From an uncultured Pelagibacteraceae bacterium (GTDB lineage Bacteria; Pseudomonadota; Alphaproteobacteria; Pelagibacterales; Pelagibacteraceae), in contig CACGGD010000001.1 in the NCBI GenBank assembly GCA_902572605.1, positions 283,861-347,860 of the forward strand: a stretch of DNA of 64,000 nucleotides, read 5' to 3'. Below are positions 1 through 64,000 of this stretch, one piece after another. Within the stretch, counting starts at the first letter, position 1. Every line of letters begins with the position of its first letter. Made by a program: the position numbers and the translations under genes. The notes under the pieces were generated by a model. The model was not told the origin of the DNA and searched no databases. It worked only from the letters and a program-made list of their open reading frames with translations.

Positions 1-1063
1 CATCTTTAATTAAAATTTCAATATCTTTTTTGTTACTACTTAATATTATGTCAACTTTGGTTTTTGAAAATTTTATTGCGTTACCTATAAAATTTCTTAA
101 ACCGTAAATTATTTCTGGTGATCTTTGAAAAGAGATCTTATTCTTGTCATGCTCTGATTCTAGATTTATTTGTTTTGAGGAAGATTCTCTAAATGATGAA
201 ATTAACTCACTTAGTAAATCTTCTAATCTAGTTTTAGAGAAAAATTCATCATCTTTGATTTGTTTTTTTGAAATCTTCTTTAATATTTCTCCACATCTTT
301 TAGTTTGGCTGATCAACAAATCTATATCTTTAGAATGTTCATTCTTTTGTCCTAATTCTTTTTTAAGCTCTGAGGCAACTACGCTTATAGTTGCTAAAGG
401 TGTACCTAAAGAATGAGCAGCTGCTGCAGCTTGACCACCAAGAGATTCTAATTCGTATTCTTTAGCTATCACCTGTTGTACTTTATTGACCGCGTCAGAC
501 CTTCTTTTGCTTTCACCAGAAAACCTAATTCCAAAATAACTTAAAAATACTAAACCAACGATAATTGATAAAAAATATCCAGTTAAATATAGTTTTGGAA
601 ATGTAATGGAATGATCATGTATACCTGGCAAAGGATAATGAAAGATTGTTAATAAAAATAAAAATAAAATAGTTAAAATTCCTAATATAATAGTTGTTCC
701 CATGCTTAACAAAGTTGAAGAAACAATAGTTGGAATAATCATTAAAATTGAAAAAGGATTTGAAATTCCGCCTGTCAAATACAAAAGAGCTGTCAATTGA
801 ACCAAATCATAAATTAAAAATATACTTGCATTAAAGTCTTTTAAAGTAATTGACCTAATCCTAAACTGTAAGTATGAGTTTGATATAAAGCCCAAAAATA
901 AGATGCCAAAGGCAATTATTATTGGAAAATCCAACTTTAAATAAAAATAAACGAGATTTATTGCAGTAAATTGCCCAATTATTGCTATCCACCTTAAAAT
1001 TACAAGAGTTTTTCTATCTAAATTGAGATTTTCTCTCAGTCTAAAGAGAGTAGAAAAATTCAT
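1..1063 (-). CDS. regB: RegB/PrrB-type redox sensor histidine kinase (3' end outside window)
   Basis: This is the N-terminal 354 residues of a membrane sensor kinase; the rest of its ATPase domain lies beyond the left edge. Several hydrophobic membrane segments fill roughly residues 20-180. They contain GGISNPF at about 98-104, which matches the GGxxNPF ubiquinone-binding signature of RegB/PrrB. The phosphoacceptor box (AAAAHSLGTPLATI, His217) and a cysteine in QTKRCGEIL (Cys257) match the H-box and redox-active cysteine of that family. An N-box (RNFIGNAIKFSK) is visible before the edge. RegB normally phosphorylates RegA and controls respiration and redox balance; no regA is in the window. 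It starts 7 bases after the gyrB stop and is probably co-transcribed with it. The family call is secure; the signal it senses here is inferred. Confidence 0.9.
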   Translation of the reverse strand, partial: MNFSTLFRLRENLNLDRKTLVILRWIAIIGQFTAINLVYFYLKLDFPIIIAFGILFLGFISNSYLQFRIRSITLKDFNASIFLIYDLVQLTALLYLTGGISNPFSILMIIPTIVSSTLLSMGTTIILGILTILFLFLLTIFHYPLPGIHDHSITFPKLYLTGYFLSIIVGLVFLSYFGIRFSGESKRRSDAVNKVQQVIAKEYELESLGGQAAAAAHSLGTPLATISVVASELKKELGQKNEHSKDIDLLISQTKRCGEILKKISKKQIKDDEFFSKTRLEDLLSELISSFRESSSKQINLESEHDKNKISFQRSPEIIYGLRNFIGNAIKFSKTKVDIILSSNKKDIEILIKD

Positions 1064-1070
1064 TTTATCT

Positions 1071-3131
<2,061 letters not shown>

Positions 3132-3257
3132 TTAGATGATTATTTATAACATTTTTTTAAGTTAATAGAAAACGACTCACGAGCTGTATTGCTTAAAATG
3201 ATTGTCTATCAATGCTTTTAGCCTAAAATAAAAAATATTTTGTAAATCTAAAAAAAA

Positions 3258-4373
3258 TTAGATTTTCATAGGCATTATTACGTAATAACTATTTTTATCG
3301 GAAGCATCTACAATCAATACCGGTGAAACAGAGTCTTTAAAATTCATTTTTAGATTTTTATCCTCAATTTCAGAAGCAATATCAATTAAATATTTTGAAT
3401 TAAAACTTATATTAAGATTATCAGAATTAAAATTTGCTTTGATTTTCTCATTTCCTTCACCAGAACTTGCACTATTAACGGAAAGTTGAACACTTTCTTT
3501 ATTAATGACCAATTTTACTCCTTCTTTTCTATCCAAAGAAACACTTGCTACTCTCTCTATAGAGTTAATAAAATCTTTAGAGGGCACTGTTAAAGATTTT
3601 TCATTATTTGTAGGCACAACTTTTTTGTAATCAGGAAATTTTCCATCGATAACTTTGGAAATTAGTTTCATATTTCCTAAAGTAAATTTAACTTTATTTT
3701 CACTAGTTTGCATATAAAGCTTTTCATTAGACTCCGATAATAAAGAACAAAGCTGAAAAACCGTTTTCCTAGGTAATATTAAAGATGAAAAATTATCTGC
3801 ATTTTCAATCTCTAGACTGCTTGAAGATAACCTATGACTATCCGTAGCTACTCCAGTTAAAAAATTTCTTCCATGTCCTTCGGTTAGATGTAAAAAAATA
3901 CCATTTAAGTAATGTCTCGTATCATCATTTGAAATAGCAATTTTAGTTTTATTTAAAAGTCTTAAAAATCTACTATTATTTAGTAGAATTTCTTGTCCTT
4001 CAAATTCATCAGCAAATGTAGGAAAGTTATCCGTAGGTAAACAAAGAAGATTAAAGTCAGAATTGTCACTTTTTAAACTCAATTTATTTTCAGATTTAAG
4101 ATCAAAATTTATATCAGAGTCTGAAGATATTTTTCTCAAAATATCATATAGAATAGCTGCTGAAGTTGTGGTGCTTCCTTCAGTCAGAATTTTGACATCA
4201 TTTATTTCATCATAAAAAACTATATCTAAATCTGTAGCTACTATAGATAATTTATTATCTTTTAGCTGCAAAAGAACGTTAGAAAGAATAGGAAGGGTGT
4301 TTTTTTTTTCAACTATGCCCTGAACAAAATTTAAAGATTTAAGTAGAATGTCTCTTTTAACAATAAACTGCAT
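3258..4373 (-). CDS. dnaN: DNA polymerase III beta subunit (sliding clamp)
   Basis: Ring-shaped clamp that tethers the replicative polymerase to DNA. The 371-residue length and three-domain layout fit DnaN. It begins MQFIVKRDILLKSLNFVQGIVEKKNTLPIL-like and ends with the characteristic YYVIMPMKI. The central stretch LFLRLLNKTKIAISNDDTRHYLNGIFL-like matches domain 2 of beta clamps. It lies 8 bases downstream of dnaA on the same strand, the classical dnaA-dnaN pair, and is probably expressed from the dnaA promoter. It starts at an ATG just after the dnaA stop. Confidence 0.96.
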   Translation of the reverse strand: MQFIVKRDILLKSLNFVQGIVEKKNTLPILSNVLLQLKDNKLSIVATDLDIVFYDEINDVKILTEGSTTTSAAILYDILRKISSDSDINFDLKSENKLSLKSDNSDFNLLCLPTDNFPTFADEFEGQEILLNNSRFLRLLNKTKIAISNDDTRHYLNGIFLHLTEGHGRNFLTGVATDSHRLSSSSLEIENADNFSSLILPRKTVFQLCSLLSESNEKLYMQTSENKVKFTLGNMKLISKVIDGKFPDYKKVVPTNNEKSLTVPSKDFINSIERVASVSLDRKEGVKLVINKESVQLSVNSASSGEGNEKIKANFNSDNLNISFNSKYLIDIASEIEDKNLKMNFKDSVSPVLIVDASDKNSYYVIMPMKI

Positions 4374-4381
4374 TTTTATTA

Positions 4382-5773
4382 CTATTCTTGTAAAAGATTT
4401 TTAATTTGATTTATATTTTTCTTCATTTCATCATCTTGCTCAGATAATCTCGTTATAGTTTTTACCGCATGTATTACTGTTGTGTGATCTCTATTTGCAA
4501 ATCTTCTTCCAATTTCTGGAAGAGATCTAGTAGTCATTTTTTTTGCTAAATACATTGCAAGCTGTCTGGGTCTAGCCAAAGGCCTTGAACGCCTTTGAGA
4601 GAGCATATCGTTTAAAGAAATGTTAAAATAGTTTGATACTACATTCTGTATTTTGTCTACTGTTATAACTCTGATTTGACTAAATAGATCTTTCAATATG
4701 TTTTTACAGTCATTTATTGTTAAATCCTTATTATGGACTCTACTGAATGCTACTACTCGATTTAAAATACCAATAAGTTCTCTAATACTTGTCTTGCTTT
4801 CATTTGCTATATAATTAATTACATCCTCGCTCAAATTAATGCTTTCTTTAAATTGACTTTGCATTTCTATAATCTTTTTCTTTATAATTTTAATTTTTAA
4901 TTCTAAGTCTGGAGTGTCAATATCAACTACCAATCCGCCAGCTAACCTTGATTTAATTCTTTCTTGTACTCTATCTAATTTCATAGGAGTTCTGTCTGCA
5001 GATATAATTATTTGAGAACCTTTATCTACTAAGCTATTAAAAGTATGAAAAAATTCTTCCTGAAGACTTTCTTTACCTCTTATGAATTGAATATCATCTA
5101 TAATAAAAACTGACGATTTCCTAAAAAAATCTTTAAAATTGACCATATCATTTTTTTTAATAGATTTAATAAAATGATACATAAAACGCTCTGCTGAAAT
5201 AAACATAACATTATTTTCAGATTGAAGCTCTAAACCAATAGCGTTAAGCAAGTGTGTTTTTCCTAAGCCTACTCCTCCACAAATATATAGTGGATTATAC
5301 CTTGATATATGTTCACATATTTTTTTGGAGTAAGATAAGGCTATGTCATTACTTTTACCTTGAACAAAATTTTCAAAATTTAAATTTGGATTAAGTCTAT
5401 TGTAATTTAAGATAGAATCTTTTATTGCGGTTACTTTATTAATTTCTTCTGTTTTGACGATTAAATCCGACTTATCTTTATTATCTTCTATAATTTTAAA
5501 CTCAATTCTATTTAAACTAAGTTTAAAACTTTTTACTTGCTCTAAAATCTTATCTAAATATCTAGAAACTATCCAATCTCTAAAAAATCTTGTTGGAACA
5601 CTAAGAATTAAATAATCGTTATATTCTTTGACTAGAGAAATCTTTTGAAGCCAACTTGTATAAATTTCATTACCAAATGTTTTTTTAAAAGCAGCTTGAA
5701 TTTCAATCCAATCTAACGTTCTTTCTTCTTCAGAAATATAAACGCTCTGTTTTTTTATATTATTTTTATCCAT
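4382..5773 (-). CDS. dnaA: Chromosomal replication initiator protein DnaA
   Basis: AAA+ initiator that binds DnaA boxes and opens the origin. The N-terminal domain (about 20-100) carries TWLQ-like helices. The AAA+ domain has the Walker A motif GGVGLGKTHLL near residue 166 and Walker B FIIDDIQFI. The C-terminal helix-turn-helix holds the DnaA signature with GRRFANRDHTTVIHAVKTI. Length (463 residues) is normal. rpsT lies upstream on the same strand and dnaN follows 8 bases downstream. The 226-base upstream spacer (5774-5999) should hold its promoter and could hold origin elements, but no good DnaA box was found there. Confidence 0.97.
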   Translation of the reverse strand: MDKNNIKKQSVYISEEERTLDWIEIQAAFKKTFGNEIYTSWLQKISLVKEYNDYLILSVPTRFFRDWIVSRYLDKILEQVKSFKLSLNRIEFKIIEDNKDKSDLIVKTEEINKVTAIKDSILNYNRLNPNLNFENFVQGKSNDIALSYSKKICEHISRYNPLYICGGVGLGKTHLLNAIGLELQSENNVMFISAERFMYHFIKSIKKNDMVNFKDFFRKSSVFIIDDIQFIRGKESLQEEFFHTFNSLVDKGSQIIISADRTPMKLDRVQERIKSRLAGGLVVDIDTPDLELKIKIIKKKIIEMQSQFKESINLSEDVINYIANESKTSIRELIGILNRVVAFSRVHNKDLTINDCKNILKDLFSQIRVITVDKIQNVVSNYFNISLNDMLSQRRSRPLARPRQLAMYLAKKMTTRSLPEIGRRFANRDHTTVIHAVKTITRLSEQDDEMKKNINQIKNLLQE

Positions 5774-5999
5774 GTAATTATTTTCTTGAAAAGAATCCTT
5801 TTAACGCTGTTTTTAAAAATTATGCAAGTATCTGCAGGTTGTAATTAAAAATAAACTTAACTCGGTTGTAGTATTAACGCATTGATAGAAAAAAAAAATT
5901 AATAAAAATTACAACTCAAGAAAGAAACTATATTTAGTTTTGTAAAACTAAATGTTCAGTAATTTATAAACTATCAACTTAAAATTGTTTATTCTTCGA
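5774..5999. other. dnaA-rpsT spacer: palindromes, no gene, unproven origin candidate
   Basis: This very AT-rich stretch has no convincing ORF. It contains an inverted pair GTTGTAATT (5838-5846) and AATTACAAC (5907-5915), a related GGTTGTAG at about 5864, and a 22-base palindrome at 5932-5953. No TTATNCACA box is evident. Its position directly upstream of dnaA makes it a dnaA regulatory region and a possible, unproven, replication-origin site. Confidence 0.35.
5932..5953. repeat. 22-bp perfect palindrome between rpsT and dnaA
   Basis: Arms ATTTAGTTTT and AAAACTAAAT are perfectly complementary around a central GT. The stem is AT-only except for one pair and is not followed by a T-run on either strand, so it is a poor intrinsic terminator. 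It could be a protein-binding site near dnaA or a weak 3' stabilising hairpin of the rpsT transcript. Confidence 0.6.
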
Positions 6000-6251
6000 T
6001 TATATTTTTTTAGAAATTCTTGAGATCTTTCTTGCGGCAGTTCTTTTGCTTACAACACCAGATTTAGCAACCTGCATTAGAATTGACTGAAATTTTGCAA
6101 ATTGTTTTTTTGCTTTTTCCTTGTCTTTGGATTTAATCAATAGATCCATTTGTTTAATGGCATTTTTATATTTGCTTTTTCTTATTCTATTAATTTGAGT
6201 CTGCTTTTTAACCCTTCTTACCCTTCTAATTGCTGATTTTGTATTTGGCAT
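6000..6251 (-). CDS. rpsT: 30S ribosomal protein S20
   Basis: Small basic protein (83 residues) of the 30S subunit, bound to 16S rRNA. It begins MPNTKSAIRRVRR, is lysine- and arginine-rich, and ends with the conserved KSGVVSKRTAARKISRISKK pattern of S20. It lies upstream of dnaA on the same strand, the arrangement commonly seen in alphaproteobacteria. It is divergent from ubiE across an 85-base spacer. Confidence 0.97.
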   Translation of the reverse strand: MPNTKSAIRRVRRVKKQTQINRIRKSKYKNAIKQMDLLIKSKDKEKAKKQFAKFQSILMQVAKSGVVSKRTAARKISRISKKI

Positions 6252-6324
6252 ATTTTTTAAACTGTATATATGTCGCTATTAATAGGGTCAACTTTATTAT
6301 TTTCAACTTCAGGTATTTCTGGCA

Positions 6325-6330
6325 TATAAT
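6325..6330 (+). promoter_or_regulatory. Candidate -10 box giving a leaderless ubiE mRNA
   Basis: A perfect TATAAT ends 6 bases before the ubiE ATG at 6337. Transcription normally starts 7 bases after the end of the hexamer, which would be exactly the A of the start codon. No Shine-Dalgarno sequence precedes the ATG. The -35 region is weak. The hexamer is seen; leaderless initiation is inferred. Confidence 0.5.
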
Positions 6331-6336
6331 TTATTT

Positions 6337-7041
6337 ATGAAAAGTAGTATTCAGAACAAATCAAAACTAGTCAATTCCGTATTCTCAAGAGTTTACAAAA
6401 AATATGACTTGATGAATGATATAATGTCTTTTGGAATTCACCGTATTTGGAAAAATAAATTAATTGAGTGGATGAATCCTCAATTAGATGAAAACCTCAT
6501 TGATGTTGCGTCAGGCACAGGTGATGTCGCAAGACTGTTTTCAAAAAAAAATGAAAATACTGCTAGAATTTCCTGTGTTGAACCAAATGATGAAATGTTC
6601 CGTATTGGAAAATTAAACCTAGAAAAATTTAAAAATATAAAATGGTATAAAGCTGATGCGGAAAAGTTACCCTTTAAAAATGATACATATAATTTTTACA
6701 CCATAAGTTATGGATTAAGAAATGTTTCAGATATAAATTTATCTTTAAAAGAAGCATATAGAGTTTTAAAGCCAGGAGGTCGATTCATGTGTCTTGAATT
6801 TTCTAAAGTAGATAACGAAATAATTAATCTTTTTTATCAACAATATTCAAAAATTATACCTTTTATTGGAAAGTATATTATTGGGTCATCTAAACCCTAT
6901 GATTATTTAATTAAAAGTATTAATGAATTCTATAAACAAAATGAATTAGTTGATTTAATGAAAAAAAATGGATTTTCTAAAATAGAATATAGAAATCTTT
7001 CAAATGGTATTTCTGCTATACATTCTGGATGGAAAATCTAA
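6337..7041 (+). CDS. ubiE: Ubiquinone/menaquinone biosynthesis C-methyltransferase
   Basis: SAM-dependent methyltransferase acting in ubiquinone synthesis. Diagnostic features are VFSRVYKKYDLMNDIMSFG near the N-terminus, the SAM-binding glycine motif DVASGTGDVA at about 57-66, and the C-terminal HSGWKI-like ending typical of UbiE. Length (234 residues) is normal. The ubiB start codon abuts its stop (TAAATG), so the two are a translationally coupled pair. It is the first gene of a plus-strand run ubiE-ubiB-coaBC-dut common in alphaproteobacteria, although mutM, often upstream, is absent here. Confidence 0.95.
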   Translation: MKSSIQNKSKLVNSVFSRVYKKYDLMNDIMSFGIHRIWKNKLIEWMNPQLDENLIDVASGTGDVARLFSKKNENTARISCVEPNDEMFRIGKLNLEKFKNIKWYKADAEKLPFKNDTYNFYTISYGLRNVSDINLSLKEAYRVLKPGGRFMCLEFSKVDNEIINLFYQQYSKIIPFIGKYIIGSSKPYDYLIKSINEFYKQNELVDLMKKNGFSKIEYRNLSNGISAIHSGWKI

Positions 7042-8607
7042 ATGTTTAAAAGAGTTTTTCAATTAATTAAAATTGCAAGAAAATTATCTACATCTGGTGC
7101 TATAGATACAATTAATCAGATATATAATTTACCTTTAGCAATTATTCTTTTCTTTAATCTTATCTCAATTGGATCACAAAAAAAAATATTAAATAATCAA
7201 AAACAGCCTGGAGAAAAACTTTGTTTAGCCCTAGAAGGAATGGGTACTACTTTCATTAAACTCGGTCAGTTTCTTGCGACAAGACCAGACATTATTGGTG
7301 AAGAGCTGGCAAAAAATTTAGAAAAGTTGCAAGATAAACTACCTGCGTTTGATACAAGTGAAGCAAAAAAAATAATAAATAAAGAAATTGGAGATAAGCA
7401 GTTTAAAAATATATTGGAACTTAGCGAACCTATCGCAGCTGCTTCTATTGCTCAAGTACATATAGCAAAGATCAAAAATGAAAATGAAAATAAACAAGTT
7501 GCAGTTAAAATTTTAAGACCAAATATAGAAAAATTATTTAATGAAGAATTAGATGCTTTGATGTTATTTGCTTATATAGTTGAAAATTTATTTTCAAAGG
7601 CAAAAAGGCTTAAGCTAGTTGAGATAGTTTATTTATTACGTGAAATCACAAATATTGAAATGGACTTACGATTTGAAGCTGCTGCTGCAAATGAATTATA
7701 TGAAAATACAAAAAATGATAAAGGTTTTAATGTCCCCAAAATTTACTGGAATTATACAACTAAAAAAGTCCTTACATTAGACAAGGTAGAAGGAATATCT
7801 ATTCGGGAGCATGAAAAGCTTAAAAAGTTAGGAATTGATTTAAAAAATTTAGCTGAAAATCTTATACAGCACTTTTTAAAACAAGCTGTAAGAGATGGAT
7901 TTTTTCATGGGGATATGCATCAAGGAAATTTATTTGTGGATGAACAAGGAAATATTATACCTGTAGATTTTGGTATTATGGGGAGATTAGATAAAAACAA
8001 CAGAAAGTTTTTAGCAGAAATTTTGTACGGCTTTATTCAAAGAGACTACGTTAAAGTAGCAGAAGTACATTTTCAAGCAGGTCTTGTTCCAGAAGATGCT
8101 TCCAAAGAAGAATTTGCCCAAGCATTAAGATCAGTTGGAGAACCTATCTTTGGTCAATCAATTAAAGATATTTCTGGAGGAAATTTATTAGCTCAGCTTT
8201 TTGAAATCACAGAAAAATTTAATATGCCTACACAAACACCTTTGCTAATCTTGCAAAAAACCATGGTAGTTGTTGAAGGTGTTGCGAGAAAATTGTATCC
8301 AGAAACTAATATCTGGGAAGTTTCTAGACCTGTTTTAGAAGATTGGTTAAAAAATATTAAAAGTCCAAAGTCTACCTTAGATATGGCTATGAATACCTCT
8401 GCGGAGATAATAAAAAGAATACCAGATTTTCCAGATTTAATGGATAAAGCCAATTATGCTCTTCAATTAATGACAGAAGGAAAACTAAATTTAGGGTTAA
8501 GAAATAACAAAAATCTAGAGATAGAACAAATGAAGTTAAAGAATCTCAGAAACAATTTAATAATTGGTTTTTTTGGTATTGTAATTTTTGGTCTATTAGT
8601 ATTTTAA
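7042..8607 (+). CDS. ubiB: UbiB/ADCK-family ubiquinone biosynthesis ATPase
   Basis: Atypical protein-kinase-like ATPase needed for ubiquinone synthesis; it does not act as a classical protein kinase. The family-specific KxGQ motif appears in FIKLGQFLATRPD (about residues 72-84), the alanine-rich nucleotide loop in AAASIAQVH, and the catalytic and metal-binding motifs in HGDMHQGNLFV and PVDFGIMGRL. The C-terminal hydrophobic stretch (about 500-521) is the expected membrane anchor. It starts immediately after the ubiE stop codon. Confidence 0.95.
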   Translation: MFKRVFQLIKIARKLSTSGAIDTINQIYNLPLAIILFFNLISIGSQKKILNNQKQPGEKLCLALEGMGTTFIKLGQFLATRPDIIGEELAKNLEKLQDKLPAFDTSEAKKIINKEIGDKQFKNILELSEPIAAASIAQVHIAKIKNENENKQVAVKILRPNIEKLFNEELDALMLFAYIVENLFSKAKRLKLVEIVYLLREITNIEMDLRFEAAAANELYENTKNDKGFNVPKIYWNYTTKKVLTLDKVEGISIREHEKLKKLGIDLKNLAENLIQHFLKQAVRDGFFHGDMHQGNLFVDEQGNIIPVDFGIMGRLDKNNRKFLAEILYGFIQRDYVKVAEVHFQAGLVPEDASKEEFAQALRSVGEPIFGQSIKDISGGNLLAQLFEITEKFNMPTQTPLLILQKTMVVVEGVARKLYPETNIWEVSRPVLEDWLKNIKSPKSTLDMAMNTSAEIIKRIPDFPDLMDKANYALQLMTEGKLNLGLRNNKNLEIEQMKLKNLRNNLIIGFFGIVIFGLLVF

Positions 8608-8614
8608 TTACATA

Positions 8615-9844
8615 ATGTCATTAAAAAATAAAAAAATTTTAATAGTAGTTGGAGGTGGTATATCTGCTTACAAATCTCTTGATCTTATACGACTATTAAA
8701 AAAAAATAATGTTGATGTAAAAACTATTTTAACTAAAAGTGGTAAAGAATTTGTTACTCCTCTTTCAATTACGACATTGACAAAAAATAGAACCTTCGAA
8801 GATATTTTTGATAAAAATGGAGAAGCTGAAATAGATCATATAGCTTTATCTAGATGGGCAGACTTAATTATTGTTTTACCCACTACAGCAAACTTTATGA
8901 CAAAGTTGAGCATAGGTAAGGCAGAGGATTTAGCTACAACGGTATTGCTAGCCTCGAATAAAGATATTCTTTTAGTACCGGCTATGAATGTCAGAATGTG
9001 GCTTCATAAAGCTACGCAAAGAAACATAAAAACTTTACAAGATTTTGGTTATCATTTTATTGGCCCAGAAAAAGGAGAAATGGCTTGTGGTGAGTATGGA
9101 GAGGGAAAGATGTCAAGTCCAAGACAAATTTACACTTACTTAAAAAATTATTTTGATAATAAGAACCTGGTTAAAAACAAAAATTTTAAAGCTTTAGTTA
9201 CCTCAGGTCCAACTAGAGAATATTTGGATCCTATAAGATATATTTCAAATGAATCGAGTGGAAAACAAGGATATGAAATCGCTTTAGCATTAAAAAGACT
9301 GGGTATAAAAACAAAGCTAATCACTGGACCATCTAATCTTGTTTTTTCTAAAGATTTGATAATTAAAAAAATAATTTCTGCTAAAGAAATGCTGAGCGAA
9401 GTAAAAAAATCTCTACCTGTTGACATAGCTGTTTGTGCAGCTGCGGTCTCTGACTTTAAGCCAATTAATAAAAGTAAAAACAAAATTAAAAAAAATTATA
9501 CTAATATTGACAACTTAAGTTTAGAGAAAAATCCTGACATTTTAGATTATTTAAGTAAAAATAATAAATATAGACCTAAAATAGTAATTGGGTTTTCTGC
9601 TGAAACTGAAAATGTTATTAAAAATTCGAAAATAAAAATTAAGGAGAAATACTGTGACTTAATTGTTGCAAATGATGTTTCCAAAAAAGATACAGGATTA
9701 AATTCCGAGTATAATAAAGTCTCAATAATTGATAAAAAAGGTAAAATTAAATCAATTCCGAAAAATAAAAAAAGTTATATTGCTAATACAATTGCTAAAA
9801 TTATATTAGATAAACTTTTGATAAATGATAAAAATATTAATTAA
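8615..9844 (+). CDS. coaBC: Bifunctional phosphopantothenoylcysteine decarboxylase/synthetase
   Basis: Catalyses two consecutive steps of coenzyme A synthesis: ligation of cysteine to 4'-phosphopantothenate (CoaB) and flavin-dependent decarboxylation (CoaC). The N-terminal CoaC half shows GGGISAYKSLDL, the LPTTANFMTKL and PAMNVRMW motifs and ACGEYGEGKM around the active cysteine. The C-terminal CoaB half shows TSGPTREYLDPIRYISN and EKNPDIL. Length (409 residues) is normal. Its 3' end overlaps dut by 20 bases in another frame, so the two are likely coupled. Confidence 0.95.
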   Translation: MSLKNKKILIVVGGGISAYKSLDLIRLLKKNNVDVKTILTKSGKEFVTPLSITTLTKNRTFEDIFDKNGEAEIDHIALSRWADLIIVLPTTANFMTKLSIGKAEDLATTVLLASNKDILLVPAMNVRMWLHKATQRNIKTLQDFGYHFIGPEKGEMACGEYGEGKMSSPRQIYTYLKNYFDNKNLVKNKNFKALVTSGPTREYLDPIRYISNESSGKQGYEIALALKRLGIKTKLITGPSNLVFSKDLIIKKIISAKEMLSEVKKSLPVDIAVCAAAVSDFKPINKSKNKIKKNYTNIDNLSLEKNPDILDYLSKNNKYRPKIVIGFSAETENVIKNSKIKIKEKYCDLIVANDVSKKDTGLNSEYNKVSIIDKKGKIKSIPKNKKSYIANTIAKIILDKLLINDKNIN

Positions 9845-10265
9845 GAGACTGTCCAAAGAAGTTTCTTTACCCAAATATGAAACAAGCGGATCTTCAGGTA
9901 TGGACCTAGCGGCAAATATTAATAGCAAAGTTAATATTGATCCTGGTAAAACTGCAGTTATTCCTACAGGTTTGGCAGTATCTATCCCAAAAGGATACGA
10001 GGTGCAAATAAGACCAAGATCTGGATTAGCAGCTAAAAAAAAGATAACTGTTCTTAATACTCCAGGAACAATTGATGCAGATTATAGAGGAGAAATTAAA
10101 GTAATATTAATCAATCTTAGCAAAGACTCTTTTGAAGTTGAAAAAGGACTTCGTATTGCTCAGATGGTTGTGTGCCCAATAGTTCAAGCTCAGCTGAAAG
10201 AGGTAGATGATTTGAAACAAACAGAGCGAGGTGAAGGCGGATTTGGATCGACTGGTACTAAATAA
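9825..10265 (+). CDS. dut: Deoxyuridine 5'-triphosphate nucleotidohydrolase (dUTPase)
   Basis: Hydrolyses dUTP to dUMP and pyrophosphate, keeping uracil out of DNA and feeding dTMP synthesis. All five motifs of the trimeric family are present: SGMDLAAN, PTGLAVSIP, RPRSGLAAKKKITVLNTPG with the catalytic aspartate in GTIDADYRGE, RIAQMVV, and the C-terminal RGEGGFGSTG. Length (146 residues) is normal. It follows coaBC with a 20-base overlap. Confidence 0.97.
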   Translation: MIKILIKRLSKEVSLPKYETSGSSGMDLAANINSKVNIDPGKTAVIPTGLAVSIPKGYEVQIRPRSGLAAKKKITVLNTPGTIDADYRGEIKVILINLSKDSFEVEKGLRIAQMVVCPIVQAQLKEVDDLKQTERGEGGFGSTGTK

Positions 10266-10273
10266 TTCTAAAA

Positions 10274-11017
10274 ATGAAAATTAACTTGAATCAATTTAAG
10301 AGATTTGAAAAACAAATAGTCTTAAAAAAGATTGGTTTAGCAGGACAAAAGAAAATATTTTCGGCAAACGTTATGATTGTTGGCCTAGGAGGATTAGGAT
10401 GTCCTTTACTTACTTATTTGGCATCTTCTGGGGTTGGTAAAATTGGTATTGTAGATTTTGATAAAGTTGAGATCTCAAATTTAAATAGACAAACATTATT
10501 TAATTCTACTGACATAGGTAAATTTAAAGTTAATCAGGCAAAAAAGGTAATCAGTAAACTAAATAAAAATATAAAAATTATTTCTTTTAAAAAAAAAATA
10601 ACATCTATAAATATAAGTAAAATTTTAAATAAATTTGATATCATATGTGATGGTACAGATAATTATAAAACTAGATATTTAATTAATGATTATTGTGTTA
10701 AAAATAAAAAAATATTAATTTCATCTGCTATAACTAAATTCGATGGCCAACTAATGAAATTTGATTTCAAAAAAAAAGGACCCTGCTATAGATGTTTTAT
10801 GCCAAGTCCACCTGATAATGAAAATAATTGTCAAATTGAGGGAATTTTTTCACCGGTAGCAGGAATTATGGGCACACTACAAGCGAATGAAGTATTAAAA
10901 TGTATTTTAAATACAAATAGTAACCAGACTAGCAACATGCTTATATTTAATTCTTTAAAAACTGAATTTAGAAAATCTAAAATTTCCATTAACCCAAAAT
11001 GTATTAATAAATGCTAA
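10274..11017 (+). CDS. MoeB/ThiF/HesA-family sulfur-carrier adenylyltransferase
   Basis: E1-like enzyme that adenylates the C-terminal glycine of a ubiquitin-like sulfur carrier (MoaD or ThiS). Visible motifs are the nucleotide loop GLGGLGCPLLTY (about residues 37-48), FDKVEISNLNRQ with the arginine finger, DGTDNYKTRYLIND, and CYRC plus a C-terminal KCINKC as zinc ligands. ENNCQIEGIFSPVAGIMG holds the conserved cysteine region. At 247 residues it lacks the rhodanese domain found in longer homologues. It cannot be assigned to molybdopterin or thiamine synthesis from sequence alone. It overlaps the next gene by 7 bases. Confidence 0.88.
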   Translation: MKINLNQFKRFEKQIVLKKIGLAGQKKIFSANVMIVGLGGLGCPLLTYLASSGVGKIGIVDFDKVEISNLNRQTLFNSTDIGKFKVNQAKKVISKLNKNIKIISFKKKITSINISKILNKFDIICDGTDNYKTRYLINDYCVKNKKILISSAITKFDGQLMKFDFKKKGPCYRCFMPSPPDNENNCQIEGIFSPVAGIMGTLQANEVLKCILNTNSNQTSNMLIFNSLKTEFRKSKISINPKCINKC

Positions 11018-11457
11018 GAATAGTTGTAATTATTTTTAGTATTTTTTTTTTTGAAAGCTTAAGTTTTTCCCAAGATGAATATTTTTTAACTTTACGATAT
11101 GATAAAGTCCATCTTAGACAGGGTCCTTCTAGCGAATATCCAATTAAGATTTTATATAAGAAAAAATTTTTACCTGTTTTAATTCAAGATAAGTCTGATA
11201 ATTTTCGAAAAATTAGAGATCATGAAAACAACTCTGGTTGGATACATATATCCCAACTCTCAAAAAAAAAGGCTGCAATAGTAATAAATGAAGAGTCAAT
11301 AATGTTTAAAAATCCTACAATTTACTCAAAACCTTTAGCTATACTTAAGAAAGGACGTCTTGCTAAAATTATAAAGTGTAAAGAGTCTTGGTGTAAAGCT
11401 AAGTCAGGTAAATATAAAGGGTGGTTAAAAAAAGATAGTTTATGGGGACTGCTTTAA
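11011..11457 (+). CDS. Secreted bacterial SH3-like domain protein
   Basis: Unassigned small protein with an N-terminal signal peptide (hydrophobic residues about 3-19, ending SFSQ). Two SH3-like repeats follow: LRYDKVHLRQGPSSEYPIK to GWIHISQLS, and INEESIMFKNPTIYSKP to WCKAKSGKYKGWLKKDSLWG. This matches the SH3_4-type proteins common in alphaproteobacteria, which are thought to bind cell-wall or periplasmic partners. The role here is unknown. Its 3' end overlaps the oppositely oriented DUF2061 gene by 4 bases, leaving no room for a separate terminator. Confidence 0.8.
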   Translation: MLRIVVIIFSIFFFESLSFSQDEYFLTLRYDKVHLRQGPSSEYPIKILYKKKFLPVLIQDKSDNFRKIRDHENNSGWIHISQLSKKKAAIVINEESIMFKNPTIYSKPLAILKKGRLAKIIKCKESWCKAKSGKYKGWLKKDSLWGLL

Positions 11458-11696
11458 CGTTTCACTTTTGAAGCCCAAAATTTATCTAAAAAAAAGTACC
11501 AAACCGCATTAGCTAAAGGTTCAACTATAGCATCGGTAAGTGCAATCATAAAAGAAACATCTGCAACGGACATTAAAACAATAATTGCTATAGCAAAGTG
11601 ACCAATTGTGTAGATTATTGTTCTAAGTATTGATCCTTTATTAGACTTATAAATATTTTTCGCGGTAGAAAAAATACCCTGTGTTAATTCAGTCAT
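11454..11696 (-). CDS. DUF2061 small membrane protein
   Basis: 80-residue protein with the DUF2061 pattern: SILRTIIYTIGHFAIAIIVL near the N-terminus, a middle segment DVSFMIALTDAIVEPLANAV, and WYFFLDKFW near the end. Two hydrophobic segments are predicted. Function unknown. Its start overlaps the end of the upstream gene (stop near 11696) by 1 base, and it is the last member of the minus-strand run irr-katG-small protein-DUF2061, so it may be co-transcribed with katG. Confidence 0.75.
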   Translation of the reverse strand: MTELTQGIFSTAKNIYKSNKGSILRTIIYTIGHFAIAIIVLMSVADVSFMIALTDAIVEPLANAVWYFFLDKFWASKVKR

Positions 11697-11935
11697 TAAG
11701 ATAGATCCCTCCTTGGATCCTTAATTTTTTTAACCTTATCTAGAACTCCAGATATTTTTGCAGTTATATATACAGTATATACAATTGCAAAACCTAATGC
11801 CATTGTTGATAGAATGGTATATATTGCAGATAAAATTCTTTCTTCAAACCAATTTTCAACTCCAGAATTTGAATGATATAAAATATTCCAGAACAGTACA
11901 AAGCTAATCTCGTAAATTATTATTAATTTTAACAT
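11696..11935 (-). CDS. Hypothetical small membrane protein
   Basis: 79-residue protein that I do not recognise. There is a hydrophobic segment at about residues 3-20 and a second at about 38-62, with a basic C-terminus containing KVKKIKDPRRD. It lies 29 bases downstream of katG and overlaps the DUF2061 gene by 1 base, so it probably sits in the same transcript. The tight spacing and clean ATG support a real gene. A link to peroxide defence is only positional. Confidence 0.65.
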   Translation of the reverse strand: MLKLIIIYEISFVLFWNILYHSNSGVENWFEERILSAIYTILSTMALGFAIVYTVYITAKISGVLDKVKKIKDPRRDLS

Positions 11936-11964
11936 TCTATATTATTTTTAAGATTAACTATTTC

Positions 11965-14127
<2,163 letters not shown>

Positions 14128-14152
14128 TTATGTAAGAAAGTAATTATTCTAG

Positions 14153-14181
14153 TTTATAATTATTCTAAACTAGTAAGTCAA
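14153..14181 (-). promoter_or_regulatory. katG promoter with embedded Irr-type (ICE) operator
   Basis: On the minus strand TTGACT (14176-14181) is followed after exactly 17 bases by TATAAA (14153-14158), a good housekeeping promoter about 32 bases from the katG ATG. The spacer and -10 contain TTTAGAATAATTATAAA (14153-14169), which matches the Irr iron control element TTTAGAA-N3-TTCTAAA with one mismatch. A slightly longer 23-base near-palindrome spans 14150-14172. A repressor bound here would block the promoter. The sequence is seen; regulation by Irr is inferred from the adjacent irr gene. Confidence 0.72.
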
Positions 14182-14189
14182 TATGAAAT

Positions 14190-14603
14190 TTATTTCTTTT
14201 GTAAACTGATTACAACCTCGAGGTCTTTAATCTTTTTTCCTTTAGGTGGATTAGGAATTTTCTTTAAAATAACTTCTTGATAATCAATATCAGTAAGTTT
14301 TTTTGTTTCTGGATCGTAAAAATGGTGGTGCGACTTAATGTTCGTATCGTAATAACTTTTGCTGTTGTTAGTTAAAATTTCTCTAATGTGTCCAGCCTTC
14401 TTAAAAGCTTCAACTGTATTATAAATTGTAGCTAAAGAAATTTTTGTCTGTCCTTTTCTATTAACAACTTTATTTAATGTTTCAGCTGTAAAATGAAAAG
14501 TTTCTTTTTTATCAAACAATTTCTTAGCTATTAAAATTCTTTGTTTGGTTGGTCTAAGGTTAGAAGATCTTAATTTATTTATAATTTCTTTTTTTTGGTG
14601 CAT
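14190..14603 (-). CDS. irr: Irr-type Fur-family iron/haem-response regulator
   Basis: Fur-superfamily DNA-binding protein (137 residues from the ATG at 14603; an upstream TTG at 14609 is less likely). The winged helix contains LRPTKQRILIAKKLF and SLATIYNTVEAFKKAGHIRE. The C-terminal half carries the triple-histidine SHHHFYD typical of Irr. There are no cysteines, which argues against PerR or zinc-site Fur/Zur. Divergent irr and fabA is a recurrent alphaproteobacterial arrangement and supports the call. Irr normally represses haem- and iron-using genes when haem is scarce; the katG gene immediately downstream carries a matching operator. Confidence 0.83.
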   Translation of the reverse strand: MHQKKEIINKLRSSNLRPTKQRILIAKKLFDKKETFHFTAETLNKVVNRKGQTKISLATIYNTVEAFKKAGHIREILTNNSKSYYDTNIKSHHHFYDPETKKLTDIDYQEVILKKIPNPPKGKKIKDLEVVISLQKK

Positions 14604-14631
14604 AAACAATAGCTTTTTAAGAAGTATTTAA

Positions 14632-14661
14632 AATTTTCTACAATTATTTATATAAAATTGT
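14632..14661. promoter_or_regulatory. irr/fabA divergent spacer with an inverted repeat
   Basis: The 91 bases between irr (ATG at 14603) and fabA (14695) must hold both divergent promoters. Near 14640-14661 the arms ACAATT and AATTGT flank a 10-base AT-only spacer, giving a possible operator. TATATAAAAT and TATAAAT strings could be -10 elements. No full Irr element (TTTAGAA-N3-TTCTAAA) was found here. Assignment to any regulator is not possible from sequence alone. Confidence 0.3.
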
Positions 14662-14694
14662 ATATAAATCAAGTAAAAACTACTAACTAAACCT

Positions 14695-15198
14695 ATGCAA
14701 AAAAATAGTTTTAATTATGAAGAATTAATTGCCTGCGGCAATGGAGAATTGTTTGGTGAGGGTAATGCTAAGCTTCCTTTACCACCGATGTTAATGTTCG
14801 ACAGAATTACTGAAATTAAAAAAGATATAGGTGAATTTAAAAAAGGTTTTATTAAAGCAGAGCTAGATATAAAAGATAATCTCTGGTTTTTTGATTGCCA
14901 TTTTAAAAATGATCCGGTTATGCCAGGTTGTCTAGGACTAGATGCGATGTGGCAGTTAGTTGGTTTTTATTTGGGGTGGATTGGAGAGCCGGGAAAAGGA
15001 AGAGCGCTGGGTGTAAATACTGTAAAATTTACTGGAGAAGTCCTAAAAAAAGCCAAAATGGCAACTTATGAAATTAATATGAAAAGAATTTTAAAAAAAG
15101 AAGGTGCTGTAGTTGGTCTTGCTAATGGTATATTGAGTGCAGATGGAAAGATAATTTATAAAGCTGAAAATTTAAAAGTAGGATTATTTAAATCATGA
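14695..15198 (+). CDS. fabA: 3-hydroxydecanoyl-ACP dehydratase/isomerase
   Basis: Introduces the double bond in unsaturated fatty acid synthesis by dehydrating 3-hydroxydecanoyl-ACP and isomerising the product. [22 protein letters not shown] (written here only as its landmarks: catalytic His in DCHF and Asp in GLDAMWQ) is the hot-dog fold active site. Length (167 residues) is typical. fabB overlaps its stop by 4 bases (ATGA), and fabI follows directly, forming a complete short operon divergent from irr. Confidence 0.96.
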
Positions 15199-16406
15199 AA
15201 AGAGTAGTAGTAACAGGTATTGGAATAGTTTCTTGTCTTGGAAATAATCAAGAAGAAGTTTATCAATCTCTTTTAAACTCAAAATCAGGGATATCTTTTT
15301 CTGAAGAATACAAAGAGCATAATCTAAAAAGTCAAATACATGGGAAACCAAATATTAAACTTCAAGATCATGTCGATAGAAAAACAATAAGATTCATGGG
15401 ATCGGGATCTGCCTATAACTATATTGCTATGAAGGAAGCAGTTAAAGACTCAGGATTAGAAGAAAAAGATGTAAGTAATATTTCAACTGGAATTGTTATG
15501 GGCTCGGGCGGACCTTCAATTGAAAACGTTATTCTAGCTGCGGACAAGACTAGAGCAAAAACTCCAAAATTAATGGGTCCATTTATTGTCCCAAGAACAA
15601 TGGCAAGTACAGCATCCGCAACACTAGCTGTTCCTTTCAAAATCAAAGGGGTGAATTATACAATGAGTTCTGCATGTGCAACTAGTGGTCACTGTATTGG
15701 AAACTCAGTTGAATTAATTCAGTCAGGAAAACAAAAAATAATGTTTGCTGGAGGAAGCGAAGAATTACATTGGGCTATGACTGCAATGTTTGATGCTATG
15801 ACCGCTCTCTCTTCTAAATACAATAATACTCCTGAAAAAGCTTCAAGAGCATACGATAAAACTAGAGATGGTTTCGTCATAGCTGGAGGGGGTGGAGTTT
15901 TAGTTCTTGAAGAATACGAGCATGCAAAAGCAAGAGGTGCAAAAATTTATGCTGAGATAACTGGTTACGGAGCAACTTCAGATGGATATGACATGGTAGC
16001 ACCATCGGGAGAAGGAGCAGTTAGATGCATGCAGATTGCCCTAAAATCATCTAAGAACAAAATAGACTATATTAATACTCATGGGACATCTACTCCGGTT
16101 GGAGATATTACAGAATTAAAAGCTATAGGAGAGACTTTTAAAGAAAAAGTTCCAAAAATAAGTTCAACAAAATCTTTATCGGGACACCCTTTAGGGGCTG
16201 CTTCAGTTCATGAAGCTATTTACTGTTTGATTATGATGAAAAATAATTTTATTACAGGTTCAGCTAATATTAATGAAATGGACGAAGAGGCAAAAAAATT
16301 TCCAATAGTAATTAAAACTGAAAAAGAAGTTAATTTAGACGCAGTTATGTCTAATAGCTTTGGATTTGGTGGTACAAATGCAACATTAATTTTTGAAAAG
16401 GTATAA
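15195..16406 (+). CDS. fabB: 3-oxoacyl-ACP synthase I (KAS I)
   Basis: Condensing enzyme that elongates acyl-ACP, including the unsaturated intermediates made by FabA. The Cys-His-His triad is visible: Cys161 in [10 protein letters not shown], a histidine in [11 protein letters not shown] and another in [14 protein letters not shown]. The C-terminus ends with [16 protein letters not shown]. Length (403 residues) is normal. Its pairing with fabA identifies it as FabB rather than FabF. It is translationally coupled to fabA, and the fabI ATG follows its stop immediately. Confidence 0.95.
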
Positions 16407-17192
16407 ATGAGTTTAGTTAAAGGTAAAAAAGGATTAATTATGGGCGTTGCTAATGAACGATCAATCGCTTGGGGCATTTCACAAAAACTTGCTGAGTCCG
16501 GAGCTGAGTTAGCATTTACCTATCTAGGAGATGCGTTAAAGAAAAGAGTAGTTCCATTAGCAAAATCTTTAAATTCTGAATTTACTCTTAGTTGTAATGT
16601 AGAAAATAAAGAAGAGATTGTTAAACTTTTTGAGGATATTAAAGCAAAGTGGGGGCAAATCGATTTTGTTGTTCATGCTGTAGCTTTTTCAGATAAATCT
16701 GAACTATCTGGAGAATATTTAAATACAACAAGAGAAAATTTTCTTAAAAGCATGTTGGTTTCATGTTTTTCTTTTACCGAAGTAGCTAAAGAAGCTACAA
16801 AAATAATGAAAAAAGGTGGAAGCATGTTAACCTTAACTTACGAGTCTAATAAAGCAATTCCTAACTATAATGTAATGGGTGTTTGTAAATCTGCACTAGA
16901 AGCTAGCGTAAAATATTTAGCAAGAGATCTAGGTTCAAAAGGAATTAGAGTGAATGCTATCAGTGCTGGTCCAATTAAAACTCTTGCAGCTTCAGCTATA
17001 GGAGATGCAAAATTTTTGTACAAATGGAACGAAAATCATTCTTTTTTAAAAAGAAATGTAGATATAAAAGATGTAGGTAACTCTGCGTTATATCTTTTAA
17101 GTGACTTAGCTGCTGGTGTTACAGGAGAAATTCATTACGTAGACGCTGGTTATAATAAGGTTGGGATGCCTGATCCTAAAAATATTTCTTAA
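16407..17192 (+). CDS. fabI: Enoyl-ACP reductase (NADH)
   Basis: Catalyses the last reduction in each round of fatty acid elongation. It is a divergent short-chain dehydrogenase: N-terminal GLIMGVANERSIAWGIS cofactor loop and the FabI-type catalytic Tyr-x6-Lys in PNYNVMGVCKSALEA. Other landmarks are VNAISAGPIKTLAAS and the C-terminal GEIHYVDAGYN. Length (261 residues) fits. It abuts the fabB stop and completes the fabABI operon. Confidence 0.96.
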   Translation: MSLVKGKKGLIMGVANERSIAWGISQKLAESGAELAFTYLGDALKKRVVPLAKSLNSEFTLSCNVENKEEIVKLFEDIKAKWGQIDFVVHAVAFSDKSELSGEYLNTTRENFLKSMLVSCFSFTEVAKEATKIMKKGGSMLTLTYESNKAIPNYNVMGVCKSALEASVKYLARDLGSKGIRVNAISAGPIKTLAASAIGDAKFLYKWNENHSFLKRNVDIKDVGNSALYLLSDLAAGVTGEIHYVDAGYNKVGMPDPKNIS

Positions 17193-17268
17193 CCTGCAAA
17201 AATTGCATATCTGAAGTAAAATCATAACAATTATAAGATAGAGATAAAAACTTTAACAAAACACTTGA

Positions 17269-17787
17269 ATGATTAAAAAATTTAACACAAAGGTAAAAGA
17301 AAAATTAAGTAATTTTTTTGATTGGATCAAAGGTGCGGAATTGATCGAACTTAAAAGTTGTGATGTTAAGGAAGATCCGGTTAGACCAGAACTAGATAAT
17401 AAATTCAGAACCGAATACGGACGTAAGATCTATGGAGTTAAATATAGAGATGAAATTTGTGCCATTATGTGTTTTGGCTTTACAAATGATATTCCAAAAA
17501 CTGTTGAAGAACTAGATTTGATGACTAAGGATGCTCATTTACAAAGTACCTTAAGAGATCAAAAAACGGGTAAGATAGCAATTGCCTACACGGTTTGGTC
17601 TAAGAAAAAAGGTGGAGGAAAATTAATCGTTAAAGAAGTTTTTAAAAAGATCAAACAATCAAATCATCTAAATAGATTGGTAACTTTGTCTCCTCTAACA
17701 GAAATGGCTAGAAATTTTCATTTACGAAATGGTGCTTTTGAGCTTCAAGTTAATGAAAAAACTCAAAATTTCGAGTATAAAATTTAA
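17269..17787 (+). CDS. GNAT-like hypothetical protein
   Basis: 172-residue protein with no confident assignment. The C-terminal half resembles a GNAT acyltransferase fold of the type seen in marine bacteria and phages: AIAYTVWSKKKGGGKLIVKE resembles the cofactor-binding region, and VTLSPLTEMARNFHLRNGA resembles the last strand-helix unit. The first 20 residues are basic and amphipathic. It follows fabI after 76 bases, so it may be a separate unit, and its end lies 4 bases from the oppositely oriented pnp. No substrate can be proposed. Confidence 0.6.
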   Translation: MIKKFNTKVKEKLSNFFDWIKGAELIELKSCDVKEDPVRPELDNKFRTEYGRKIYGVKYRDEICAIMCFGFTNDIPKTVEELDLMTKDAHLQSTLRDQKTGKIAIAYTVWSKKKGGGKLIVKEVFKKIKQSNHLNRLVTLSPLTEMARNFHLRNGAFELQVNEKTQNFEYKI

Positions 17788-17791
17788 GATT

Positions 17792-19864
17792 TTAAGCTAC
17801 GGCTTGCTTGATAGATAATTTTACTTTTCCTCTGTCAAAACCCACAACTTTTACTGAAACTTCATCTCCTTCTTTTACAACATCACCTACTTTTGCAACT
17901 CTTTTAGTTGCTAGTTCTGAAATATGAACTAAACCATCTTGTTTTCCTAAAAAATTCACAAAAGCTCCAAATTCCATAATCTTAACAACTTTACCTCTAT
18001 AAATTTTTCCCATTTCAGGTTTTGCTACAAGACTTTTGATAAATTCTAATGCCTTGTTTCTTGACTCTTCGTCTGGTGCTGCAACGGTAACTTCCCCAGT
18101 ATCTTTTACATCCACTTTTGCTCCTGAAGTCTCAACTATTTCTCTAATAGTAGCCCCTCCTTTACCTATAACTGTTGCAATATCTTTTTTATCTACTTTT
18201 ATTGTTTCCATTTTAGGTGTGTGTTTTGAAAATTCCTTTCTTGATGATTTTAAAGCTTTATTCATCTCACCTAAAATGTGTTCTCTACCAGCTTTAGCTT
18301 GCTTCAAGGCCTTTTCCATAATTTCAAATGTAATTCCTGTAATCTTAATATCCATTTGAAGAGAGGTTATTCCATCTTTAGTTCCAGCTACTTTAAAGTC
18401 CATATCACCTAAATGATCTTCGTCTCCTAAGATATCTGACAGCACTGAAAATTTATCTCCTTCTTTAATTAAACCCATAGCTATACCTGCAACAGGTTCT
18501 TTTATAGGCACTCCTGCATCCATTAACGATAACGAAGTTCCACAAACTGTTGCCATTGAAGAGGATCCATTTGACTCTGTAATTTCTGAAACAACTCTTA
18601 AAGTGTAAGGAAAATTCTCTTTTTTTGGTAAAGATGAATTGATAGCTCTCCATGCTAATTTACCATGGCCTATTTCTCTTCTACCTGTACCTATTCTACC
18701 ACATTCACCTACAGAAAATGGAGGAAAATTATAATGGAGCATAAAATTTGATCTTTGCATTCCATCAAGGCTTTCTAATCTTTGTTCATCGTCTGACATA
18801 CCTAATGTGGTAACAACTAAAGCTTGGGTCTCACCCCTTGTAAATAAGGCTGATCCATGTGTTCTAGGTAATACACCAACCTCACATTTTATTTGTCTCA
18901 CATCTGCTAAGCCTCTGCCATCAATTCTCTTTTTGTCTTTTAAAATTGCCGTTCTAACAATATCTTTTTCAAGTGATTTTAATTGAGCCATTGCTTGATT
19001 TTCACTTACATTTTCGTCTTCAGCAAACATTTCCTTACATTTAGTATCTATTTCTGAAATAGCAGTTGATCTTTTCTTTTTATCAGTTTCTTGAAATGCT
19101 TTTCTTAAATCTTTTTCAAAAGAATCAGCAATTTTCTTTTTAACTTCCGAATGATCTATCTCTTCAACTATCCATTTAGCTTTACCTGCTTTTTTAGCTA
19201 AACTTTCAATTGCTTTAATTATTGGTATAAAATTTTCATGTCCAAACTTAACTGCATCAAGCATTACTTTTTCAGTTAGTCCTGATGTTTCTGACTCTAC
19301 CATTAAAACTGCATCTTTTGTTCCTGCTACAACTAAATCCAAATCAGATTCTTCTAATTCTGCTGGTGATGGATTTAATAAATATTTTCCTTCTTTGTAC
19401 CCAACTCTACTCGCAGCAATTGGACCTTGAAAAGGAAGTCCTGATATTGCTAAAGCCGCTGAAGATGCAATAATAGATAAAATATCTGGTTGATTTTCTC
19501 CATCATAAGATAACACCGTAGGTAATAATTGCACTTCATTCATAAAGCTTGATGGAAATAATGGTCTAATGGGTCTGTCAATTAATCTAGAGATTAAAGT
19601 CTCTGCCTCAGTAGGTCTTGCTTCTCTTTTAAAATATCCTCCAGGTATTTTTCCTGCAGCGTAATATTTTTCTTGGTAATTTACTGATAAAGGAAAATAA
19701 TCTTGCCCGTCCTTTAAACTTTTAGCTCCCACAGCAGTAGCTATTACAACAGTTTCTCCACAAGTTGCAATAATCGCTCCATCTGCTTGCCTAGCAATTT
19801 TTCCTGTTTCTAGAGTTATTTTTTTTCCACTAATTTTGATTTCTTCTTTATGAACCTTGAACAT
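17792..19864 (-). CDS. pnp: Polyribonucleotide nucleotidyltransferase (PNPase)
   Basis: Phosphorolytic 3'-5' exoribonuclease of the RNA degradosome. Two RNase PH-like domains are present, with motifs [20 protein letters not shown] and [14 protein letters not shown] in the first and second cores. A KH domain ([13 protein letters not shown]) and a C-terminal S1 domain ([20 protein letters not shown]) follow. Length (690 residues) is typical. Its ATG overlaps the rpsO stop by 1 base, the usual rpsO-pnp pairing. Confidence 0.97.
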
Positions 19865-20124
19865 TATTTCCTTAAATTTAATTGTTTTATTACTTTTTTA
19901 TAAGAGTCTGAATTTTTCTTTTTTAAATAAATCAACAGTTTTTTTCTTTTATTTACAGACTTTGCTAAACCTACTGAAGAGTGCTTATCTTTTTTGGCAT
20001 TTTTAAAATGTTGGGAAAGTTTAGAAATTTTGTCTGTTAATAAACCAATTTGAATTTCTGTAGACCCGACGTCTTTATTATGAATTGCTAATGATTTAAT
20101 TATATCTTTTTTTTTCTGTATCAT
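19864..20124 (-). CDS. rpsO: 30S ribosomal protein S15
   Basis: Binds 16S rRNA in the central domain of the 30S subunit. The 86-residue sequence shows [22 protein letters not shown], then the conserved [22 protein letters not shown] region and the closing [12 protein letters not shown]. It overlaps the rbfA 3' end by 29 bases. truB, which normally sits between rbfA and rpsO, is absent. Confidence 0.97.
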
Positions 20125-20494
20125 TTGTTTTTATTTTTTTTATAATTTTTTCAATCTTTTCAGCATATTCAAATGAGTTATCTTCAACAAATGTAAGTTT
20201 AGGAAGAAACTTAATATCTAACCTTTTAGACAGCGCTTTTCTAACAAGATGAGAGTATTCCGTCAAGACACTAACTGTTTCTTTCATGTCTACTCCTCCT
20301 AAAGGTATTACATATACCCTAGCTGTTTTTAAGTCAGGAGTCATTCTAACCTCCGTCACAGTAATTAGTTTAGAATTAATTGAAGGAATTTTAGCTTCAT
20401 TTCTAATAAATAACTCACCTAAGTTTTGTTTGACCAACTCTCCAACTCTTAACTGTCTTTGACTGAATGTCTTTTGTGAAGTATCGTTTCTCAT
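20096..20494 (-). CDS. rbfA: 30S ribosome-binding factor A
   Basis: Late-stage 30S maturation factor with a KH-like fold. It is 132 residues long with the family pattern SQRQLRVGELVKQNLGELF, then VTEVRMTPDLKTARVYVIPLGG and RLDIKFLPKLTFVEDNSFEYAEKIE-like C-terminal half. Its start overlaps the infB stop by 1 base, and its end overlaps rpsO by 29 bases, so the operon is tightly coupled. Confidence 0.94.
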   Translation of the reverse strand: MRNDTSQKTFSQRQLRVGELVKQNLGELFIRNEAKIPSINSKLITVTEVRMTPDLKTARVYVIPLGGVDMKETVSVLTEYSHLVRKALSKRLDIKFLPKLTFVEDNSFEYAEKIEKIIKKIKTNDTEKKRYN

Positions 20495-22689
20495 TATATT
20501 GACCTTTGAATTTTATCAGCCTGATACGACTCGATCACATCTTTTTCTTTAAAATCAATAAAATCTTTAATACTAATCCCGCACTCAAGTCCTGTGCCTA
20601 CCTCTTTAACTTGATTTTTTTCTCTATAAATACTTTGAATCTCCCCGCTATATACCACAACACCATCCCTTATAATTCTTGCTTTAGATTTGCTTTTAAT
20701 CTCACCGTTAATAACTTTTGATCCTGCTATTTTACCTGCATTAGATACCTTAAATATTTTCTGAATCTCAGCAGAACCTAAAACTGTTTCTTTAACATCT
20801 GGTTCTAATAAACCTGATAAAGATTTCTCAACATGCTCAAGGGCTTCATAAATTATATTAAAATATTTAATATCTATTTTTTGATCTTCCGCTAATTTTT
20901 TAGCTTCTCTGTTAGGTTTAACATTAAAACCAATCAATATTGCATTTGAAGCTTTAGCTAAAGATACATCAGTTTCATTTATCATCCCAATATCGGATAA
21001 AATAATTTTAGCTTCAACTTCATCATGTTTAATTTTATTAATTGCCATTTTCAATGCTTCACTTGATCCTTGAACGTCTGATTTAATAATAATATTTAAT
21101 TCATCTTTATCTTTAGCCGAGTCAAAAAGAGTTGCTTTATCTTTAGCCAAAACTTTGTTTTGAACAAAGTTATTTTTTTTATATTCTGCCATTTCTTTAG
21201 CTTCTTCTTCGTCTTTTGTTACCAAAAATTCTGCTCCTGCAAAAGCTGAGCTATTCATTCCTAGTATTTCTACTGGCATAGAAGGTAACGCCTCATCGAT
21301 ATTTTTTCCTTCATAATTTATCATTGCTCTAATTTTGCCCCAAGTATCTCCACAAATGAAATAGTCTCCTCTTTTTAATTTTCCATTACTAATTAAAACT
21401 GTAGATACCGGTCCTTTTCCTTTGTCAATTTTTGATTCAATAACAATACCTTTAGCCTGTCCAGAGAATGAAGCTTTTAAATCTAAAATTTCTGATTGTA
21501 ATAAAATGCTTTCTTTAAGTTTGTCTAAATTAATTTTTTTTAATGCTGATACTTCTACGAACAAAGTATCTCCACTTAGATCTTCAGCGATTAATTCGTA
21601 TTGCATCATTTCATTTTTAATTTTACTTATATTTTTATCTGGTAAATCACATTTATTAATTGCAACTATTATTGGAACTTTTGCAGCTTTAGCATGTTTA
21701 ATAGCCTCTACTGTTTGTGGTTTAATGCCATCATCAGCTGCAACCACTAAAACTACAATATCAGTAATCTTTGATCCTCTGGCACGCATCTCTGTAAAGG
21801 CCGCATGTCCTGGTGTGTCAATGAAAGTAATAATTTTATTATCTTCTGTTGTAACTTGATAGGCTCCTATATGCTGCGTGATACCGCCGTGTTCTCCAGA
21901 AACGACATTAGTGTCCCTTAACGAATCTAATAAAGAAGTTTTTCCATGATCCACATGTCCCATAATTGTAACGACAGGAGCTCTAGTTTGTATATCTCCT
22001 TCTAATTTTTCTTTAACTTTATTTGTCTCTAATGTTGGTTGATCTTCTAGTATTGGTTTGTGTCCAAATTCCTTGACGATGTATTCTGCAGTGTCTTTAT
22101 CAATATTGTGATTAATAGTTGCTATTACCTTCATATTAAACAAGAACTTAATAATATCACTAGATTTTTCTGCCATTCGGTTTGAGAGTTCTTGTATAGT
22201 AATTTGTTCAGGTATTTTTACATCTCTAATTACTTTTTTAAATTCTTTCTTTTCTTCATTATCTGGTTTATTTTTTTTTTCTTTAAGTCTCGCTCTTTTA
22301 ACAGAAGCTAAACTTCTTTGTTTAATCTCAATTTCTTCAACATTTAAAGCTCTTGAAACTGTTAGCTTAAAATCTCTTTTATCTATAGGATTTTTTAATT
22401 TTAATTTACTCTTGCCAGTCGGTTTATCTGTTTTTTTTATAAAAGCCTTAGTAGCTTGTTGTTCAATAAACTTTCTAGCAAAATTTTTCTTTTTAATATC
22501 TTTTATATCTGGATTATTAACTTTACTGAAAGATTTGTCTCCTCTATTTAAATTTTTGTTACTCTTGTAAAATTTTTTCTTTTCTACTGAAAAAGACTTT
22601 TTTCCGTCAGCACTAATAGAACTTGTGTCAATTTTTTTTTTTAAATTTGATGAAATAGTAAGTGTTTTTTTTTTATCTTTTTTTTCCAT
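20494..22689 (-). CDS. infB: Translation initiation factor IF-2
   Basis: GTPase that delivers initiator tRNA to the 30S subunit. A lysine-rich N-terminal extension (about 1-150) precedes the G domain with TIMGHVDHGKTSLLD, DTPGHAAFTEMRARG and INKCDLP, then domains II to IV (LSGLLEPDVKETVLGSAEI region at the end). I chose the ATG at 22689, 4 bases after the nusA stop; an in-frame TTG at 22707 would add six residues. The protein is about 731 residues, short for a proteobacterial IF-2, with most of the saving in the N-terminal region. Confidence 0.95.
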   Translation of the reverse strand: MEKKDKKKTLTISSNLKKKIDTSSISADGKKSFSVEKKKFYKSNKNLNRGDKSFSKVNNPDIKDIKKKNFARKFIEQQATKAFIKKTDKPTGKSKLKLKNPIDKRDFKLTVSRALNVEEIEIKQRSLASVKRARLKEKKNKPDNEEKKEFKKVIRDVKIPEQITIQELSNRMAEKSSDIIKFLFNMKVIATINHNIDKDTAEYIVKEFGHKPILEDQPTLETNKVKEKLEGDIQTRAPVVTIMGHVDHGKTSLLDSLRDTNVVSGEHGGITQHIGAYQVTTEDNKIITFIDTPGHAAFTEMRARGSKITDIVVLVVAADDGIKPQTVEAIKHAKAAKVPIIVAINKCDLPDKNISKIKNEMMQYELIAEDLSGDTLFVEVSALKKINLDKLKESILLQSEILDLKASFSGQAKGIVIESKIDKGKGPVSTVLISNGKLKRGDYFICGDTWGKIRAMINYEGKNIDEALPSMPVEILGMNSSAFAGAEFLVTKDEEEAKEMAEYKKNNFVQNKVLAKDKATLFDSAKDKDELNIIIKSDVQGSSEALKMAINKIKHDEVEAKIILSDIGMINETDVSLAKASNAILIGFNVKPNREAKKLAEDQKIDIKYFNIIYEALEHVEKSLSGLLEPDVKETVLGSAEIQKIFKVSNAGKIAGSKVINGEIKSKSKARIIRDGVVVYSGEIQSIYREKNQVKEVGTGLECGISIKDFIDFKEKDVIESYQADKIQRSI

Positions 22690-22693
22690 AACA

Positions 22694-24244
22694 TTACTTA
22701 TAAACAATCTCTCTAGCTGACATAATTAATTGATCAGCTTCTTTTCTAGATAAAGAAAATTCTTCTAGATACCCTTCAATCCTAATCTTTTTTCCTTTAA
22801 CTTCGTCAAACCCTCCTATTAACTCATCAGATGAGAGATCAGCAAAATCATTTAATTTTTTTATATTTTTTTGCCCTAAAATTACTAGCATTCCTTGGGT
22901 CATGCCTTTTAGACCTATTAATGACTCTTCCACACCTAATTCTTTTAATTTTTGGGCTACTTCCTCTTTTTCTTTAATCAATGTTTCTTTAGATCTGTTT
23001 ATTAATTCTTGAGCTGTCTCTTCATCAATCGCATCTATTTTTGAAATATCTTCTGATGTTGATTGAGCAATATCTTCGATACTTGTAAAACCTTCTGAAA
23101 CCAAAAGCTGTCCTAATGTTTCATCAACTTCTAAATTTTTGATTAGTGTTTCTGTTCTATCTTTAAATTCAGCTTGCCTTCTTTCTGAGTCTTCTTTATC
23201 TGTCAAAATATCGATTTCAAAATTTGTTAGCTTAGATGCTAATCTTACATTTTGACCTCTACGACCAATTGCTTTACTTAAATTTTCTTCAGTTAAAATT
23301 ATATCTATTCTCTTATTATCTTGATCAATTAAAACTTTTTGTATTTCTGCTGGCGAAAGAGATTCTGAAATTAAAGTTGGTAGATCTTCTGTCCATTTAA
23401 TTATATCAATTTTTTCACCATGTAATTCATTAACTATTGTTTGAACTCTACTTCCTCTCATTCCTACACATGCTCCTACTGGATCAATAGATGCATCTTG
23501 AGAATATACACAAATTTTAGCTCTGCTCCCAGGATCCCTTGCAACTGCTTTAATTTCTATAGTTCCTTCATAAATTTCTGGAACTTCTTGAAAAAATAAT
23601 CTAGCTAAAAACTGAGGATGTGCTCTAGATAAAAATATTTGATGACCTTTTAATTCTTTTTTAACTTCATAACAATAAGCTTTTACTCTATCCCCATTTT
23701 TTAAAATTTCTCTTGGTATAAGCTCATCCTTTTTGATAACTCCTTCAGCTTTTCCTAAATCAACGATAACATTTCCATATTCGAGTCGTTTAATAATTCC
23801 GCTAAGAATTTGACCTTGCTTATCTATAAAATCTTCATATTGTCTATTTTTTTCAGCTTCACGTACTCGAGCGCTAATAACTTGTTTGGCGCTCTGCGCG
23901 GCAATTCTTCCAAAATCAACTTGAGGTAATTCCTCGTAAATTTTATCTCCAATTTTTAAATCATTATTTTTAGACTCAATCTTTTTTGCTTCATTTAAGC
24001 TAATTTCTTTAGAAGGATCTTCAACATTTTCAACAATATCTAATACTTTTTGAATTTTAATATCTCCACTTTCTCTATCAATTAATACTTCAATATTATT
24101 ATCATTCCCAAATTTAGTTAAAGCAGCTTTCTGAATAGCGCTTTCCATAGAACCTATAACTAGTTCCTTATCAATCGACTTTTCGTTTGCGACTGCATCT
24201 ACAATTCTTAAAAGTTCTAATTTATCTAATCCTCTATTTAACAT
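22694..24244 (-). CDS. nusA: Transcription termination/antitermination factor NusA
   Basis: RNA polymerase-binding factor that modulates pausing, termination and antitermination. Domains in order are the N-terminal RNAP-binding domain, S1 (about 135-200; GIIKRLEYGNVIVDLGKAEG), KH1 and KH2 (GACVGMRGSRVQTIVNEL; SKAIGRRGQNVRLASKL), and a C-terminal acidic repeat region from about 370. Length (516 residues) is normal. A SD (AGGAG, 24253-24257) lies 8 bases before the ATG, directly downstream of a terminator hairpin. rimP is missing upstream and ylxR downstream. Confidence 0.96.
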   Translation of the reverse strand: MLNRGLDKLELLRIVDAVANEKSIDKELVIGSMESAIQKAALTKFGNDNNIEVLIDRESGDIKIQKVLDIVENVEDPSKEISLNEAKKIESKNNDLKIGDKIYEELPQVDFGRIAAQSAKQVISARVREAEKNRQYEDFIDKQGQILSGIIKRLEYGNVIVDLGKAEGVIKKDELIPREILKNGDRVKAYCYEVKKELKGHQIFLSRAHPQFLARLFFQEVPEIYEGTIEIKAVARDPGSRAKICVYSQDASIDPVGACVGMRGSRVQTIVNELHGEKIDIIKWTEDLPTLISESLSPAEIQKVLIDQDNKRIDIILTEENLSKAIGRRGQNVRLASKLTNFEIDILTDKEDSERRQAEFKDRTETLIKNLEVDETLGQLLVSEGFTSIEDIAQSTSEDISKIDAIDEETAQELINRSKETLIKEKEEVAQKLKELGVEESLIGLKGMTQGMLVILGQKNIKKLNDFADLSSDELIGGFDEVKGKKIRIEGYLEEFSLSRKEADQLIMSAREIVYK

Positions 24245-24257
24245 TTTTAATACTCCT

Positions 24258-24284
24258 AAAAAAAAATGGGCTAAAGCCCATTTT
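24258..24284 (-). terminator. Intrinsic terminator in the nusA leader (or end of metK transcript)
   Basis: On the minus strand AAAATGGGC and GCCCATTTT form a 9-bp stem around a TTTA loop and run into a 9-base T tract, a textbook intrinsic terminator. It ends 1 base before the nusA Shine-Dalgarno sequence AGGAG. It could end the upstream metK transcript. Because a promoter lies between metK and the hairpin, it could also attenuate the nusA operon. Confidence 0.85.
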
Positions 24285-24307
24285 GAATTAAACCGGTAAT
24301 ATTCTTT

Positions 24308-24335
24308 ATATTAATGAAAATTGTGGTTTTTTCAA
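24308..24335 (-). promoter_or_regulatory. Candidate nusA operon promoter
   Basis: On the minus strand TTGAAA (24330-24335) and TAATAT (24308-24313) are separated by 16 bases, in the short spacer between the metK stop and the leader hairpin. The expected start near 24301 would give a leader of about 56 bases containing the whole terminator at 24258-24284. Confidence 0.5.
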
Positions 24336-24337
24336 GA

Positions 24338-25501
24338 TTACAACCTAAATAAATCTGACTTATCTGTTTTTTCCCAAGTAAATTGACCACTATTTGTAGG
24401 TTTTCTTCCAAAATGTCCATAAGCAGAAGTGACCTCATATATAGGATTGTTCAATTTTAACATCTCTCTAATTCCCCGTGGAGATAAATTAAAATTATTA
24501 TCTATAATTTTTTTAACTTCGGTCACTTTATCCTCATCTCCTTCTGCTAATTTTATAAAAATAGATAAAGGTTTTGAAACACCTATAGCATAGGCAAGTT
24601 GTATTAAACATTTCTCAGAAACACCTGCAGATACAATATTTTTAGATAAGTATCTAGCTGCATAGGCAGCAGATCTATCTACTTTAGTAGGATCTTTTCC
24701 TGAAAAAGCTCCTCCACCATGTGGGGCTGCACCACCATAAGTATCAACAATTATTTTTCTTCCAGTTAATCCAGTATCTCCATCGGGTCCACCAATTATA
24801 AATTGACCAGTTGGGTTGATGTAAATTTCTTTAGAATTTAAATCTTTAACGTATTTTTCTGGAATAGACTTTTTAATGTACGGCAAAACTAATTCTTTTA
24901 CTTGTTCAAGGTTTAAATCTTTTGAATGTTGTGTTGATATTACAACAGAGGTTACTTTCATTGGTTTGTTGTCTTGGTATAACATTGTAACTTGACTTTT
25001 AGAATCTGGTTCTATTCCTTTTAAAGCTCCTTTTTTTCTATCTTCAGCCATTAATCTTAAAATTTTGTGTGAAAAATGAATTGGAGCAGGCATTAAATCT
25101 TCGGTTTCTGTACATGCATAACCAAACATAATCCCTTGATCACCTGCACCTTCGTCTTTATTGCCTTTTGAATCAACACCCATTGCAATGTCAGCGGATT
25201 GTTCATGCAAAAATGTTTCTACGTTAGCTTTTTTCCAACTAAAACCTTCTTGGTCATAACCAATATCTTTAATACAGTCTCGAACTTTACTTATAATCTC
25301 TTCTTTGTTTATCTTTGGACCTCTAATCTCTCCTGCTAATACTACTTTATTAGTTGTTGTAAGAGTCTCGCAAGCAACTCGAGAAAAAGGATCACGAGAT
25401 AAATAGGAATCAACAACCATATCTGAAATTCTATCGCAGACTTTATCTGGATGACCTTCAGAAACAGACTCGCTAGTAAATAAATATTTATTTTCAATCA
25501 T
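24338..25501 (-). CDS. metK: S-adenosylmethionine synthetase
   Basis: Makes S-adenosylmethionine from methionine and ATP. Signature motifs are [19 protein letters not shown] (residues about 9-27), [12 protein letters not shown] and [19 protein letters not shown]. Length (387 residues) is normal. Its start overlaps the lnt stop by 1 base, so no SAM riboswitch can precede it directly. It is the last gene of the tsaB-to-metK run. Confidence 0.97.
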
Positions 25502-27051
25502 TATAATTTATTTCTAAATACAAAAAAGATGATCGTATATGTAAATAAAAGCACAAAAAATATCAAATCATTTTTGTTTTTAAGATCATTATTAACTAAT
25601 GGTATATCTAATTCTATATTACCGACCTCATTTGGTTCCAATCTTTTTATTGTTTTACCATTATTGTTAATAAAAGCACTAATACCTTTATTAGCTGATC
25701 TAATCAGGTAAGTATTATTTTCTATAGATCTAAAAATGGCTTTTGAAAAATGTTGGTGGGGTCCTATAGAATTTCCAAACCATGCGTCCTCTGATATGTT
25801 GACGATCATATTAGTTTTTTTTTCAGCAACTTGGCTAAGTTTTGGAAAGATTATCTCATAACATATTAAAGGAAGAATATTTAAGTTATCTAATTTAAAA
25901 TTTTTTTGTTCATTTCCTTTTGAAAAAGAACCATATCCATAAGTGATCTTTTTTAAACCAAATTTTTCAAAGAAATTATGAAAGGGTATAAACTCACCGA
26001 AGGGAACAAGTTTTTTTTTGTCATATCTGTAAAGAATCTCAAGTTTGTTATTTGATACTACAAGGCTATTATAAAATTTATCAGAAGATTCATCTTGAGT
26101 GTTTACCCCAAAAATTAACAAGTGTTTTTTTGAAAAACTTTTATTAAAGACATCTGAAAATTTTTTTAAGTCCTCAAAATAAACTCCTGCGAATATACCT
26201 TCTGGCCATATAAAAATAGTTTCTTTATTTTGATCTGGATCGCTATATCTTACAATCTTTTTGATAGTTTCTTTTATTTCTTGATCAGTGTGAATGTATC
26301 TCATATCAAAATTAGGAGATATTATTTTTACATTTACAGTTTGTTTTACATCTCTTAAAATTTCTTCATTGTTATTAATCTTATAAGATCCATAAATATA
26401 AAATGAAAAAAAAGTTAGTAAAAAAAATGAAAAAACGAAGTATTTATATTTATTATTAAAAAACAATATTACTGGAGAACAAAAAAGTGCTATTGAAATT
26501 GAATTAAAAGCATAAAGTCCTGCAGGATTTAAAATCTGAATTATCTCTACTAACCAAGACCACGAGTAAGACCATAAATTCCAAGGAAAGCCAGATAAAA
26601 TATTTCCTCTTAAATAATCTATTAGAGAAAAAATTAAACAAAATAAAAAAAAAGAAGAATAATCATTTTTTATAAATGGGCCAGAAAATAAAGATGCAAC
26701 ACCAAAAAAAAGTCCTAAACATAAAGGGATCAATATTATTGAAAAAGGAATCAATACCCCTAAATTTTCGTCAAATGTGAGAGAATAGGAAATCCAGTAT
26801 GTTCCAGAAAGAAAGAAACCTATACCAAAAAAATATCCAACAAAAAAAAGATTTTTTAAATAAGGTTTTTTTCTATATTTATTCTTTGAACGCTTATTAA
26901 TGTTACTTAATATTAAAAAAAAAATTGGAAAAATTAAAAAGTTAATTAATGTAATATTAAAAGGCTGAAAAGAAAAAACTGATAATGATCCAAGTAAAAA
27001 AGGTATTATGAAGACTAATATTTTTCTACTATTAAGAATCTTATTAAGCAT
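25501..27051 (-). CDS. lnt: Apolipoprotein N-acyltransferase
   Basis: Inner-membrane enzyme that N-acylates the N-terminal cysteine of lipoproteins. An N-terminal multi-span region (about residues 10-225) is followed by a periplasmic nitrilase-like domain with the catalytic triad: Glu in [11 protein letters not shown], Lys in [14 protein letters not shown] and Cys in [12 protein letters not shown] last hydrophobic segment closes the protein. Length (516 residues) is normal. The corC/tlyC gene usually found between ybeY and lnt is missing. Confidence 0.95.
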
Positions 27052-27052
27052 T

Positions 27053-27517
27053 TTATTTAATCAAATGAAGAAATTTATTTTCTAGTTTTTGCATTTCTAA
27101 ATACCCTGTGTTAGATTTGTGATTGTATCCTAATAAATGCAACAAACCATGTATCCAAAGTTTATTTAATTCCTCTTTAAATTTATTACTGTTATTTTTA
27201 TTTTTTACTTTACTAAGGTTGATAATTATATCTCCTAAATAAATCTCTTTTTCTCTATTGATTTTTTTATTCAGTTTATTTTTTTCATAAAAAGGAAAGG
27301 ATAATACATCAGTAGATTTATTTTTTTTCCTAAATTTTTTATTTAATTTTTTAATTTCTTTTGTTCCTGATAGAAGTAAGGAACATATTAAACTATTTCT
27401 TTTAAATAATTTATTGCGTTTGTTGAGTAATTCTATCCTTTTATCAATAAAATTATGGGGATTTTTTAAATATTTTTTCCAAACAATATTATTTAGAATT
27501 ACATTAACTTTTATCAT
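27053..27517 (-). CDS. ybeY: Endoribonuclease YbeY
   Basis: Metal-dependent RNase in 16S rRNA maturation and ribosome quality control. The zinc-binding H3xH5xH motif is visible as HGLLHLLGYNH (about residues 124-134), preceded by KSTDVLSFPF and EIYLGDIIINL. Length (154 residues) is normal. Its start overlaps the phoH 3' end by 14 bases, and phoH-ybeY is a standard pair. Confidence 0.95.
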   Translation of the reverse strand: MIKVNVILNNIVWKKYLKNPHNFIDKRIELLNKRNKLFKRNSLICSLLLSGTKEIKKLNKKFRKKNKSTDVLSFPFYEKNKLNKKINREKEIYLGDIIINLSKVKNKNNSNKFKEELNKLWIHGLLHLLGYNHKSNTGYLEMQKLENKFLHLIK

Positions 27518-28508
27518 CAGTGCTTTTTTTTTGATAAGCCCGAATAATTTTTGAAACTAGCGGATGTCTTACAACGTCAGTATGATCAAATTCTATAATC
27601 TTAATCTCATTAATATCTTTTAAAATATCTTTTGACTTTACAAGACCAGATTGTGATTTATTAATTAGGTCTATTTGAGAGGGATCACCGTTAACAACTA
27701 ATTTAGAATTCTCACCAATTCTAGTCAAAAACATTTTAATTTGGGTTTCTGTCGCATTTTGTGCCTCATCTAAAATAGCAAAACAATTCTTTAAAGTTCT
27801 TCCTCTCATAAATGCAAGAGGTGCGATCTCAATTTCGCCGGTAGCTATTTTTTTATCTATTTTATCTGAACCAAACAATTCATATAAAGCATCGTAAAGA
27901 GGCCTAAGATATGGATCAACCTTCTCTTTCATATCTCCTGGTAAAAAACCTAATTTTTCTCCAGCTTCAACTGCTGGTCTAGATAAAATTACCCTTTCTA
28001 TTTTTTTTTCCATTAATAAAGAAACTGCAACGGAGACTGCCAAGAAACTTTTACCTGTTCCAGCCGGTCCAAGTGATAATACAATATTATTTTCTTTAAG
28101 AGCTTTTATGTAGTCCGATTGTTTTTCTGATCTTGCTATAACTGATTTTCTTGGAGTTTTAATTAATTGTTTGAATGACTTTACATTTGATTCATCTGGT
28201 TTCATATTTTTTTTGACAGACAACATTATATCCCCTTTTTCAATAAGATGAGTCAAAAGATATTTATCAATTAAGAATTTAATTGCCTCTGAAAAATCTC
28301 TTAAATTTGCTTCTTTTCCTTTGCAAGTGATCGAATTCCCTCTAAAAAATATGTTTGTACTAGTTAATTTTTCTAATTCTTTTAAATTTTGATTAAATTC
28401 TCCTACAACTGACATGAGCATTTCATTATTATTAATTTGAATATTTATAGTTTCTTTATCTATTTTTTTAATAATTAAGTTTTGATCTAATCTACTTATT
28501 TTTGACAT
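27504..28508 (-). CDS. phoH: PhoH-family ATPase
   Basis: Cytoplasmic P-loop ATPase thought to act with YbeY in RNA metabolism. Walker A is LGPAGTGKSFLAV (about residues 140-152) and Walker B is CFAILDEAQNATE. It also shows RPAVEAGEKLGFLPGDMKEK, characteristic of PhoH/YbeZ. The N-terminal part (about 1-90) is KH-like. Length (334 residues) is normal. It lies 6 bases downstream of miaB. Confidence 0.95.
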   Translation of the reverse strand: MSKISRLDQNLIIKKIDKETINIQINNNEMLMSVVGEFNQNLKELEKLTSTNIFFRGNSITCKGKEANLRDFSEAIKFLIDKYLLTHLIEKGDIMLSVKKNMKPDESNVKSFKQLIKTPRKSVIARSEKQSDYIKALKENNIVLSLGPAGTGKSFLAVSVAVSLLMEKKIERVILSRPAVEAGEKLGFLPGDMKEKVDPYLRPLYDALYELFGSDKIDKKIATGEIEIAPLAFMRGRTLKNCFAILDEAQNATETQIKMFLTRIGENSKLVVNGDPSQIDLINKSQSGLVKSKDILKDINEIKIIEFDHTDVVRHPLVSKIIRAYQKKSTDDKS

Positions 28509-28514
28509 AAATTT

Positions 28515-29849
28515 TTATGCTGCGTATTCCTTTGGATTGTTTTCTAAAACAACTTGACCAAATAAAGTATTTTGATTACAGCTATCAAGCTTAACTTTTT
28601 TAATTTTTCCTGATAAATTTTCATCGCTGGTAACAATAACAGAGTTAAAATATTCATCTCTACCAAAATATTTGTTTGCATCTTTAGCTTTATTTTCAAA
28701 TAATACAGTGGCAGTTGAATTAACGAGTTTTTGTCTATATTTTCTTTTTACTATATCTGCAGCTCTTTGAAAAATAATCAATCTTTCTTTAGCTATCTTA
28801 TAATCTATTTTTTTTAAATTTGCAGCTGGTGTTCCAGGTCTTGCGCTAAATATAAATGAATAAGAATTAATAAATTCTACTTTATTCAATAATGATAATG
28901 ACTTTTCAAAATCTTCTATTGTTTCGCCAGGATAAGCAATTATAAAATCACTAGAAAATTTTATAGATGGCTTCTTTTTTTTTAGTTTTGTAATTGTTTC
29001 TAAATACTCTTCTATTGTATGATCTCTATTCATATTTTGTAAAATCTTTGTTGACCCGCTCTGAACGGGCAAATGTAAAAGTGGCATTAATTTTTTACAT
29101 TCACGATGTGCTTCTATTAAATCATCAGTAAAGTCTTTTGGATGAGAAGTTGTATATCTTATTCTTTCTAAATTTTTAATTTTATTAAGTGAATATAATA
29201 AGTCTGAAAGTCTTTTATTTTTGAAACTATAAGCATTTACATTCTGGCCTAATAAAATAATTTCCTTCGATCCATTATTCACAAGTTGCTTTGCCTCAGA
29301 TACAATATCTGAGGCTGGCCTAGAATATTCTGGTCCTCTGGTATAAGGAACGACACAAAATTTACAAAATTTGTCACATCCTTCTTGAATTGTTAAAAAA
29401 GATGAAATTTTGTTATCAGAATTTTTAATTGAATTAAGCTGGTCAAATTTTTCAATAACTTCAAATTCAGTTGAGTTAACTCTTGTATTTTTATTTTCTA
29501 TTTTTAAGATTATATTATTTATCTCATGATAAGATTGTGGTCCAACAACTGCATCAATATATTTCTCTTTTTTTAATAATATCTCTCCCTCAGCTTGAGC
29601 TACACAACCTACAATTAATACTATTGGCTTTACCCCATATCTGAATTCTTTTTTAACTCTTCCTACTTCATGATAAACTTTATCTGTAGCTTTTTCTCTT
29701 ATATGGCAAGTATTAAGTACATAACAATTTGCTTCTTGAATATTTTTAGTTGAATTGTAATTAATTTTTTTTACCAAATCTAATATACGATTGCTATCGT
29801 ACTCATTCATTTGACAACCCAATGTTTTGATAAAAATTTTTTTTGGCAA
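28515..29849 (-). CDS. miaB: tRNA-2-methylthio-N6-dimethylallyladenosine synthase
   Basis: Radical-SAM methylthiotransferase that modifies i6A37 in tRNA. The N-terminal UPF0004 domain holds three cysteines (GCQMNEYDS, CHIREKA, GCVAQAEGE) for the auxiliary cluster. The radical SAM motif is CDKFCKFCVVPYTRG, and a TRAM domain closes the protein. Length (444 residues) is normal. The start codon appears to be TTG, 1 base after the fur stop; no in-frame ATG exists before the first conserved cysteine. Confidence 0.95.
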   Translation of the reverse strand: MPKKIFIKTLGCQMNEYDSNRILDLVKKINYNSTKNIQEANCYVLNTCHIREKATDKVYHEVGRVKKEFRYGVKPIVLIVGCVAQAEGEILLKKEKYIDAVVGPQSYHEINNIILKIENKNTRVNSTEFEVIEKFDQLNSIKNSDNKISSFLTIQEGCDKFCKFCVVPYTRGPEYSRPASDIVSEAKQLVNNGSKEIILLGQNVNAYSFKNKRLSDLLYSLNKIKNLERIRYTTSHPKDFTDDLIEAHRECKKLMPLLHLPVQSGSTKILQNMNRDHTIEEYLETITKLKKKKPSIKFSSDFIIAYPGETIEDFEKSLSLLNKVEFINSYSFIFSARPGTPAANLKKIDYKIAKERLIIFQRAADIVKRKYRQKLVNSTATVLFENKAKDANKYFGRDEYFNSVIVTSDENLSGKIKKVKLDSCNQNTLFGQVVLENNPKEYAA

Positions 29850-29850
29850 T

Positions 29851-30276
29851 TTATTTTTTTATTTTTGAACCGTATAATTCTAATTTATGATCCACAAGTT
29901 TATAACCCAATCTTTTAGCTACTGCGTCTTGTAGTTTTTCTATATCTTTATCAACAAATTCTACTACCTCTCCACTATTAATATCTATTAAATGATCATG
30001 ATGTTCGTCGGGTGACTGTTCGTATCTTGCTTTGCCACCTTTAAAATCATGCTTCTCTACAATACCAAATTCTTCGAACAATTTCACAGTTCTGTAGACT
30101 GTTGCAATGCTAATCTTGTTATCAATCTCAGTAACTCTTTTATGTAATTCATCAACATCAGGATGGTCTTTAGCGCCATACTTAACTTTTGAGTCCGACA
30201 TAACTTGAGCTATAATCTTCCTTTGGTCAGTTAGCCTAACACCTTTTAATTTACATTTTTCTTCTATTGCATTCAT
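29851..30276 (-). CDS. fur: Fur/Mur-family metal-responsive regulator
   Basis: Second Fur-superfamily regulator in the window (141 residues). The winged helix contains RLTDQRKIIAQVM and SIATVYRTVKLFEEFGIVEKHDF; the metal and dimer domain contains DEHHDHLIDINSGEVVEFVD, the classic Fur/Mur His cluster. In alphaproteobacteria orthologues at this fur-miaB-phoH locus often sense manganese (Mur) rather than iron. It lies 9 bases after tsaB; rimI, which often lies between them, is absent. Confidence 0.9.
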   Translation of the reverse strand: MNAIEEKCKLKGVRLTDQRKIIAQVMSDSKVKYGAKDHPDVDELHKRVTEIDNKISIATVYRTVKLFEEFGIVEKHDFKGGKARYEQSPDEHHDHLIDINSGEVVEFVDKDIEKLQDAVAKRLGYKLVDHKLELYGSKIKK

Positions 30277-30285
30277 TTTATTAAT

Positions 30286-30669
30286 TTAACTTAAATATAA
30301 TGGTTTTATCAATTTTTTTTCTATTAATTTTTTATTTATTAAAAATTCAATATTTTCAAGGTTAAATTGTGTTAAATCTTCATCTTTAAATCCAAATAAT
30401 TTTACTTTATTTGATATTTCGATTCCTTTCGCCACTGCCAAAGCTACACGTATAGTCGAAAAACTGCCTGGACCATTATTTACAAGAACTGTAAAATTTT
30501 TATCAATTTTTGCTTTGTGCTTATTAGTAAAATTTAATATGGTTGATACTAATATTTCATTATTTTTAATTTTTGTTTGAAAATCATGAATAAAAAAATT
30601 ATTATTTATTTTTAAACCAATTTTGTCGTTTTTGCCTGTGCAATTTATTATTAAAAAATCTTTTATCAT
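30286..30669 (-). CDS. tsaB: TsaB-like t6A-synthesis protein, strongly shortened
   Basis: Partner of TsaD in making the universal t6A37 modification of tRNA. The family signature is recognisable as NNGPGSFSTIRVALAVAKGIE (landmarks GPGSF and AVAKG), preceded by a short N-terminal ASKHA-like lobe, and the end KPLYL matches the usual C-terminal PxYLR. At 127 residues it is little more than half the usual length of about 200-230, with the region after the signature largely deleted rather than the end cut off. It heads the minus-strand run and overlaps the divergent deacetylase gene at the 5' end. Confidence 0.78.
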   Translation of the reverse strand: MIKDFLIINCTGKNDKIGLKINNNFFIHDFQTKIKNNEILVSTILNFTNKHKAKIDKNFTVLVNNGPGSFSTIRVALAVAKGIEISNKVKLFGFKDEDLTQFNLENIEFLINKKLIEKKLIKPLYLS

Positions 30670-31693
30670 CTTTATATTTATAATTTTTTTATTTCCTCAA
30701 AACAATTCATATTCAAATTTATTTGCAAAAACTTTTAATGATTATGGCTTAATATCAATAATGTATCATAGATTTAATGAAAACAAGTATCCTTCAACAA
30801 ATATACAATTAGACGTGTTTAAAGAACAATTAAAGATAATCGAAAGTGAAGGTATCCGATTTGTGCACCCAAAAAAATTTAGAGAGAATATTACAAAAAA
30901 TAAGAAAGAAAGAAAAATTTTATTAACAATTGATGACGGCTTATTATCATTCTATCAAAATGCTTGGCCGATTTTAAAAGAGAAGAAAATACCTTTTATT
31001 TTATTTGTAAATACTAGAGAAGTCGGTTCTTTTAATTATATGAATTGGAAACAAATTCTTGAGCTACATGAGGCTGATCATGTTGAAATTGGAAATCATA
31101 GCCATTCTCATGAATACCTTGTGGATGAGGATCCAGAGACGATTAAAAATGATATTTTAAAATCAATTGAAATTTTTAATGAAAAACTTGGAAAAAATTC
31201 AAATTTTTTTTCCTACCCATTCGGAGAATATAGCCAAGAATTCAAGAGAATAATTAAAGAGCTTGGTTTCGAATACGCATTTGGACAACACTCAGGTGTA
31301 ATTGATGAAACAAAAGATCTATGGGAACTTCCAAGATTTCCGATAAATGAGAAATACGGAGAATTGAATAGATTTAAAACTTTAATGAAAACGCTTCCTT
31401 TTAAATATAAAAAAATTATTCCAGATGATAAATATTTATTGCAATCTCAAAATCCACCTAATGTAAGAATTTTTTTCCAAGATAATATAAATAACCTAAA
31501 TCAAATTACATGTTTTTCAAATGAAGGTAATAAATGGAGAAATTCAAAAATCTCTTTTGCTGAAAAAAATACTTTAGAAATAAAGATTGATGAGAAATTT
31601 GTAGGCGAGCGAGGTCGAATTAATTGTTCTTTAAGAGAAGATGGTGGTTTTTGGCGTTGGCTAGGAATTCAATTTGTAATTGCTGAAAAATAA
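30638..31693 (+). CDS. Secreted polysaccharide deacetylase-family protein
   Basis: NodB-homology protein. LLTIDDGLLSF holds the metal-binding and catalytic aspartates, and EIGNHSHSHEYL holds the two metal histidines. A hydrophobic signal segment follows a KK pair (IIKKSFIIFIFIIFLFP). No ATG is available before this segment; a GTG at 30638 is my choice, with a TTG at 30623 as alternative. Either start lies inside the divergent tsaB gene. The substrate (peptidoglycan, exopolysaccharide or other amide) is unknown. The C-terminal 80 residues look like an added beta-rich domain. Confidence 0.83.
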   Translation: MQFIIKKSFIIFIFIIFLFPQNNSYSNLFAKTFNDYGLISIMYHRFNENKYPSTNIQLDVFKEQLKIIESEGIRFVHPKKFRENITKNKKERKILLTIDDGLLSFYQNAWPILKEKKIPFILFVNTREVGSFNYMNWKQILELHEADHVEIGNHSHSHEYLVDEDPETIKNDILKSIEIFNEKLGKNSNFFSYPFGEYSQEFKRIIKELGFEYAFGQHSGVIDETKDLWELPRFPINEKYGELNRFKTLMKTLPFKYKKIIPDDKYLLQSQNPPNVRIFFQDNINNLNQITCFSNEGNKWRNSKISFAEKNTLEIKIDEKFVGERGRINCSLREDGGFWRWLGIQFVIAEK

Positions 31694-31696
31694 TCT

Positions 31697-33247
31697 TTAT
31701 AAATTTAATTCTTGTCTTTGAACTGAATTCGCCAATCTTACTGGTTCAAAATCCATTAATCTATTCTGAATAATTATTTGTGCTAAAATTTTAGTATATT
31801 CACTTCCAGTCTCAGCATAATTACCTAGAGTTTTTGCTAATTCCAAACCATTAATTTTTTTATTTTTGTTTCTTAATTTTTTTCTTTTTTCTCTAAATTT
31901 CACATAGCTTTTATGGGTATTCAAATTATTTTTATAAGCCTTTACGGAAGCTCTCAAAATTGGAAATCTTAAGATTTTATGATTTTTAGATTTATCTTTT
32001 AATAATGGTTCAATGCCCTTTCCATTCCAAGTCCATTGACCAAATATAGCATTTCCCTCTAATGCAAAACGAGATGTTCCCCATCCACTTTCTTTTGCAG
32101 CTTGGGCTAAAGCAATGGAAGCAGGAATTATATCCATTCTAATTTTTAATTCCTCTACATTCCCTTTTTTTACTTTATATTCCAAAAATTTTTGTCGTAA
32201 CCATTGTTTCTCTTTATCCGTTGTAATTTTCTTAGAGGTAATTTTTTTTAATTTAAATCTGTCATCTAATATCTTCTCATTTTCAGCAACAATTAATGGA
32301 AGAACAATCTTAATAAAAGTTTCTTTTTTTAATTTAACACTTTGAATTTCATCTAAATCTTTAGGAAATTGTGTAAAATAAATTGGTTTTACTGTTTTCT
32401 GATACCTTACAGTATTTAAGTCGTATTCTACATCTTCAAATAAACTTAAAACTGTTTCAGTTTTTAAATTTAGATCAGGTAAAATTAATTCAGCAACTTT
32501 CTCTTTCTTTTTAATTTCTGTTTTAACTTTAGCTTTAGGTTCTTTTACTTTAGGTGTAGATTTTTTATTTTCTTTTTTATCGGTTATTTTAGGTTTTTTA
32601 ATTTTTTCTTCTTTAACAACTATTTGTTTTTCTCCAAATTTGTCTAAATTTTTAAATGTAGTTACGCCTGAAACTATAATTGTGATTGCAGCAGCTATTA
32701 CAAAAAATCCTATTATAACTTTGCCGGTCTTACCTTTGTTTGTTTGCTGACTATAAATACCATGAAATAAGTCAGTTAAAATATTTCCTATAGAATTATA
32801 AATTGTAGACCCAAGTTTTGGAAACACATTTAAAATACCAAGTGCTATATTGCCAATTGATCTCCATAAATTGTAAAAAAAGTTAACAACTGATCTTGAA
32901 CTATCTTCTTTAAAATAAGTTATTTTTCTTGTAACTCTATTAGCTGCTCTTGAGCTATCTTCTTTAAAATAAGTTATTTTTCTAGAAAATCTATTAGCTA
33001 CTTTAGAACTATCTTCTTTTAAGTCATCTATTCTTCTTGAAACTTTAGATAATGGTTTAGAAACATTTTCTTTAAAAAAACTAGTTTTAAAATCTTTGGG
33101 AATAATAATTTTATTCTTTCTTAAAATTAATTCTATCTGTCCTGAAGTAAGATTTTTTCTTCTTTTAATATATTCCTGAACTTCTTTTACATCATAAATT
33201 TTAGCGAGTTCTAATAATTGTTCTCTGTAAGTTAATCTTTTCTTCAT
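31697..33247 (-). CDS. Bax-like glucosaminidase-family membrane protein with N-terminal repeats
   Basis: Probable peptidoglycan hydrolase. The C-terminal third (about 345-505) matches the Bax/glucosaminidase fold: IPASIALAQAAKESGWGTSRFA with the catalytic glutamate, then GNAIFGQWTW and TLGNYAETGSEY. One membrane span (about 176-194) separates it from a basic N-terminal half that should be cytoplasmic. That half carries three 18-residue repeats at residues 70-123 (SRKITYFKEDSSRAANRV type). A lysine-rich linker (about 200-255) follows the span. The domain call is good; the N-terminal region is unfamiliar. Confidence 0.8.
   Translation of the reverse strand: MKKRLTYREQLLELAKIYDVKEVQEYIKRRKNLTSGQIELILRKNKIIIPKDFKTSFFKENVSKPLSKVSRRIDDLKEDSSKVANRFSRKITYFKEDSSRAANRVTRKITYFKEDSSRSVVNFFYNLWRSIGNIALGILNVFPKLGSTIYNSIGNILTDLFHGIYSQQTNKGKTGKVIIGFFVIAAAITIIVSGVTTFKNLDKFGEKQIVVKEEKIKKPKITDKKENKKSTPKVKEPKAKVKTEIKKKEKVAELILPDLNLKTETVLSLFEDVEYDLNTVRYQKTVKPIYFTQFPKDLDEIQSVKLKKETFIKIVLPLIVAENEKILDDRFKLKKITSKKITTDKEKQWLRQKFLEYKVKKGNVEELKIRMDIIPASIALAQAAKESGWGTSRFALEGNAIFGQWTWNGKGIEPLLKDKSKNHKILRFPILRASVKAYKNNLNTHKSYVKFREKRKKLRNKNKKINGLELAKTLGNYAETGSEYTKILAQIIIQNRLMDFEPVRLANSVQRQELNL
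32879..33040 (-). repeat. Three tandem 54-bp coding repeats
   Basis: Three in-frame units of 18 codons in the Bax-like gene; the second and third are nearly identical at DNA level around ACTATCTTCTTTAAAATAAG (plus strand). The encoded units share [ST]R[KR]I-x2-[FL]KEDSS[RK]. This suggests recent tandem duplication in a genome otherwise poor in repeats. Confidence 0.85.
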
Positions 33248-33248
33248 A

Positions 33249-33797
33249 TTAATTTGCCTCTACAGAATTTACTTCTTTAACATAGTGTTTCAAAAGATTT
33301 TGAACCCCTTGCTTCAAAGTCATTAAAGAGCTTGGGCAGCCCGAGCAACTACCCTGCAGTTCGACTTTCACAATTCCATTTTCGAAAGATTTAAACTTTA
33401 TATCACCCCCATCTCTCGCTACTGCTGGTCTAATTTTTGTATCTAGTACATCAATTATTTTTTTAACTGTTTCATCCTTATTTTCTTTATTTTTTTTATT
33501 CTTCAGTTCTTCTTTTAAGATAGGTTCTTTATTATTTTCAAAATAATGATTCAAATGAGAAATAACCATGGGTTTTAATTCATTCCATGAAATATCTTTC
33601 GTTTTTTTTACCGATAAAAAATTCTTAGAAAGCAACACTAATTCTACTCCCTTAAAACTTAACAATTCTTTTATAAAAGGATTCTTTACCTTATTAATTT
33701 CACTTTTTTGAAATTCCTCTGTTCCTATATTTGAAATTATATTTTCGGATAAAAATTTTAAAGACTCTGGGTTTGGTGTTGTTTCTGTTTGGATCAT
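33249..33797 (-). CDS. Nfu-type iron-sulfur cluster scaffold/carrier
   Basis: 182-residue protein with an N-terminal Nfu domain (MIQTETTPNPESLKFL, the NFU1-type start) and a C-terminal NifU-like domain carrying the CxxC cluster site in QGSCSGCPSSLMTLKQG. A lysine- and asparagine-rich linker joins them. It receives and delivers Fe-S clusters to target proteins. It ends 1 base before the Bax-like gene and starts 14 bases from the trpS stop. Confidence 0.93.
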   Translation of the reverse strand: MIQTETTPNPESLKFLSENIISNIGTEEFQKSEINKVKNPFIKELLSFKGVELVLLSKNFLSVKKTKDISWNELKPMVISHLNHYFENNKEPILKEELKNKKNKENKDETVKKIIDVLDTKIRPAVARDGGDIKFKSFENGIVKVELQGSCSGCPSSLMTLKQGVQNLLKHYVKEVNSVEAN

Positions 33798-33811
33798 TTG
33801 AATATTATATA

Positions 33812-34816
33812 TTATATCAAGCCAACTTTTTCACGTATATTCTTAAGGTTTTCCTCAGCTTTAATGCTGGCTTTTTCTGTACCTTTTTTCAATATTTTAG
33901 TTAAATAGGTTTTATCGTCCATTAATTTAATAATTTCTTTTCCGATTGGCGAAATTTCACTTACTAAAAGATCTGCAAGTTTACCTTTTATATAAGAATA
34001 TTCTTTTCCTCCCATTTCTTTTAAAGTACTTTCTAAATTATTTTTAGATACTTCTGAATATATAGTCAAAAGATTTAATGCCTCAGGTTTTTTTTCTAAA
34101 GATTTTATATCATCAGGAATAGAGTCGGAGTCTGATTTTGCTTTTTTAATTTTTTTTACAATCTCATCGGGGCTATCTTTAAGGTTTATTCTTGAATAAT
34201 CAGACTCTTCAGATTTGCTCATTTTTTTTGTTCCATCTCTCAAACTCATTACTCTAGAAATATTTTTAAGAATGAGAGGTTCAGGTAATGGAAAAAAATC
34301 TTTACAATTAAATTCTTTGTTAAATTTGTGAGCAATATCTCTTGTCAATTCTAAATGTTGTTTTTGATCAGCTCCAACTGGAACATGGGTTGCCTTATAT
34401 AGTAAAATATCAGCCGCCATTAAATTTGGATAAATATAAAGTCCAACGCTAGCTTTTTCTTTATCTGATCCAGCCTTATCTTTAAATTGAGTCATTCTAT
34501 TTAGCCAACCAACTCTTGATACACAATTGAAAATCCATGCCAGTTCTGAATGAGCTGGGACAGAAGATTGATTAAAAATTATACTTTTGTTTGGGTCTAG
34601 TCCTGTTGCTAAAAAACCTGCTGTAGTCTCCAAAATATTATTTTTCAATTCTTTAGGATTTTGAAAAGTAGTTATTGCATGTAGATCGACAACACAATAA
34701 ACACAATTCGTTTCTTTTTGTAATGATACAAAATTCTTTAGTGCTCCAAGATAATTTCCCAGATGCAAGTTGCCGGTAGGTTGAACACCTGAAAATACTA
34801 ATTTTTTATCAGTCAT
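33812..34816 (-). CDS. trpS: Tryptophanyl-tRNA synthetase
   Basis: Class I aminoacyl-tRNA synthetase charging tRNA-Trp. The HIGH-like motif is in PTGNLHLGNYLGAL (residues about 12-25) and the KMSKS loop in GTKKMSKSEESDYS. The VGADQKQHLELTRDIAHKFN stretch is typical of TrpRS. Length (334 residues) is normal. It is separated from murJ by 1 base. Confidence 0.97.
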   Translation of the reverse strand: MTDKKLVFSGVQPTGNLHLGNYLGALKNFVSLQKETNCVYCVVDLHAITTFQNPKELKNNILETTAGFLATGLDPNKSIIFNQSSVPAHSELAWIFNCVSRVGWLNRMTQFKDKAGSDKEKASVGLYIYPNLMAADILLYKATHVPVGADQKQHLELTRDIAHKFNKEFNCKDFFPLPEPLILKNISRVMSLRDGTKKMSKSEESDYSRINLKDSPDEIVKKIKKAKSDSDSIPDDIKSLEKKPEALNLLTIYSEVSKNNLESTLKEMGGKEYSYIKGKLADLLVSEISPIGKEIIKLMDDKTYLTKILKKGTEKASIKAEENLKNIREKVGLI

Positions 34817-34817
34817 C

Positions 34818-36344
34818 TTAATTTGTTTTAAAGTTTTTTGTTTTTAACATTCCCGTCAAATAACACGTTATCAAATAAACACTGCCAACAAAACTAACAA
34901 TTATCAATAAATAAACCGATTTATATTTATAATTATAGTCTAAATAATCAGCATAATAATCTAATGAAAAAACCAAAAGAAAAGACATAAATACAGTAGA
35001 TAAAATAATCTTTAAAATATTTTTCGGTAAATACTTTTCTATTAATAAAAAATTCTTGTTATTAAGAAGATATATATAAACTATCACTCCAATCCAGGTA
35101 GAAATGGACGTAGCAATAGGAATTATAATAAAACCAATTTTATTGAAGAATATAATACTAATAAGAATGTTTAATATAACAATAAAGGTTGAAATATAAA
35201 ATGGTGTCTTAGTGTTGTTTCTAGCAAAAAAGAAATTTGATAGAATCTTAATCAAAGCAAACGCTGGTATACCATAACCAAAATATTTTAAGGCTGACGC
35301 TGTCATATTAATATTTTCAATAGTAAAAGATCCGTATCCAAATAATGCATTTACAATTTCTTTAGAAGCCAATATTAAACCCAAACTTGCAGGTATTGAT
35401 AATAAAAGTGAAAGCTCTATTGATCTAGTTTGAATATTTGAAATCTTTAAAATATTTTTCTGCTTAAAAGCTTTAGATAAAACTGGCAATGAAACAGTCC
35501 CTACTGCTATGCCAGCTATAGCTAAATTAATTTGATAAATACGGTCTGCATAATATAAGTAAGATACAGCACTTGCTTCGAAAGAGGCTATAATTGTTCC
35601 AACCAAAATGTTTACCTGTGTAACTCCAGAAGACAGGATACTGGGTAAAAGTTTTTTAAAAAAAAGTTTTACTTTACTGCTTAATCTATTTTTAAATCTA
35701 ATAGACGGTTTATAATATTTTTTTGTAAAAAATAGTAAAAATAATAATTGAATTATTCCAGCTAAAGAAACTCCGTAGGATAATTGTTTAGCAAAATTCA
35801 AATCAAAAAAATAAGAGATTAATAAAGTTAATATTAAAACAACGTTTAATATTATTGGTGCGGCTGCGGCTGCAGCAAATCTATTATTAGAATTTAAAAT
35901 TCCTGAAAAAAAAGATGAAACACTCACAAATAACAAAAAAGGAAATGTTATCCTTGTAAATTCTACTGCGAGATTAAATTTTTCACTGTCTTCTAAAAAG
36001 CCTGGAGCAATTAGATAAACTAAATAAGGTGTAAATATTTCAACGAGTAGAACTATAAAAAAAAGAATAAGAATTAGTATACTTAACGTCTCATCAGCAA
36101 AATTTTTTCCCTTCTTTTGATTTTTAGTTTTTTCAGAGACATAACTGGGTATAAATGCTGCATTGAAGGTTCCTTCTGCAAACAAACGTCTGAATGTATT
36201 TGGAAGTCTAAAAGCTACAAAAAATGCATCTGCAAAGATTGATGCTCCTAAAAATATTGCAATTAATATATCTCTGAGATAGCCTAAAACTCTACTTAAT
36301 AAAGTGAAAAAACTAAAAACGTATGTTGATGATAACAAGTTCAT
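34818..36344 (-). CDS. murJ: Lipid II flippase MurJ (MviN)
   Basis: Polytopic inner-membrane transporter that flips lipid II for peptidoglycan synthesis. Typical motifs are RVLGYLRDILIAIFLGAS, FADAFFVAFRLPNTFRRLFAEGTFNAAFIP-like start and many membrane segments across 508 residues. It heads the murJ-trpS-nfu-bax run. glnD, commonly upstream in other proteobacteria, is absent. Confidence 0.96.
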   Translation of the reverse strand: MNLLSSTYVFSFFTLLSRVLGYLRDILIAIFLGASIFADAFFVAFRLPNTFRRLFAEGTFNAAFIPSYVSEKTKNQKKGKNFADETLSILILILFFIVLLVEIFTPYLVYLIAPGFLEDSEKFNLAVEFTRITFPFLLFVSVSSFFSGILNSNNRFAAAAAAPIILNVVLILTLLISYFFDLNFAKQLSYGVSLAGIIQLLFLLFFTKKYYKPSIRFKNRLSSKVKLFFKKLLPSILSSGVTQVNILVGTIIASFEASAVSYLYYADRIYQINLAIAGIAVGTVSLPVLSKAFKQKNILKISNIQTRSIELSLLLSIPASLGLILASKEIVNALFGYGSFTIENINMTASALKYFGYGIPAFALIKILSNFFFARNNTKTPFYISTFIVILNILISIIFFNKIGFIIIPIATSISTWIGVIVYIYLLNNKNFLLIEKYLPKNILKIILSTVFMSFLLVFSLDYYADYLDYNYKYKSVYLLIIVSFVGSVYLITCYLTGMLKTKNFKTN

Positions 36345-36420
36345 ATAAGTTCTAAATTAAGCCACAAATAATAAATAAATAATGCAATATTATTAGTTAT
36401 ATTACATGCTCATAATTTAA

Positions 36421-38697
36421 ATGACAAAAAAATCCAAAATTGATCATTATTCAGATAAAGAGGCACTAGATTTTCATATAAAGGGAAAGTCGGGCAAAAT
36501 TGAGATAAGCTCTTCGAAACCTCTTACAACTAAAAGAGATTTATCTTTAGCATACTCTCCTGGTGTTGCTGCTCCAGTTAAAGAAATAGCTAAAAACCCT
36601 GAACTTGCTTATGACTACACTAGTAAAGGAAACTTAGTGGCTGTTATTAGCAATGGTTCAGCAATATTAGGTCTCGGTAATTTAGGTTCTCTTGCATCAA
36701 AACCTGTAATGGAAGGAAAATCTGTTTTATTCAAAAGATTTGCTGACATAGATTCTATTGATATAGAAATTGATACAAATAAAACGGACTCCATAATAGA
36801 TACTATTAAAAATATAAGTGGAACCTTTGGAGGTATTAATCTTGAAGATATTGCTGCTCCAGATTGTTTTATAGTAGAGCAAAAACTTAAAGAAATTTTA
36901 GATATACCTGTCTTTCACGATGACCAACATGGCACTGCGATTATTACAACAGCTGCCTTAATTAATGCTTTAGATGTTTCAAAAAAGAAAATTAACAATG
37001 TGAAAATTGTTGTTAATGGAGCAGGTGCTTCTGCTCAAGCCTGTACAAACTTATTTAAAAGTTCAGGTGTTAAAAGTGAAAATATTATTATGTGTGACAG
37101 CAAGGGAGTAATTTATAAGGGTAGAGAAAATATTGACCAATTTAAATCAGCTTTTGCAGTAAACACAAAGTTGAGAACCTTAAAAGAAGCAATAAAAAAT
37201 GCAGACGTGTTTTTAGGTTTGTCAGCTAAAGATGTGGTTTCAAAGGATATGGTAAAGTCTATGGCAAAAAATCCCATAATATTTGCTTGCGCTAACCCAG
37301 ATCCTGAAATTAAACCAGAAATTATAAATGAAGTAAGATCAGATGCTATAATAGCAACTGGAAGATCTGATTATCCAAATCAGGTAAATAATTTAATTGG
37401 TTTTCCATATATTTTTAGAGGAGCGTTAGATGTTAGAGCCAAAGAAATTAATGAAGAAATGAAAATAGCGGCTGCTAAATCAATTGCTTTGTTAGCAAGA
37501 GAAGATGTGCCTGATGAAGTAGTGTCTGCTTACGGTGGAGACAGACCAAGATATGGAAAAAATTATATTATCCCTTCAACGTTTGATCCAAGATTGATAA
37601 GTGTAATTCCAGTTGCTGTAGCCAAGGCAGCAATGAAAAGCGGGGTAGCTAGAAAAAAGATTGAAGATTTTGATACTTATAAAGATCAATTAACAAATCG
37701 ATTAGATCCATCAATGTCAATCATGCAAGGTATTAATGCTAAAGTGAGAAAAAATCCGAAAAAAGTTATTTTTGCTGAAGGAGAAGATGAAAATATGCTT
37801 AAGGCTGCGATTGAATTTGGAAAAAATAAACTTGGAACGCCTATATTAATTGGAACTGAAAAAAGAATTAAAGAACAATTAAAGAAAATTGGTTTGGACG
37901 AAAATCACAAAATTGAAATTGTAAATTCAACTGATAAAGAAAAAAGAGAAAAATATGTAAAACATTTATACAAAAGATTACAACGAGAAGGTCAATTAGA
38001 GAGAGACGTTGATCGTTTAGTGAGGAATGACCGTATAGCTTGGGGAGCTTCGATGATTGCTTGTAATGATGCTGACGCTATGGTTACTGGCAATATAAGG
38101 CACTATACCGCTTCAATAGAAAAATTAAAAAAAGTTGTTGATCCAAGACCAGGCGAAGAGATTTTTGGTATGACGATGATTAATTCAAAAGGAAAAACTA
38201 TTCTAGTTGCAGATACAAACGTACAAGATTTTCCTTCAGCTGAAAGATTGGTTAAAGTTTCTAAATCTTGTGTCCGAGTTGCTAGATTATTTGGATTTGA
38301 TCCTAAAGTTGCATTTCTTTCACATTCCACATTTGGTAAACCCGTATCAAAAAATACAAAACATGTAAGGGATGCAATTGAACTATTAAAAAAAGAAAAA
38401 GTAGATTTTGATTTTGATGGTGAAATGCAACCGGATGTAGCTTTAAATCCAATCTATCAAGAGGTTTATCCTTTTTCCAAAATTGTTGGAAAGGCAAATA
38501 TTTTAATAATGCCTGCATTACACAGCGCGGCAATTTCAACTAAATTAATGAAAGTGTACGGAGATGCAAAATTAATTGGACCTCTTTTAATTGGACTTGG
38601 TCTACCCATTGAAGTTGCTCCTTTGAGATCAAGCACATCGGATATTCTTAATCTGGCTTCAGTTGCAGCTTACTCTTCGCATGTAATAAAATATTAA
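36421..38697 (+). CDS. maeB: NADP-dependent malic enzyme with phosphotransacetylase-like domain
   Basis: Converts malate to pyruvate and CO2 with NADPH. The N-terminal malic enzyme part (about 1-430) shows LAYSPGVAAPVKEIA, FHDDQHGTAIITTAAL and the Rossmann motif VVNGAGASAQACTNLF. The C-terminal part (about 435-758) is PTA-like (FAEGEDENMLKAAIEF) and is regulatory in known family members. Length (758 residues) is normal. A CATAAT 5 bases before the ATG and the lack of a Shine-Dalgarno sequence hint at a very short leader. Confidence 0.95.
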   Translation: MTKKSKIDHYSDKEALDFHIKGKSGKIEISSSKPLTTKRDLSLAYSPGVAAPVKEIAKNPELAYDYTSKGNLVAVISNGSAILGLGNLGSLASKPVMEGKSVLFKRFADIDSIDIEIDTNKTDSIIDTIKNISGTFGGINLEDIAAPDCFIVEQKLKEILDIPVFHDDQHGTAIITTAALINALDVSKKKINNVKIVVNGAGASAQACTNLFKSSGVKSENIIMCDSKGVIYKGRENIDQFKSAFAVNTKLRTLKEAIKNADVFLGLSAKDVVSKDMVKSMAKNPIIFACANPDPEIKPEIINEVRSDAIIATGRSDYPNQVNNLIGFPYIFRGALDVRAKEINEEMKIAAAKSIALLAREDVPDEVVSAYGGDRPRYGKNYIIPSTFDPRLISVIPVAVAKAAMKSGVARKKIEDFDTYKDQLTNRLDPSMSIMQGINAKVRKNPKKVIFAEGEDENMLKAAIEFGKNKLGTPILIGTEKRIKEQLKKIGLDENHKIEIVNSTDKEKREKYVKHLYKRLQREGQLERDVDRLVRNDRIAWGASMIACNDADAMVTGNIRHYTASIEKLKKVVDPRPGEEIFGMTMINSKGKTILVADTNVQDFPSAERLVKVSKSCVRVARLFGFDPKVAFLSHSTFGKPVSKNTKHVRDAIELLKKEKVDFDFDGEMQPDVALNPIYQEVYPFSKIVGKANILIMPALHSAAISTKLMKVYGDAKLIGPLLIGLGLPIEVAPLRSSTSDILNLASVAAYSSHVIKY

Positions 38698-38699
38698 AA

Positions 38700-39278
38700 T
38701 TAAAGTTTGTTGCGACTTAATTCAGAAGCCAAATATATAGAAGGAATAACTTTGTCTACATCATATATCTTATTGGCTTCATTAATGACTTCTTTTTTTT
38801 CTTCCTTATCCATTGCTATACCAAAAATATAAATATTTTTATTTATAGTTTCTAAAGTGTAATTTCTTGATTTAGTTTTTTTATTAAATACTAGAGCAGA
38901 CCTTAATTGACTGGTAATTAATATGTCTTTTGCAGTGCTTCTAAAATTACTTTGACCTTTAATACTAATAGCATTTTTTACTGATCGAACACCTTTTGTT
39001 TCCCATGCCATTTTTGTGATTTTAATTTTCTCTTCTGGTTCATCTACTTTTCCAGACAAAAAAATTCGACCATCCATTACTTCCGTTTGAATAGTTAAAA
39101 AATATTTTTTCTCAGTTAAGGCAAGTCTTGCATTTAAATTTTTTTCCATAATAGTATCGTCAATTTGCATTCCAATAGTTCTAGGATCAAATGTTATATC
39201 AACTCCCGCTCCAAATTTTCCAACAGAAGTACAAGAAACTAAAGAGAATAATAATAATAAACTAATTATTTTCTTCAT
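38700..39278 (-). CDS. BON-domain outer-membrane lipoprotein (DolP/OsmY-like)
   Basis: The lipoprotein signal peptide MKKIISLLLLFSLVSCTS provides the acylated cysteine at residue 16. Two BON domains follow (about 45-110 and 120-190), for example VMDGRIFLSGKVDEPEEKIK with the conserved glycine. Its position downstream of rsmI, with an LpoA-like gene divergent, mirrors the enterobacterial rsmI/lpoA/dolP neighbourhood and supports a DolP-like role in outer-membrane integrity. Its start overlaps the rsmI end by 17 bases. Confidence 0.85.
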   Translation of the reverse strand: MKKIISLLLLFSLVSCTSVGKFGAGVDITFDPRTIGMQIDDTIMEKNLNARLALTEKKYFLTIQTEVMDGRIFLSGKVDEPEEKIKITKMAWETKGVRSVKNAISIKGQSNFRSTAKDILITSQLRSALVFNKKTKSRNYTLETINKNIYIFGIAMDKEEKKEVINEANKIYDVDKVIPSIYLASELSRNKL

Positions 39279-40104
39279 TTTTTTTTATATTTAAACATAT
39301 TTGGTAAATTTTCTTTTTATTAACATTTTCTGATTTAAATAATAATTCAACAACATCTTTTAAACTATATTTTTTTAAATACATTTTTGCTTTTTTATTA
39401 ATTTTTTTTTCGTCAAAAAATTCATCTTTAGTATTTTTTTCTGATATTACAACAGTTAACTCACCCTTAACTGGAGTTTTAAACATATTAATTTTATCAA
39501 TATCTTCTCTATAAAATGTCTCATGTATCTTGGTAAGTTCTTTAGCAATTAATAGCTTCCTACCTGAAAAAAACTTTTTAAATTTTGTTAAATAAAAATT
39601 AATTTTAATAGAAGGTATAAAAAATACTAGAGAGAAGCTTAGTTGAGAAAGAGACGACAAGATTTTTTCTAATTCTCTATCTGTTTTTGGCAAAAATCCA
39701 TAAAAAAGGAATTGATCTTTAAAACCTGAGACGCTCATTGAAGAAGTTACGGAAGACACTCCTGGAATTGGAATAATGTTTATATTTTCTTTAACACATG
39801 TTTGAATTAGTAAGCGACCTGGGTCTGAAATTGATGGAGTTCCAGCATCAGAAATTAACGACAAAATTCTGCCTTCATTTAAATATTTTATGATTTTCTC
39901 GAGTTCTTTTTTTTCATTGAACTTGTGATAAGAAATTAATTTTTTTTTTATTTTTAAGTAATTTAATAATTTTAAAGAATGTCTAGTATCTTCACAAAGA
40001 ATTATGTCAGAGTTTTTTAGTACTTCTATTGCCCTTATAGTTATATCGTCAAGATTTCCAATGGGTGTAGAAACAATATATAAGCTTTTATTAGATAGTT
40101 CCAT
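39262..40104 (-). CDS. rsmI: 16S rRNA (cytidine1402-2'-O)-methyltransferase
   Basis: SAM-dependent methyltransferase of the tetrapyrrole-methylase fold. Diagnostic motifs are STPIGNLDDITIRAIEVL, ILCEDTRHSLKLLNY and LISDAGTPSISDPGRLLI. Length (280 residues) is normal. Its ATG is only 3 bases from the ATG of the divergent LpoA-like gene, a compressed form of the rsmI/lpoA junction known from other proteobacteria. Confidence 0.95.
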   Translation of the reverse strand: MELSNKSLYIVSTPIGNLDDITIRAIEVLKNSDIILCEDTRHSLKLLNYLKIKKKLISYHKFNEKKELEKIIKYLNEGRILSLISDAGTPSISDPGRLLIQTCVKENINIIPIPGVSSVTSSMSVSGFKDQFLFYGFLPKTDRELEKILSSLSQLSFSLVFFIPSIKINFYLTKFKKFFSGRKLLIAKELTKIHETFYREDIDKINMFKTPVKGELTVVISEKNTKDEFFDEKKINKKAKMYLKKYSLKDVVELLFKSENVNKKKIYQICLNIKKNEENN

Positions 40105-40107
40105 TTT

Positions 40108-41262
40108 ATGAAAAAAAAATTTATAGTAATAGTATCTTATTTATTAATCTTTTTTAATTCTAATTTACTATCCAATGAGAATAATGATACTCTTAAAATA
40201 GGATTGCTTGCGCCCTTAAGCGGTGAATATAAAGAGCTTGGTAATTCTTTATTATATTCATTACAACTAGCACTTAATGAAATTGATGATGAAAATGTTT
40301 TCATAGTACCCCAAGATTCAGGTTCTAATGATAAGAAAAAATTGAATGATGCTGTAAAAGAAATTAAATCAAAAGGTGTTAATGTTGTAATTGGTCCAAT
40401 AGACAATAAAGACTTTGATGAAGTAAAAAAATTTAACGATATTACTTTTGTTTCACTATCAAATATAAATCCAGAATTTCAACAAAACATTATTAGTATT
40501 GGTATTAGTTTTGAGTCTCAAATGATAGCATTGACAAAATTTATTAAAAAACAAAAAAAAAATAAAACAGTAATCCTGATACCTAAAAATGATTACACAT
40601 TTTTAATTGAAAAAAAATTAGATAAGTTAAATTTAAAAGACTACAAGATTTTTAAATATAATCCTGATCCAAAAATTCTAACTGGTGAAATTGAAGTACT
40701 AACAAACTATTCACAACGAAAAAAAAATTTGGAATTAAGAAAAAAAATTTTTGAGGATAAAGAAGATGAACAATCAAAGCGACAACTAGAAAGATTAGAA
40801 CAAAAATATACCTTAGGAGATGTAAACTTTGATTCAGTAATCATAATTGATTTTGGAAGTAGTTTAAAAAGTGTTTTAACTTCATTAGTATTTACTGATG
40901 TGGACCAAGAAAAAGTTTTGTTTACAACTGTCAATCAGTGGTTTGATGAAAGCATTTTTTACGAAAATACTGTTAAGAACTTATATTATCCTTCTGTAAA
41001 TTATAAAGAATTTAAAAGATATAAAAATAAATATTTTAAAACTTTTAATAATTCCCCCAGTGAAATAACAATTTTAGCATATGATGCCTTGGGTTTAATC
41101 TATTATATTTGGAAAAAAAATGGAAAAATTAACTCCGTGAATGATTTTTCATTTAAAGGAAAAATTAAAGGTAAAATTGGAACTTTTAGTTTTAATAATA
41201 AAAAAATAGTACAAGATTTAAATATATATAAAGCAGAAGATAACCAATTTAAAAAATTTTAA
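40108..41262 (+). CDS. LpoA-like periplasmic penicillin-binding protein activator
   Basis: 384-residue protein with a signal peptide (about residues 1-22) and a type 1 periplasmic-binding fold: LKIGLLAPLSGEYKELGNSL then VNVVIGPIDNKDF. The family is annotated as penicillin-binding protein activator (LpoA-like) and lies next to rsmI across proteobacteria. No lipobox cysteine is evident, unlike enterobacterial LpoA. It should act in periplasmic cell-wall synthesis. An amino-acid-binding protein is the alternative, but no transport genes are nearby. Its 3' end overlaps rdgB by 14 bases tail to tail. Confidence 0.75.
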   Translation: MKKKFIVIVSYLLIFFNSNLLSNENNDTLKIGLLAPLSGEYKELGNSLLYSLQLALNEIDDENVFIVPQDSGSNDKKKLNDAVKEIKSKGVNVVIGPIDNKDFDEVKKFNDITFVSLSNINPEFQQNIISIGISFESQMIALTKFIKKQKKNKTVILIPKNDYTFLIEKKLDKLNLKDYKIFKYNPDPKILTGEIEVLTNYSQRKKNLELRKKIFEDKEDEQSKRQLERLEQKYTLGDVNFDSVIIIDFGSSLKSVLTSLVFTDVDQEKVLFTTVNQWFDESIFYENTVKNLYYPSVNYKEFKRYKNKYFKTFNNSPSEITILAYDALGLIYYIWKKNGKINSVNDFSFKGKIKGKIGTFSFNNKKIVQDLNIYKAEDNQFKKF

Positions 41263-41827
41263 CCTTTTTTTTCATTTTTTTAAAAGCAATATATCTATGA
41301 TCAATTTTAATCTTTTTTATTTTAGACATCTGGCCAAAAGTAATTGATTTTGAACGAGGAATAAATATAGGATCGTAACCAAATCCTTTATTGCCGACAA
41401 TCTTATCAGCAATCGATCCATTAATTTTACCTGTAACTGTAATTATCTTTCCTCTGGGATATTTTAAAGATAAACTACATACAAAAGTTGCAGATCTATT
41501 TTTTTTGTTTTTCATTTGTTTTAATATAGATTTCATTGCTTTATGAAAACTTCCATATTTTTTTGCCCATCTCGCAGAATAAATTCCAGGTTTTCCGCCT
41601 AAAGATTTAATGCATAATCCTGAATCATCCGAAATAACCGGAAAACGAACAAATCTTGAAAAATAATTTGCCTTCAATACCGCGTTTGCAGAGAAAGTTT
41701 TACCTGTTTCTTTTGGGCTTTTAATCTTTAGTTTTTGAGGGGAAATCTTCTTAATTTTTTTGGATATTAAATAGCTTATTTCTTTAAATTTTCCTTTGTT
41801 GTGTGTTCCAATTAAAATTTTTTTCAT
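41249..41827 (-). CDS. rdgB: Non-canonical purine NTP pyrophosphatase (RdgB/HAM1)
   Basis: Hydrolyses ITP, dITP and XTP to keep damaged purines out of nucleic acids. Motifs are GTHNKGKFKEISYL at the N-terminus, VISDDSGLCIKSLGGKPGIYSARWA-type active site and GFGYDPIFIP. Length (192 residues) is normal. In other alphaproteobacteria it sits with rph and hrcA near grpE; both are absent here, and rdgB is directly divergent from grpE. Confidence 0.95.
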   Translation of the reverse strand: MKKILIGTHNKGKFKEISYLISKKIKKISPQKLKIKSPKETGKTFSANAVLKANYFSRFVRFPVISDDSGLCIKSLGGKPGIYSARWAKKYGSFHKAMKSILKQMKNKKNRSATFVCSLSLKYPRGKIITVTGKINGSIADKIVGNKGFGYDPIFIPRSKSITFGQMSKIKKIKIDHRYIAFKKMKKKVKIF

Positions 41828-41871
41828 CGGTGCCTAGTAATTTAAAATTAACTTACTATATAGCAATTATC

Positions 41872-42450
41872 ATGAATAATGATAACCAAAAAAAAGAAGA
41901 CACTCCTGAAAAGGATATTAAAATAAATGAAGATCCAAAAGAGGAAAAGTCGTTAGAAGAAAAGCTCAAAGAATCGGATGATAGGCTATTAAGATCTTTG
42001 GCCGAAATAGAAAACCAGAGACGTAGATTTGAAAAGGAAATTAAAGATGCATTTGAATTTGGCTCATTTAATTTTGCAAAGGAAAGTCTGGCAATTTTAG
42101 ATAATCTACATAGAGCAAAATTAGCTATTAAAAATGATGAATATCTTAAAGAAAATAAAGATTTAGATAAATTTTTAGAAAATATAACAATTATAGAAAA
42201 AGATTTAATTAGTATCTTCGAAAAAAATAGAATTATAAAAATTGATACTAAAAATAAAAAATTTGATCCAAATTTACATCAAGCCATGTCGGAAATAGAA
42301 GATGAAAGTAAAGATACTGGAAGTATTCTTCAGGAAATTCAGTCGGGCTATATGCTAGGTGAAAGACTTCTTAGACCCGCTTTGGTAAGTGTTGCTAAGA
42401 AAAAAACAGCCAAAAAAGACGAAAAAAATCAAAAAAAAGAAGATAAATAA
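41872..42450 (+). CDS. grpE: GrpE nucleotide exchange factor
   Basis: Exchanges ADP for ATP on DnaK. I start it at the ATG at 41872 (192 residues). An in-frame start at 41803 would add 23 unconserved residues and run into rdgB. A charged coiled coil (about 25-75; LLRSLAEIENQRRRFEKEI) is followed by the beta-wing domain with FDPNLHQAMSEIED and GYMLGERLLRPALVSV. It is the first gene of grpE-dnaK-dnaJ; hrcA is missing and no CIRCE element is seen. Confidence 0.95.
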   Translation: MNNDNQKKEDTPEKDIKINEDPKEEKSLEEKLKESDDRLLRSLAEIENQRRRFEKEIKDAFEFGSFNFAKESLAILDNLHRAKLAIKNDEYLKENKDLDKFLENITIIEKDLISIFEKNRIIKIDTKNKKFDPNLHQAMSEIEDESKDTGSILQEIQSGYMLGERLLRPALVSVAKKKTAKKDEKNQKKEDK

Positions 42451-42451
42451 C

Positions 42452-42480
42452 CTTGTAGAAGGGAAAAAAACACCCATATA
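42452..42480 (+). promoter_or_regulatory. RpoH-type heat-shock promoter upstream of dnaK
   Basis: CTTGTA (42452-42457) and CCCATATA (42473-42480) are separated by 15 bases. The -10 matches the sigma-32 consensus CCCATNTA fully and the -35 keeps CTTG. It lies in the 61-base grpE-dnaK spacer, 31 bases before the dnaK ATG, and is rich in G and C compared with nearby spacers. Sigma-32 control is inferred from the match and from known dnaK regulation. Confidence 0.65.
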
Positions 42481-42511
42481 AAAAGAACATTAATCAAAGG
42501 AATAATAAATT

Positions 42512-44428
42512 ATGAGCAAAGTTATTGGAATAGATTTGGGAACAACAAATTCATGCGTAGCCATCATGGATGGATCGCAAGCTAAAGTTTTAGAAAATGC
42601 TGAAGGTACAAGAACTACTCCTTCAGTGGTTGCATTTCTAGAAAATGAAGAAAAACTAATAGGTCAACCAGCAAAAAGACAAGCTGTAACAAATGCAAAA
42701 GATACAATATTTGCTACTAAAAGATTAATTGGCAGATCTTTTGAGGATGAAACAGTTAAAAAAGATATTGGTAGAGTTCCTTTTAAAATAATTAAATCAG
42801 ATAATGGAGAAGCTTGGGTTGAAGGTAAAGGAAAAAAATATTCACCTTCACAAATATCAGCTTTCATTTTACAAAAAATGAAAGAAACTGCTGAAAAGTA
42901 TTTAGGTCAAGCTGTAACTAAGGCAGTGATTACTGTACCTGCTTACTTTAACGATGCTCAAAGACAAGCAACAAAAGATGCTGGAAAAATAGCAGGCTTG
43001 GAAGTTTTAAGAATTATTAATGAACCAACAGCTGCAGCTTTAGCTTACGGGCTAGATAAAAAAAATGGACAAAAAATAGCTGTTTATGATTTAGGAGGTG
43101 GTACATTTGATGTTTCAATATTAGAAATTGGAGATGGAGTTTTCGAAGTTAAATCAACTAATGGTGATACATTTTTAGGTGGTGAAGATTTTGATGATGC
43201 AATAGTAAAATATTTAATAGATGAATTTAAAAAAGATAATGGAATTGATCTTAGAAATGATAAATTAGCTTTACAAAGACTAAAAGAAGCTGCGGAGAAA
43301 GCTAAAATTGAATTATCTTCAGCAGCTCAAACAGAAATAAACTTACCTTTTATTACTGCAGATAAAACTGGGCCTAAACATGTTAATTTAAAACTTACTA
43401 GAGCTAAACTCGAAGCTTTGGTTTCAGATCTAGTAGAAAGAACTTTAGAGCCTTGTAAAATAGCTCTTAAAGACTCTGGATTCTCAGCTGCTGAAATTAA
43501 CGAAGTAGTTTTGGTTGGTGGAATGACTAGAATGCCAAAAATTGTTGAAACAGTTAAAAATTTCTTTGGCAAAGAACCAAATAAAAGTGTGAACCCAGAT
43601 GAAGTAGTGGCAATGGGAGCTGCTATTCAGGCTGGTGTTTTACAAGGAGATGTTAAAGATGTTTTATTATTAGATGTAACTCCTTTATCTCTTGGAATAG
43701 AAACTTTAGGCGGTGTTTCAACTAAATTGATTGAAAAAAACACAACTATCCCAACCAAAAAAAGCCAGGTATTTTCTACAGCAGAAGATAATCAACCCGC
43801 TGTTTCAATAAGAGTTCTACAAGGTGAAAGAGAGATGGCTTCTGATAATAAAATTTTAGGAAATTTTGAGTTAGTGGGAATACCTCCAGCTGCAAGAGGA
43901 ACGCCTCAAATAGAAGTTACATTTGATATAGATGCAAATGGAATTGTAAACGTTTCTGCTAAAGACAAAGGAACTGGAAAAGAACAAAAAATTCAAATCC
44001 AAGCGTCAGGTGGTTTATCTGAAGAAGAGATTCAAAAAATGGTTAAAGATGCTGAAGCTAACAAAGAAGCTGATAAAAAGAAAAGAGAGACAGTGGATGC
44101 TAGAAATCAAGCTGATAGTTTAGTTTTTTCAACAGAAAAAAGTTTAAAAGAGCACGGAGACAAAATTTCTCCTGAAGAAAAGAAAGCAATAGAAAATGGA
44201 ATTGCAGATCTTAAAAAATCTTTAGAAGGTACAGACTCTGAAGATATTAAGAAAAAAACTCAAAGCTTGATTCAAGTTTCAATGAAGCTTGGAGAAGCAG
44301 TTTATAAAAGTCAGCAAAAACCCGAAGCTAAAGATAAAGATTCTAAGGATACAAAAAAAGAAGATAAAGATAACGTTGTAGATGCAGATTTTGAAGACGT
44401 AAAAGAAGATAAAGAAAAAAGCGCCTAA
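42512..44428 (+). CDS. dnaK: Chaperone protein DnaK (Hsp70)
   Basis: ATP-dependent chaperone. N-terminal [17 protein letters not shown], phosphate-binding [15 protein letters not shown] and [13 protein letters not shown] identify the actin-like ATPase. The substrate domain has [16 protein letters not shown], and the helical lid ends in a charged tail ([13 protein letters not shown]). Length (638 residues) is normal. An AAAGGAAT ribosome site precedes the ATG, and a heat-shock promoter lies just upstream. Confidence 0.98.
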
Positions 44429-44451
44429 GATAATTAATAAGGAGACGTCCT

Positions 44452-45579
44452 GTGGCTAAAAGAGATTACTATGATGTCTTGGGTGTAACTAAATCCGCAT
44501 CTAAAGATGAAATTAAAAAAGCGTATCGTAAATTAGCTCTTAAATATCATCCAGATAAAACTAAAGGTGACAAAACTTCAGAGGAAAAATTTAAAGAAGC
44601 AAGTGAAGCTTATCATGTGCTCTCTGATGAAAAGAGAAAAACAAATTACGATCAATTCGGTCATGCAGCTTTTGAAGGAGCTGGAGGAGGTGGTCAAGGC
44701 TTTGGAGGATTTGACTTTAACTCTTCATCTTTCTCTGACATTTTCGAAGATTTTTTCGGAGATTTTGGTGGTGGAGGATCGTCTAGAAGATCTAGTAATA
44801 GAGGAAATGATTTAAGATACGATGTAAGCATAAGTTTAGAAGATGCTTATAAAGGAATAGAAAAAAACGTTAAGTACACTACTTACAAAAAATGTTCTTC
44901 TTGTTCAGGTAGCGGAGCTGCAAAGGGATCTAAGCCTATAAAATGTAGTTATTGCTCAGGAAGAGGTAAAGTAAGAACAAACCAGGGATTTTTTACAATC
45001 CAGCAAACTTGTCCTCAGTGTAGTGGCTATGGAGAAACTATAGGAAATCCGTGTAAAAATTGTAGTGGTAATGGGAAAGTTCAGGGCAGCGAGAATGTTA
45101 CAGTAAAAATTCCAAAAGGTGTTGATGATGGAACTAGAATAAGATTGTCTGGTAAAGGTGAAGCGGGCTCTAAAGGTGGTTCTAATGGTGATCTTTATCT
45201 TTTTATTTCTATTGATAACCATAACATTTTTAAAAGATCTGAGGAAAATCTATATTATGAACTTCCCATTTCTTTTTCAGATGCAGCCTTAGGAACAACT
45301 GTAGAAGTGCCATCTATAGATGGTGGAAAATCTAAAATTAAAATTCCTGCAGGAACCCAGCATGGAAAACAATTTAGATTAAAAGAAAAAGGAATGCCAG
45401 TTTTAAGAAGAAGTGTTTTTGGAGATTTGTACATAAGAATTGTTACTCAGGTTCCTACTTCTATTTCAAAAAGACAAAAAGAAATATTAATGGAGTTTAA
45501 TGAAATAGAGTCTAATAAACCTGATCCAGTAATTAAAAGTTTTTTTGAAAAGGCCAAAAAATTTTGGAAAAGGTCATAA
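44452..45579 (+). CDS. dnaJ: Chaperone protein DnaJ (Hsp40)
   Basis: J-domain co-chaperone of DnaK. The J domain includes the HPD motif in [10 protein letters not shown], followed by a Gly/Phe region and four zinc-binding CxxCxGxG repeats ([32 protein letters not shown]). Length (375 residues) is normal. It starts with GTG at 44452 after a strong SD (AAGGAG at about 44439), 23 bases after dnaK. Confidence 0.98.
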
Positions 45580-45602
45580 ACTAAGTGGAAACTGAACAAA
45601 TA

Positions 45603-45752
45603 ATGTCTGCAATATTTTTAATTGCAGTATTAATTTTAATCTTACCTGCATTTTTATCTACTAATAATAAGATTAAACAATTTTTAAAAAATTTATCTAT
45701 TTGGACTGTAATTGTTCTTATTATTATTGTAATTATAAGCCTTGTATATTGA
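45603..45752 (+). CDS. 49-residue two-span membrane mini-protein coupled to dapB
   Basis: ATG at 45603 opens an ORF for a very hydrophobic 49-residue protein with spans at about 2-18 and 33-48 separated by a basic stretch containing NNKIKQFLKN. An upstream in-frame GTG at 45585 would add six residues. Its stop overlaps the dapB start as TGATG, a classic coupling signal. I do not recognise the family. The placement, spacing and clean membrane pattern support a real gene; chance remains possible in AT-rich DNA. Confidence 0.6.
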   Translation: MSAIFLIAVLILILPAFLSTNNKIKQFLKNLSIWTVIVLIIIVIISLVY

Positions 45753-46528
45753 TGAAAAAAATTAATTTAGCAATAACTGGTTGTATGGGAAGAATGGGCC
45801 AACAACTCATCAAAAGCTCTAAAGCAAGTAAAAGCTTTAAAATAGTAGCTATAACTGAAAATAAAATAATAAATAAAGATATAATGGGTATCAGACCTAA
45901 TGTTAACAATGAGAATGCATTTAAAAAAGCAAATGTAATAATAGATTTTACCGTACCTAAATGCACCTTTGAAGTTTTAAAAATTGCATCAAAACTTAAA
46001 AAAAGAGTGGTTATTGGAACAACAGGATTTACTAAAAAAGAAGAAGATATAATTAAAAGATACTCAAGAAAAATTCCGATTCTTAAGGCTGGAAATATGA
46101 GTCTTGGGGTAAACTTGCTAATGTATTTGACTGAAATAGCTTCAAAGTCACTTAATAGTAATTTCTTAACTAAAGTTTTTGAAGCTCACCATAAAAATAA
46201 GAAAGATCATCCTTCTGGAACAGCTTTAATGCTTGGTAAAGGCATAGCCGTAGGAAAAAATAAAGATTTGTATAGGTTAATGGGTAAAAAGTATTTGAAC
46301 AAAAAATCTTTTCCCTATGGAAAAAAAATTAATTTTAATTCATTAAGAAAAGGTTCAGTAATAGGAAAACATGAGGTTTCTTTTTCAAGTGGAAAAGAAA
46401 TAGTTTCTTTAAATCACGAGGCTTTTGATAGAGCTCTTTTTTCAGAAGGTGCATTAACAGCAGCAAAATGGATAATAGGTAAAAAACCTGGCTTATATTC
46501 CATGAGAAACGTTTTGAACTTCAAATAA
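45752..46528 (+). CDS. dapB: 4-hydroxy-tetrahydrodipicolinate reductase
   Basis: Reduces the DapA product in the lysine and diaminopimelate pathway. I start it at 45752 (258 residues), where MKKINLAITGCMGRMGQQL gives the Rossmann loop at the very N-terminus; an in-frame start at 45701 lies inside the upstream mini-gene. Active-site landmarks are GTTGFTKKE, EAHHKNKKDHPSGTALML and ending GLYSMRNVL. The dnaK-dnaJ-dapB order is common in alphaproteobacteria. Confidence 0.96.
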   Translation: MKKINLAITGCMGRMGQQLIKSSKASKSFKIVAITENKIINKDIMGIRPNVNNENAFKKANVIIDFTVPKCTFEVLKIASKLKKRVVIGTTGFTKKEEDIIKRYSRKIPILKAGNMSLGVNLLMYLTEIASKSLNSNFLTKVFEAHHKNKKDHPSGTALMLGKGIAVGKNKDLYRLMGKKYLNKKSFPYGKKINFNSLRKGSVIGKHEVSFSSGKEIVSLNHEAFDRALFSEGALTAAKWIIGKKPGLYSMRNVLNFK

Positions 46529-46551
46529 ATTTTAAATAGAATTTAGGCTCA

Positions 46552-47205
46552 GTGAATAATAAAGAAAAGTCTAAGATAATCCTTAGGATTTTAAATAAAA
46601 TCTATCCTAGTGTTCCAGTGCCTTTAAAGCACAGAAATTTATTTACTTTATTAGTTTCTGTGGCTTTGTCAGCTCAAACTACTGATGTAAACGTTAATAA
46701 AGCAACAAGAAATATATATCCAAAATATAATAAACCTGAGCACTTTGTTAATTTAGGAAGAAAAAAAATTGAAAAATTAATAAGAAGCACCGGTTTTTTT
46801 AAGAGAAAAGCTAAAAGTGTGTATTTACTCTCAAAGCAATTAGTGGAAAAACATGGAGGAAAAGTCCCAGGAAATTTTGAAGATCTTGAAAAATTACATG
46901 GTGTAGGACATAAAACAGCTAGCGTAGTAATGTCTCAAGGTTTTGGGTACCCAACTTTTCCTGTAGACACCCATATTCATCGATTGGCACAAAGATGGGG
47001 TTTAACTAATGGTAAAAATGTTGTTCAAACTGAAAAAGATTTGAAAAGACTATTTCCTAAAAAATCATGGAATAAACTTCATCTCCAGATAATTTGGTAC
47101 GGAAGAGAATATTGTCAAGCTAGGGAATGTTACGGTATAGCTTGTAAAATTTGTAAAAGCTGTTATCCAAAAAGAAAAAAACCAATTAAAACAAAAAAAG
47201 CTTAA
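46552..47205 (+). CDS. nth: Endonuclease III (base-excision repair)
   Basis: DNA glycosylase/AP lyase for oxidised pyrimidines. The helix-hairpin-helix is LHGVGHKTASVVM, followed by the catalytic aspartate in FPVDTHIHRLAQRWGL and the catalytic lysine in GHKTA. The C-terminal cysteines fall as C-x4-C-x4-C-x2-C-x2-C (CQARECYGIACKICKSC), not the classical C-x6-C-x2-C-x5-C. Length (217 residues) is normal. The start codon is GTG at 46552. Confidence 0.94.
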   Translation: MNNKEKSKIILRILNKIYPSVPVPLKHRNLFTLLVSVALSAQTTDVNVNKATRNIYPKYNKPEHFVNLGRKKIEKLIRSTGFFKRKAKSVYLLSKQLVEKHGGKVPGNFEDLEKLHGVGHKTASVVMSQGFGYPTFPVDTHIHRLAQRWGLTNGKNVVQTEKDLKRLFPKKSWNKLHLQIIWYGREYCQARECYGIACKICKSCYPKRKKPIKTKKA

Positions 47206-47207
47206 AT

Positions 47208-48137
47208 ATGAAAATAATAGGAATTGGAAATGCTATTGTAGATGTTATTTGCAAAGTAGATGATAGTTTTTTAGCAAATAACAAATTAACGAAAAGCACA
47301 ATGAAACTCGTAGACGAAAAAGAATTCAAGAAATTGTTATCAAATCTTAAAATTCAAGAAACGGTTTCAGGCGGCTCTGTAGCAAATACAATAGCTGGTC
47401 TTTCTCGGCTTGGAAATAAAGTAGGATTTATTGGTAAAATAAGTAATGATGAATTAGGCTATAAGTATGAAGAAGGTTTAAAAAAAGAAAATATTGAATA
47501 TTTTTATTCTAAAAAAAAAGAAATATTACCAACCGGAACTTGCTTAATACTAATCACACCTGACTCTGAAAGAACGATGTGTACTTTTCTCGGAACAGCA
47601 GGAAAAATCAACGAAAATGATATAAATGTTAATGCAATAAAAAATAGTGAGATTTTATTTCTTGAAGGCTATTTGTGGGATGAAGGTGAACCTAAAAGAG
47701 CTTTTGATAAAGCAATGCAATATTCAAATAAAGTTGGGATGTCTTTATCTGATTTATTCTGTGTAGAGAGACACAAATCACATTTTTTAGACTTAGTTAA
47801 AAATAAGTTAGATATTACATTTGCAAATGAACAAGAAATTATGTCTTTAATTAGCACTGAAAATTTTGATGAAGTAATTAAATTTTCTCAACAATTAGAA
47901 AAATTAATTATCATTACTAGGGGAGAAAAAGGAGCAACTGCTATTCAAGGTAGTGAAGTTGTAACAAACAAGGCACAAAAAAATCTGAAAATTGTAGATT
48001 TAACAGGTGCAGGAGATCTTTTTGCAGCAGGTTTTTTGCATGGCTATATAAACAATCTTTCTTTAAAAGAAAGCTTAGATAAAGGAACTGAAATGTCTTC
48101 AAAAATAATTCAAACTATTGGTGCTCGATTAAACTAA
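47208..48137 (+). CDS. PfkB-family sugar/adenosine kinase
   Basis: Ribokinase-superfamily kinase of 309 residues. The N-terminal signature is SGGSVANTIAGLSRLGNKVGFIG, and the C-terminal signature with the catalytic aspartate is DLTGAGDLFAAGFLHG. In marine alphaproteobacteria such genes are usually annotated as adenosine kinase, but ribokinase or fructokinase cannot be excluded. It follows nth after 2 bases. Its stop is 1 base from the end of the oppositely oriented mini-gene at 48139. Confidence 0.88.
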   Translation: MKIIGIGNAIVDVICKVDDSFLANNKLTKSTMKLVDEKEFKKLLSNLKIQETVSGGSVANTIAGLSRLGNKVGFIGKISNDELGYKYEEGLKKENIEYFYSKKKEILPTGTCLILITPDSERTMCTFLGTAGKINENDINVNAIKNSEILFLEGYLWDEGEPKRAFDKAMQYSNKVGMSLSDLFCVERHKSHFLDLVKNKLDITFANEQEIMSLISTENFDEVIKFSQQLEKLIIITRGEKGATAIQGSEVVTNKAQKNLKIVDLTGAGDLFAAGFLHGYINNLSLKESLDKGTEMSSKIIQTIGARLN

Positions 48138-48138
48138 A

Positions 48139-48246
48139 TTATTTTTTTTTTCTTTTAAAACTGCCTTTTCCTTTTTTTGGCTTAATAACGCGTTTGCGGT
48201 ATTTTGCAGTAAATAAATCTAAAGCTATTTTGTTTCTTTTCTTCAT
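48139..48246 (-). CDS. arfA: ArfA-like 35-residue ribosome-rescue candidate
   Basis: Small, very basic ORF (ATG 48244-48246, TAA at 48139-48141). The core YRKRVIKPKKGKGSFKRKKK matches the ArfA pattern R-x-R-V-x-K-x-K-K-G-K-G-S-[YF] followed by basic residues, preceded by LDLF as in the LLHDPLF of E. coli ArfA. ArfA recruits RF2 to ribosomes stalled on truncated mRNA. It lacks the long C-terminal tail of unprocessed enterobacterial ArfA, resembling the active truncated form. Its ATG overlaps the stop of the upstream regulator gene as ATGA. Identification is by motif only. Confidence 0.6.
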   Translation of the reverse strand: MKKRNKIALDLFTAKYRKRVIKPKKGKGSFKRKKK

Positions 48247-48869
48247 AGTAAGTACCCTTTTGTATTATTTAAAATAAACTCTTCATCTGCAAATTTTAAT
48301 TTTATCTTTTTTCTTAGCCTATAAATATGTGTTTCTACTGTGTGAGTATCGGCATCTTCTGAATATTTCCAGACTTCATCTAAAATCTTGTTTTTGCTAA
48401 TAGGTTTATTATAACTTAAAAATAGTTCCAAAAGTTGAATTTCCTTTTCTGTCAATAACACGTAGCTTTTGTCTCTTAATAGTTTCTTCTCATTCTTATC
48501 TAAAATGTAATTTTTTACTTTAATAGAGGAGTTTTTAGAAAAATTTTTCCTTACAATTGAGTTTTCAATTATCTTATTAATCTCATCTAATTTTGCAGGT
48601 AAAAATATTTTATCTGAGAAAATGTCAAATTTTTTTTTATCTAAATTACAAGCTAAAATTTTTATTTTGTTAGACTTTTTCAGTATCTCTGAAGAAGAGT
48701 TATTTTTAAAGAAATCTTGATGGCAAAGTAAAATATCATAACTATCAAAAGATTTTAACTCTATATCTGTATCAATTGTTGTTAATTTAAAATTTAAATG
48801 ATCTTTAAGTTCTTTTAATGAAATGTTAAAATTTTTAGACCCAAAAGATAAAACGTTTATTTTATGCAT
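48243..48869 (-). CDS. OmpR-type winged-helix regulator with degenerate receiver
   Basis: 208 residues. The C-terminal domain (about 115-208) is a Trans_reg_C winged helix: YVLLTEKEIQLLELFLSYN and HTVETHIYRLRKKIK, ending NNTKGYLL. The N-terminal part aligns in length with a receiver, but the acidic pair is missing (INVLSFGSKN) and the phosphoacceptor position reads DILLCHQ with no aspartate. It is likely phosphorylation-independent. No sensor kinase is adjacent. It shares its start palindrome ATGCAT with the divergent L,D-transpeptidase and overlaps the ArfA-like gene. Confidence 0.82.
   Translation of the reverse strand: MHKINVLSFGSKNFNISLKELKDHLNFKLTTIDTDIELKSFDSYDILLCHQDFFKNNSSSEILKKSNKIKILACNLDKKKFDIFSDKIFLPAKLDEINKIIENSIVRKNFSKNSSIKVKNYILDKNEKKLLRDKSYVLLTEKEIQLLELFLSYNKPISKNKILDEVWKYSEDADTHTVETHIYRLRKKIKLKFADEEFILNNTKGYLL
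48864..48869. promoter_or_regulatory. Shared ATGCAT start palindrome of two divergent genes
   Basis: The plus-strand ATG of the L,D-transpeptidase (48864-48866) and the minus-strand ATG of the regulator (48867-48869) together form the palindrome ATGCAT, with no spacer. Each gene's promoter must lie in the other's coding sequence, or the mRNAs lack leaders. No Shine-Dalgarno motif is visible for either. Confidence 0.75.
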
Positions 48870-49355
48870 ATATTTATAAAAAATAAAAAACTTATTTTAG
48901 ATAAGTATAGAATAAAATGTGCCATTGGTAAAAGAGGAATTGGTCATAAAAAAAGAGAAGGTGATAAGATAACCCCAAAAGGTAAATTCAAAATTAAGAC
49001 TATTTTATATCGTAAAGATCGTGTATCACACTTTAAGTCTAAAATTACCACGTTACCTATTACAAAAGATATGGGTTGGTGTGATGATCCAAAATCAAAA
49101 AAATACAATAAATTGATTAAGCTTCCTTTTAAAGGTAGCGCTGAAAAACTTTATAAAGAAGATAATACTTACGATATAATTTTAGTTTTGAATTATAATT
49201 TTAACCCGATACAAAAAGGAAAAGGAAGTGCAATTTTTTTACATGTAGCAAGCAAAAATTATAAAAGTACATTGGGGTGCATTGCAGTAAGTAAATTTAA
49301 TTTAAAGAAAATAATTAAAAAAATTAATAAATCTACAATTGTAAATATATCCTAA
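48864..49355 (+). CDS. L,D-transpeptidase (YkuD) family protein
   Basis: 163-residue protein with the YkuD active site: a histidine in AIFLHVASKNY and the nucleophile cysteine in STLGCIAVS. The sequence GIGHKKREGDKITPKGKFKI matches the family N-terminal part. Such enzymes make 3-3 peptidoglycan cross-links or link lipoproteins to the wall. This short alphaproteobacterial form has no obvious signal peptide, so its export is unexplained. Its 3' end overlaps the YggS-family gene by 4 bases tail to tail. Confidence 0.87.
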   Translation: MHIFIKNKKLILDKYRIKCAIGKRGIGHKKREGDKITPKGKFKIKTILYRKDRVSHFKSKITTLPITKDMGWCDDPKSKKYNKLIKLPFKGSAEKLYKEDNTYDIILVLNYNFNPIQKGKGSAIFLHVASKNYKSTLGCIAVSKFNLKKIIKKINKSTIVNIS

Positions 49356-50002
49356 GATCTCTCACCAAATATTGAACTCCCTATTCTTAAATACGTAGAT
49401 TTATATTTAATAGCATCCATATAATCTGATGACATTCCAATGCTTAACTCTTTAAAACCAAGTGAAGCGTTCAGCTCGGATATACTTCTGAAATATTCTT
49501 CAGGTTTATTATTATTTGGTGGTATAGCCATTAAACCTAAAACATTTAGATTTTTTTCTTTAACACAATAATTATAAAAAGCATCTACCTCATTGTAGGA
49601 AATGCCGGATTTTTGTGTTTCATTTCCCAAATTAACCTGGATAAAATATTTAAGAGATTTATTAAAATCTTTTTGAGCTCTTGCTATAACGTCTACAAGT
49701 TTTTGGCTATCTAAAGAATGTATATAATCAAAGATTTGAACTGCTTTTTTTGCTTTGTTACTCTGTAATTTACCAATCATATGGAGCTTTAATTCTTTTT
49801 TTTCATTTTTTATTCGTAACCACTTTACCTCTGCCTCTTGAACTTTATTCTCACCATAATGTATGTGACCATGATCGATCAGCGGCATGATGTGATCCAA
49901 GGAAAATGTTTTGCTTACTGCAACTATGGTTCTTGAGGTATTATCAGAAACTTTTTCAATATTAGATTTTATTTTGTTATATCTTTCAACTATGATGCTC
50001 AT
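49352..50002 (-). CDS. YggS/PROSC-family PLP homeostasis protein
   Basis: PLP-binding TIM-barrel protein that maintains vitamin B6 and amino acid balance. The PLP lysine is in IVAVSKTFSLD, with HYGENKVQEAEVKW and HMIGKLQSNKAKKAV as family motifs and IGMSSDYMDAI near the C-terminus. I start it at the ATG at 50002 (216 residues) rather than an upstream in-frame TTG/ATG near 50059, because the ThiE-like gene begins there on the other strand. The two ATGs touch as CATATG. Confidence 0.94.
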   Translation of the reverse strand: MSIIVERYNKIKSNIEKVSDNTSRTIVAVSKTFSLDHIMPLIDHGHIHYGENKVQEAEVKWLRIKNEKKELKLHMIGKLQSNKAKKAVQIFDYIHSLDSQKLVDVIARAQKDFNKSLKYFIQVNLGNETQKSGISYNEVDAFYNYCVKEKNLNVLGLMAIPPNNNKPEEYFRSISELNASLGFKELSIGMSSDYMDAIKYKSTYLRIGSSIFGERS

Positions 50003-50005
50003 ATG
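49991..50005 (+). promoter_or_regulatory. Abutting divergent starts (CATATG) with candidate leaderless -10
   Basis: The YggS-family ATG (minus, 50000-50002) and ThiE-like ATG (plus, 50003-50005) abut with no spacer. TATGAT at 49991-49996, inside the YggS coding region, would place the plus-strand transcription start exactly on the ThiE-like ATG. The -35 region is weak. The arrangement is seen; promoter use is inferred. Confidence 0.4.
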
Positions 50006-50578
50006 TTTGTCTTTAAAAATAAATATTTTTTTATAATAGAAAGTATCAGAGATATACAATTAAAAGATATAAAAAATTCAAATAAATTCAGCATAATTTA
50101 TAGATCAAAAAATATAGCTGAAAATACGGAAAAATTAATGAAATTTAGAAAAGTCTGTAAAACAAAAAATGTAGATTTTTATGTTTCTAACAACTTAAAG
50201 CTGGCGAATCTTCTAAAAGCAGATGGTGTATATATCTCTGCCTACAATAAAGATCTTAAATTTGCTCATTTAAAAAATTTTAACTTAAGAATAATTGGGT
50301 CTGCTCATAATATTAAAGAACTTAATATAAAAAAATTACAAGGCTGTTCTAGTATTATTTTCTCACGTTTATTTGAGACATCTTATAAGTATAAAAAAGG
50401 TTTTTTAGGTGTAATTAGATTTAATCTTTTAAGACTTTCTAGAAAAGAAAATTTGGTTCCTTTAGGAGGAATAAGATTGTCTAATTTGAATAAACTGAAT
50501 ACCGTAAAATGTGACTCTTTTGCTTTATCATCAGAGATGATAAATAAACCAGTTGTTTTCTCAAGCCGTTGCTTTTAA
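50003..50578 (+). CDS. ThiE/TenI-like thiamine phosphate synthase-family protein
   Basis: 191-residue TIM-barrel-like protein. Residues about 75-110 (ADGVYISAYNKDLKF; IIGSAHNIKELNIKK) and VPLGGIRLSNLNKL match the late strands of ThiE/TenI proteins. The pyrophosphate-binding and catalytic motifs are weak, with GPVFPT-like residues replaced by SRLFETS, so it may not be an active thiamine phosphate synthase. Linkage to a YggS-family gene is known in alphaproteobacteria. It ends before a strong terminator. Confidence 0.7.
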   Translation: MFVFKNKYFFIIESIRDIQLKDIKNSNKFSIIYRSKNIAENTEKLMKFRKVCKTKNVDFYVSNNLKLANLLKADGVYISAYNKDLKFAHLKNFNLRIIGSAHNIKELNIKKLQGCSSIIFSRLFETSYKYKKGFLGVIRFNLLRLSRKENLVPLGGIRLSNLNKLNTVKCDSFALSSEMINKPVVFSSRCF

Positions 50579-50599
50579 TTAAGAATTATTTAATAAAAA

Positions 50600-50625
50600 A
50601 AAAGGGGCGAAAAATCGCCCCTTTT
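50600..50625. terminator. GC-rich bidirectional terminator between ThiE-like gene and porin
   Basis: AAAAGGGGCGA and TCGCCCCTTTT form an 11-bp stem with a 4-base A loop. A runs of A upstream and T downstream make it usable from both strands: it can end the plus-strand ThiE-like gene (stop 50578) and the minus-strand porin (stop 50650). It is the most GC-rich structure in the intergenic DNA of the window. Confidence 0.9.
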
Positions 50626-50649
50626 AATTTTATAAACTAACTAAACTAA

Positions 50650-51684
50650 TTAGAACGCAAAGTTTAGAGCGATAATTGTATCGCTAGCATCTACACCTTC
50701 AGAGTGCGAAATATTACTATAATCAGCTTGCGCTATTGATAGTGTTGCACCACCTAAATTGTAAGCAGCTTGTATAGAGTCCATGTCTATATCTGTGCTT
50801 GCTGTAGATGAAGTTTGGAAGTGTTGTTCACTTGTCTCAGTTGTGTAAGACACTGATAATTGGTCATTAACAGCGAAACCTATAGACATACCTGTGTTTT
50901 CATAATATTCCACAGTTGTTGCACCAGCAGTTACTGCTGCAGTTGTTGTAGGAGCGTTGTATGACTTACCATAACCTAGTGTTACGTTAGCTATAGCGTA
51001 TTCAATACCATAAGCACCACCTTCTTCTAATTGAGTTTCATCAGTTTTACCATCGTCATAGTCTTCTATTTCGTAAAGAGAAGCAGACAAAGTTAAACCA
51101 TCAATTGGCTTACTTACTAATGAGTAAAACGTAGCGTTGTCGCCATTAGTAGTATTTTGTGAGTTCGCGCTATTACCATCTGCTTTTGTTTGACCATAAG
51201 CAAAATGTCCTGTTGTTCCAAAAGGTAATTCTGGAGTGTGGTATTGCAATGTAGCGTAAGACAGTTCAGAAGATGGGTATGTAATACCTTCACTTAGACC
51301 TGTATCAGTCATTGAAGTGTATGCTGATTGATCGAAAGCATACTCTTTACTATTTCCACATTCAGATACACAGATTTTAAATGTTCCCATATCGCCCATT
51401 CCTATTGCGATTTGAGTATCATCGTTAGCTGCGTCACCACTGTCAGTGTTTCTTGGATCTAGTTCCATAGAGTAGCTCCATGTAAAACCATTGTCCATTT
51501 CACCACTAGCTGTGAAATTTAATTCGTTTGAAATACCGATTGTATTATCAATATTAGATTGTCCTTGTGTAGTAAGGTATGTAGCTTTAGCTGAACCACT
51601 TACACTTAATTCACCTGCGTTAGCAGACAACATCAAAGATAATGAAGCGATAGAAACGAATAAAGTTTTCATTATTGTTTTCAT
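50650..51684 (-). CDS. Outer-membrane porin
   Basis: 344-residue porin with a signal peptide (MKTIMKTLFVSIASLSLMLS...ANA, cleavage before GELSVSG) and alternating beta strands (ELNFTASGEMDNGFTWSYSM). It ends in the outer-membrane insertion signal IIALNFAF with a terminal phenylalanine. Two close cysteines (KICVSECGN) may form a loop disulfide. AAGGAT lies 6 bases before the ATG. The composition is noticeably richer in GC than its neighbours, as expected for a highly expressed surface protein. It likely mediates general solute entry; specificity is unknown. Confidence 0.9.
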   Translation of the reverse strand: MKTIMKTLFVSIASLSLMLSANAGELSVSGSAKATYLTTQGQSNIDNTIGISNELNFTASGEMDNGFTWSYSMELDPRNTDSGDAANDDTQIAIGMGDMGTFKICVSECGNSKEYAFDQSAYTSMTDTGLSEGITYPSSELSYATLQYHTPELPFGTTGHFAYGQTKADGNSANSQNTTNGDNATFYSLVSKPIDGLTLSASLYEIEDYDDGKTDETQLEEGGAYGIEYAIANVTLGYGKSYNAPTTTAAVTAGATTVEYYENTGMSIGFAVNDQLSVSYTTETSEQHFQTSSTASTDIDMDSIQAAYNLGGATLSIAQADYSNISHSEGVDASDTIIALNFAF

Positions 51685-51776
51685 TGTTTTATCCTTTGTT
51701 TTTGTTTTAATAATTAAAACGTGAAGAAAATTAACATTTTCAGGCCTTTTTAAAATTCAAAAACCTCAAATTTACT

Positions 51777-51809
51777 ATTATATTTGCAATATGTTGTATA
51801 ATTACAACA
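51777..51809 (-). promoter_or_regulatory. Porin promoter region with an 18-bp inverted repeat
   Basis: On the minus strand a perfect TATAAT (51777-51782) lies about 93 bases before the porin ATG, with TTGTAA (51802-51807) 19 bases upstream as a possible -35. A perfect inverted repeat TGTTGTA-TAAT-TACAACA occupies 51792-51809, covering that -35. It looks like an operator. The regulator is unknown. Confidence 0.5.
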
Positions 51810-51896
51810 CTTTTTAAGGTCTTTTTCTATTTTTAATAGAATATTGAAATTTAAACAATTTTTTTGTTTTTCCTTATTCTTTGGCATAAACATTAA

Positions 51897-51902
51897 TATA
51901 AT
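51897..51902 (+). promoter_or_regulatory. Candidate -10 for the DUF3576 lipoprotein operon
   Basis: TATAAT ends 11 bases before the ATG at 51914, so the mRNA would have a leader of only about 5 bases. There is no Shine-Dalgarno motif. The -35 region is unclear. The rest of the 229-base spacer holds the porin promoter and no gene that I can support. Confidence 0.45.
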
Positions 51903-51913
51903 CCTTATAAAAA

Positions 51914-52438
51914 ATGACAAAAAACTTAAAATTTTTATTAATTATTCTTCTTAGTGTAACAATGTTGACATCCTGCCAGGCTTTTAAACCCAAAAAAGTC
52001 GATACTAGAGAAGTTCCTATCAAAGGAGACGATAGGGCAAGAAAGGCTATAGAGGAAGGTGGAGGTGTTTCATTAAAAAATGTCCTTAATAAAAGAAGAG
52101 GAACAAACTTTGAATTTAGTTCATCTAATTCAATGTGGAGAGCATCATTAGAAATTTTAGATTTTCTTCCTTTAAGTACTGTAGATTATTCTGGTGGAAT
52201 GATAGTATCAGATTGGTACACGGGTGAAAGTTCGAATGAAGCAATTAAAATTTCAATTAGATTTCTATCTAATGAAGTTCGAAGCGATAGTCTAAAAATA
52301 GTTGTTCATAAAAAAAAATGTTCAGAAAATCAATCTTGTAGAACTCAATTATTAAATAATTCAAAAATTAGTGAGGAGTTAAGAGTTACGATTTTAAAAA
52401 AAGCAGCTGAATTAGAAAAAGAAAAAAAGAAAAAATAA
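51914..52438 (+). CDS. DUF3576-family lipoprotein
   Basis: 174-residue lipoprotein: the signal [18 protein letters not shown] places the lipid-modified cysteine at about residue 21. The remainder, including [26 protein letters not shown] and [16 protein letters not shown], matches DUF3576. In alphaproteobacteria this family sits just before leuS, as here, but its function is unknown. It should be anchored in the outer membrane. leuS follows after 7 bases, so they are co-transcribed. Confidence 0.85.
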
Positions 52439-52445
52439 ATCTTTA

Positions 52446-54980
52446 ATGGAAAGAGTAAATTTTCAAGTAATTGAAAAAAAGTGGCAAGAAAAATTTATTT
52501 CTTCCAAACTCTACAATAAAAAGGGTAAAAAATTTTATTGTTTAGAAATGTTTCCTTATCCTTCAGGAAAAATACATATGGGTCACGTAAGAAATTATAC
52601 TATTGGAGATGTAATAGCACGTTATAAATACATGAAAGGTTTTGATGTTTTACATCCTATGGGCTGGGATGCTTTTGGGTTGCCAGCAGAAAATGCAGCT
52701 AGAATGAATAACTTAAAGCCTAAAGATTGGACACAAGAAAATATTAAGATAATGAAAGCTCAATTAAAAATGCTCGGCCTATCTATTGATTGGGATTTAG
52801 AGATATCTACCTGTGATGAAAGTTATTACAAACACCAACAAGAACTATTTATTGACTTCTATAATCAAGGTTTGGTTTCCCGTAAAGAAACTTATGTTAA
52901 CTGGGATCCTGTCGAAAAAACTGTTTTAGCAAATGAACAAGTCATAAATGGAAAAGGCTGGAGATCTAATGCGGTTGTAGAAAGAAAGAAATTATCTCAA
53001 TGGTTTTTTAATATCACTAAATTCTCAAATGAACTCTTAAAAGATTTACAAAAACTTTCAGGATGGCCAGAAAAAGTAAAGTTAATGCAAAAAAATTGGA
53101 TTGGAAAATCTATTGGCTGTGAATTAAATTTTAAGATCATTGGTAAAGACAAAGATATATCTATTTTTACTACAAGACCAGATACCATTTTTGGAGCAAG
53201 TTTTATTGCTATTTCAGTTGATCATGAAATCTGTAAAAATTTTGATAAGGGTCAAGATTTTGAAAAATTTAAAGATAAGTGTTCTAAAATAGGAACAACT
53301 GAAGAAGCTTTAGCAAATGCAGAAAAATTAGGTTTTAAAACTGAACTTTTTGCTCAGCATCCTTTTTTAAAAGATAAAAAAATACCTATATACGTAGCAA
53401 ATTTTGTCTTGATGGATTATGGAAATGGTGCAATTTTTGGGTGCCCAGCTCACGATCAAAGAGATTTTGATTTTGCAAAAAAATATGAACTTCCAGTTAT
53501 AAGAGTAGTTTCAAGCAAAAATAATTCTAATAATGGAGAAGAAATGAAAGAAGCATACATTGGTGATGGCAAGATGGTTAATTCTGAATTTTTAAATAAT
53601 TTAGATGTAGATGAAGCAAAAAAAAAAATTATTGATAAGATTGAAGAAAAAAAGATAGGAAAAAAACAAACTTTATTTAGACTAAAAGATTGGGGAATTT
53701 CTAGACAAAGATACTGGGGATGTCCAATACCTATGATTTATTTAGAAGATGGTTCTGTTGTTCCAGTAGATAAAAGTGAGCTACCAATTAAACTTCCTAA
53801 TGACGCAGATCTCAATTCTTCTGGAAATCCATTAAAAAATCATCCTAATTGGAAAAAAACTACTCACAAAAAGACTGGCAAGCCTGCAATCAGAGAAACA
53901 GACACACTGGATACTTTTGTTGACTCATCTTGGTATTTTCTAAGATTTTGTTCGCCTAAAAATAAAAATGCTCCTTACGATAATGATAAAGTCAATTATT
54001 GGATGCCAGTTGATCAATATATTGGCGGTATAGAGCATGCAATTCTACATTTGCTTTATTCGCGTTTTTTTATGAAGGCAATCAAAAAATGTAATAGTAA
54101 ATTTAAATATTCAGAACCATTTAATAATTTATTTACACAAGGTATGGTTTGTCATGAAACCTATAAGGATCAAAAAGGTAACTGGCTTTACCCTGATGAA
54201 GTAAAAATAAATTCTAAAAAAGAAGCAATTAAAATACTAGATAAGTCTGAAGTCAAAATTGGTCCATCAGAATCGATGTCAAAATCTAAAAAGAATACAG
54301 TTGATCCTGAAACTATGATTAAACAATATGGAGCGGATTCAGTTAGATGGTTTATCTTATCTGACAGTCCTCCAGAAAAAGATATACAATGGTCTGACAC
54401 TGGTGTTTTTTCTTCAAACAAATTTTTACAAAAAATATGGAATCTAAACCAAACAATTTTAAAAAGAACTGACACTAAAAAAGATAATGATAAAGAAAAA
54501 AAGATCTTTGAGGAAAAAATTAATTTGTACGTTTATAAAATTGATAATGCGATAAATAATTTTCAATTTAATGTTGCTATTGCACAATTTTATGAAGTTT
54601 ATAGATATTATAGTGAGTCCATTAAACTAGAAATAAGTACTAAAGTTTTGGCAGATAATATAATTAAGATAATGAAACTAATGATACCTTTTACACCTCA
54701 TCTTGCACATGAATGCTTATCAAATTTAAAATGTAAAGAAGCACATAAATGGCCAAAAATAGACGTAAAAGTATTAGAAAGAATCAAAATAAACATGGTT
54801 GTTCAAGTAAATGGAAAAACTAGAGACGTTTTAGCTATTAAAAAAGATCTTAGCCAAAAGGAGTTAGACCAATTAATAAAGAAATCCTCCAAAGCTAACA
54901 AACACTTGATAAATAAAAAGATTATAAAAACTATCTTTATCAAAAATAAAATTATAAATTATATTATTAACAGCCAATGA
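52446..54980 (+). CDS. leuS: Leucyl-tRNA synthetase
   Basis: Class I synthetase charging tRNA-Leu. HIGH motif in [15 protein letters not shown] (about residues 37-51), CP1 editing domain with [12 protein letters not shown] and the [19 protein letters not shown]-type editing pocket, and the KMSKS loop as [11 protein letters not shown]. Length (844 residues) is normal. It overlaps lptE by 4 bases (ATGA). Confidence 0.97.
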
Positions 54981-55453
54981 GACAAATATTAGTAAAATCC
55001 TTATTAATTCTTCTTTTATTAACAACAGTTAATTGTGGATTTAAAGTGATAAATGAATCTGAAAAAAATGAATTTTCAATAGAGAATATCAAAACTTCAG
55101 GGGATAAAAGAATAAATTTTAGAATCAAAAATGACCTACTCAACTATTCCAAAAAAAATAATCAAAACGTTCTATTCATAGATCTAAAAACAAAAAAGAC
55201 TAAAAATATAAAAGAAAAAAACATTAAAAACGAGATTACTAAATATGAAATTATTTTGAATGCTAATGTCAAATTTAATTTGGTAAACAGTGATGTTATT
55301 TACAAAATAAATCTTTCAAATAATGGAAATTATTTAGTAGAAGATAGTTACTCAACAACACTAAATAATGAAAAAAAATTAATCGACGACTTAATAGAAA
55401 ATATGTCTGAAAAAATTCTTAAAAAAATAATCTTAAAATTAAATGATATTTAA
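54977..55453 (+). CDS. lptE: LptE-like LPS-assembly lipoprotein
   Basis: 158-residue lipoprotein with signal [17 protein letters not shown] (lipid cysteine at about residue 21 followed by GF, as in LptE). In E. coli the order leuS-lptE-holA is conserved, and the same order here supports the call, since LptE sequences are poorly conserved. It plugs LptD in the outer membrane for LPS export. It overlaps leuS by 4 and holA by 11 bases. Confidence 0.82.
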
Positions 55454-56441
55454 AAGTTACATTATAGAACAAAAAATAGAAACTATCGGCAATCATAACA
55501 TTTTTTTATTTTATGGAGAAAATGAAGGTTTAAAAAAAGAATTTAAAGAAAAATTAATAACCCAACATAAAGAAGAAGAGATTCTTAACTTATTTCAAGA
55601 TGACATAATTAAAAACAAAGATATTTTAATAAATGAAGTAATCAACAAATCCTTGTTTAATGAAAAAAAAATAATTTTTATTAATCAAGCAAGTGATAAA
55701 GTTTTAGATATAATTGAAGAAATTGCAGACAATATTAAAGAAGAGAGAATTTTTTTATTTTCAGATGTTCTAGATAAAAAGTCTAAGTTAAGAAACTATT
55801 TTGAAAAATCTAAATCGTGTGGAATTGTGGCTTGTTACCAAGATAATGAGATGACAATTAGAAAACTAATATTTAAAAAATTAAGTGCTTGCCAAGGTCT
55901 TACAAATGAAGTTGTAAATTTTATTATTCAAAATACTGGGTTAGATCGGAATAAAATTAATAATGAAATTGATAAAATAATGAGTTTTTTTAAAGATAAA
56001 AAGATTGATCTTAAAACTATCGATTTATTACTTAACATTAGATCAAGTGATGACTTTAATGTTCTTAAAGATGAAGCGCTAAACGGCAATAAAATCAACA
56101 CAAATAGACTGCTTGCGGATACTGTGTTCGAGGATGAAAATAATGTTTATTATTTAAATTTGATTAATCAGAGGATTAAAAAACTTAGTGAAATAGATAA
56201 TATTAAAAAAGATAATTCTGATATTGAGTCAATAATCTCAAACCTAAAACCTCCTGTGTTTTGGAAGGATAAACCACAAATAATTATGCAGTCAAAAAAA
56301 TGGGATAAAGCAAAATTACAAGAAGCTTTAAAAAAGACTTACAATTTAGAAATTGAGATTAAATCTAACTCGTTAATTAGAAAAGATTTATTAATTAAAA
56401 ATTTAATAATTGAACTGTGCTCTACAGCTAGCTCCGCTTAA
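55443..56441 (+). CDS. holA: DNA polymerase III delta subunit
   Basis: Clamp-loader subunit that opens the beta clamp. It is 332 residues with NIFLFYGENEGLKKEFKE at the N-terminus, a helical collar region, and KPPVFWKDKPQIIMQSKKW-type landmarks (landmarks PPVFWKDKP and SKKW) near the C-terminus as in alphaproteobacterial HolA. The leuS-lptE-holA order supports it. Its 3' end overlaps parB by 14 bases tail to tail. Confidence 0.92.
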   Translation: MIFKSYIIEQKIETIGNHNIFLFYGENEGLKKEFKEKLITQHKEEEILNLFQDDIIKNKDILINEVINKSLFNEKKIIFINQASDKVLDIIEEIADNIKEERIFLFSDVLDKKSKLRNYFEKSKSCGIVACYQDNEMTIRKLIFKKLSACQGLTNEVVNFIIQNTGLDRNKINNEIDKIMSFFKDKKIDLKTIDLLLNIRSSDDFNVLKDEALNGNKINTNRLLADTVFEDENNVYYLNLINQRIKKLSEIDNIKKDNSDIESIISNLKPPVFWKDKPQIIMQSKKWDKAKLQEALKKTYNLEIEIKSNSLIRKDLLIKNLIIELCSTASSA

Positions 56442-57294
56442 GTAAATTTGAAACAAGTTCGAATTGCTCTAAATTTTTATACAAAATAGTAATTTTTCCA
56501 GAATTATTTTTTTTATTTTGAATATTAACATTCAAACCCAGGTTATCTTGAATTTTATTTTGTTCATTTAGTATATTTGAATCTATTTTAATTTGACCAG
56601 ACTTTTGTGGGCCCTTTTGGCCCCTTACTAAAAGTTCAACACTTCTAGCACTTAGTTTTTTTGCTACTATTTCTTCTGCAATATTTGTAGCACTTGGTAA
56701 TCCTATTAAAGGTCTAGCTTGCCCAGCGGTAAGGTTGCCTTCCTCGATTAAGCCAATTACATCTTTTGGTAATGTTAAAAGACGTAAAGTATTACTAATG
56801 TGACTTCTGCTTTTAGACATAAATTTAGCTATTTTTTCATGATCATATCCAAATTCTTCTGACAATCTTTGATATCCTTTTGCCTCTTCTATAACATTAA
56901 GATCATCACGTTGAATATTTTCTACAATTGCAACCTCTAAGGCCTCGTTATCATTTAAATCTAAAATCACAATCGGTACTTCATGTAAACCAGCTCTTTG
57001 AGCAGCTAACCACCTTCTTTCACCAGCAACTATTTCAAATCTACCAGGATCTACTTTGTCACTTCTTACAGCTATAGGTTGAATAATACCGTTTTTCTTT
57101 ATAGAATTCGCTAATTCAGACAGTTTTTCTTCATTGAAGTGAGTTCTAGGTTGATACTTATTTGGACTCAAATCGCCAATGTTTGCCTTAAGTCTGTTAA
57201 TGCTTGCTATGTCTTCATTTTTTATTTTCTCTTTTTGATCTCCAAAAAGAGCCGTTAACCCTCTGCCCAGTCCTTTTTTTTTTGAAGTACTCAT
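56428..57294 (-). CDS. parB: Chromosome-partitioning protein ParB
   Basis: CTPase and parS-binding protein that loads and spreads at the origin region. N-terminal KKGLGRGLTALFGD, the CTP-binding motif region GERRWLAAQRAGL and VENIQRDDLNVIEEA, then a helix-turn-helix with SRSHISNTLRLL. Length (288 residues) is normal. It overlaps parA by 4 bases. Two parS-like palindromes lie about 1 kb upstream in rsmG. Confidence 0.96.
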   Translation of the reverse strand: MSTSKKKGLGRGLTALFGDQKEKIKNEDIASINRLKANIGDLSPNKYQPRTHFNEEKLSELANSIKKNGIIQPIAVRSDKVDPGRFEIVAGERRWLAAQRAGLHEVPIVILDLNDNEALEVAIVENIQRDDLNVIEEAKGYQRLSEEFGYDHEKIAKFMSKSRSHISNTLRLLTLPKDVIGLIEEGNLTAGQARPLIGLPSATNIAEEIVAKKLSARSVELLVRGQKGPQKSGQIKIDSNILNEQNKIQDNLGLNVNIQNKKNNSGKITILYKNLEQFELVSNLLKRS

Positions 57295-58094
57295 GCCGCA
57301 CTTTCCACATCTATATTTTTCTTAGTCAAAAACTCATCTGCTAATTTTAAATAAGATTTGCTACCTAAACATGTTTTGTCATAAATAACACAAGGCAATC
57401 CGTGTGAAGGGGCCTCTGATAATCTAACGTTTCTAGGTATTACAGTTTTGTAAACTTTGTCCTTAAAGTGATTTCTTGCTTCTTTGTCAACTTGCGAAGA
57501 CAATTTATTTCTTTTGTCAAACATGGTCAGTAAAATTCCTCTAACTTTTAAATCAGGATTTAGGTTCACTTTAATTCTTTCAATCGTTTTCACCAGCTGG
57601 GTTATTCCCTCTAAAGCAAAAAATTCTGTTTGTAGAGGGACCAACAATTCGTCAGATGCAACTAAAGCCATTATAGTTAGTAAGCTTAAAGAAGGTGGAC
57701 AATCTATGAAAATGTTATCGTATGTTGAGAGCAAATTATTTTTTTCTTTATCTAAAATTTGTTTTAAAACAAATGCTCTATCTGAATCATTAGCAGTTTC
57801 AACTTCAAGACCGGATAGATTTACATTTGAACCTATGATGTCTAAATTTTTAACATCTGTTTTTTGGATGGCTTCTTTAATTTCAATTTTTTTTATGAGT
57901 AAATTATAAATATTATTTTTTTCATCGTTATTAGATCGACCTAATCCAGTTGTCGCATTACCCTGTGGATCTAGATCAATGATCAGATTATTTTGACCCA
58001 AAATGGACAAAGATGTAGCCAAGTTAATTACAGTAGTTGTTTTACCTACTCCGCCCTTTTGATTTATAACTGCTATTGTAGATCTTTTTTCCAT
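57291..58094 (-). CDS. parA: Chromosome-partitioning ATPase ParA
   Basis: Deviant Walker A ATPase that moves ParB-parS complexes. INQKGGVGKTTTVINLATSL is at residues 10-29, followed by IDLDPQGNATTGLG and FIDCPPSLSLLTIMAL. Length (267 residues) is normal for chromosomal ParA/Soj. It starts 1 base after the rsmG stop and overlaps parB, giving the standard mnmG-rsmG-parA-parB order. Confidence 0.97.
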   Translation of the reverse strand: MEKRSTIAVINQKGGVGKTTTVINLATSLSILGQNNLIIDLDPQGNATTGLGRSNNDEKNNIYNLLIKKIEIKEAIQKTDVKNLDIIGSNVNLSGLEVETANDSDRAFVLKQILDKEKNNLLSTYDNIFIDCPPSLSLLTIMALVASDELLVPLQTEFFALEGITQLVKTIERIKVNLNPDLKVRGILLTMFDKRNKLSSQVDKEARNHFKDKVYKTVIPRNVRLSEAPSHGLPCVIYDKTCLGSKSYLKLADEFLTKKNIDVESAA

Positions 58095-58095
58095 T

Positions 58096-58713
58096 TTATT
58101 TTGCCTTAACTATAATTATTTTAGAATCATTCTCAGTTATGCTATTTTCAAGTTTATAACTATAATTAGGTCCTAAAGATAGATTATTTATCTCAGTCTG
58201 TGCATCTTTTCCTTTTAATATGATCAATTTGTGAGGTTTTTTAATAATTTCACGTGAAATTTTCATTATTTCAGGCAATTTCTTAAATGCTCTGCATACT
58301 ATTAATTCCTCTGATATCTCATTATCATAAACATTTTTTTCTATATCAACATATTTAAGATCTAATTTTTCTTTAATTTTACTCAAAAAAACTCTTTTTA
58401 CAGCTGATTTTTCATATAATTTCACGTGAAATCCATCATTTTTATCGAATAAAGCTAATATTATACCTGGAAATCCAGCCCCAGATCCTAAATCTGCGAT
58501 ATTTTTAATTTTATAGCTATCAATAAACCTTGTTATTTGAGCTGAATCCAAAATATGCCTAAACCAAATGCTTTTAACAGTATTTTTAGAAATAAGATTA
58601 TAACGATTATTAAACTCTAATAGGGAATTGATGAATATATCGATTTTTTTTATTGAATTATCTGAAAATAAAAGGTCTTTTTTAAGAATTTCTTTAACTC
58701 TAAGCTCATCCAT
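58096..58713 (-). CDS. rsmG: 16S rRNA (guanine527-N7)-methyltransferase
   Basis: Methylates G527 of 16S rRNA. The SAM-binding motif is ADLGSGAGFPGIILALF (about residues 68-84). Length (205 residues from the ATG at 58713) is normal. Its ATG overlaps the mnmG stop as TGATG; an extra in-frame TTG at 58716 is less likely. The coding region contains two parS-like sites (58246-58261 and 58419-58432). Confidence 0.95.
   Translation of the reverse strand: MDELRVKEILKKDLLFSDNSIKKIDIFINSLLEFNNRYNLISKNTVKSIWFRHILDSAQITRFIDSYKIKNIADLGSGAGFPGIILALFDKNDGFHVKLYEKSAVKRVFLSKIKEKLDLKYVDIEKNVYDNEISEELIVCRAFKKLPEIMKISREIIKKPHKLIILKGKDAQTEINNLSLGPNYSYKLENSITENDSKIIIVKAK
58246..58261. other. parS-like centromere site 1
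   Basis: Perfect 16-bp palindrome AATTTCACGTGAAATT, containing the 12-bp parS core TTTCACGTGAAA. It differs from the consensus TGTTTCACGTGAAACA only in the outer positions. It lies inside rsmG, about 160 bases upstream of parA. Confidence 0.9.
58419..58432. other. parS-like centromere site 2
   Basis: Perfect 14-bp palindrome ATTTCACGTGAAAT with the same 12-bp core as site 1, 158 bases away, also inside rsmG. Two exact copies of this GC-rich core in AT-rich DNA, next to parAB, are very unlikely by chance. Confidence 0.9.
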
Positions 58714-60581
58714 CAAGCCGTAGCTCTAAATTTAGATTTTTTTATATATGTAAGGATGATTATTGCTGCTGCTGGTGTCACTCCATCAATCCTAAGAGCA
58801 TGACCAAGTGTGCTTGGCTTTATTTTTTTTAATTTAGACTTAATTTCATTGGAAAGACCGCTCAATAAGTCATAATTAATATTTTTAGGGATAAGAATGG
58901 ACTCATCTCTTTTGAAGGATTTTATATCATTTAACTGTCTACTAAGGTAACCAAGGTAGTGAGCATCAATTTCAACCTGTTTGTAAAGAGACTGTTCTAA
59001 CTCAGGTATTTTAGGAAATATCTGCCTTATTTTTGCCATATTTACATTTCGTTGACCTATAACTTCTAGTATGGATCTTTTCACACCATCCATAGCAATT
59101 TTAATTGAATATTTTTTCGCCTCATTGGGAGAAAGAAAATTAGATTTTAAAAAGATATTTAATTTTTGTAATTTCTTTTCTTTATCTAAAAAAAATTCTT
59201 TTCTATGAGATTGAACTAAATTAATTTTTATTCCTAAAGGTGATAGTCTCTGGTCTGCGTTATCTGCTCTAAGAGTTAATCTATATTCAGCTCTTGACGT
59301 AAACATTCTGTAGGGTTCAGAAACTCCTTTTGTGATTAGATCATCAATCATAACTCCTATATAAGAATTAGATCTATTTAAAATGAACTCCCCCTTTTTT
59401 TTTACTTTCAGAGCTGCATTTACTCCTGCAACAAGACCTTGAGCAGCAGCTTCTTCATATCCTGTTGTTCCATTAATTTGACCTGCTAAAAAAAGTGATT
59501 TAATTTTCTTGGTTTCTAAAGTGTTTTTGAGCTCGCGAGGATCAACATAATCGTACTCTATAGCATATCCTGCTCTTTTCATCTTGACCTGCTCTAAACC
59601 CTTGATTTTAGCCAATATTTGGAGCTGTATTTCCTCGGGAAGTGAGGTTGATATACCATTTGGGTAAACGGTATTATCGCTTAACCCCTCTGGTTCAAGA
59701 AAAATTTGATGTTTTTCTTTTTCTTTAAATTTCACTATCTTGTCTTCAATAGCCGGACAATATCTTGGACCTACACCTTTTATGTTTCCTGAATACATTG
59801 CACTTTTAGAAATATTATCACTTATAATTTTGTGAACTTCTTTATTAGTATAAGTCATCCCACATTTAATTTGTTTGTTATAAAGCTTATCAGTTAAAAA
59901 AGAAAAATAATAAGGATCATCATCTGCTGGCTGCATTTCTAATTCGTCATAGTTGATAGTATCTCCATCAAGTCTAGGGGGTGTACCTGTTTTAAGTCTT
60001 CCAATTTGTAAGTTAAGTTTTTCTAATTGTTCACTTAATCCCGTTGAAGGTTTCTCATCATATCGACCAGCAGGTGTTTGTTTTTCTCCTATATGAATTA
60101 GGCCATTTAAAAAAGTTCCAGTGGTAAGTATTAATTCTTTACATCCAATCTCTTTTCCACTTTGACATATAAAACCAATAACTTTATTTTCATTAAATAA
60201 AAATTTTATAACAGGATCGGCTATTACCCGTAAATTCTTGTAATTTAGTAAAATCTTTTGCATATGCTCTTTGTAAAGAGCTCTATCTGACTGTGTTCGA
60301 GGCCCTTGCACTGCTGGTCCTCTACTTCTGTTTAATAATCTAAATTGAATGCCTGATTTATCTGCTACAACACCCATTACACCATCTAAAGCATCTATTT
60401 CTCTTACTAGATGCCCTTTACCTAGCCCTCCAATAGCCGGATTACACGACATTTCACCGATCGTCTCTATTTTATGTGTAAAAAGTGCTGTATTTACGCC
60501 CATTCTAGCGGATGCGGCGGCTGCCTCACATCCAGCATGCCCACCACCAATAACTACCACATCATAACTTTGTTTTGTCAT
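58713..60581 (-). CDS. mnmG: tRNA uridine 5-carboxymethylaminomethyl modification enzyme MnmG (GidA)
   Basis: FAD enzyme that works with MnmE to modify wobble U34 in tRNA. FAD motif [20 protein letters not shown] at residues about 9-28, then [20 protein letters not shown] and [11 protein letters not shown]. The C-terminal helical domain contains [15 protein letters not shown]-like residues (landmark RIDGVTPAA). Length (622 residues) is normal. It lies 42 bases downstream of mnmE. Confidence 0.97.
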
Positions 60582-60623
60582 GAGTTGAATGTAACGCGGT
60601 ATATTAGGAATACAAGAGGAATT

Positions 60624-61952
60624 TTATTTACCTATACAGAAGTCTTTAAATATCGATCCAAGAATTTCTTCAACATCAACTTTGCCTACAATACTCCCAA
60701 GATGACGTGTGGCCATTCTTAGATCTTCAGCGGCTAGTTCTATATCCTTGTTGTGATCTTTTTTAAGAAAGTTGTCTATTTCTTTTAAACATTCATTTAG
60801 TTTTAATCTATGTCTTTCTCTTGAAATTATAACACTATTATTTGATGTAAATTTTTTACTTAAATTTTCTTTAATTTTTTTAATCAAATAATCTATATTT
60901 TTATTTTCTTTAACTGATGCTAGAATTGTATCTGCATCAAATTTATAATTTTGTTTATCTTGTACATCTGATTTATTAAGTAAAACTATTGTATCTTTGT
61001 TGATCATTTTCTTAATTTCAGTATTTATATTTTTTGATGAATTGTCTATAACGACAATATTTAAATCTGCCTCTTTTGATTTTCCTAAAGCTAATGAAAT
61101 CCCTTTTTTTTCAACTTCATTTTTAGAGTCTCTAATACCTGCAGTATCAGCTAAAATTACAGGATAACCATCTATATTTAAATAAGTCTCGATTACATCT
61201 CTTGTTGTTCCTGCCTCATCTGAAACAATAGCAACATCTCTTTTTGCTATTAGATTTAAGAGTGAAGATTTACCAGCGTTAACTTCGCCTGTAATAGAGA
61301 CTCTAAATCCATCTCTTATTTTTTCACCGATTTTATTATCCTCAATTATCTTATGAATATCCTTATGAATGTTTTTAATAGATTTTTGTACTTCCTTTAG
61401 AACTTTTTCTGGTAAATCATCTTCTGCAAAATCTATTTTAGCTTCAATATAAGATAAAGATTTTATAAGTTTTTCTCTTAAATCATTATAATAATTTGAG
61501 GCATTGCCTTGAACTAGTTTGACAGCTTGTTGTCTTTGTAATTCTGTCTCGGAATGAATTAAATCTCCTATACTCTCAGCTTTAAGCAAATCAATCTTAT
61601 CGTTTTGAAAAGCAATCTTAGTAAATTCTCCAGGTTCGGCTAATCTACAATTTTCTTGCTCTGATAGTGCTTTTAATAAAGCATTAATAACAGCATTACT
61701 TCCATGAACTTGAAACTCTGCTAAATCATCACCAGTATAACTATTAGGCCGAGGAAACCACAATAATAGAGCCTCAGGGTCTATAACTCTATTATTTTTA
61801 GGATCATAAAATTTGCAATAATTTACCTCATTAGAATTAATTTCTTTTAATTTAGTCAAATTCTTACAAATTTTAAGAGTGTCTTTACCTGTGATTCTAA
61901 CGATAGCTATTCCTGACGGACCTCTGCCTGATGAAAGAGCATAAATATTCAT
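60624..61952 (-). CDS. mnmE: tRNA modification GTPase MnmE (TrmE)
   Basis: GTPase partner of MnmG. The N-terminal folate-binding domain includes LSSGRGPSGIAIVRITG. The G domain (about 215-370) has GEVNAGKSSLLN, DTAGIRDS and NKSD motifs. The C-terminal CxGK motif reads FCIGK at the end. Length (442 residues) is normal. It begins 4 bases after the UbiH-type gene. Confidence 0.96.
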   Translation of the reverse strand: MNIYALSSGRGPSGIAIVRITGKDTLKICKNLTKLKEINSNEVNYCKFYDPKNNRVIDPEALLLWFPRPNSYTGDDLAEFQVHGSNAVINALLKALSEQENCRLAEPGEFTKIAFQNDKIDLLKAESIGDLIHSETELQRQQAVKLVQGNASNYYNDLREKLIKSLSYIEAKIDFAEDDLPEKVLKEVQKSIKNIHKDIHKIIEDNKIGEKIRDGFRVSITGEVNAGKSSLLNLIAKRDVAIVSDEAGTTRDVIETYLNIDGYPVILADTAGIRDSKNEVEKKGISLALGKSKEADLNIVVIDNSSKNINTEIKKMINKDTIVLLNKSDVQDKQNYKFDADTILASVKENKNIDYLIKKIKENLSKKFTSNNSVIISRERHRLKLNECLKEIDNFLKKDHNKDIELAAEDLRMATRHLGSIVGKVDVEEILGSIFKDFCIGK

Positions 61953-61956
61953 TGGG

Positions 61957-63054
61957 TTAAATTGATAAACCTTGATTAGAAATAAATTTGCTTATTTTTT
62001 TAAGAGTATTATTTTTCGAAATATTCTTCAAAATTGCTTCTTTAAATGGATCTAATAATTTATTTTGTTTAAAGAAATTATGAGTTAGATCAATTCCTAT
62101 ACCGGTAATTATATTTTCAGATTTTCTATCATTTGTAAAATCTTCAAGAGCAGGGCTGCTTTTTAAAGACATACCTAATCCCGTATAATATTTAAGTACC
62201 TCTTGTAATTTATTTACATCTCGCAATACAAGATTAAAACCTTGACCTGCTATAGGATGAACTGTGTGCAATCCTTCTCCTAAAATAAGAGTATCATTTT
62301 TATAATATGTTCGTTTTAGATTAAGCATCAAAGGATACGATTGTTGATTGGAAATCTTTATTTTTTTTGTTTTTAAAACTTCACAAATTTTAGATTTAAT
62401 AACAAAATTGATATCTTTTTTTGGAAACTCTTTATTTACGCTCCACACAAAAGAAAAATTATTTTTTGAAAAGGGGAGTATTGCTAATGGCCCATCTTTT
62501 AAAAAATATTGAGCAGTATTCAAATTCTTCAAGTTATGCTTAACATACCCTGTCATAGCAATTTCTTTATAATCTTTATTCAACGATTTTTTATCAATTA
62601 TACTTTGATAGATTTTTGAGGATCTACCTAAGCAGAGCACTTTCATATCATAACCATCTAAAACTTTTAGATCATTAATATTTTTTTGAAACGTTTTGAT
62701 CTTTTTCTTTTTAATTTCTTTGATTAAAATTTCTTTGATTTTGTCATTTTCAAAAACGTACATAAGATTTTTTCTATCTTCATTAAAGTTTAAGAAATTC
62801 ATGTTCTGATCTTTTGTCTCGTAGAAAAGATCAATCTTTTGAGAGGGCCAAAATAGCTTTTTGTCCAGTTTGTCTATGACTTCGTTAAAAAACTCATAGT
62901 TAGAGGCGGAAATAGCTGTTGTTCTTTTGTCTTTGGAATGCTTGTTTTTTTTGGATATTAAATGGACTTCTAAACCCTCTAATTTATTTAATGCCAAAGC
63001 AGCCAGTAAACCTGAAAGACCGTCTCCAACTATGCATATTCTCTGTTTTTTCAT
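61957..63054 (-). CDS. UbiH/UbiF/Coq6-type FAD hydroxylase
   Basis: Flavoprotein monooxygenase of about 365 residues from the ATG at 63054; an in-frame extension to 63222 is unconserved and runs into ftsK. The N-terminal FAD loop is CIVGDGLSGLLAALAL, and the second FAD motif is GEGLHTVHPIAGQGFNLVLRD, typical of ubiquinone ring hydroxylases (landmarks GEGLH and HPIAGQG). Probably hydroxylates an aromatic ring in ubiquinone synthesis. Position specificity cannot be assigned. Divergent from ftsK. Confidence 0.87.
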   Translation of the reverse strand: MKKQRICIVGDGLSGLLAALALNKLEGLEVHLISKKNKHSKDKRTTAISASNYEFFNEVIDKLDKKLFWPSQKIDLFYETKDQNMNFLNFNEDRKNLMYVFENDKIKEILIKEIKKKKIKTFQKNINDLKVLDGYDMKVLCLGRSSKIYQSIIDKKSLNKDYKEIAMTGYVKHNLKNLNTAQYFLKDGPLAILPFSKNNFSFVWSVNKEFPKKDINFVIKSKICEVLKTKKIKISNQQSYPLMLNLKRTYYKNDTLILGEGLHTVHPIAGQGFNLVLRDVNKLQEVLKYYTGLGMSLKSSPALEDFTNDRKSENIITGIGIDLTHNFFKQNKLLDPFKEAILKNISKNNTLKKISKFISNQGLSI

Positions 63055-63110
63055 ATTAAAATTTTTCTCACTTTCATAAAAATGGTAAAAAGTACGTAAA
63101 ACGATTCGAT

Positions 63111-64000
63111 ATGAATACAAACTTTTTGAACAGTGTAACAAATTTTTTAAAAAAACGAACCTTTGAATTACTTGGTCTAATATTGATTTTAACAGGTATT
63201 GCCCTTGCAATATCTTTTGCAACGTATGCTCCTGAAGATCCTTCCTTTATTTACGGGGATAGTAATATAGAGATTAAAAATTTCTTTGGCATATACGGCA
63301 GTAGTGTTGCCGACTTTCTTCTTCAAAGTTTTGGTTTAGCTTCTTTTTTACTTTTAGCTAATTTTTTATTTTGGGGAATAAGTCTATTAGTTAAAAAAGA
63401 AATAAAAAGAATAATATTAAAATTATTTCTAGTAATATTGTATCTGACGCTCGGATCTATTTTCATCTATTTAACATTTAATAATTCTTTTTGGCTTATA
63501 GATAATGGTAACTCAGGATTTGTGGGAGAAATAAGCTATAATTTTATTAGCAACATGGCGCCCTGGATTAAGAATGAATATTCTCTTTTTATCTTATTTT
63601 TTCTAACATTAACTTTTTTTATTTTTTCTTCAGATCTAAATTTAAAAAAAATAATGATACAAATTTTTAAATCTTTATTTAAAAAGAAAGGTGAAGATAT
63701 AACCCCAACTAATCTTACAAATGATAATATTCAAGAAGAAGTTGATTTAGTAGAGAAACCCCAACAATCTTTTATTTTTGAAAGTGAAGAAAAAGAGGAG
63801 AAATTAACGCCTCAAACAAAGATCAAATACAAATTACCATCAATAGAATTTCTAGAAAAAAGTTCCTCAAAACCAGGTTTACTAGATGCTAATAAAAATC
63901 GACCTGACTCACAATTTATGGAAAAAATTTTATTGGACTTTGGCATAGACGGAAAAATCAAAGCTATAAATAATGGACCTGTGGTCAGTCTATATGAGTT
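63111..64000 (+). CDS. ftsK: DNA translocase FtsK, N-terminal part (3' end outside window)
   Basis: First 296 residues of FtsK, which anchors at the division septum and pumps DNA at dif. Several membrane segments (about 20-195; LLGLILILTGIALAISF first) are followed by a charged linker (about 210-265) and the start of the alpha domain (LLDFGIDGKIKAINNGPVVS). The catalytic motor and gamma domain lie beyond the right edge. The ATG at 63111 is preceded by a 56-base divergent spacer shared with the UbiH-type gene. Confidence 0.93.
   Translation, partial: MNTNFLNSVTNFLKKRTFELLGLILILTGIALAISFATYAPEDPSFIYGDSNIEIKNFFGIYGSSVADFLLQSFGLASFLLLANFLFWGISLLVKKEIKRIILKLFLVILYLTLGSIFIYLTFNNSFWLIDNGNSGFVGEISYNFISNMAPWIKNEYSLFILFFLTLTFFIFSSDLNLKKIMIQIFKSLFKKKGEDITPTNLTNDNIQEEVDLVEKPQQSFIFESEEKEEKLTPQTKIKYKLPSIEFLEKSSSKPGLLDANKNRPDSQFMEKILLDFGIDGKIKAINNGPVVSLYE

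Follow-up and report, generated by a model that had tools for sequence, protein, structure and literature searches.

The locus described here lies in a window of 64 kb (the whole stretch of DNA that was analysed) from a 909-kb, 82% complete SAR11 assembly (G000), and consists of katG, which codes for a catalase-peroxidase, irr, which codes for a Fur-superfamily regulator of the Irr/IrrA type, and fabA, a divergently oriented gene next to irr by which the locus can be recognised. The 718-residue product of katG (11965-14121, minus strand) scores 1126.5 bits with NCBIfam TIGR00198 (cut-off 770.25); irr (14190-14603, 137 residues) is upstream on the same strand, and 68 bp separate its end at 14190 from the katG ATG at 14121. 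On the far side of irr, fabA (14695-15198, plus strand; TIGR01749, 258.5 bits) and two more fab-type genes diverge from it. A Fur-type paralogue, which has to be considered as a rival reader of the operator, is encoded on the minus strand at 29872-30246 (coordinates of the domain match, PF01475, 127.2 bits; G000:C1:313732-314106 in the assembly) and is one of three FUR-domain matches there.

The product of irr contains the FUR domain (PF01475, 62.1 bits, cut-off 23.1) and the SHHHFY motif and has no cysteine, in agreement with the first-pass annotation; the best of nine models for it is NCBIfam IrrA (NF045678), at 143.9 bits, under the cut-off of 150. That cut-off is passed in 97 of the 190 genomes of a class sample, and the protein of a relative with irr next to rubrerythrin (G002) scores 146.3 bits. 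Five residues, H37, D86, H92, H94 and D105, align with the five regulatory metal ligands of PerR and are invariant in 63/63 sequences from the genus, 5/5 from the sister family f2 and 32/32 others from the class. The HHH (HXH) putative haem-binding motif is formed by H92-H94, of which H92 and H94 are present in 63/63 genus and 32/32 class sequences and H93 in 30/32 of the latter. The window protein lacks the PerR-type Cys4 structural zinc site, having no cysteine, and also the Cys haem regulatory motif of the Bradyrhizobium type, which is known only in a subset of Irr proteins. No relatives of irr were found in a viral collection.

Upstream of katG the minus strand reads TTGACT-TACTAGTTTAGAATAAT-TATAAA, with 17 nt between a -35-like hexamer (14176-14181) and a -10-like hexamer (14153-14158). 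The latter lies within TTTAGAATAATTATAAA (14153-14169, minus strand), the core of a predicted Irr operator, which is one mismatch away from the Irr consensus TTTAGAA-N3-TTCTAAA, used here as in the first-pass annotation. Reading of the sequence therefore upholds the earlier description of a promoter of this form that contains an Irr-like element, except that the near-palindrome around the core spans 25 bp (14149-14173; 11 of 12 arm pairs) and not 23 bp. This consensus occurs without mismatch in three irr-rubrerythrin promoters of the class (L237, L239 and L250). Taken from the single window, the operator is weak and unremarkable against chance: two 25-bp palindromes in which no more than one of the 12 arm pairs fails to match are present in the 64 kb against 1.03 expected, and 0.47 one-mismatch matches to the consensus are expected per 64 kb. 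The only other palindrome of this quality in the window is at 8602-8626. The relaxed consensus is not enriched in the assembly, where two or fewer mismatches are allowed by 67 sites against 120 for a reversed control. Of the 67, 62 have two mismatches and five have at most one; among these five the katG site alone lies outside reading frames, the other four being inside. The katG promoter is itself only consensus-like; a promoter scan, which demands T at the last base and does not have TTGACT/TATAAA among its hits, returned 12 promoter-like sites against 11.1 in shuffles, no excess. A tandem second site downstream, TAGAATAATTA (about 14142-14151), was considered and rejected, as it is not retained in near relatives.

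It is conservation in relatives that lifts the predicted operator far above chance. In all, 150 relatives were searched, 74 with katG and 138 with an Irr-like match, matches at E < 1e-20 being taken as Irr and weaker ones as other Fur-type proteins. The genus is represented by 91 genomes, of which 69 have katG, 63 irr and 59 both. Conservation of the palindrome in relatives that carry irr and katG had been named in the first-pass annotation as a point on which the proposal could fall, and the proposal withstood it, both here and in the family sample described below; all 59 katG upstream regions from genomes with both genes were read, and the box is found at one mismatch in 58. In the exception, G054, irr adjoins katG and the best box has four mismatches. 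Among 48 boxed sites (from 49 of the 59 upstream regions) 13 of 17 columns are invariant and three more are kept in 45-47 of 48; the middle base varies freely, the next two bases past the core (CT) are kept in 47 of 48, and most outer columns are variable. Choosing the aligned sites for their similarity to the consensus biases the alignment towards the core, but this does not affect its sharp edge or the CT beyond it. Shortly before the box, TTGA is found in 22 of 58 loci and CTTG in 35 of 58 (overlapping pattern counts). The TATAAA sequence is conserved too, as would follow from its place within the operator, and its function as a -10 element is putative.

Several further features of these loci were seen. 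In 20 of the 58 loci (for example, L063 1928-1955) the end of the operator is 8 nt from the katG ATG, and katG transcripts from these loci would have no leader if TATAAA serves as the -10 element; AGGA/GGAG sequences resembling a Shine-Dalgarno element occur in six of 51 katG upstream regions. Loci with the type-B irr defined below (L276, L279) carry a conserved TTGACAGTTTGTCGCTTG, with the inverted repeat GACA-N3-TGTC, just past the irr stop and upstream of the operator, possibly the site of a second regulator or a -35 region. In G030 and G018 (L203, L204) a near-identical irr-katG promoter precedes katG types that are 92% and 70% identical to that of the window, and katG alleles seem to have been exchanged behind one promoter. 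That irr and katG tend to be present together in genomes of the genus was not counted as evidence, since 14 of the 18 genomes with neither gene are also without fabB, and much of the pattern is a shared assembly gap. Outside SAR11 the box is rare at katG: among the 80 best-matching loci, grouped by record titles, it is present at up to two mismatches in 3/30 other alphaproteobacterial and 2/45 non-alphaproteobacterial upstream regions.

Comparison across the SAR11 family shows a predicted operator, its place in the promoter and its dependence on irr. The family sample covers 14 genera (118 genomes, 72 with katG at 1e-100; 70 were read, counting those of the genus set, and two contigs end before the start). 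In this sample the box is present at up to two mismatches in 98 of 99 katG upstream regions with irr and in 3 of 27 without it (Fisher's test, 2e-21, relatives treated as independent), but the genomes are related and many are incomplete, and the counts are not independent events. The irr-bearing loci added beyond the genus have the box at one mismatch in 23 cases, at up to two in 11 and, in a further six, again at up to two. The cases without irr (six in the genus, 9 + 12 in the wider family) are those with no match at 1e-15 or with weak or no matches only, and the boxed ones are G338 (one mismatch, katG facing fabA) and G005 and G060 (two mismatches). These counts omit G045 (katG at a contig edge, a box at one mismatch, irr not found), as well as G001, G053, G059, G358 and G416, in which the katG start is unassembled or broken. 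The katG of G053 (L198 2443-4570), cut at its start, abuts a piece resembling the DNA polymerase sliding clamp, a join that is probably an assembly artefact.

Judged by gene context, irr seems to have been lost several separate times. The irr slot is empty, with katG adjoining fabA, in G005, G060, G389, G338, G399 and the G333/G378/G403 group, and decayed, box-like remnants are seen in G399 (four mismatches) and G389 (three). In genus g12 katG is preceded by other genes. In G003, G023 and G085, probably a single clade, neither irr nor a katG box was found; their katG lies elsewhere, divergent from a LysR-type gene whose best model is OxyR (L195, L196 3993-4088, L197), with scores of 222.8 and 217.6 bits in the two tested, below the cut-off of 329. 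At 1e-15 four of the 150 relatives have the OxyR-like gene, namely this trio and a distant class member; it was met and in no other same-genus or same-order genome among the 150. In three f2 genomes (G104, G130, G136) irr and katG are on separate contigs, a tRNA-like stretch precedes katG, and the katG upstream region carries a box with one or two mismatches; because the contig lacks irr, the box goes with katG and is not a relic of the irr 3' end. In another (G092) irr and katG are adjacent and the box has three mismatches.

In most genomes of the genus that have irr, katG is the gene in the slot next to it. Four of the 91 (G002, G034, G051, G079) are irr-bearing and katG-less, and in these, as in G405, a rubrerythrin gene comes after irr, the five promoters having boxes before and after the -35 element, at one and three mismatches. 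In the class sample (190 genomes, 152 with an IrrA match, the best 30 loci taken) rubrerythrin lies no more than 700 bp after irr in 26 of the 30 best-scoring loci, and fabA adjoins irr in 10; the irr locus of the window matches this class arrangement in part, with fabA divergent but katG in place of rubrerythrin. Rubrerythrin after irr is probably the older, ancestral arrangement. Class rubrerythrin upstream regions (29, from 27 of the 30 loci together with G091 and G147) have a box at up to four mismatches, 1-7 nt before TTGAC, in 23 cases, of which 19 are at up to three mismatches and 18 at a distance of 3 nt; Markov-shuffled upstream regions give a box before TTGAC at a rate of 0.0007. We refer to the box before the -35 element as O1 and to that in the promoter spacer as O2, classes that were read from the sequences by eye with boxes counted at up to three mismatches. 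In 16 family genomes rubrerythrin has O1 only in five, O1 and O2 in six and O2 only in five, and 16 distant katG promoters with irr have O1 only in two, both in five and O2 only in nine. The katG of the window has O2 only. These sequences indicate a shift of the predicted operator into the core of the promoter, at katG and rubrerythrin alike; O2 would be the repressing position, and O1 could act either way. At two irr loci (L175 2777-4501, L178 2611-4406) the gene after rubrerythrin codes for a conserved protein with Fe-S/CCG domains, some 440 residues long (best model GlpC-like, below cut-off), possibly a partner of rubrerythrin.

The irr genes themselves are of two types: the type B promoter is boxed at up to two mismatches in 43/43 cases (37 at one mismatch), and that of type A, the type of the window, in 0/20 at one mismatch and 4/20 at two. 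An exact 16-mer, TTTAGAAYNATTATAA, matches 91 of the 150 genomes and in the genus is found chiefly at the irr-katG locus. A genome-wide Irr regulon was rejected, as the consensus is not enriched and 13 of the 14 same-genus exact 16-mer sites read away from the locus fall inside reading frames. In f2, in which six exact operator sites away from the locus were read (L219-L224; more are present in other f2 genomes), one (L219 1524-1539) lies between a gene for a 1-Cys-type peroxiredoxin and a divergent gene for a metallo-beta-lactamase-fold hydrolase, two (L220 1468-1483, L222 1479-1494) lie before an iron-binding-protein (solute-binding) gene and behind a di-haem oxidoreductase-type gene (family assignments tested in L222 only), one precedes a rhodopsin gene (L221), and two are at or in reading frames (L223, L224). 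A Fur-box-like GATAAT repeat stands beside the operator of L222. The sites before the iron-binding-protein gene suggest that Irr of f2 may also serve iron uptake, so that Irr would not everywhere be a regulator of the peroxide response only.

We propose that Irr directly represses katG through the site described here, a reading to which we assign a probability of about 0.78. With an Irr dimer on the DNA between the -35 and -10 elements of katG, RNA polymerase would be kept off; katG would stay repressed as long as Irr retains its DNA-binding form, and would be expressed once Irr is released or destroyed. Binding and repression alike are predicted from the comparative evidence. The first-pass annotation had gone further and held that Irr represses katG to spare haem. 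Repression is favoured by an Irr operator in the katG promoter beside irr, at a position where a Fur-family dimer on the DNA should stand in the way of RNA polymerase, but haem saving as the purpose of the control is weakened, both by rubrerythrin and by data from Ca. Pelagibacter ubique. Rubrerythrin is a haem-free enzyme, and that the same slot and operator serve it counts against a haem-saving purpose. In L271, which we take to be Ca. P. ubique HTCC1062, rubrerythrin is at 389.7 kb and its promoter has O1 and O2 boxes. A study of this organism in low iron reports a 1.57-fold rise in rubrerythrin mRNA (p 0.025) and no significant change in the Irr protein (PMC2864753). The rise is the opposite of repression by low-haem Irr and so argues against simple low-haem repression; it could be explained by activation from O1 or by Fur acting at a nearby GATAAT element.

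As to the signal that would release Irr from katG, published Irr proteins sense haem, which leads to oxidative degradation in Bradyrhizobium and to loss of DNA binding in R. leguminosarum (PMC7762939, PMC4700492). A haem-linked signal, possibly aided by peroxide as in Bradyrhizobium Irr, has in our estimate an even chance of being the one used. Less probable, yet to be taken seriously, is a mechanism like that of PerR, in which metal-bound Irr represses katG, H2O2 oxidises the ligand histidines and thereby releases Irr, and haem is not the signal. In keeping with this, the five PerR-aligned ligands are invariant in Irr of the genus, of f2 and of the class, the operator of the family governs peroxide scavengers, whether katG or rubrerythrin, the window Irr, free of cysteine, has no Bradyrhizobium-type haem regulatory motif, and in P. 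ubique rubrerythrin mRNA rose in low iron with Irr protein not significantly changed (PMC2864753). However, the PerR-aligned residues are general to Irr proteins (PMC8638967) and are not distinctive here, H92 and H94 of the HHH motif are equally invariant, and the Cys4 zinc site of PerR is missing. Since the HHH motif and the PerR-aligned residues are both general to Irr, the sequence cannot decide between these signals. A signal of some other kind is less probable again.

Our preferred reading, direct repression of katG by Irr, has also to be weighed against other readers and other effects of the site. It is improbable that the site is recognised by Fur (29872-30246) instead of Irr and serves to link katG to iron, even though Fur and Irr boxes have similar AT-rich cores. 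In Magnetospirillum gryphiswaldense Fur binds and represses the katG promoter, as detected by ChIP, and there too a Fur-family protein acts on an alphaproteobacterial katG promoter, but the protein is Fur, not Irr, and the promoter is bound in high iron (PMC3251581). In the SAR11 family, on the other hand, presence of the box tracks irr; irr-less genomes, among them G003, which has no box, and G060, in which the box is weakened, still have weaker Fur-type matches that presumably represent Fur; and the TTTAGAA half-site is that of the irr-rubrerythrin loci across the class. A shade more improbable is that Irr activates katG from the window site. Irr binds Irr boxes near promoters and represses or activates by position, as two reports state (PMC7762939, PMC3413700), and the rubrerythrin box before the -35 element could be an activating position, but the katG site is in the spacer and -10 region, in the window as in the same-genus alignment, where a bound dimer should exclude polymerase. 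That the motif is a mere conserved promoter or chance palindrome with no Irr function, as the roughly one such palindrome expected in the window alone and the box persisting at three irr-less katG genes might suggest, is very improbable in view of the conservation pattern, the absence of the box in 24 of 27 irr-less cases and its two positions relative to the -35 element.

Direct repression of katG by Irr would have parallels in known systems. PerR controls catalase genes in Bacillus and relatives and is likewise a Fur-family repressor at a catalase gene, with five metal ligands; it differs in its Cys4 zinc site, absent from the window Irr, which has an Irr-type box. Many effectors, catalases and peroxidases, are regulated in common by Irr and PerR, according to the discussion section of one report (PMC8638967). 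Control of katG by a neighbouring regulator is also the arrangement of OxyR and katG, found in three same-genus genomes, but that regulator is of the LysR type, and neither irr nor the box was found in those three. The Irr box, or ICE, of rhizobia and Rhodobacter sphaeroides (mbfA, ccpA, bfr) shares with the SAR11 system a Fur-superfamily HXH regulator and a box at promoters of peroxide and iron genes; in R. sphaeroides Irr binds mbfA and ccpA, the latter a haem peroxidase, and irr mutants have more katE mRNA. There, however, Irr affects catalase only indirectly, katE showing no box and no gel shift, (PMC3413700), whereas the SAR11 box is inside the katG promoter. In the portions of the literature accessible to our search, we found no report of an Irr box at katG or of Irr control of SAR11 katG; a 2006 computational study of alphaproteobacterial iron regulons may contain part of this.

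Tentatively, and at somewhat less than even odds, Irr in this SAR11 genus may have shrunk from global control of iron and haem to a one-locus peroxide switch, made up of irr and the scavenger in its slot (katG or rubrerythrin), its operator having shifted from a place ahead of the -35 element into the promoter core, and possibly with direct, PerR-like sensing of peroxide. Among the functions for which some microbes are well known to depend on others is the removal of peroxide in the open ocean. In published reports Ca. P. ubique is described as having no catalase (PMC3033426), and katG as common to most offshore SAR11 genera (PMC12636525). For SAR11 katG, the comparison points to a regulator, an operator and the expected effects of mutations, and natural controls are at hand in irr-less species, in OxyR-linked katG, in rubrerythrin in the katG slot and in operators at two positions. 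What Irr senses in SAR11 thus becomes directly testable, and peroxide defence in these minimal genomes is probably under the control of a regulator that has long been known.
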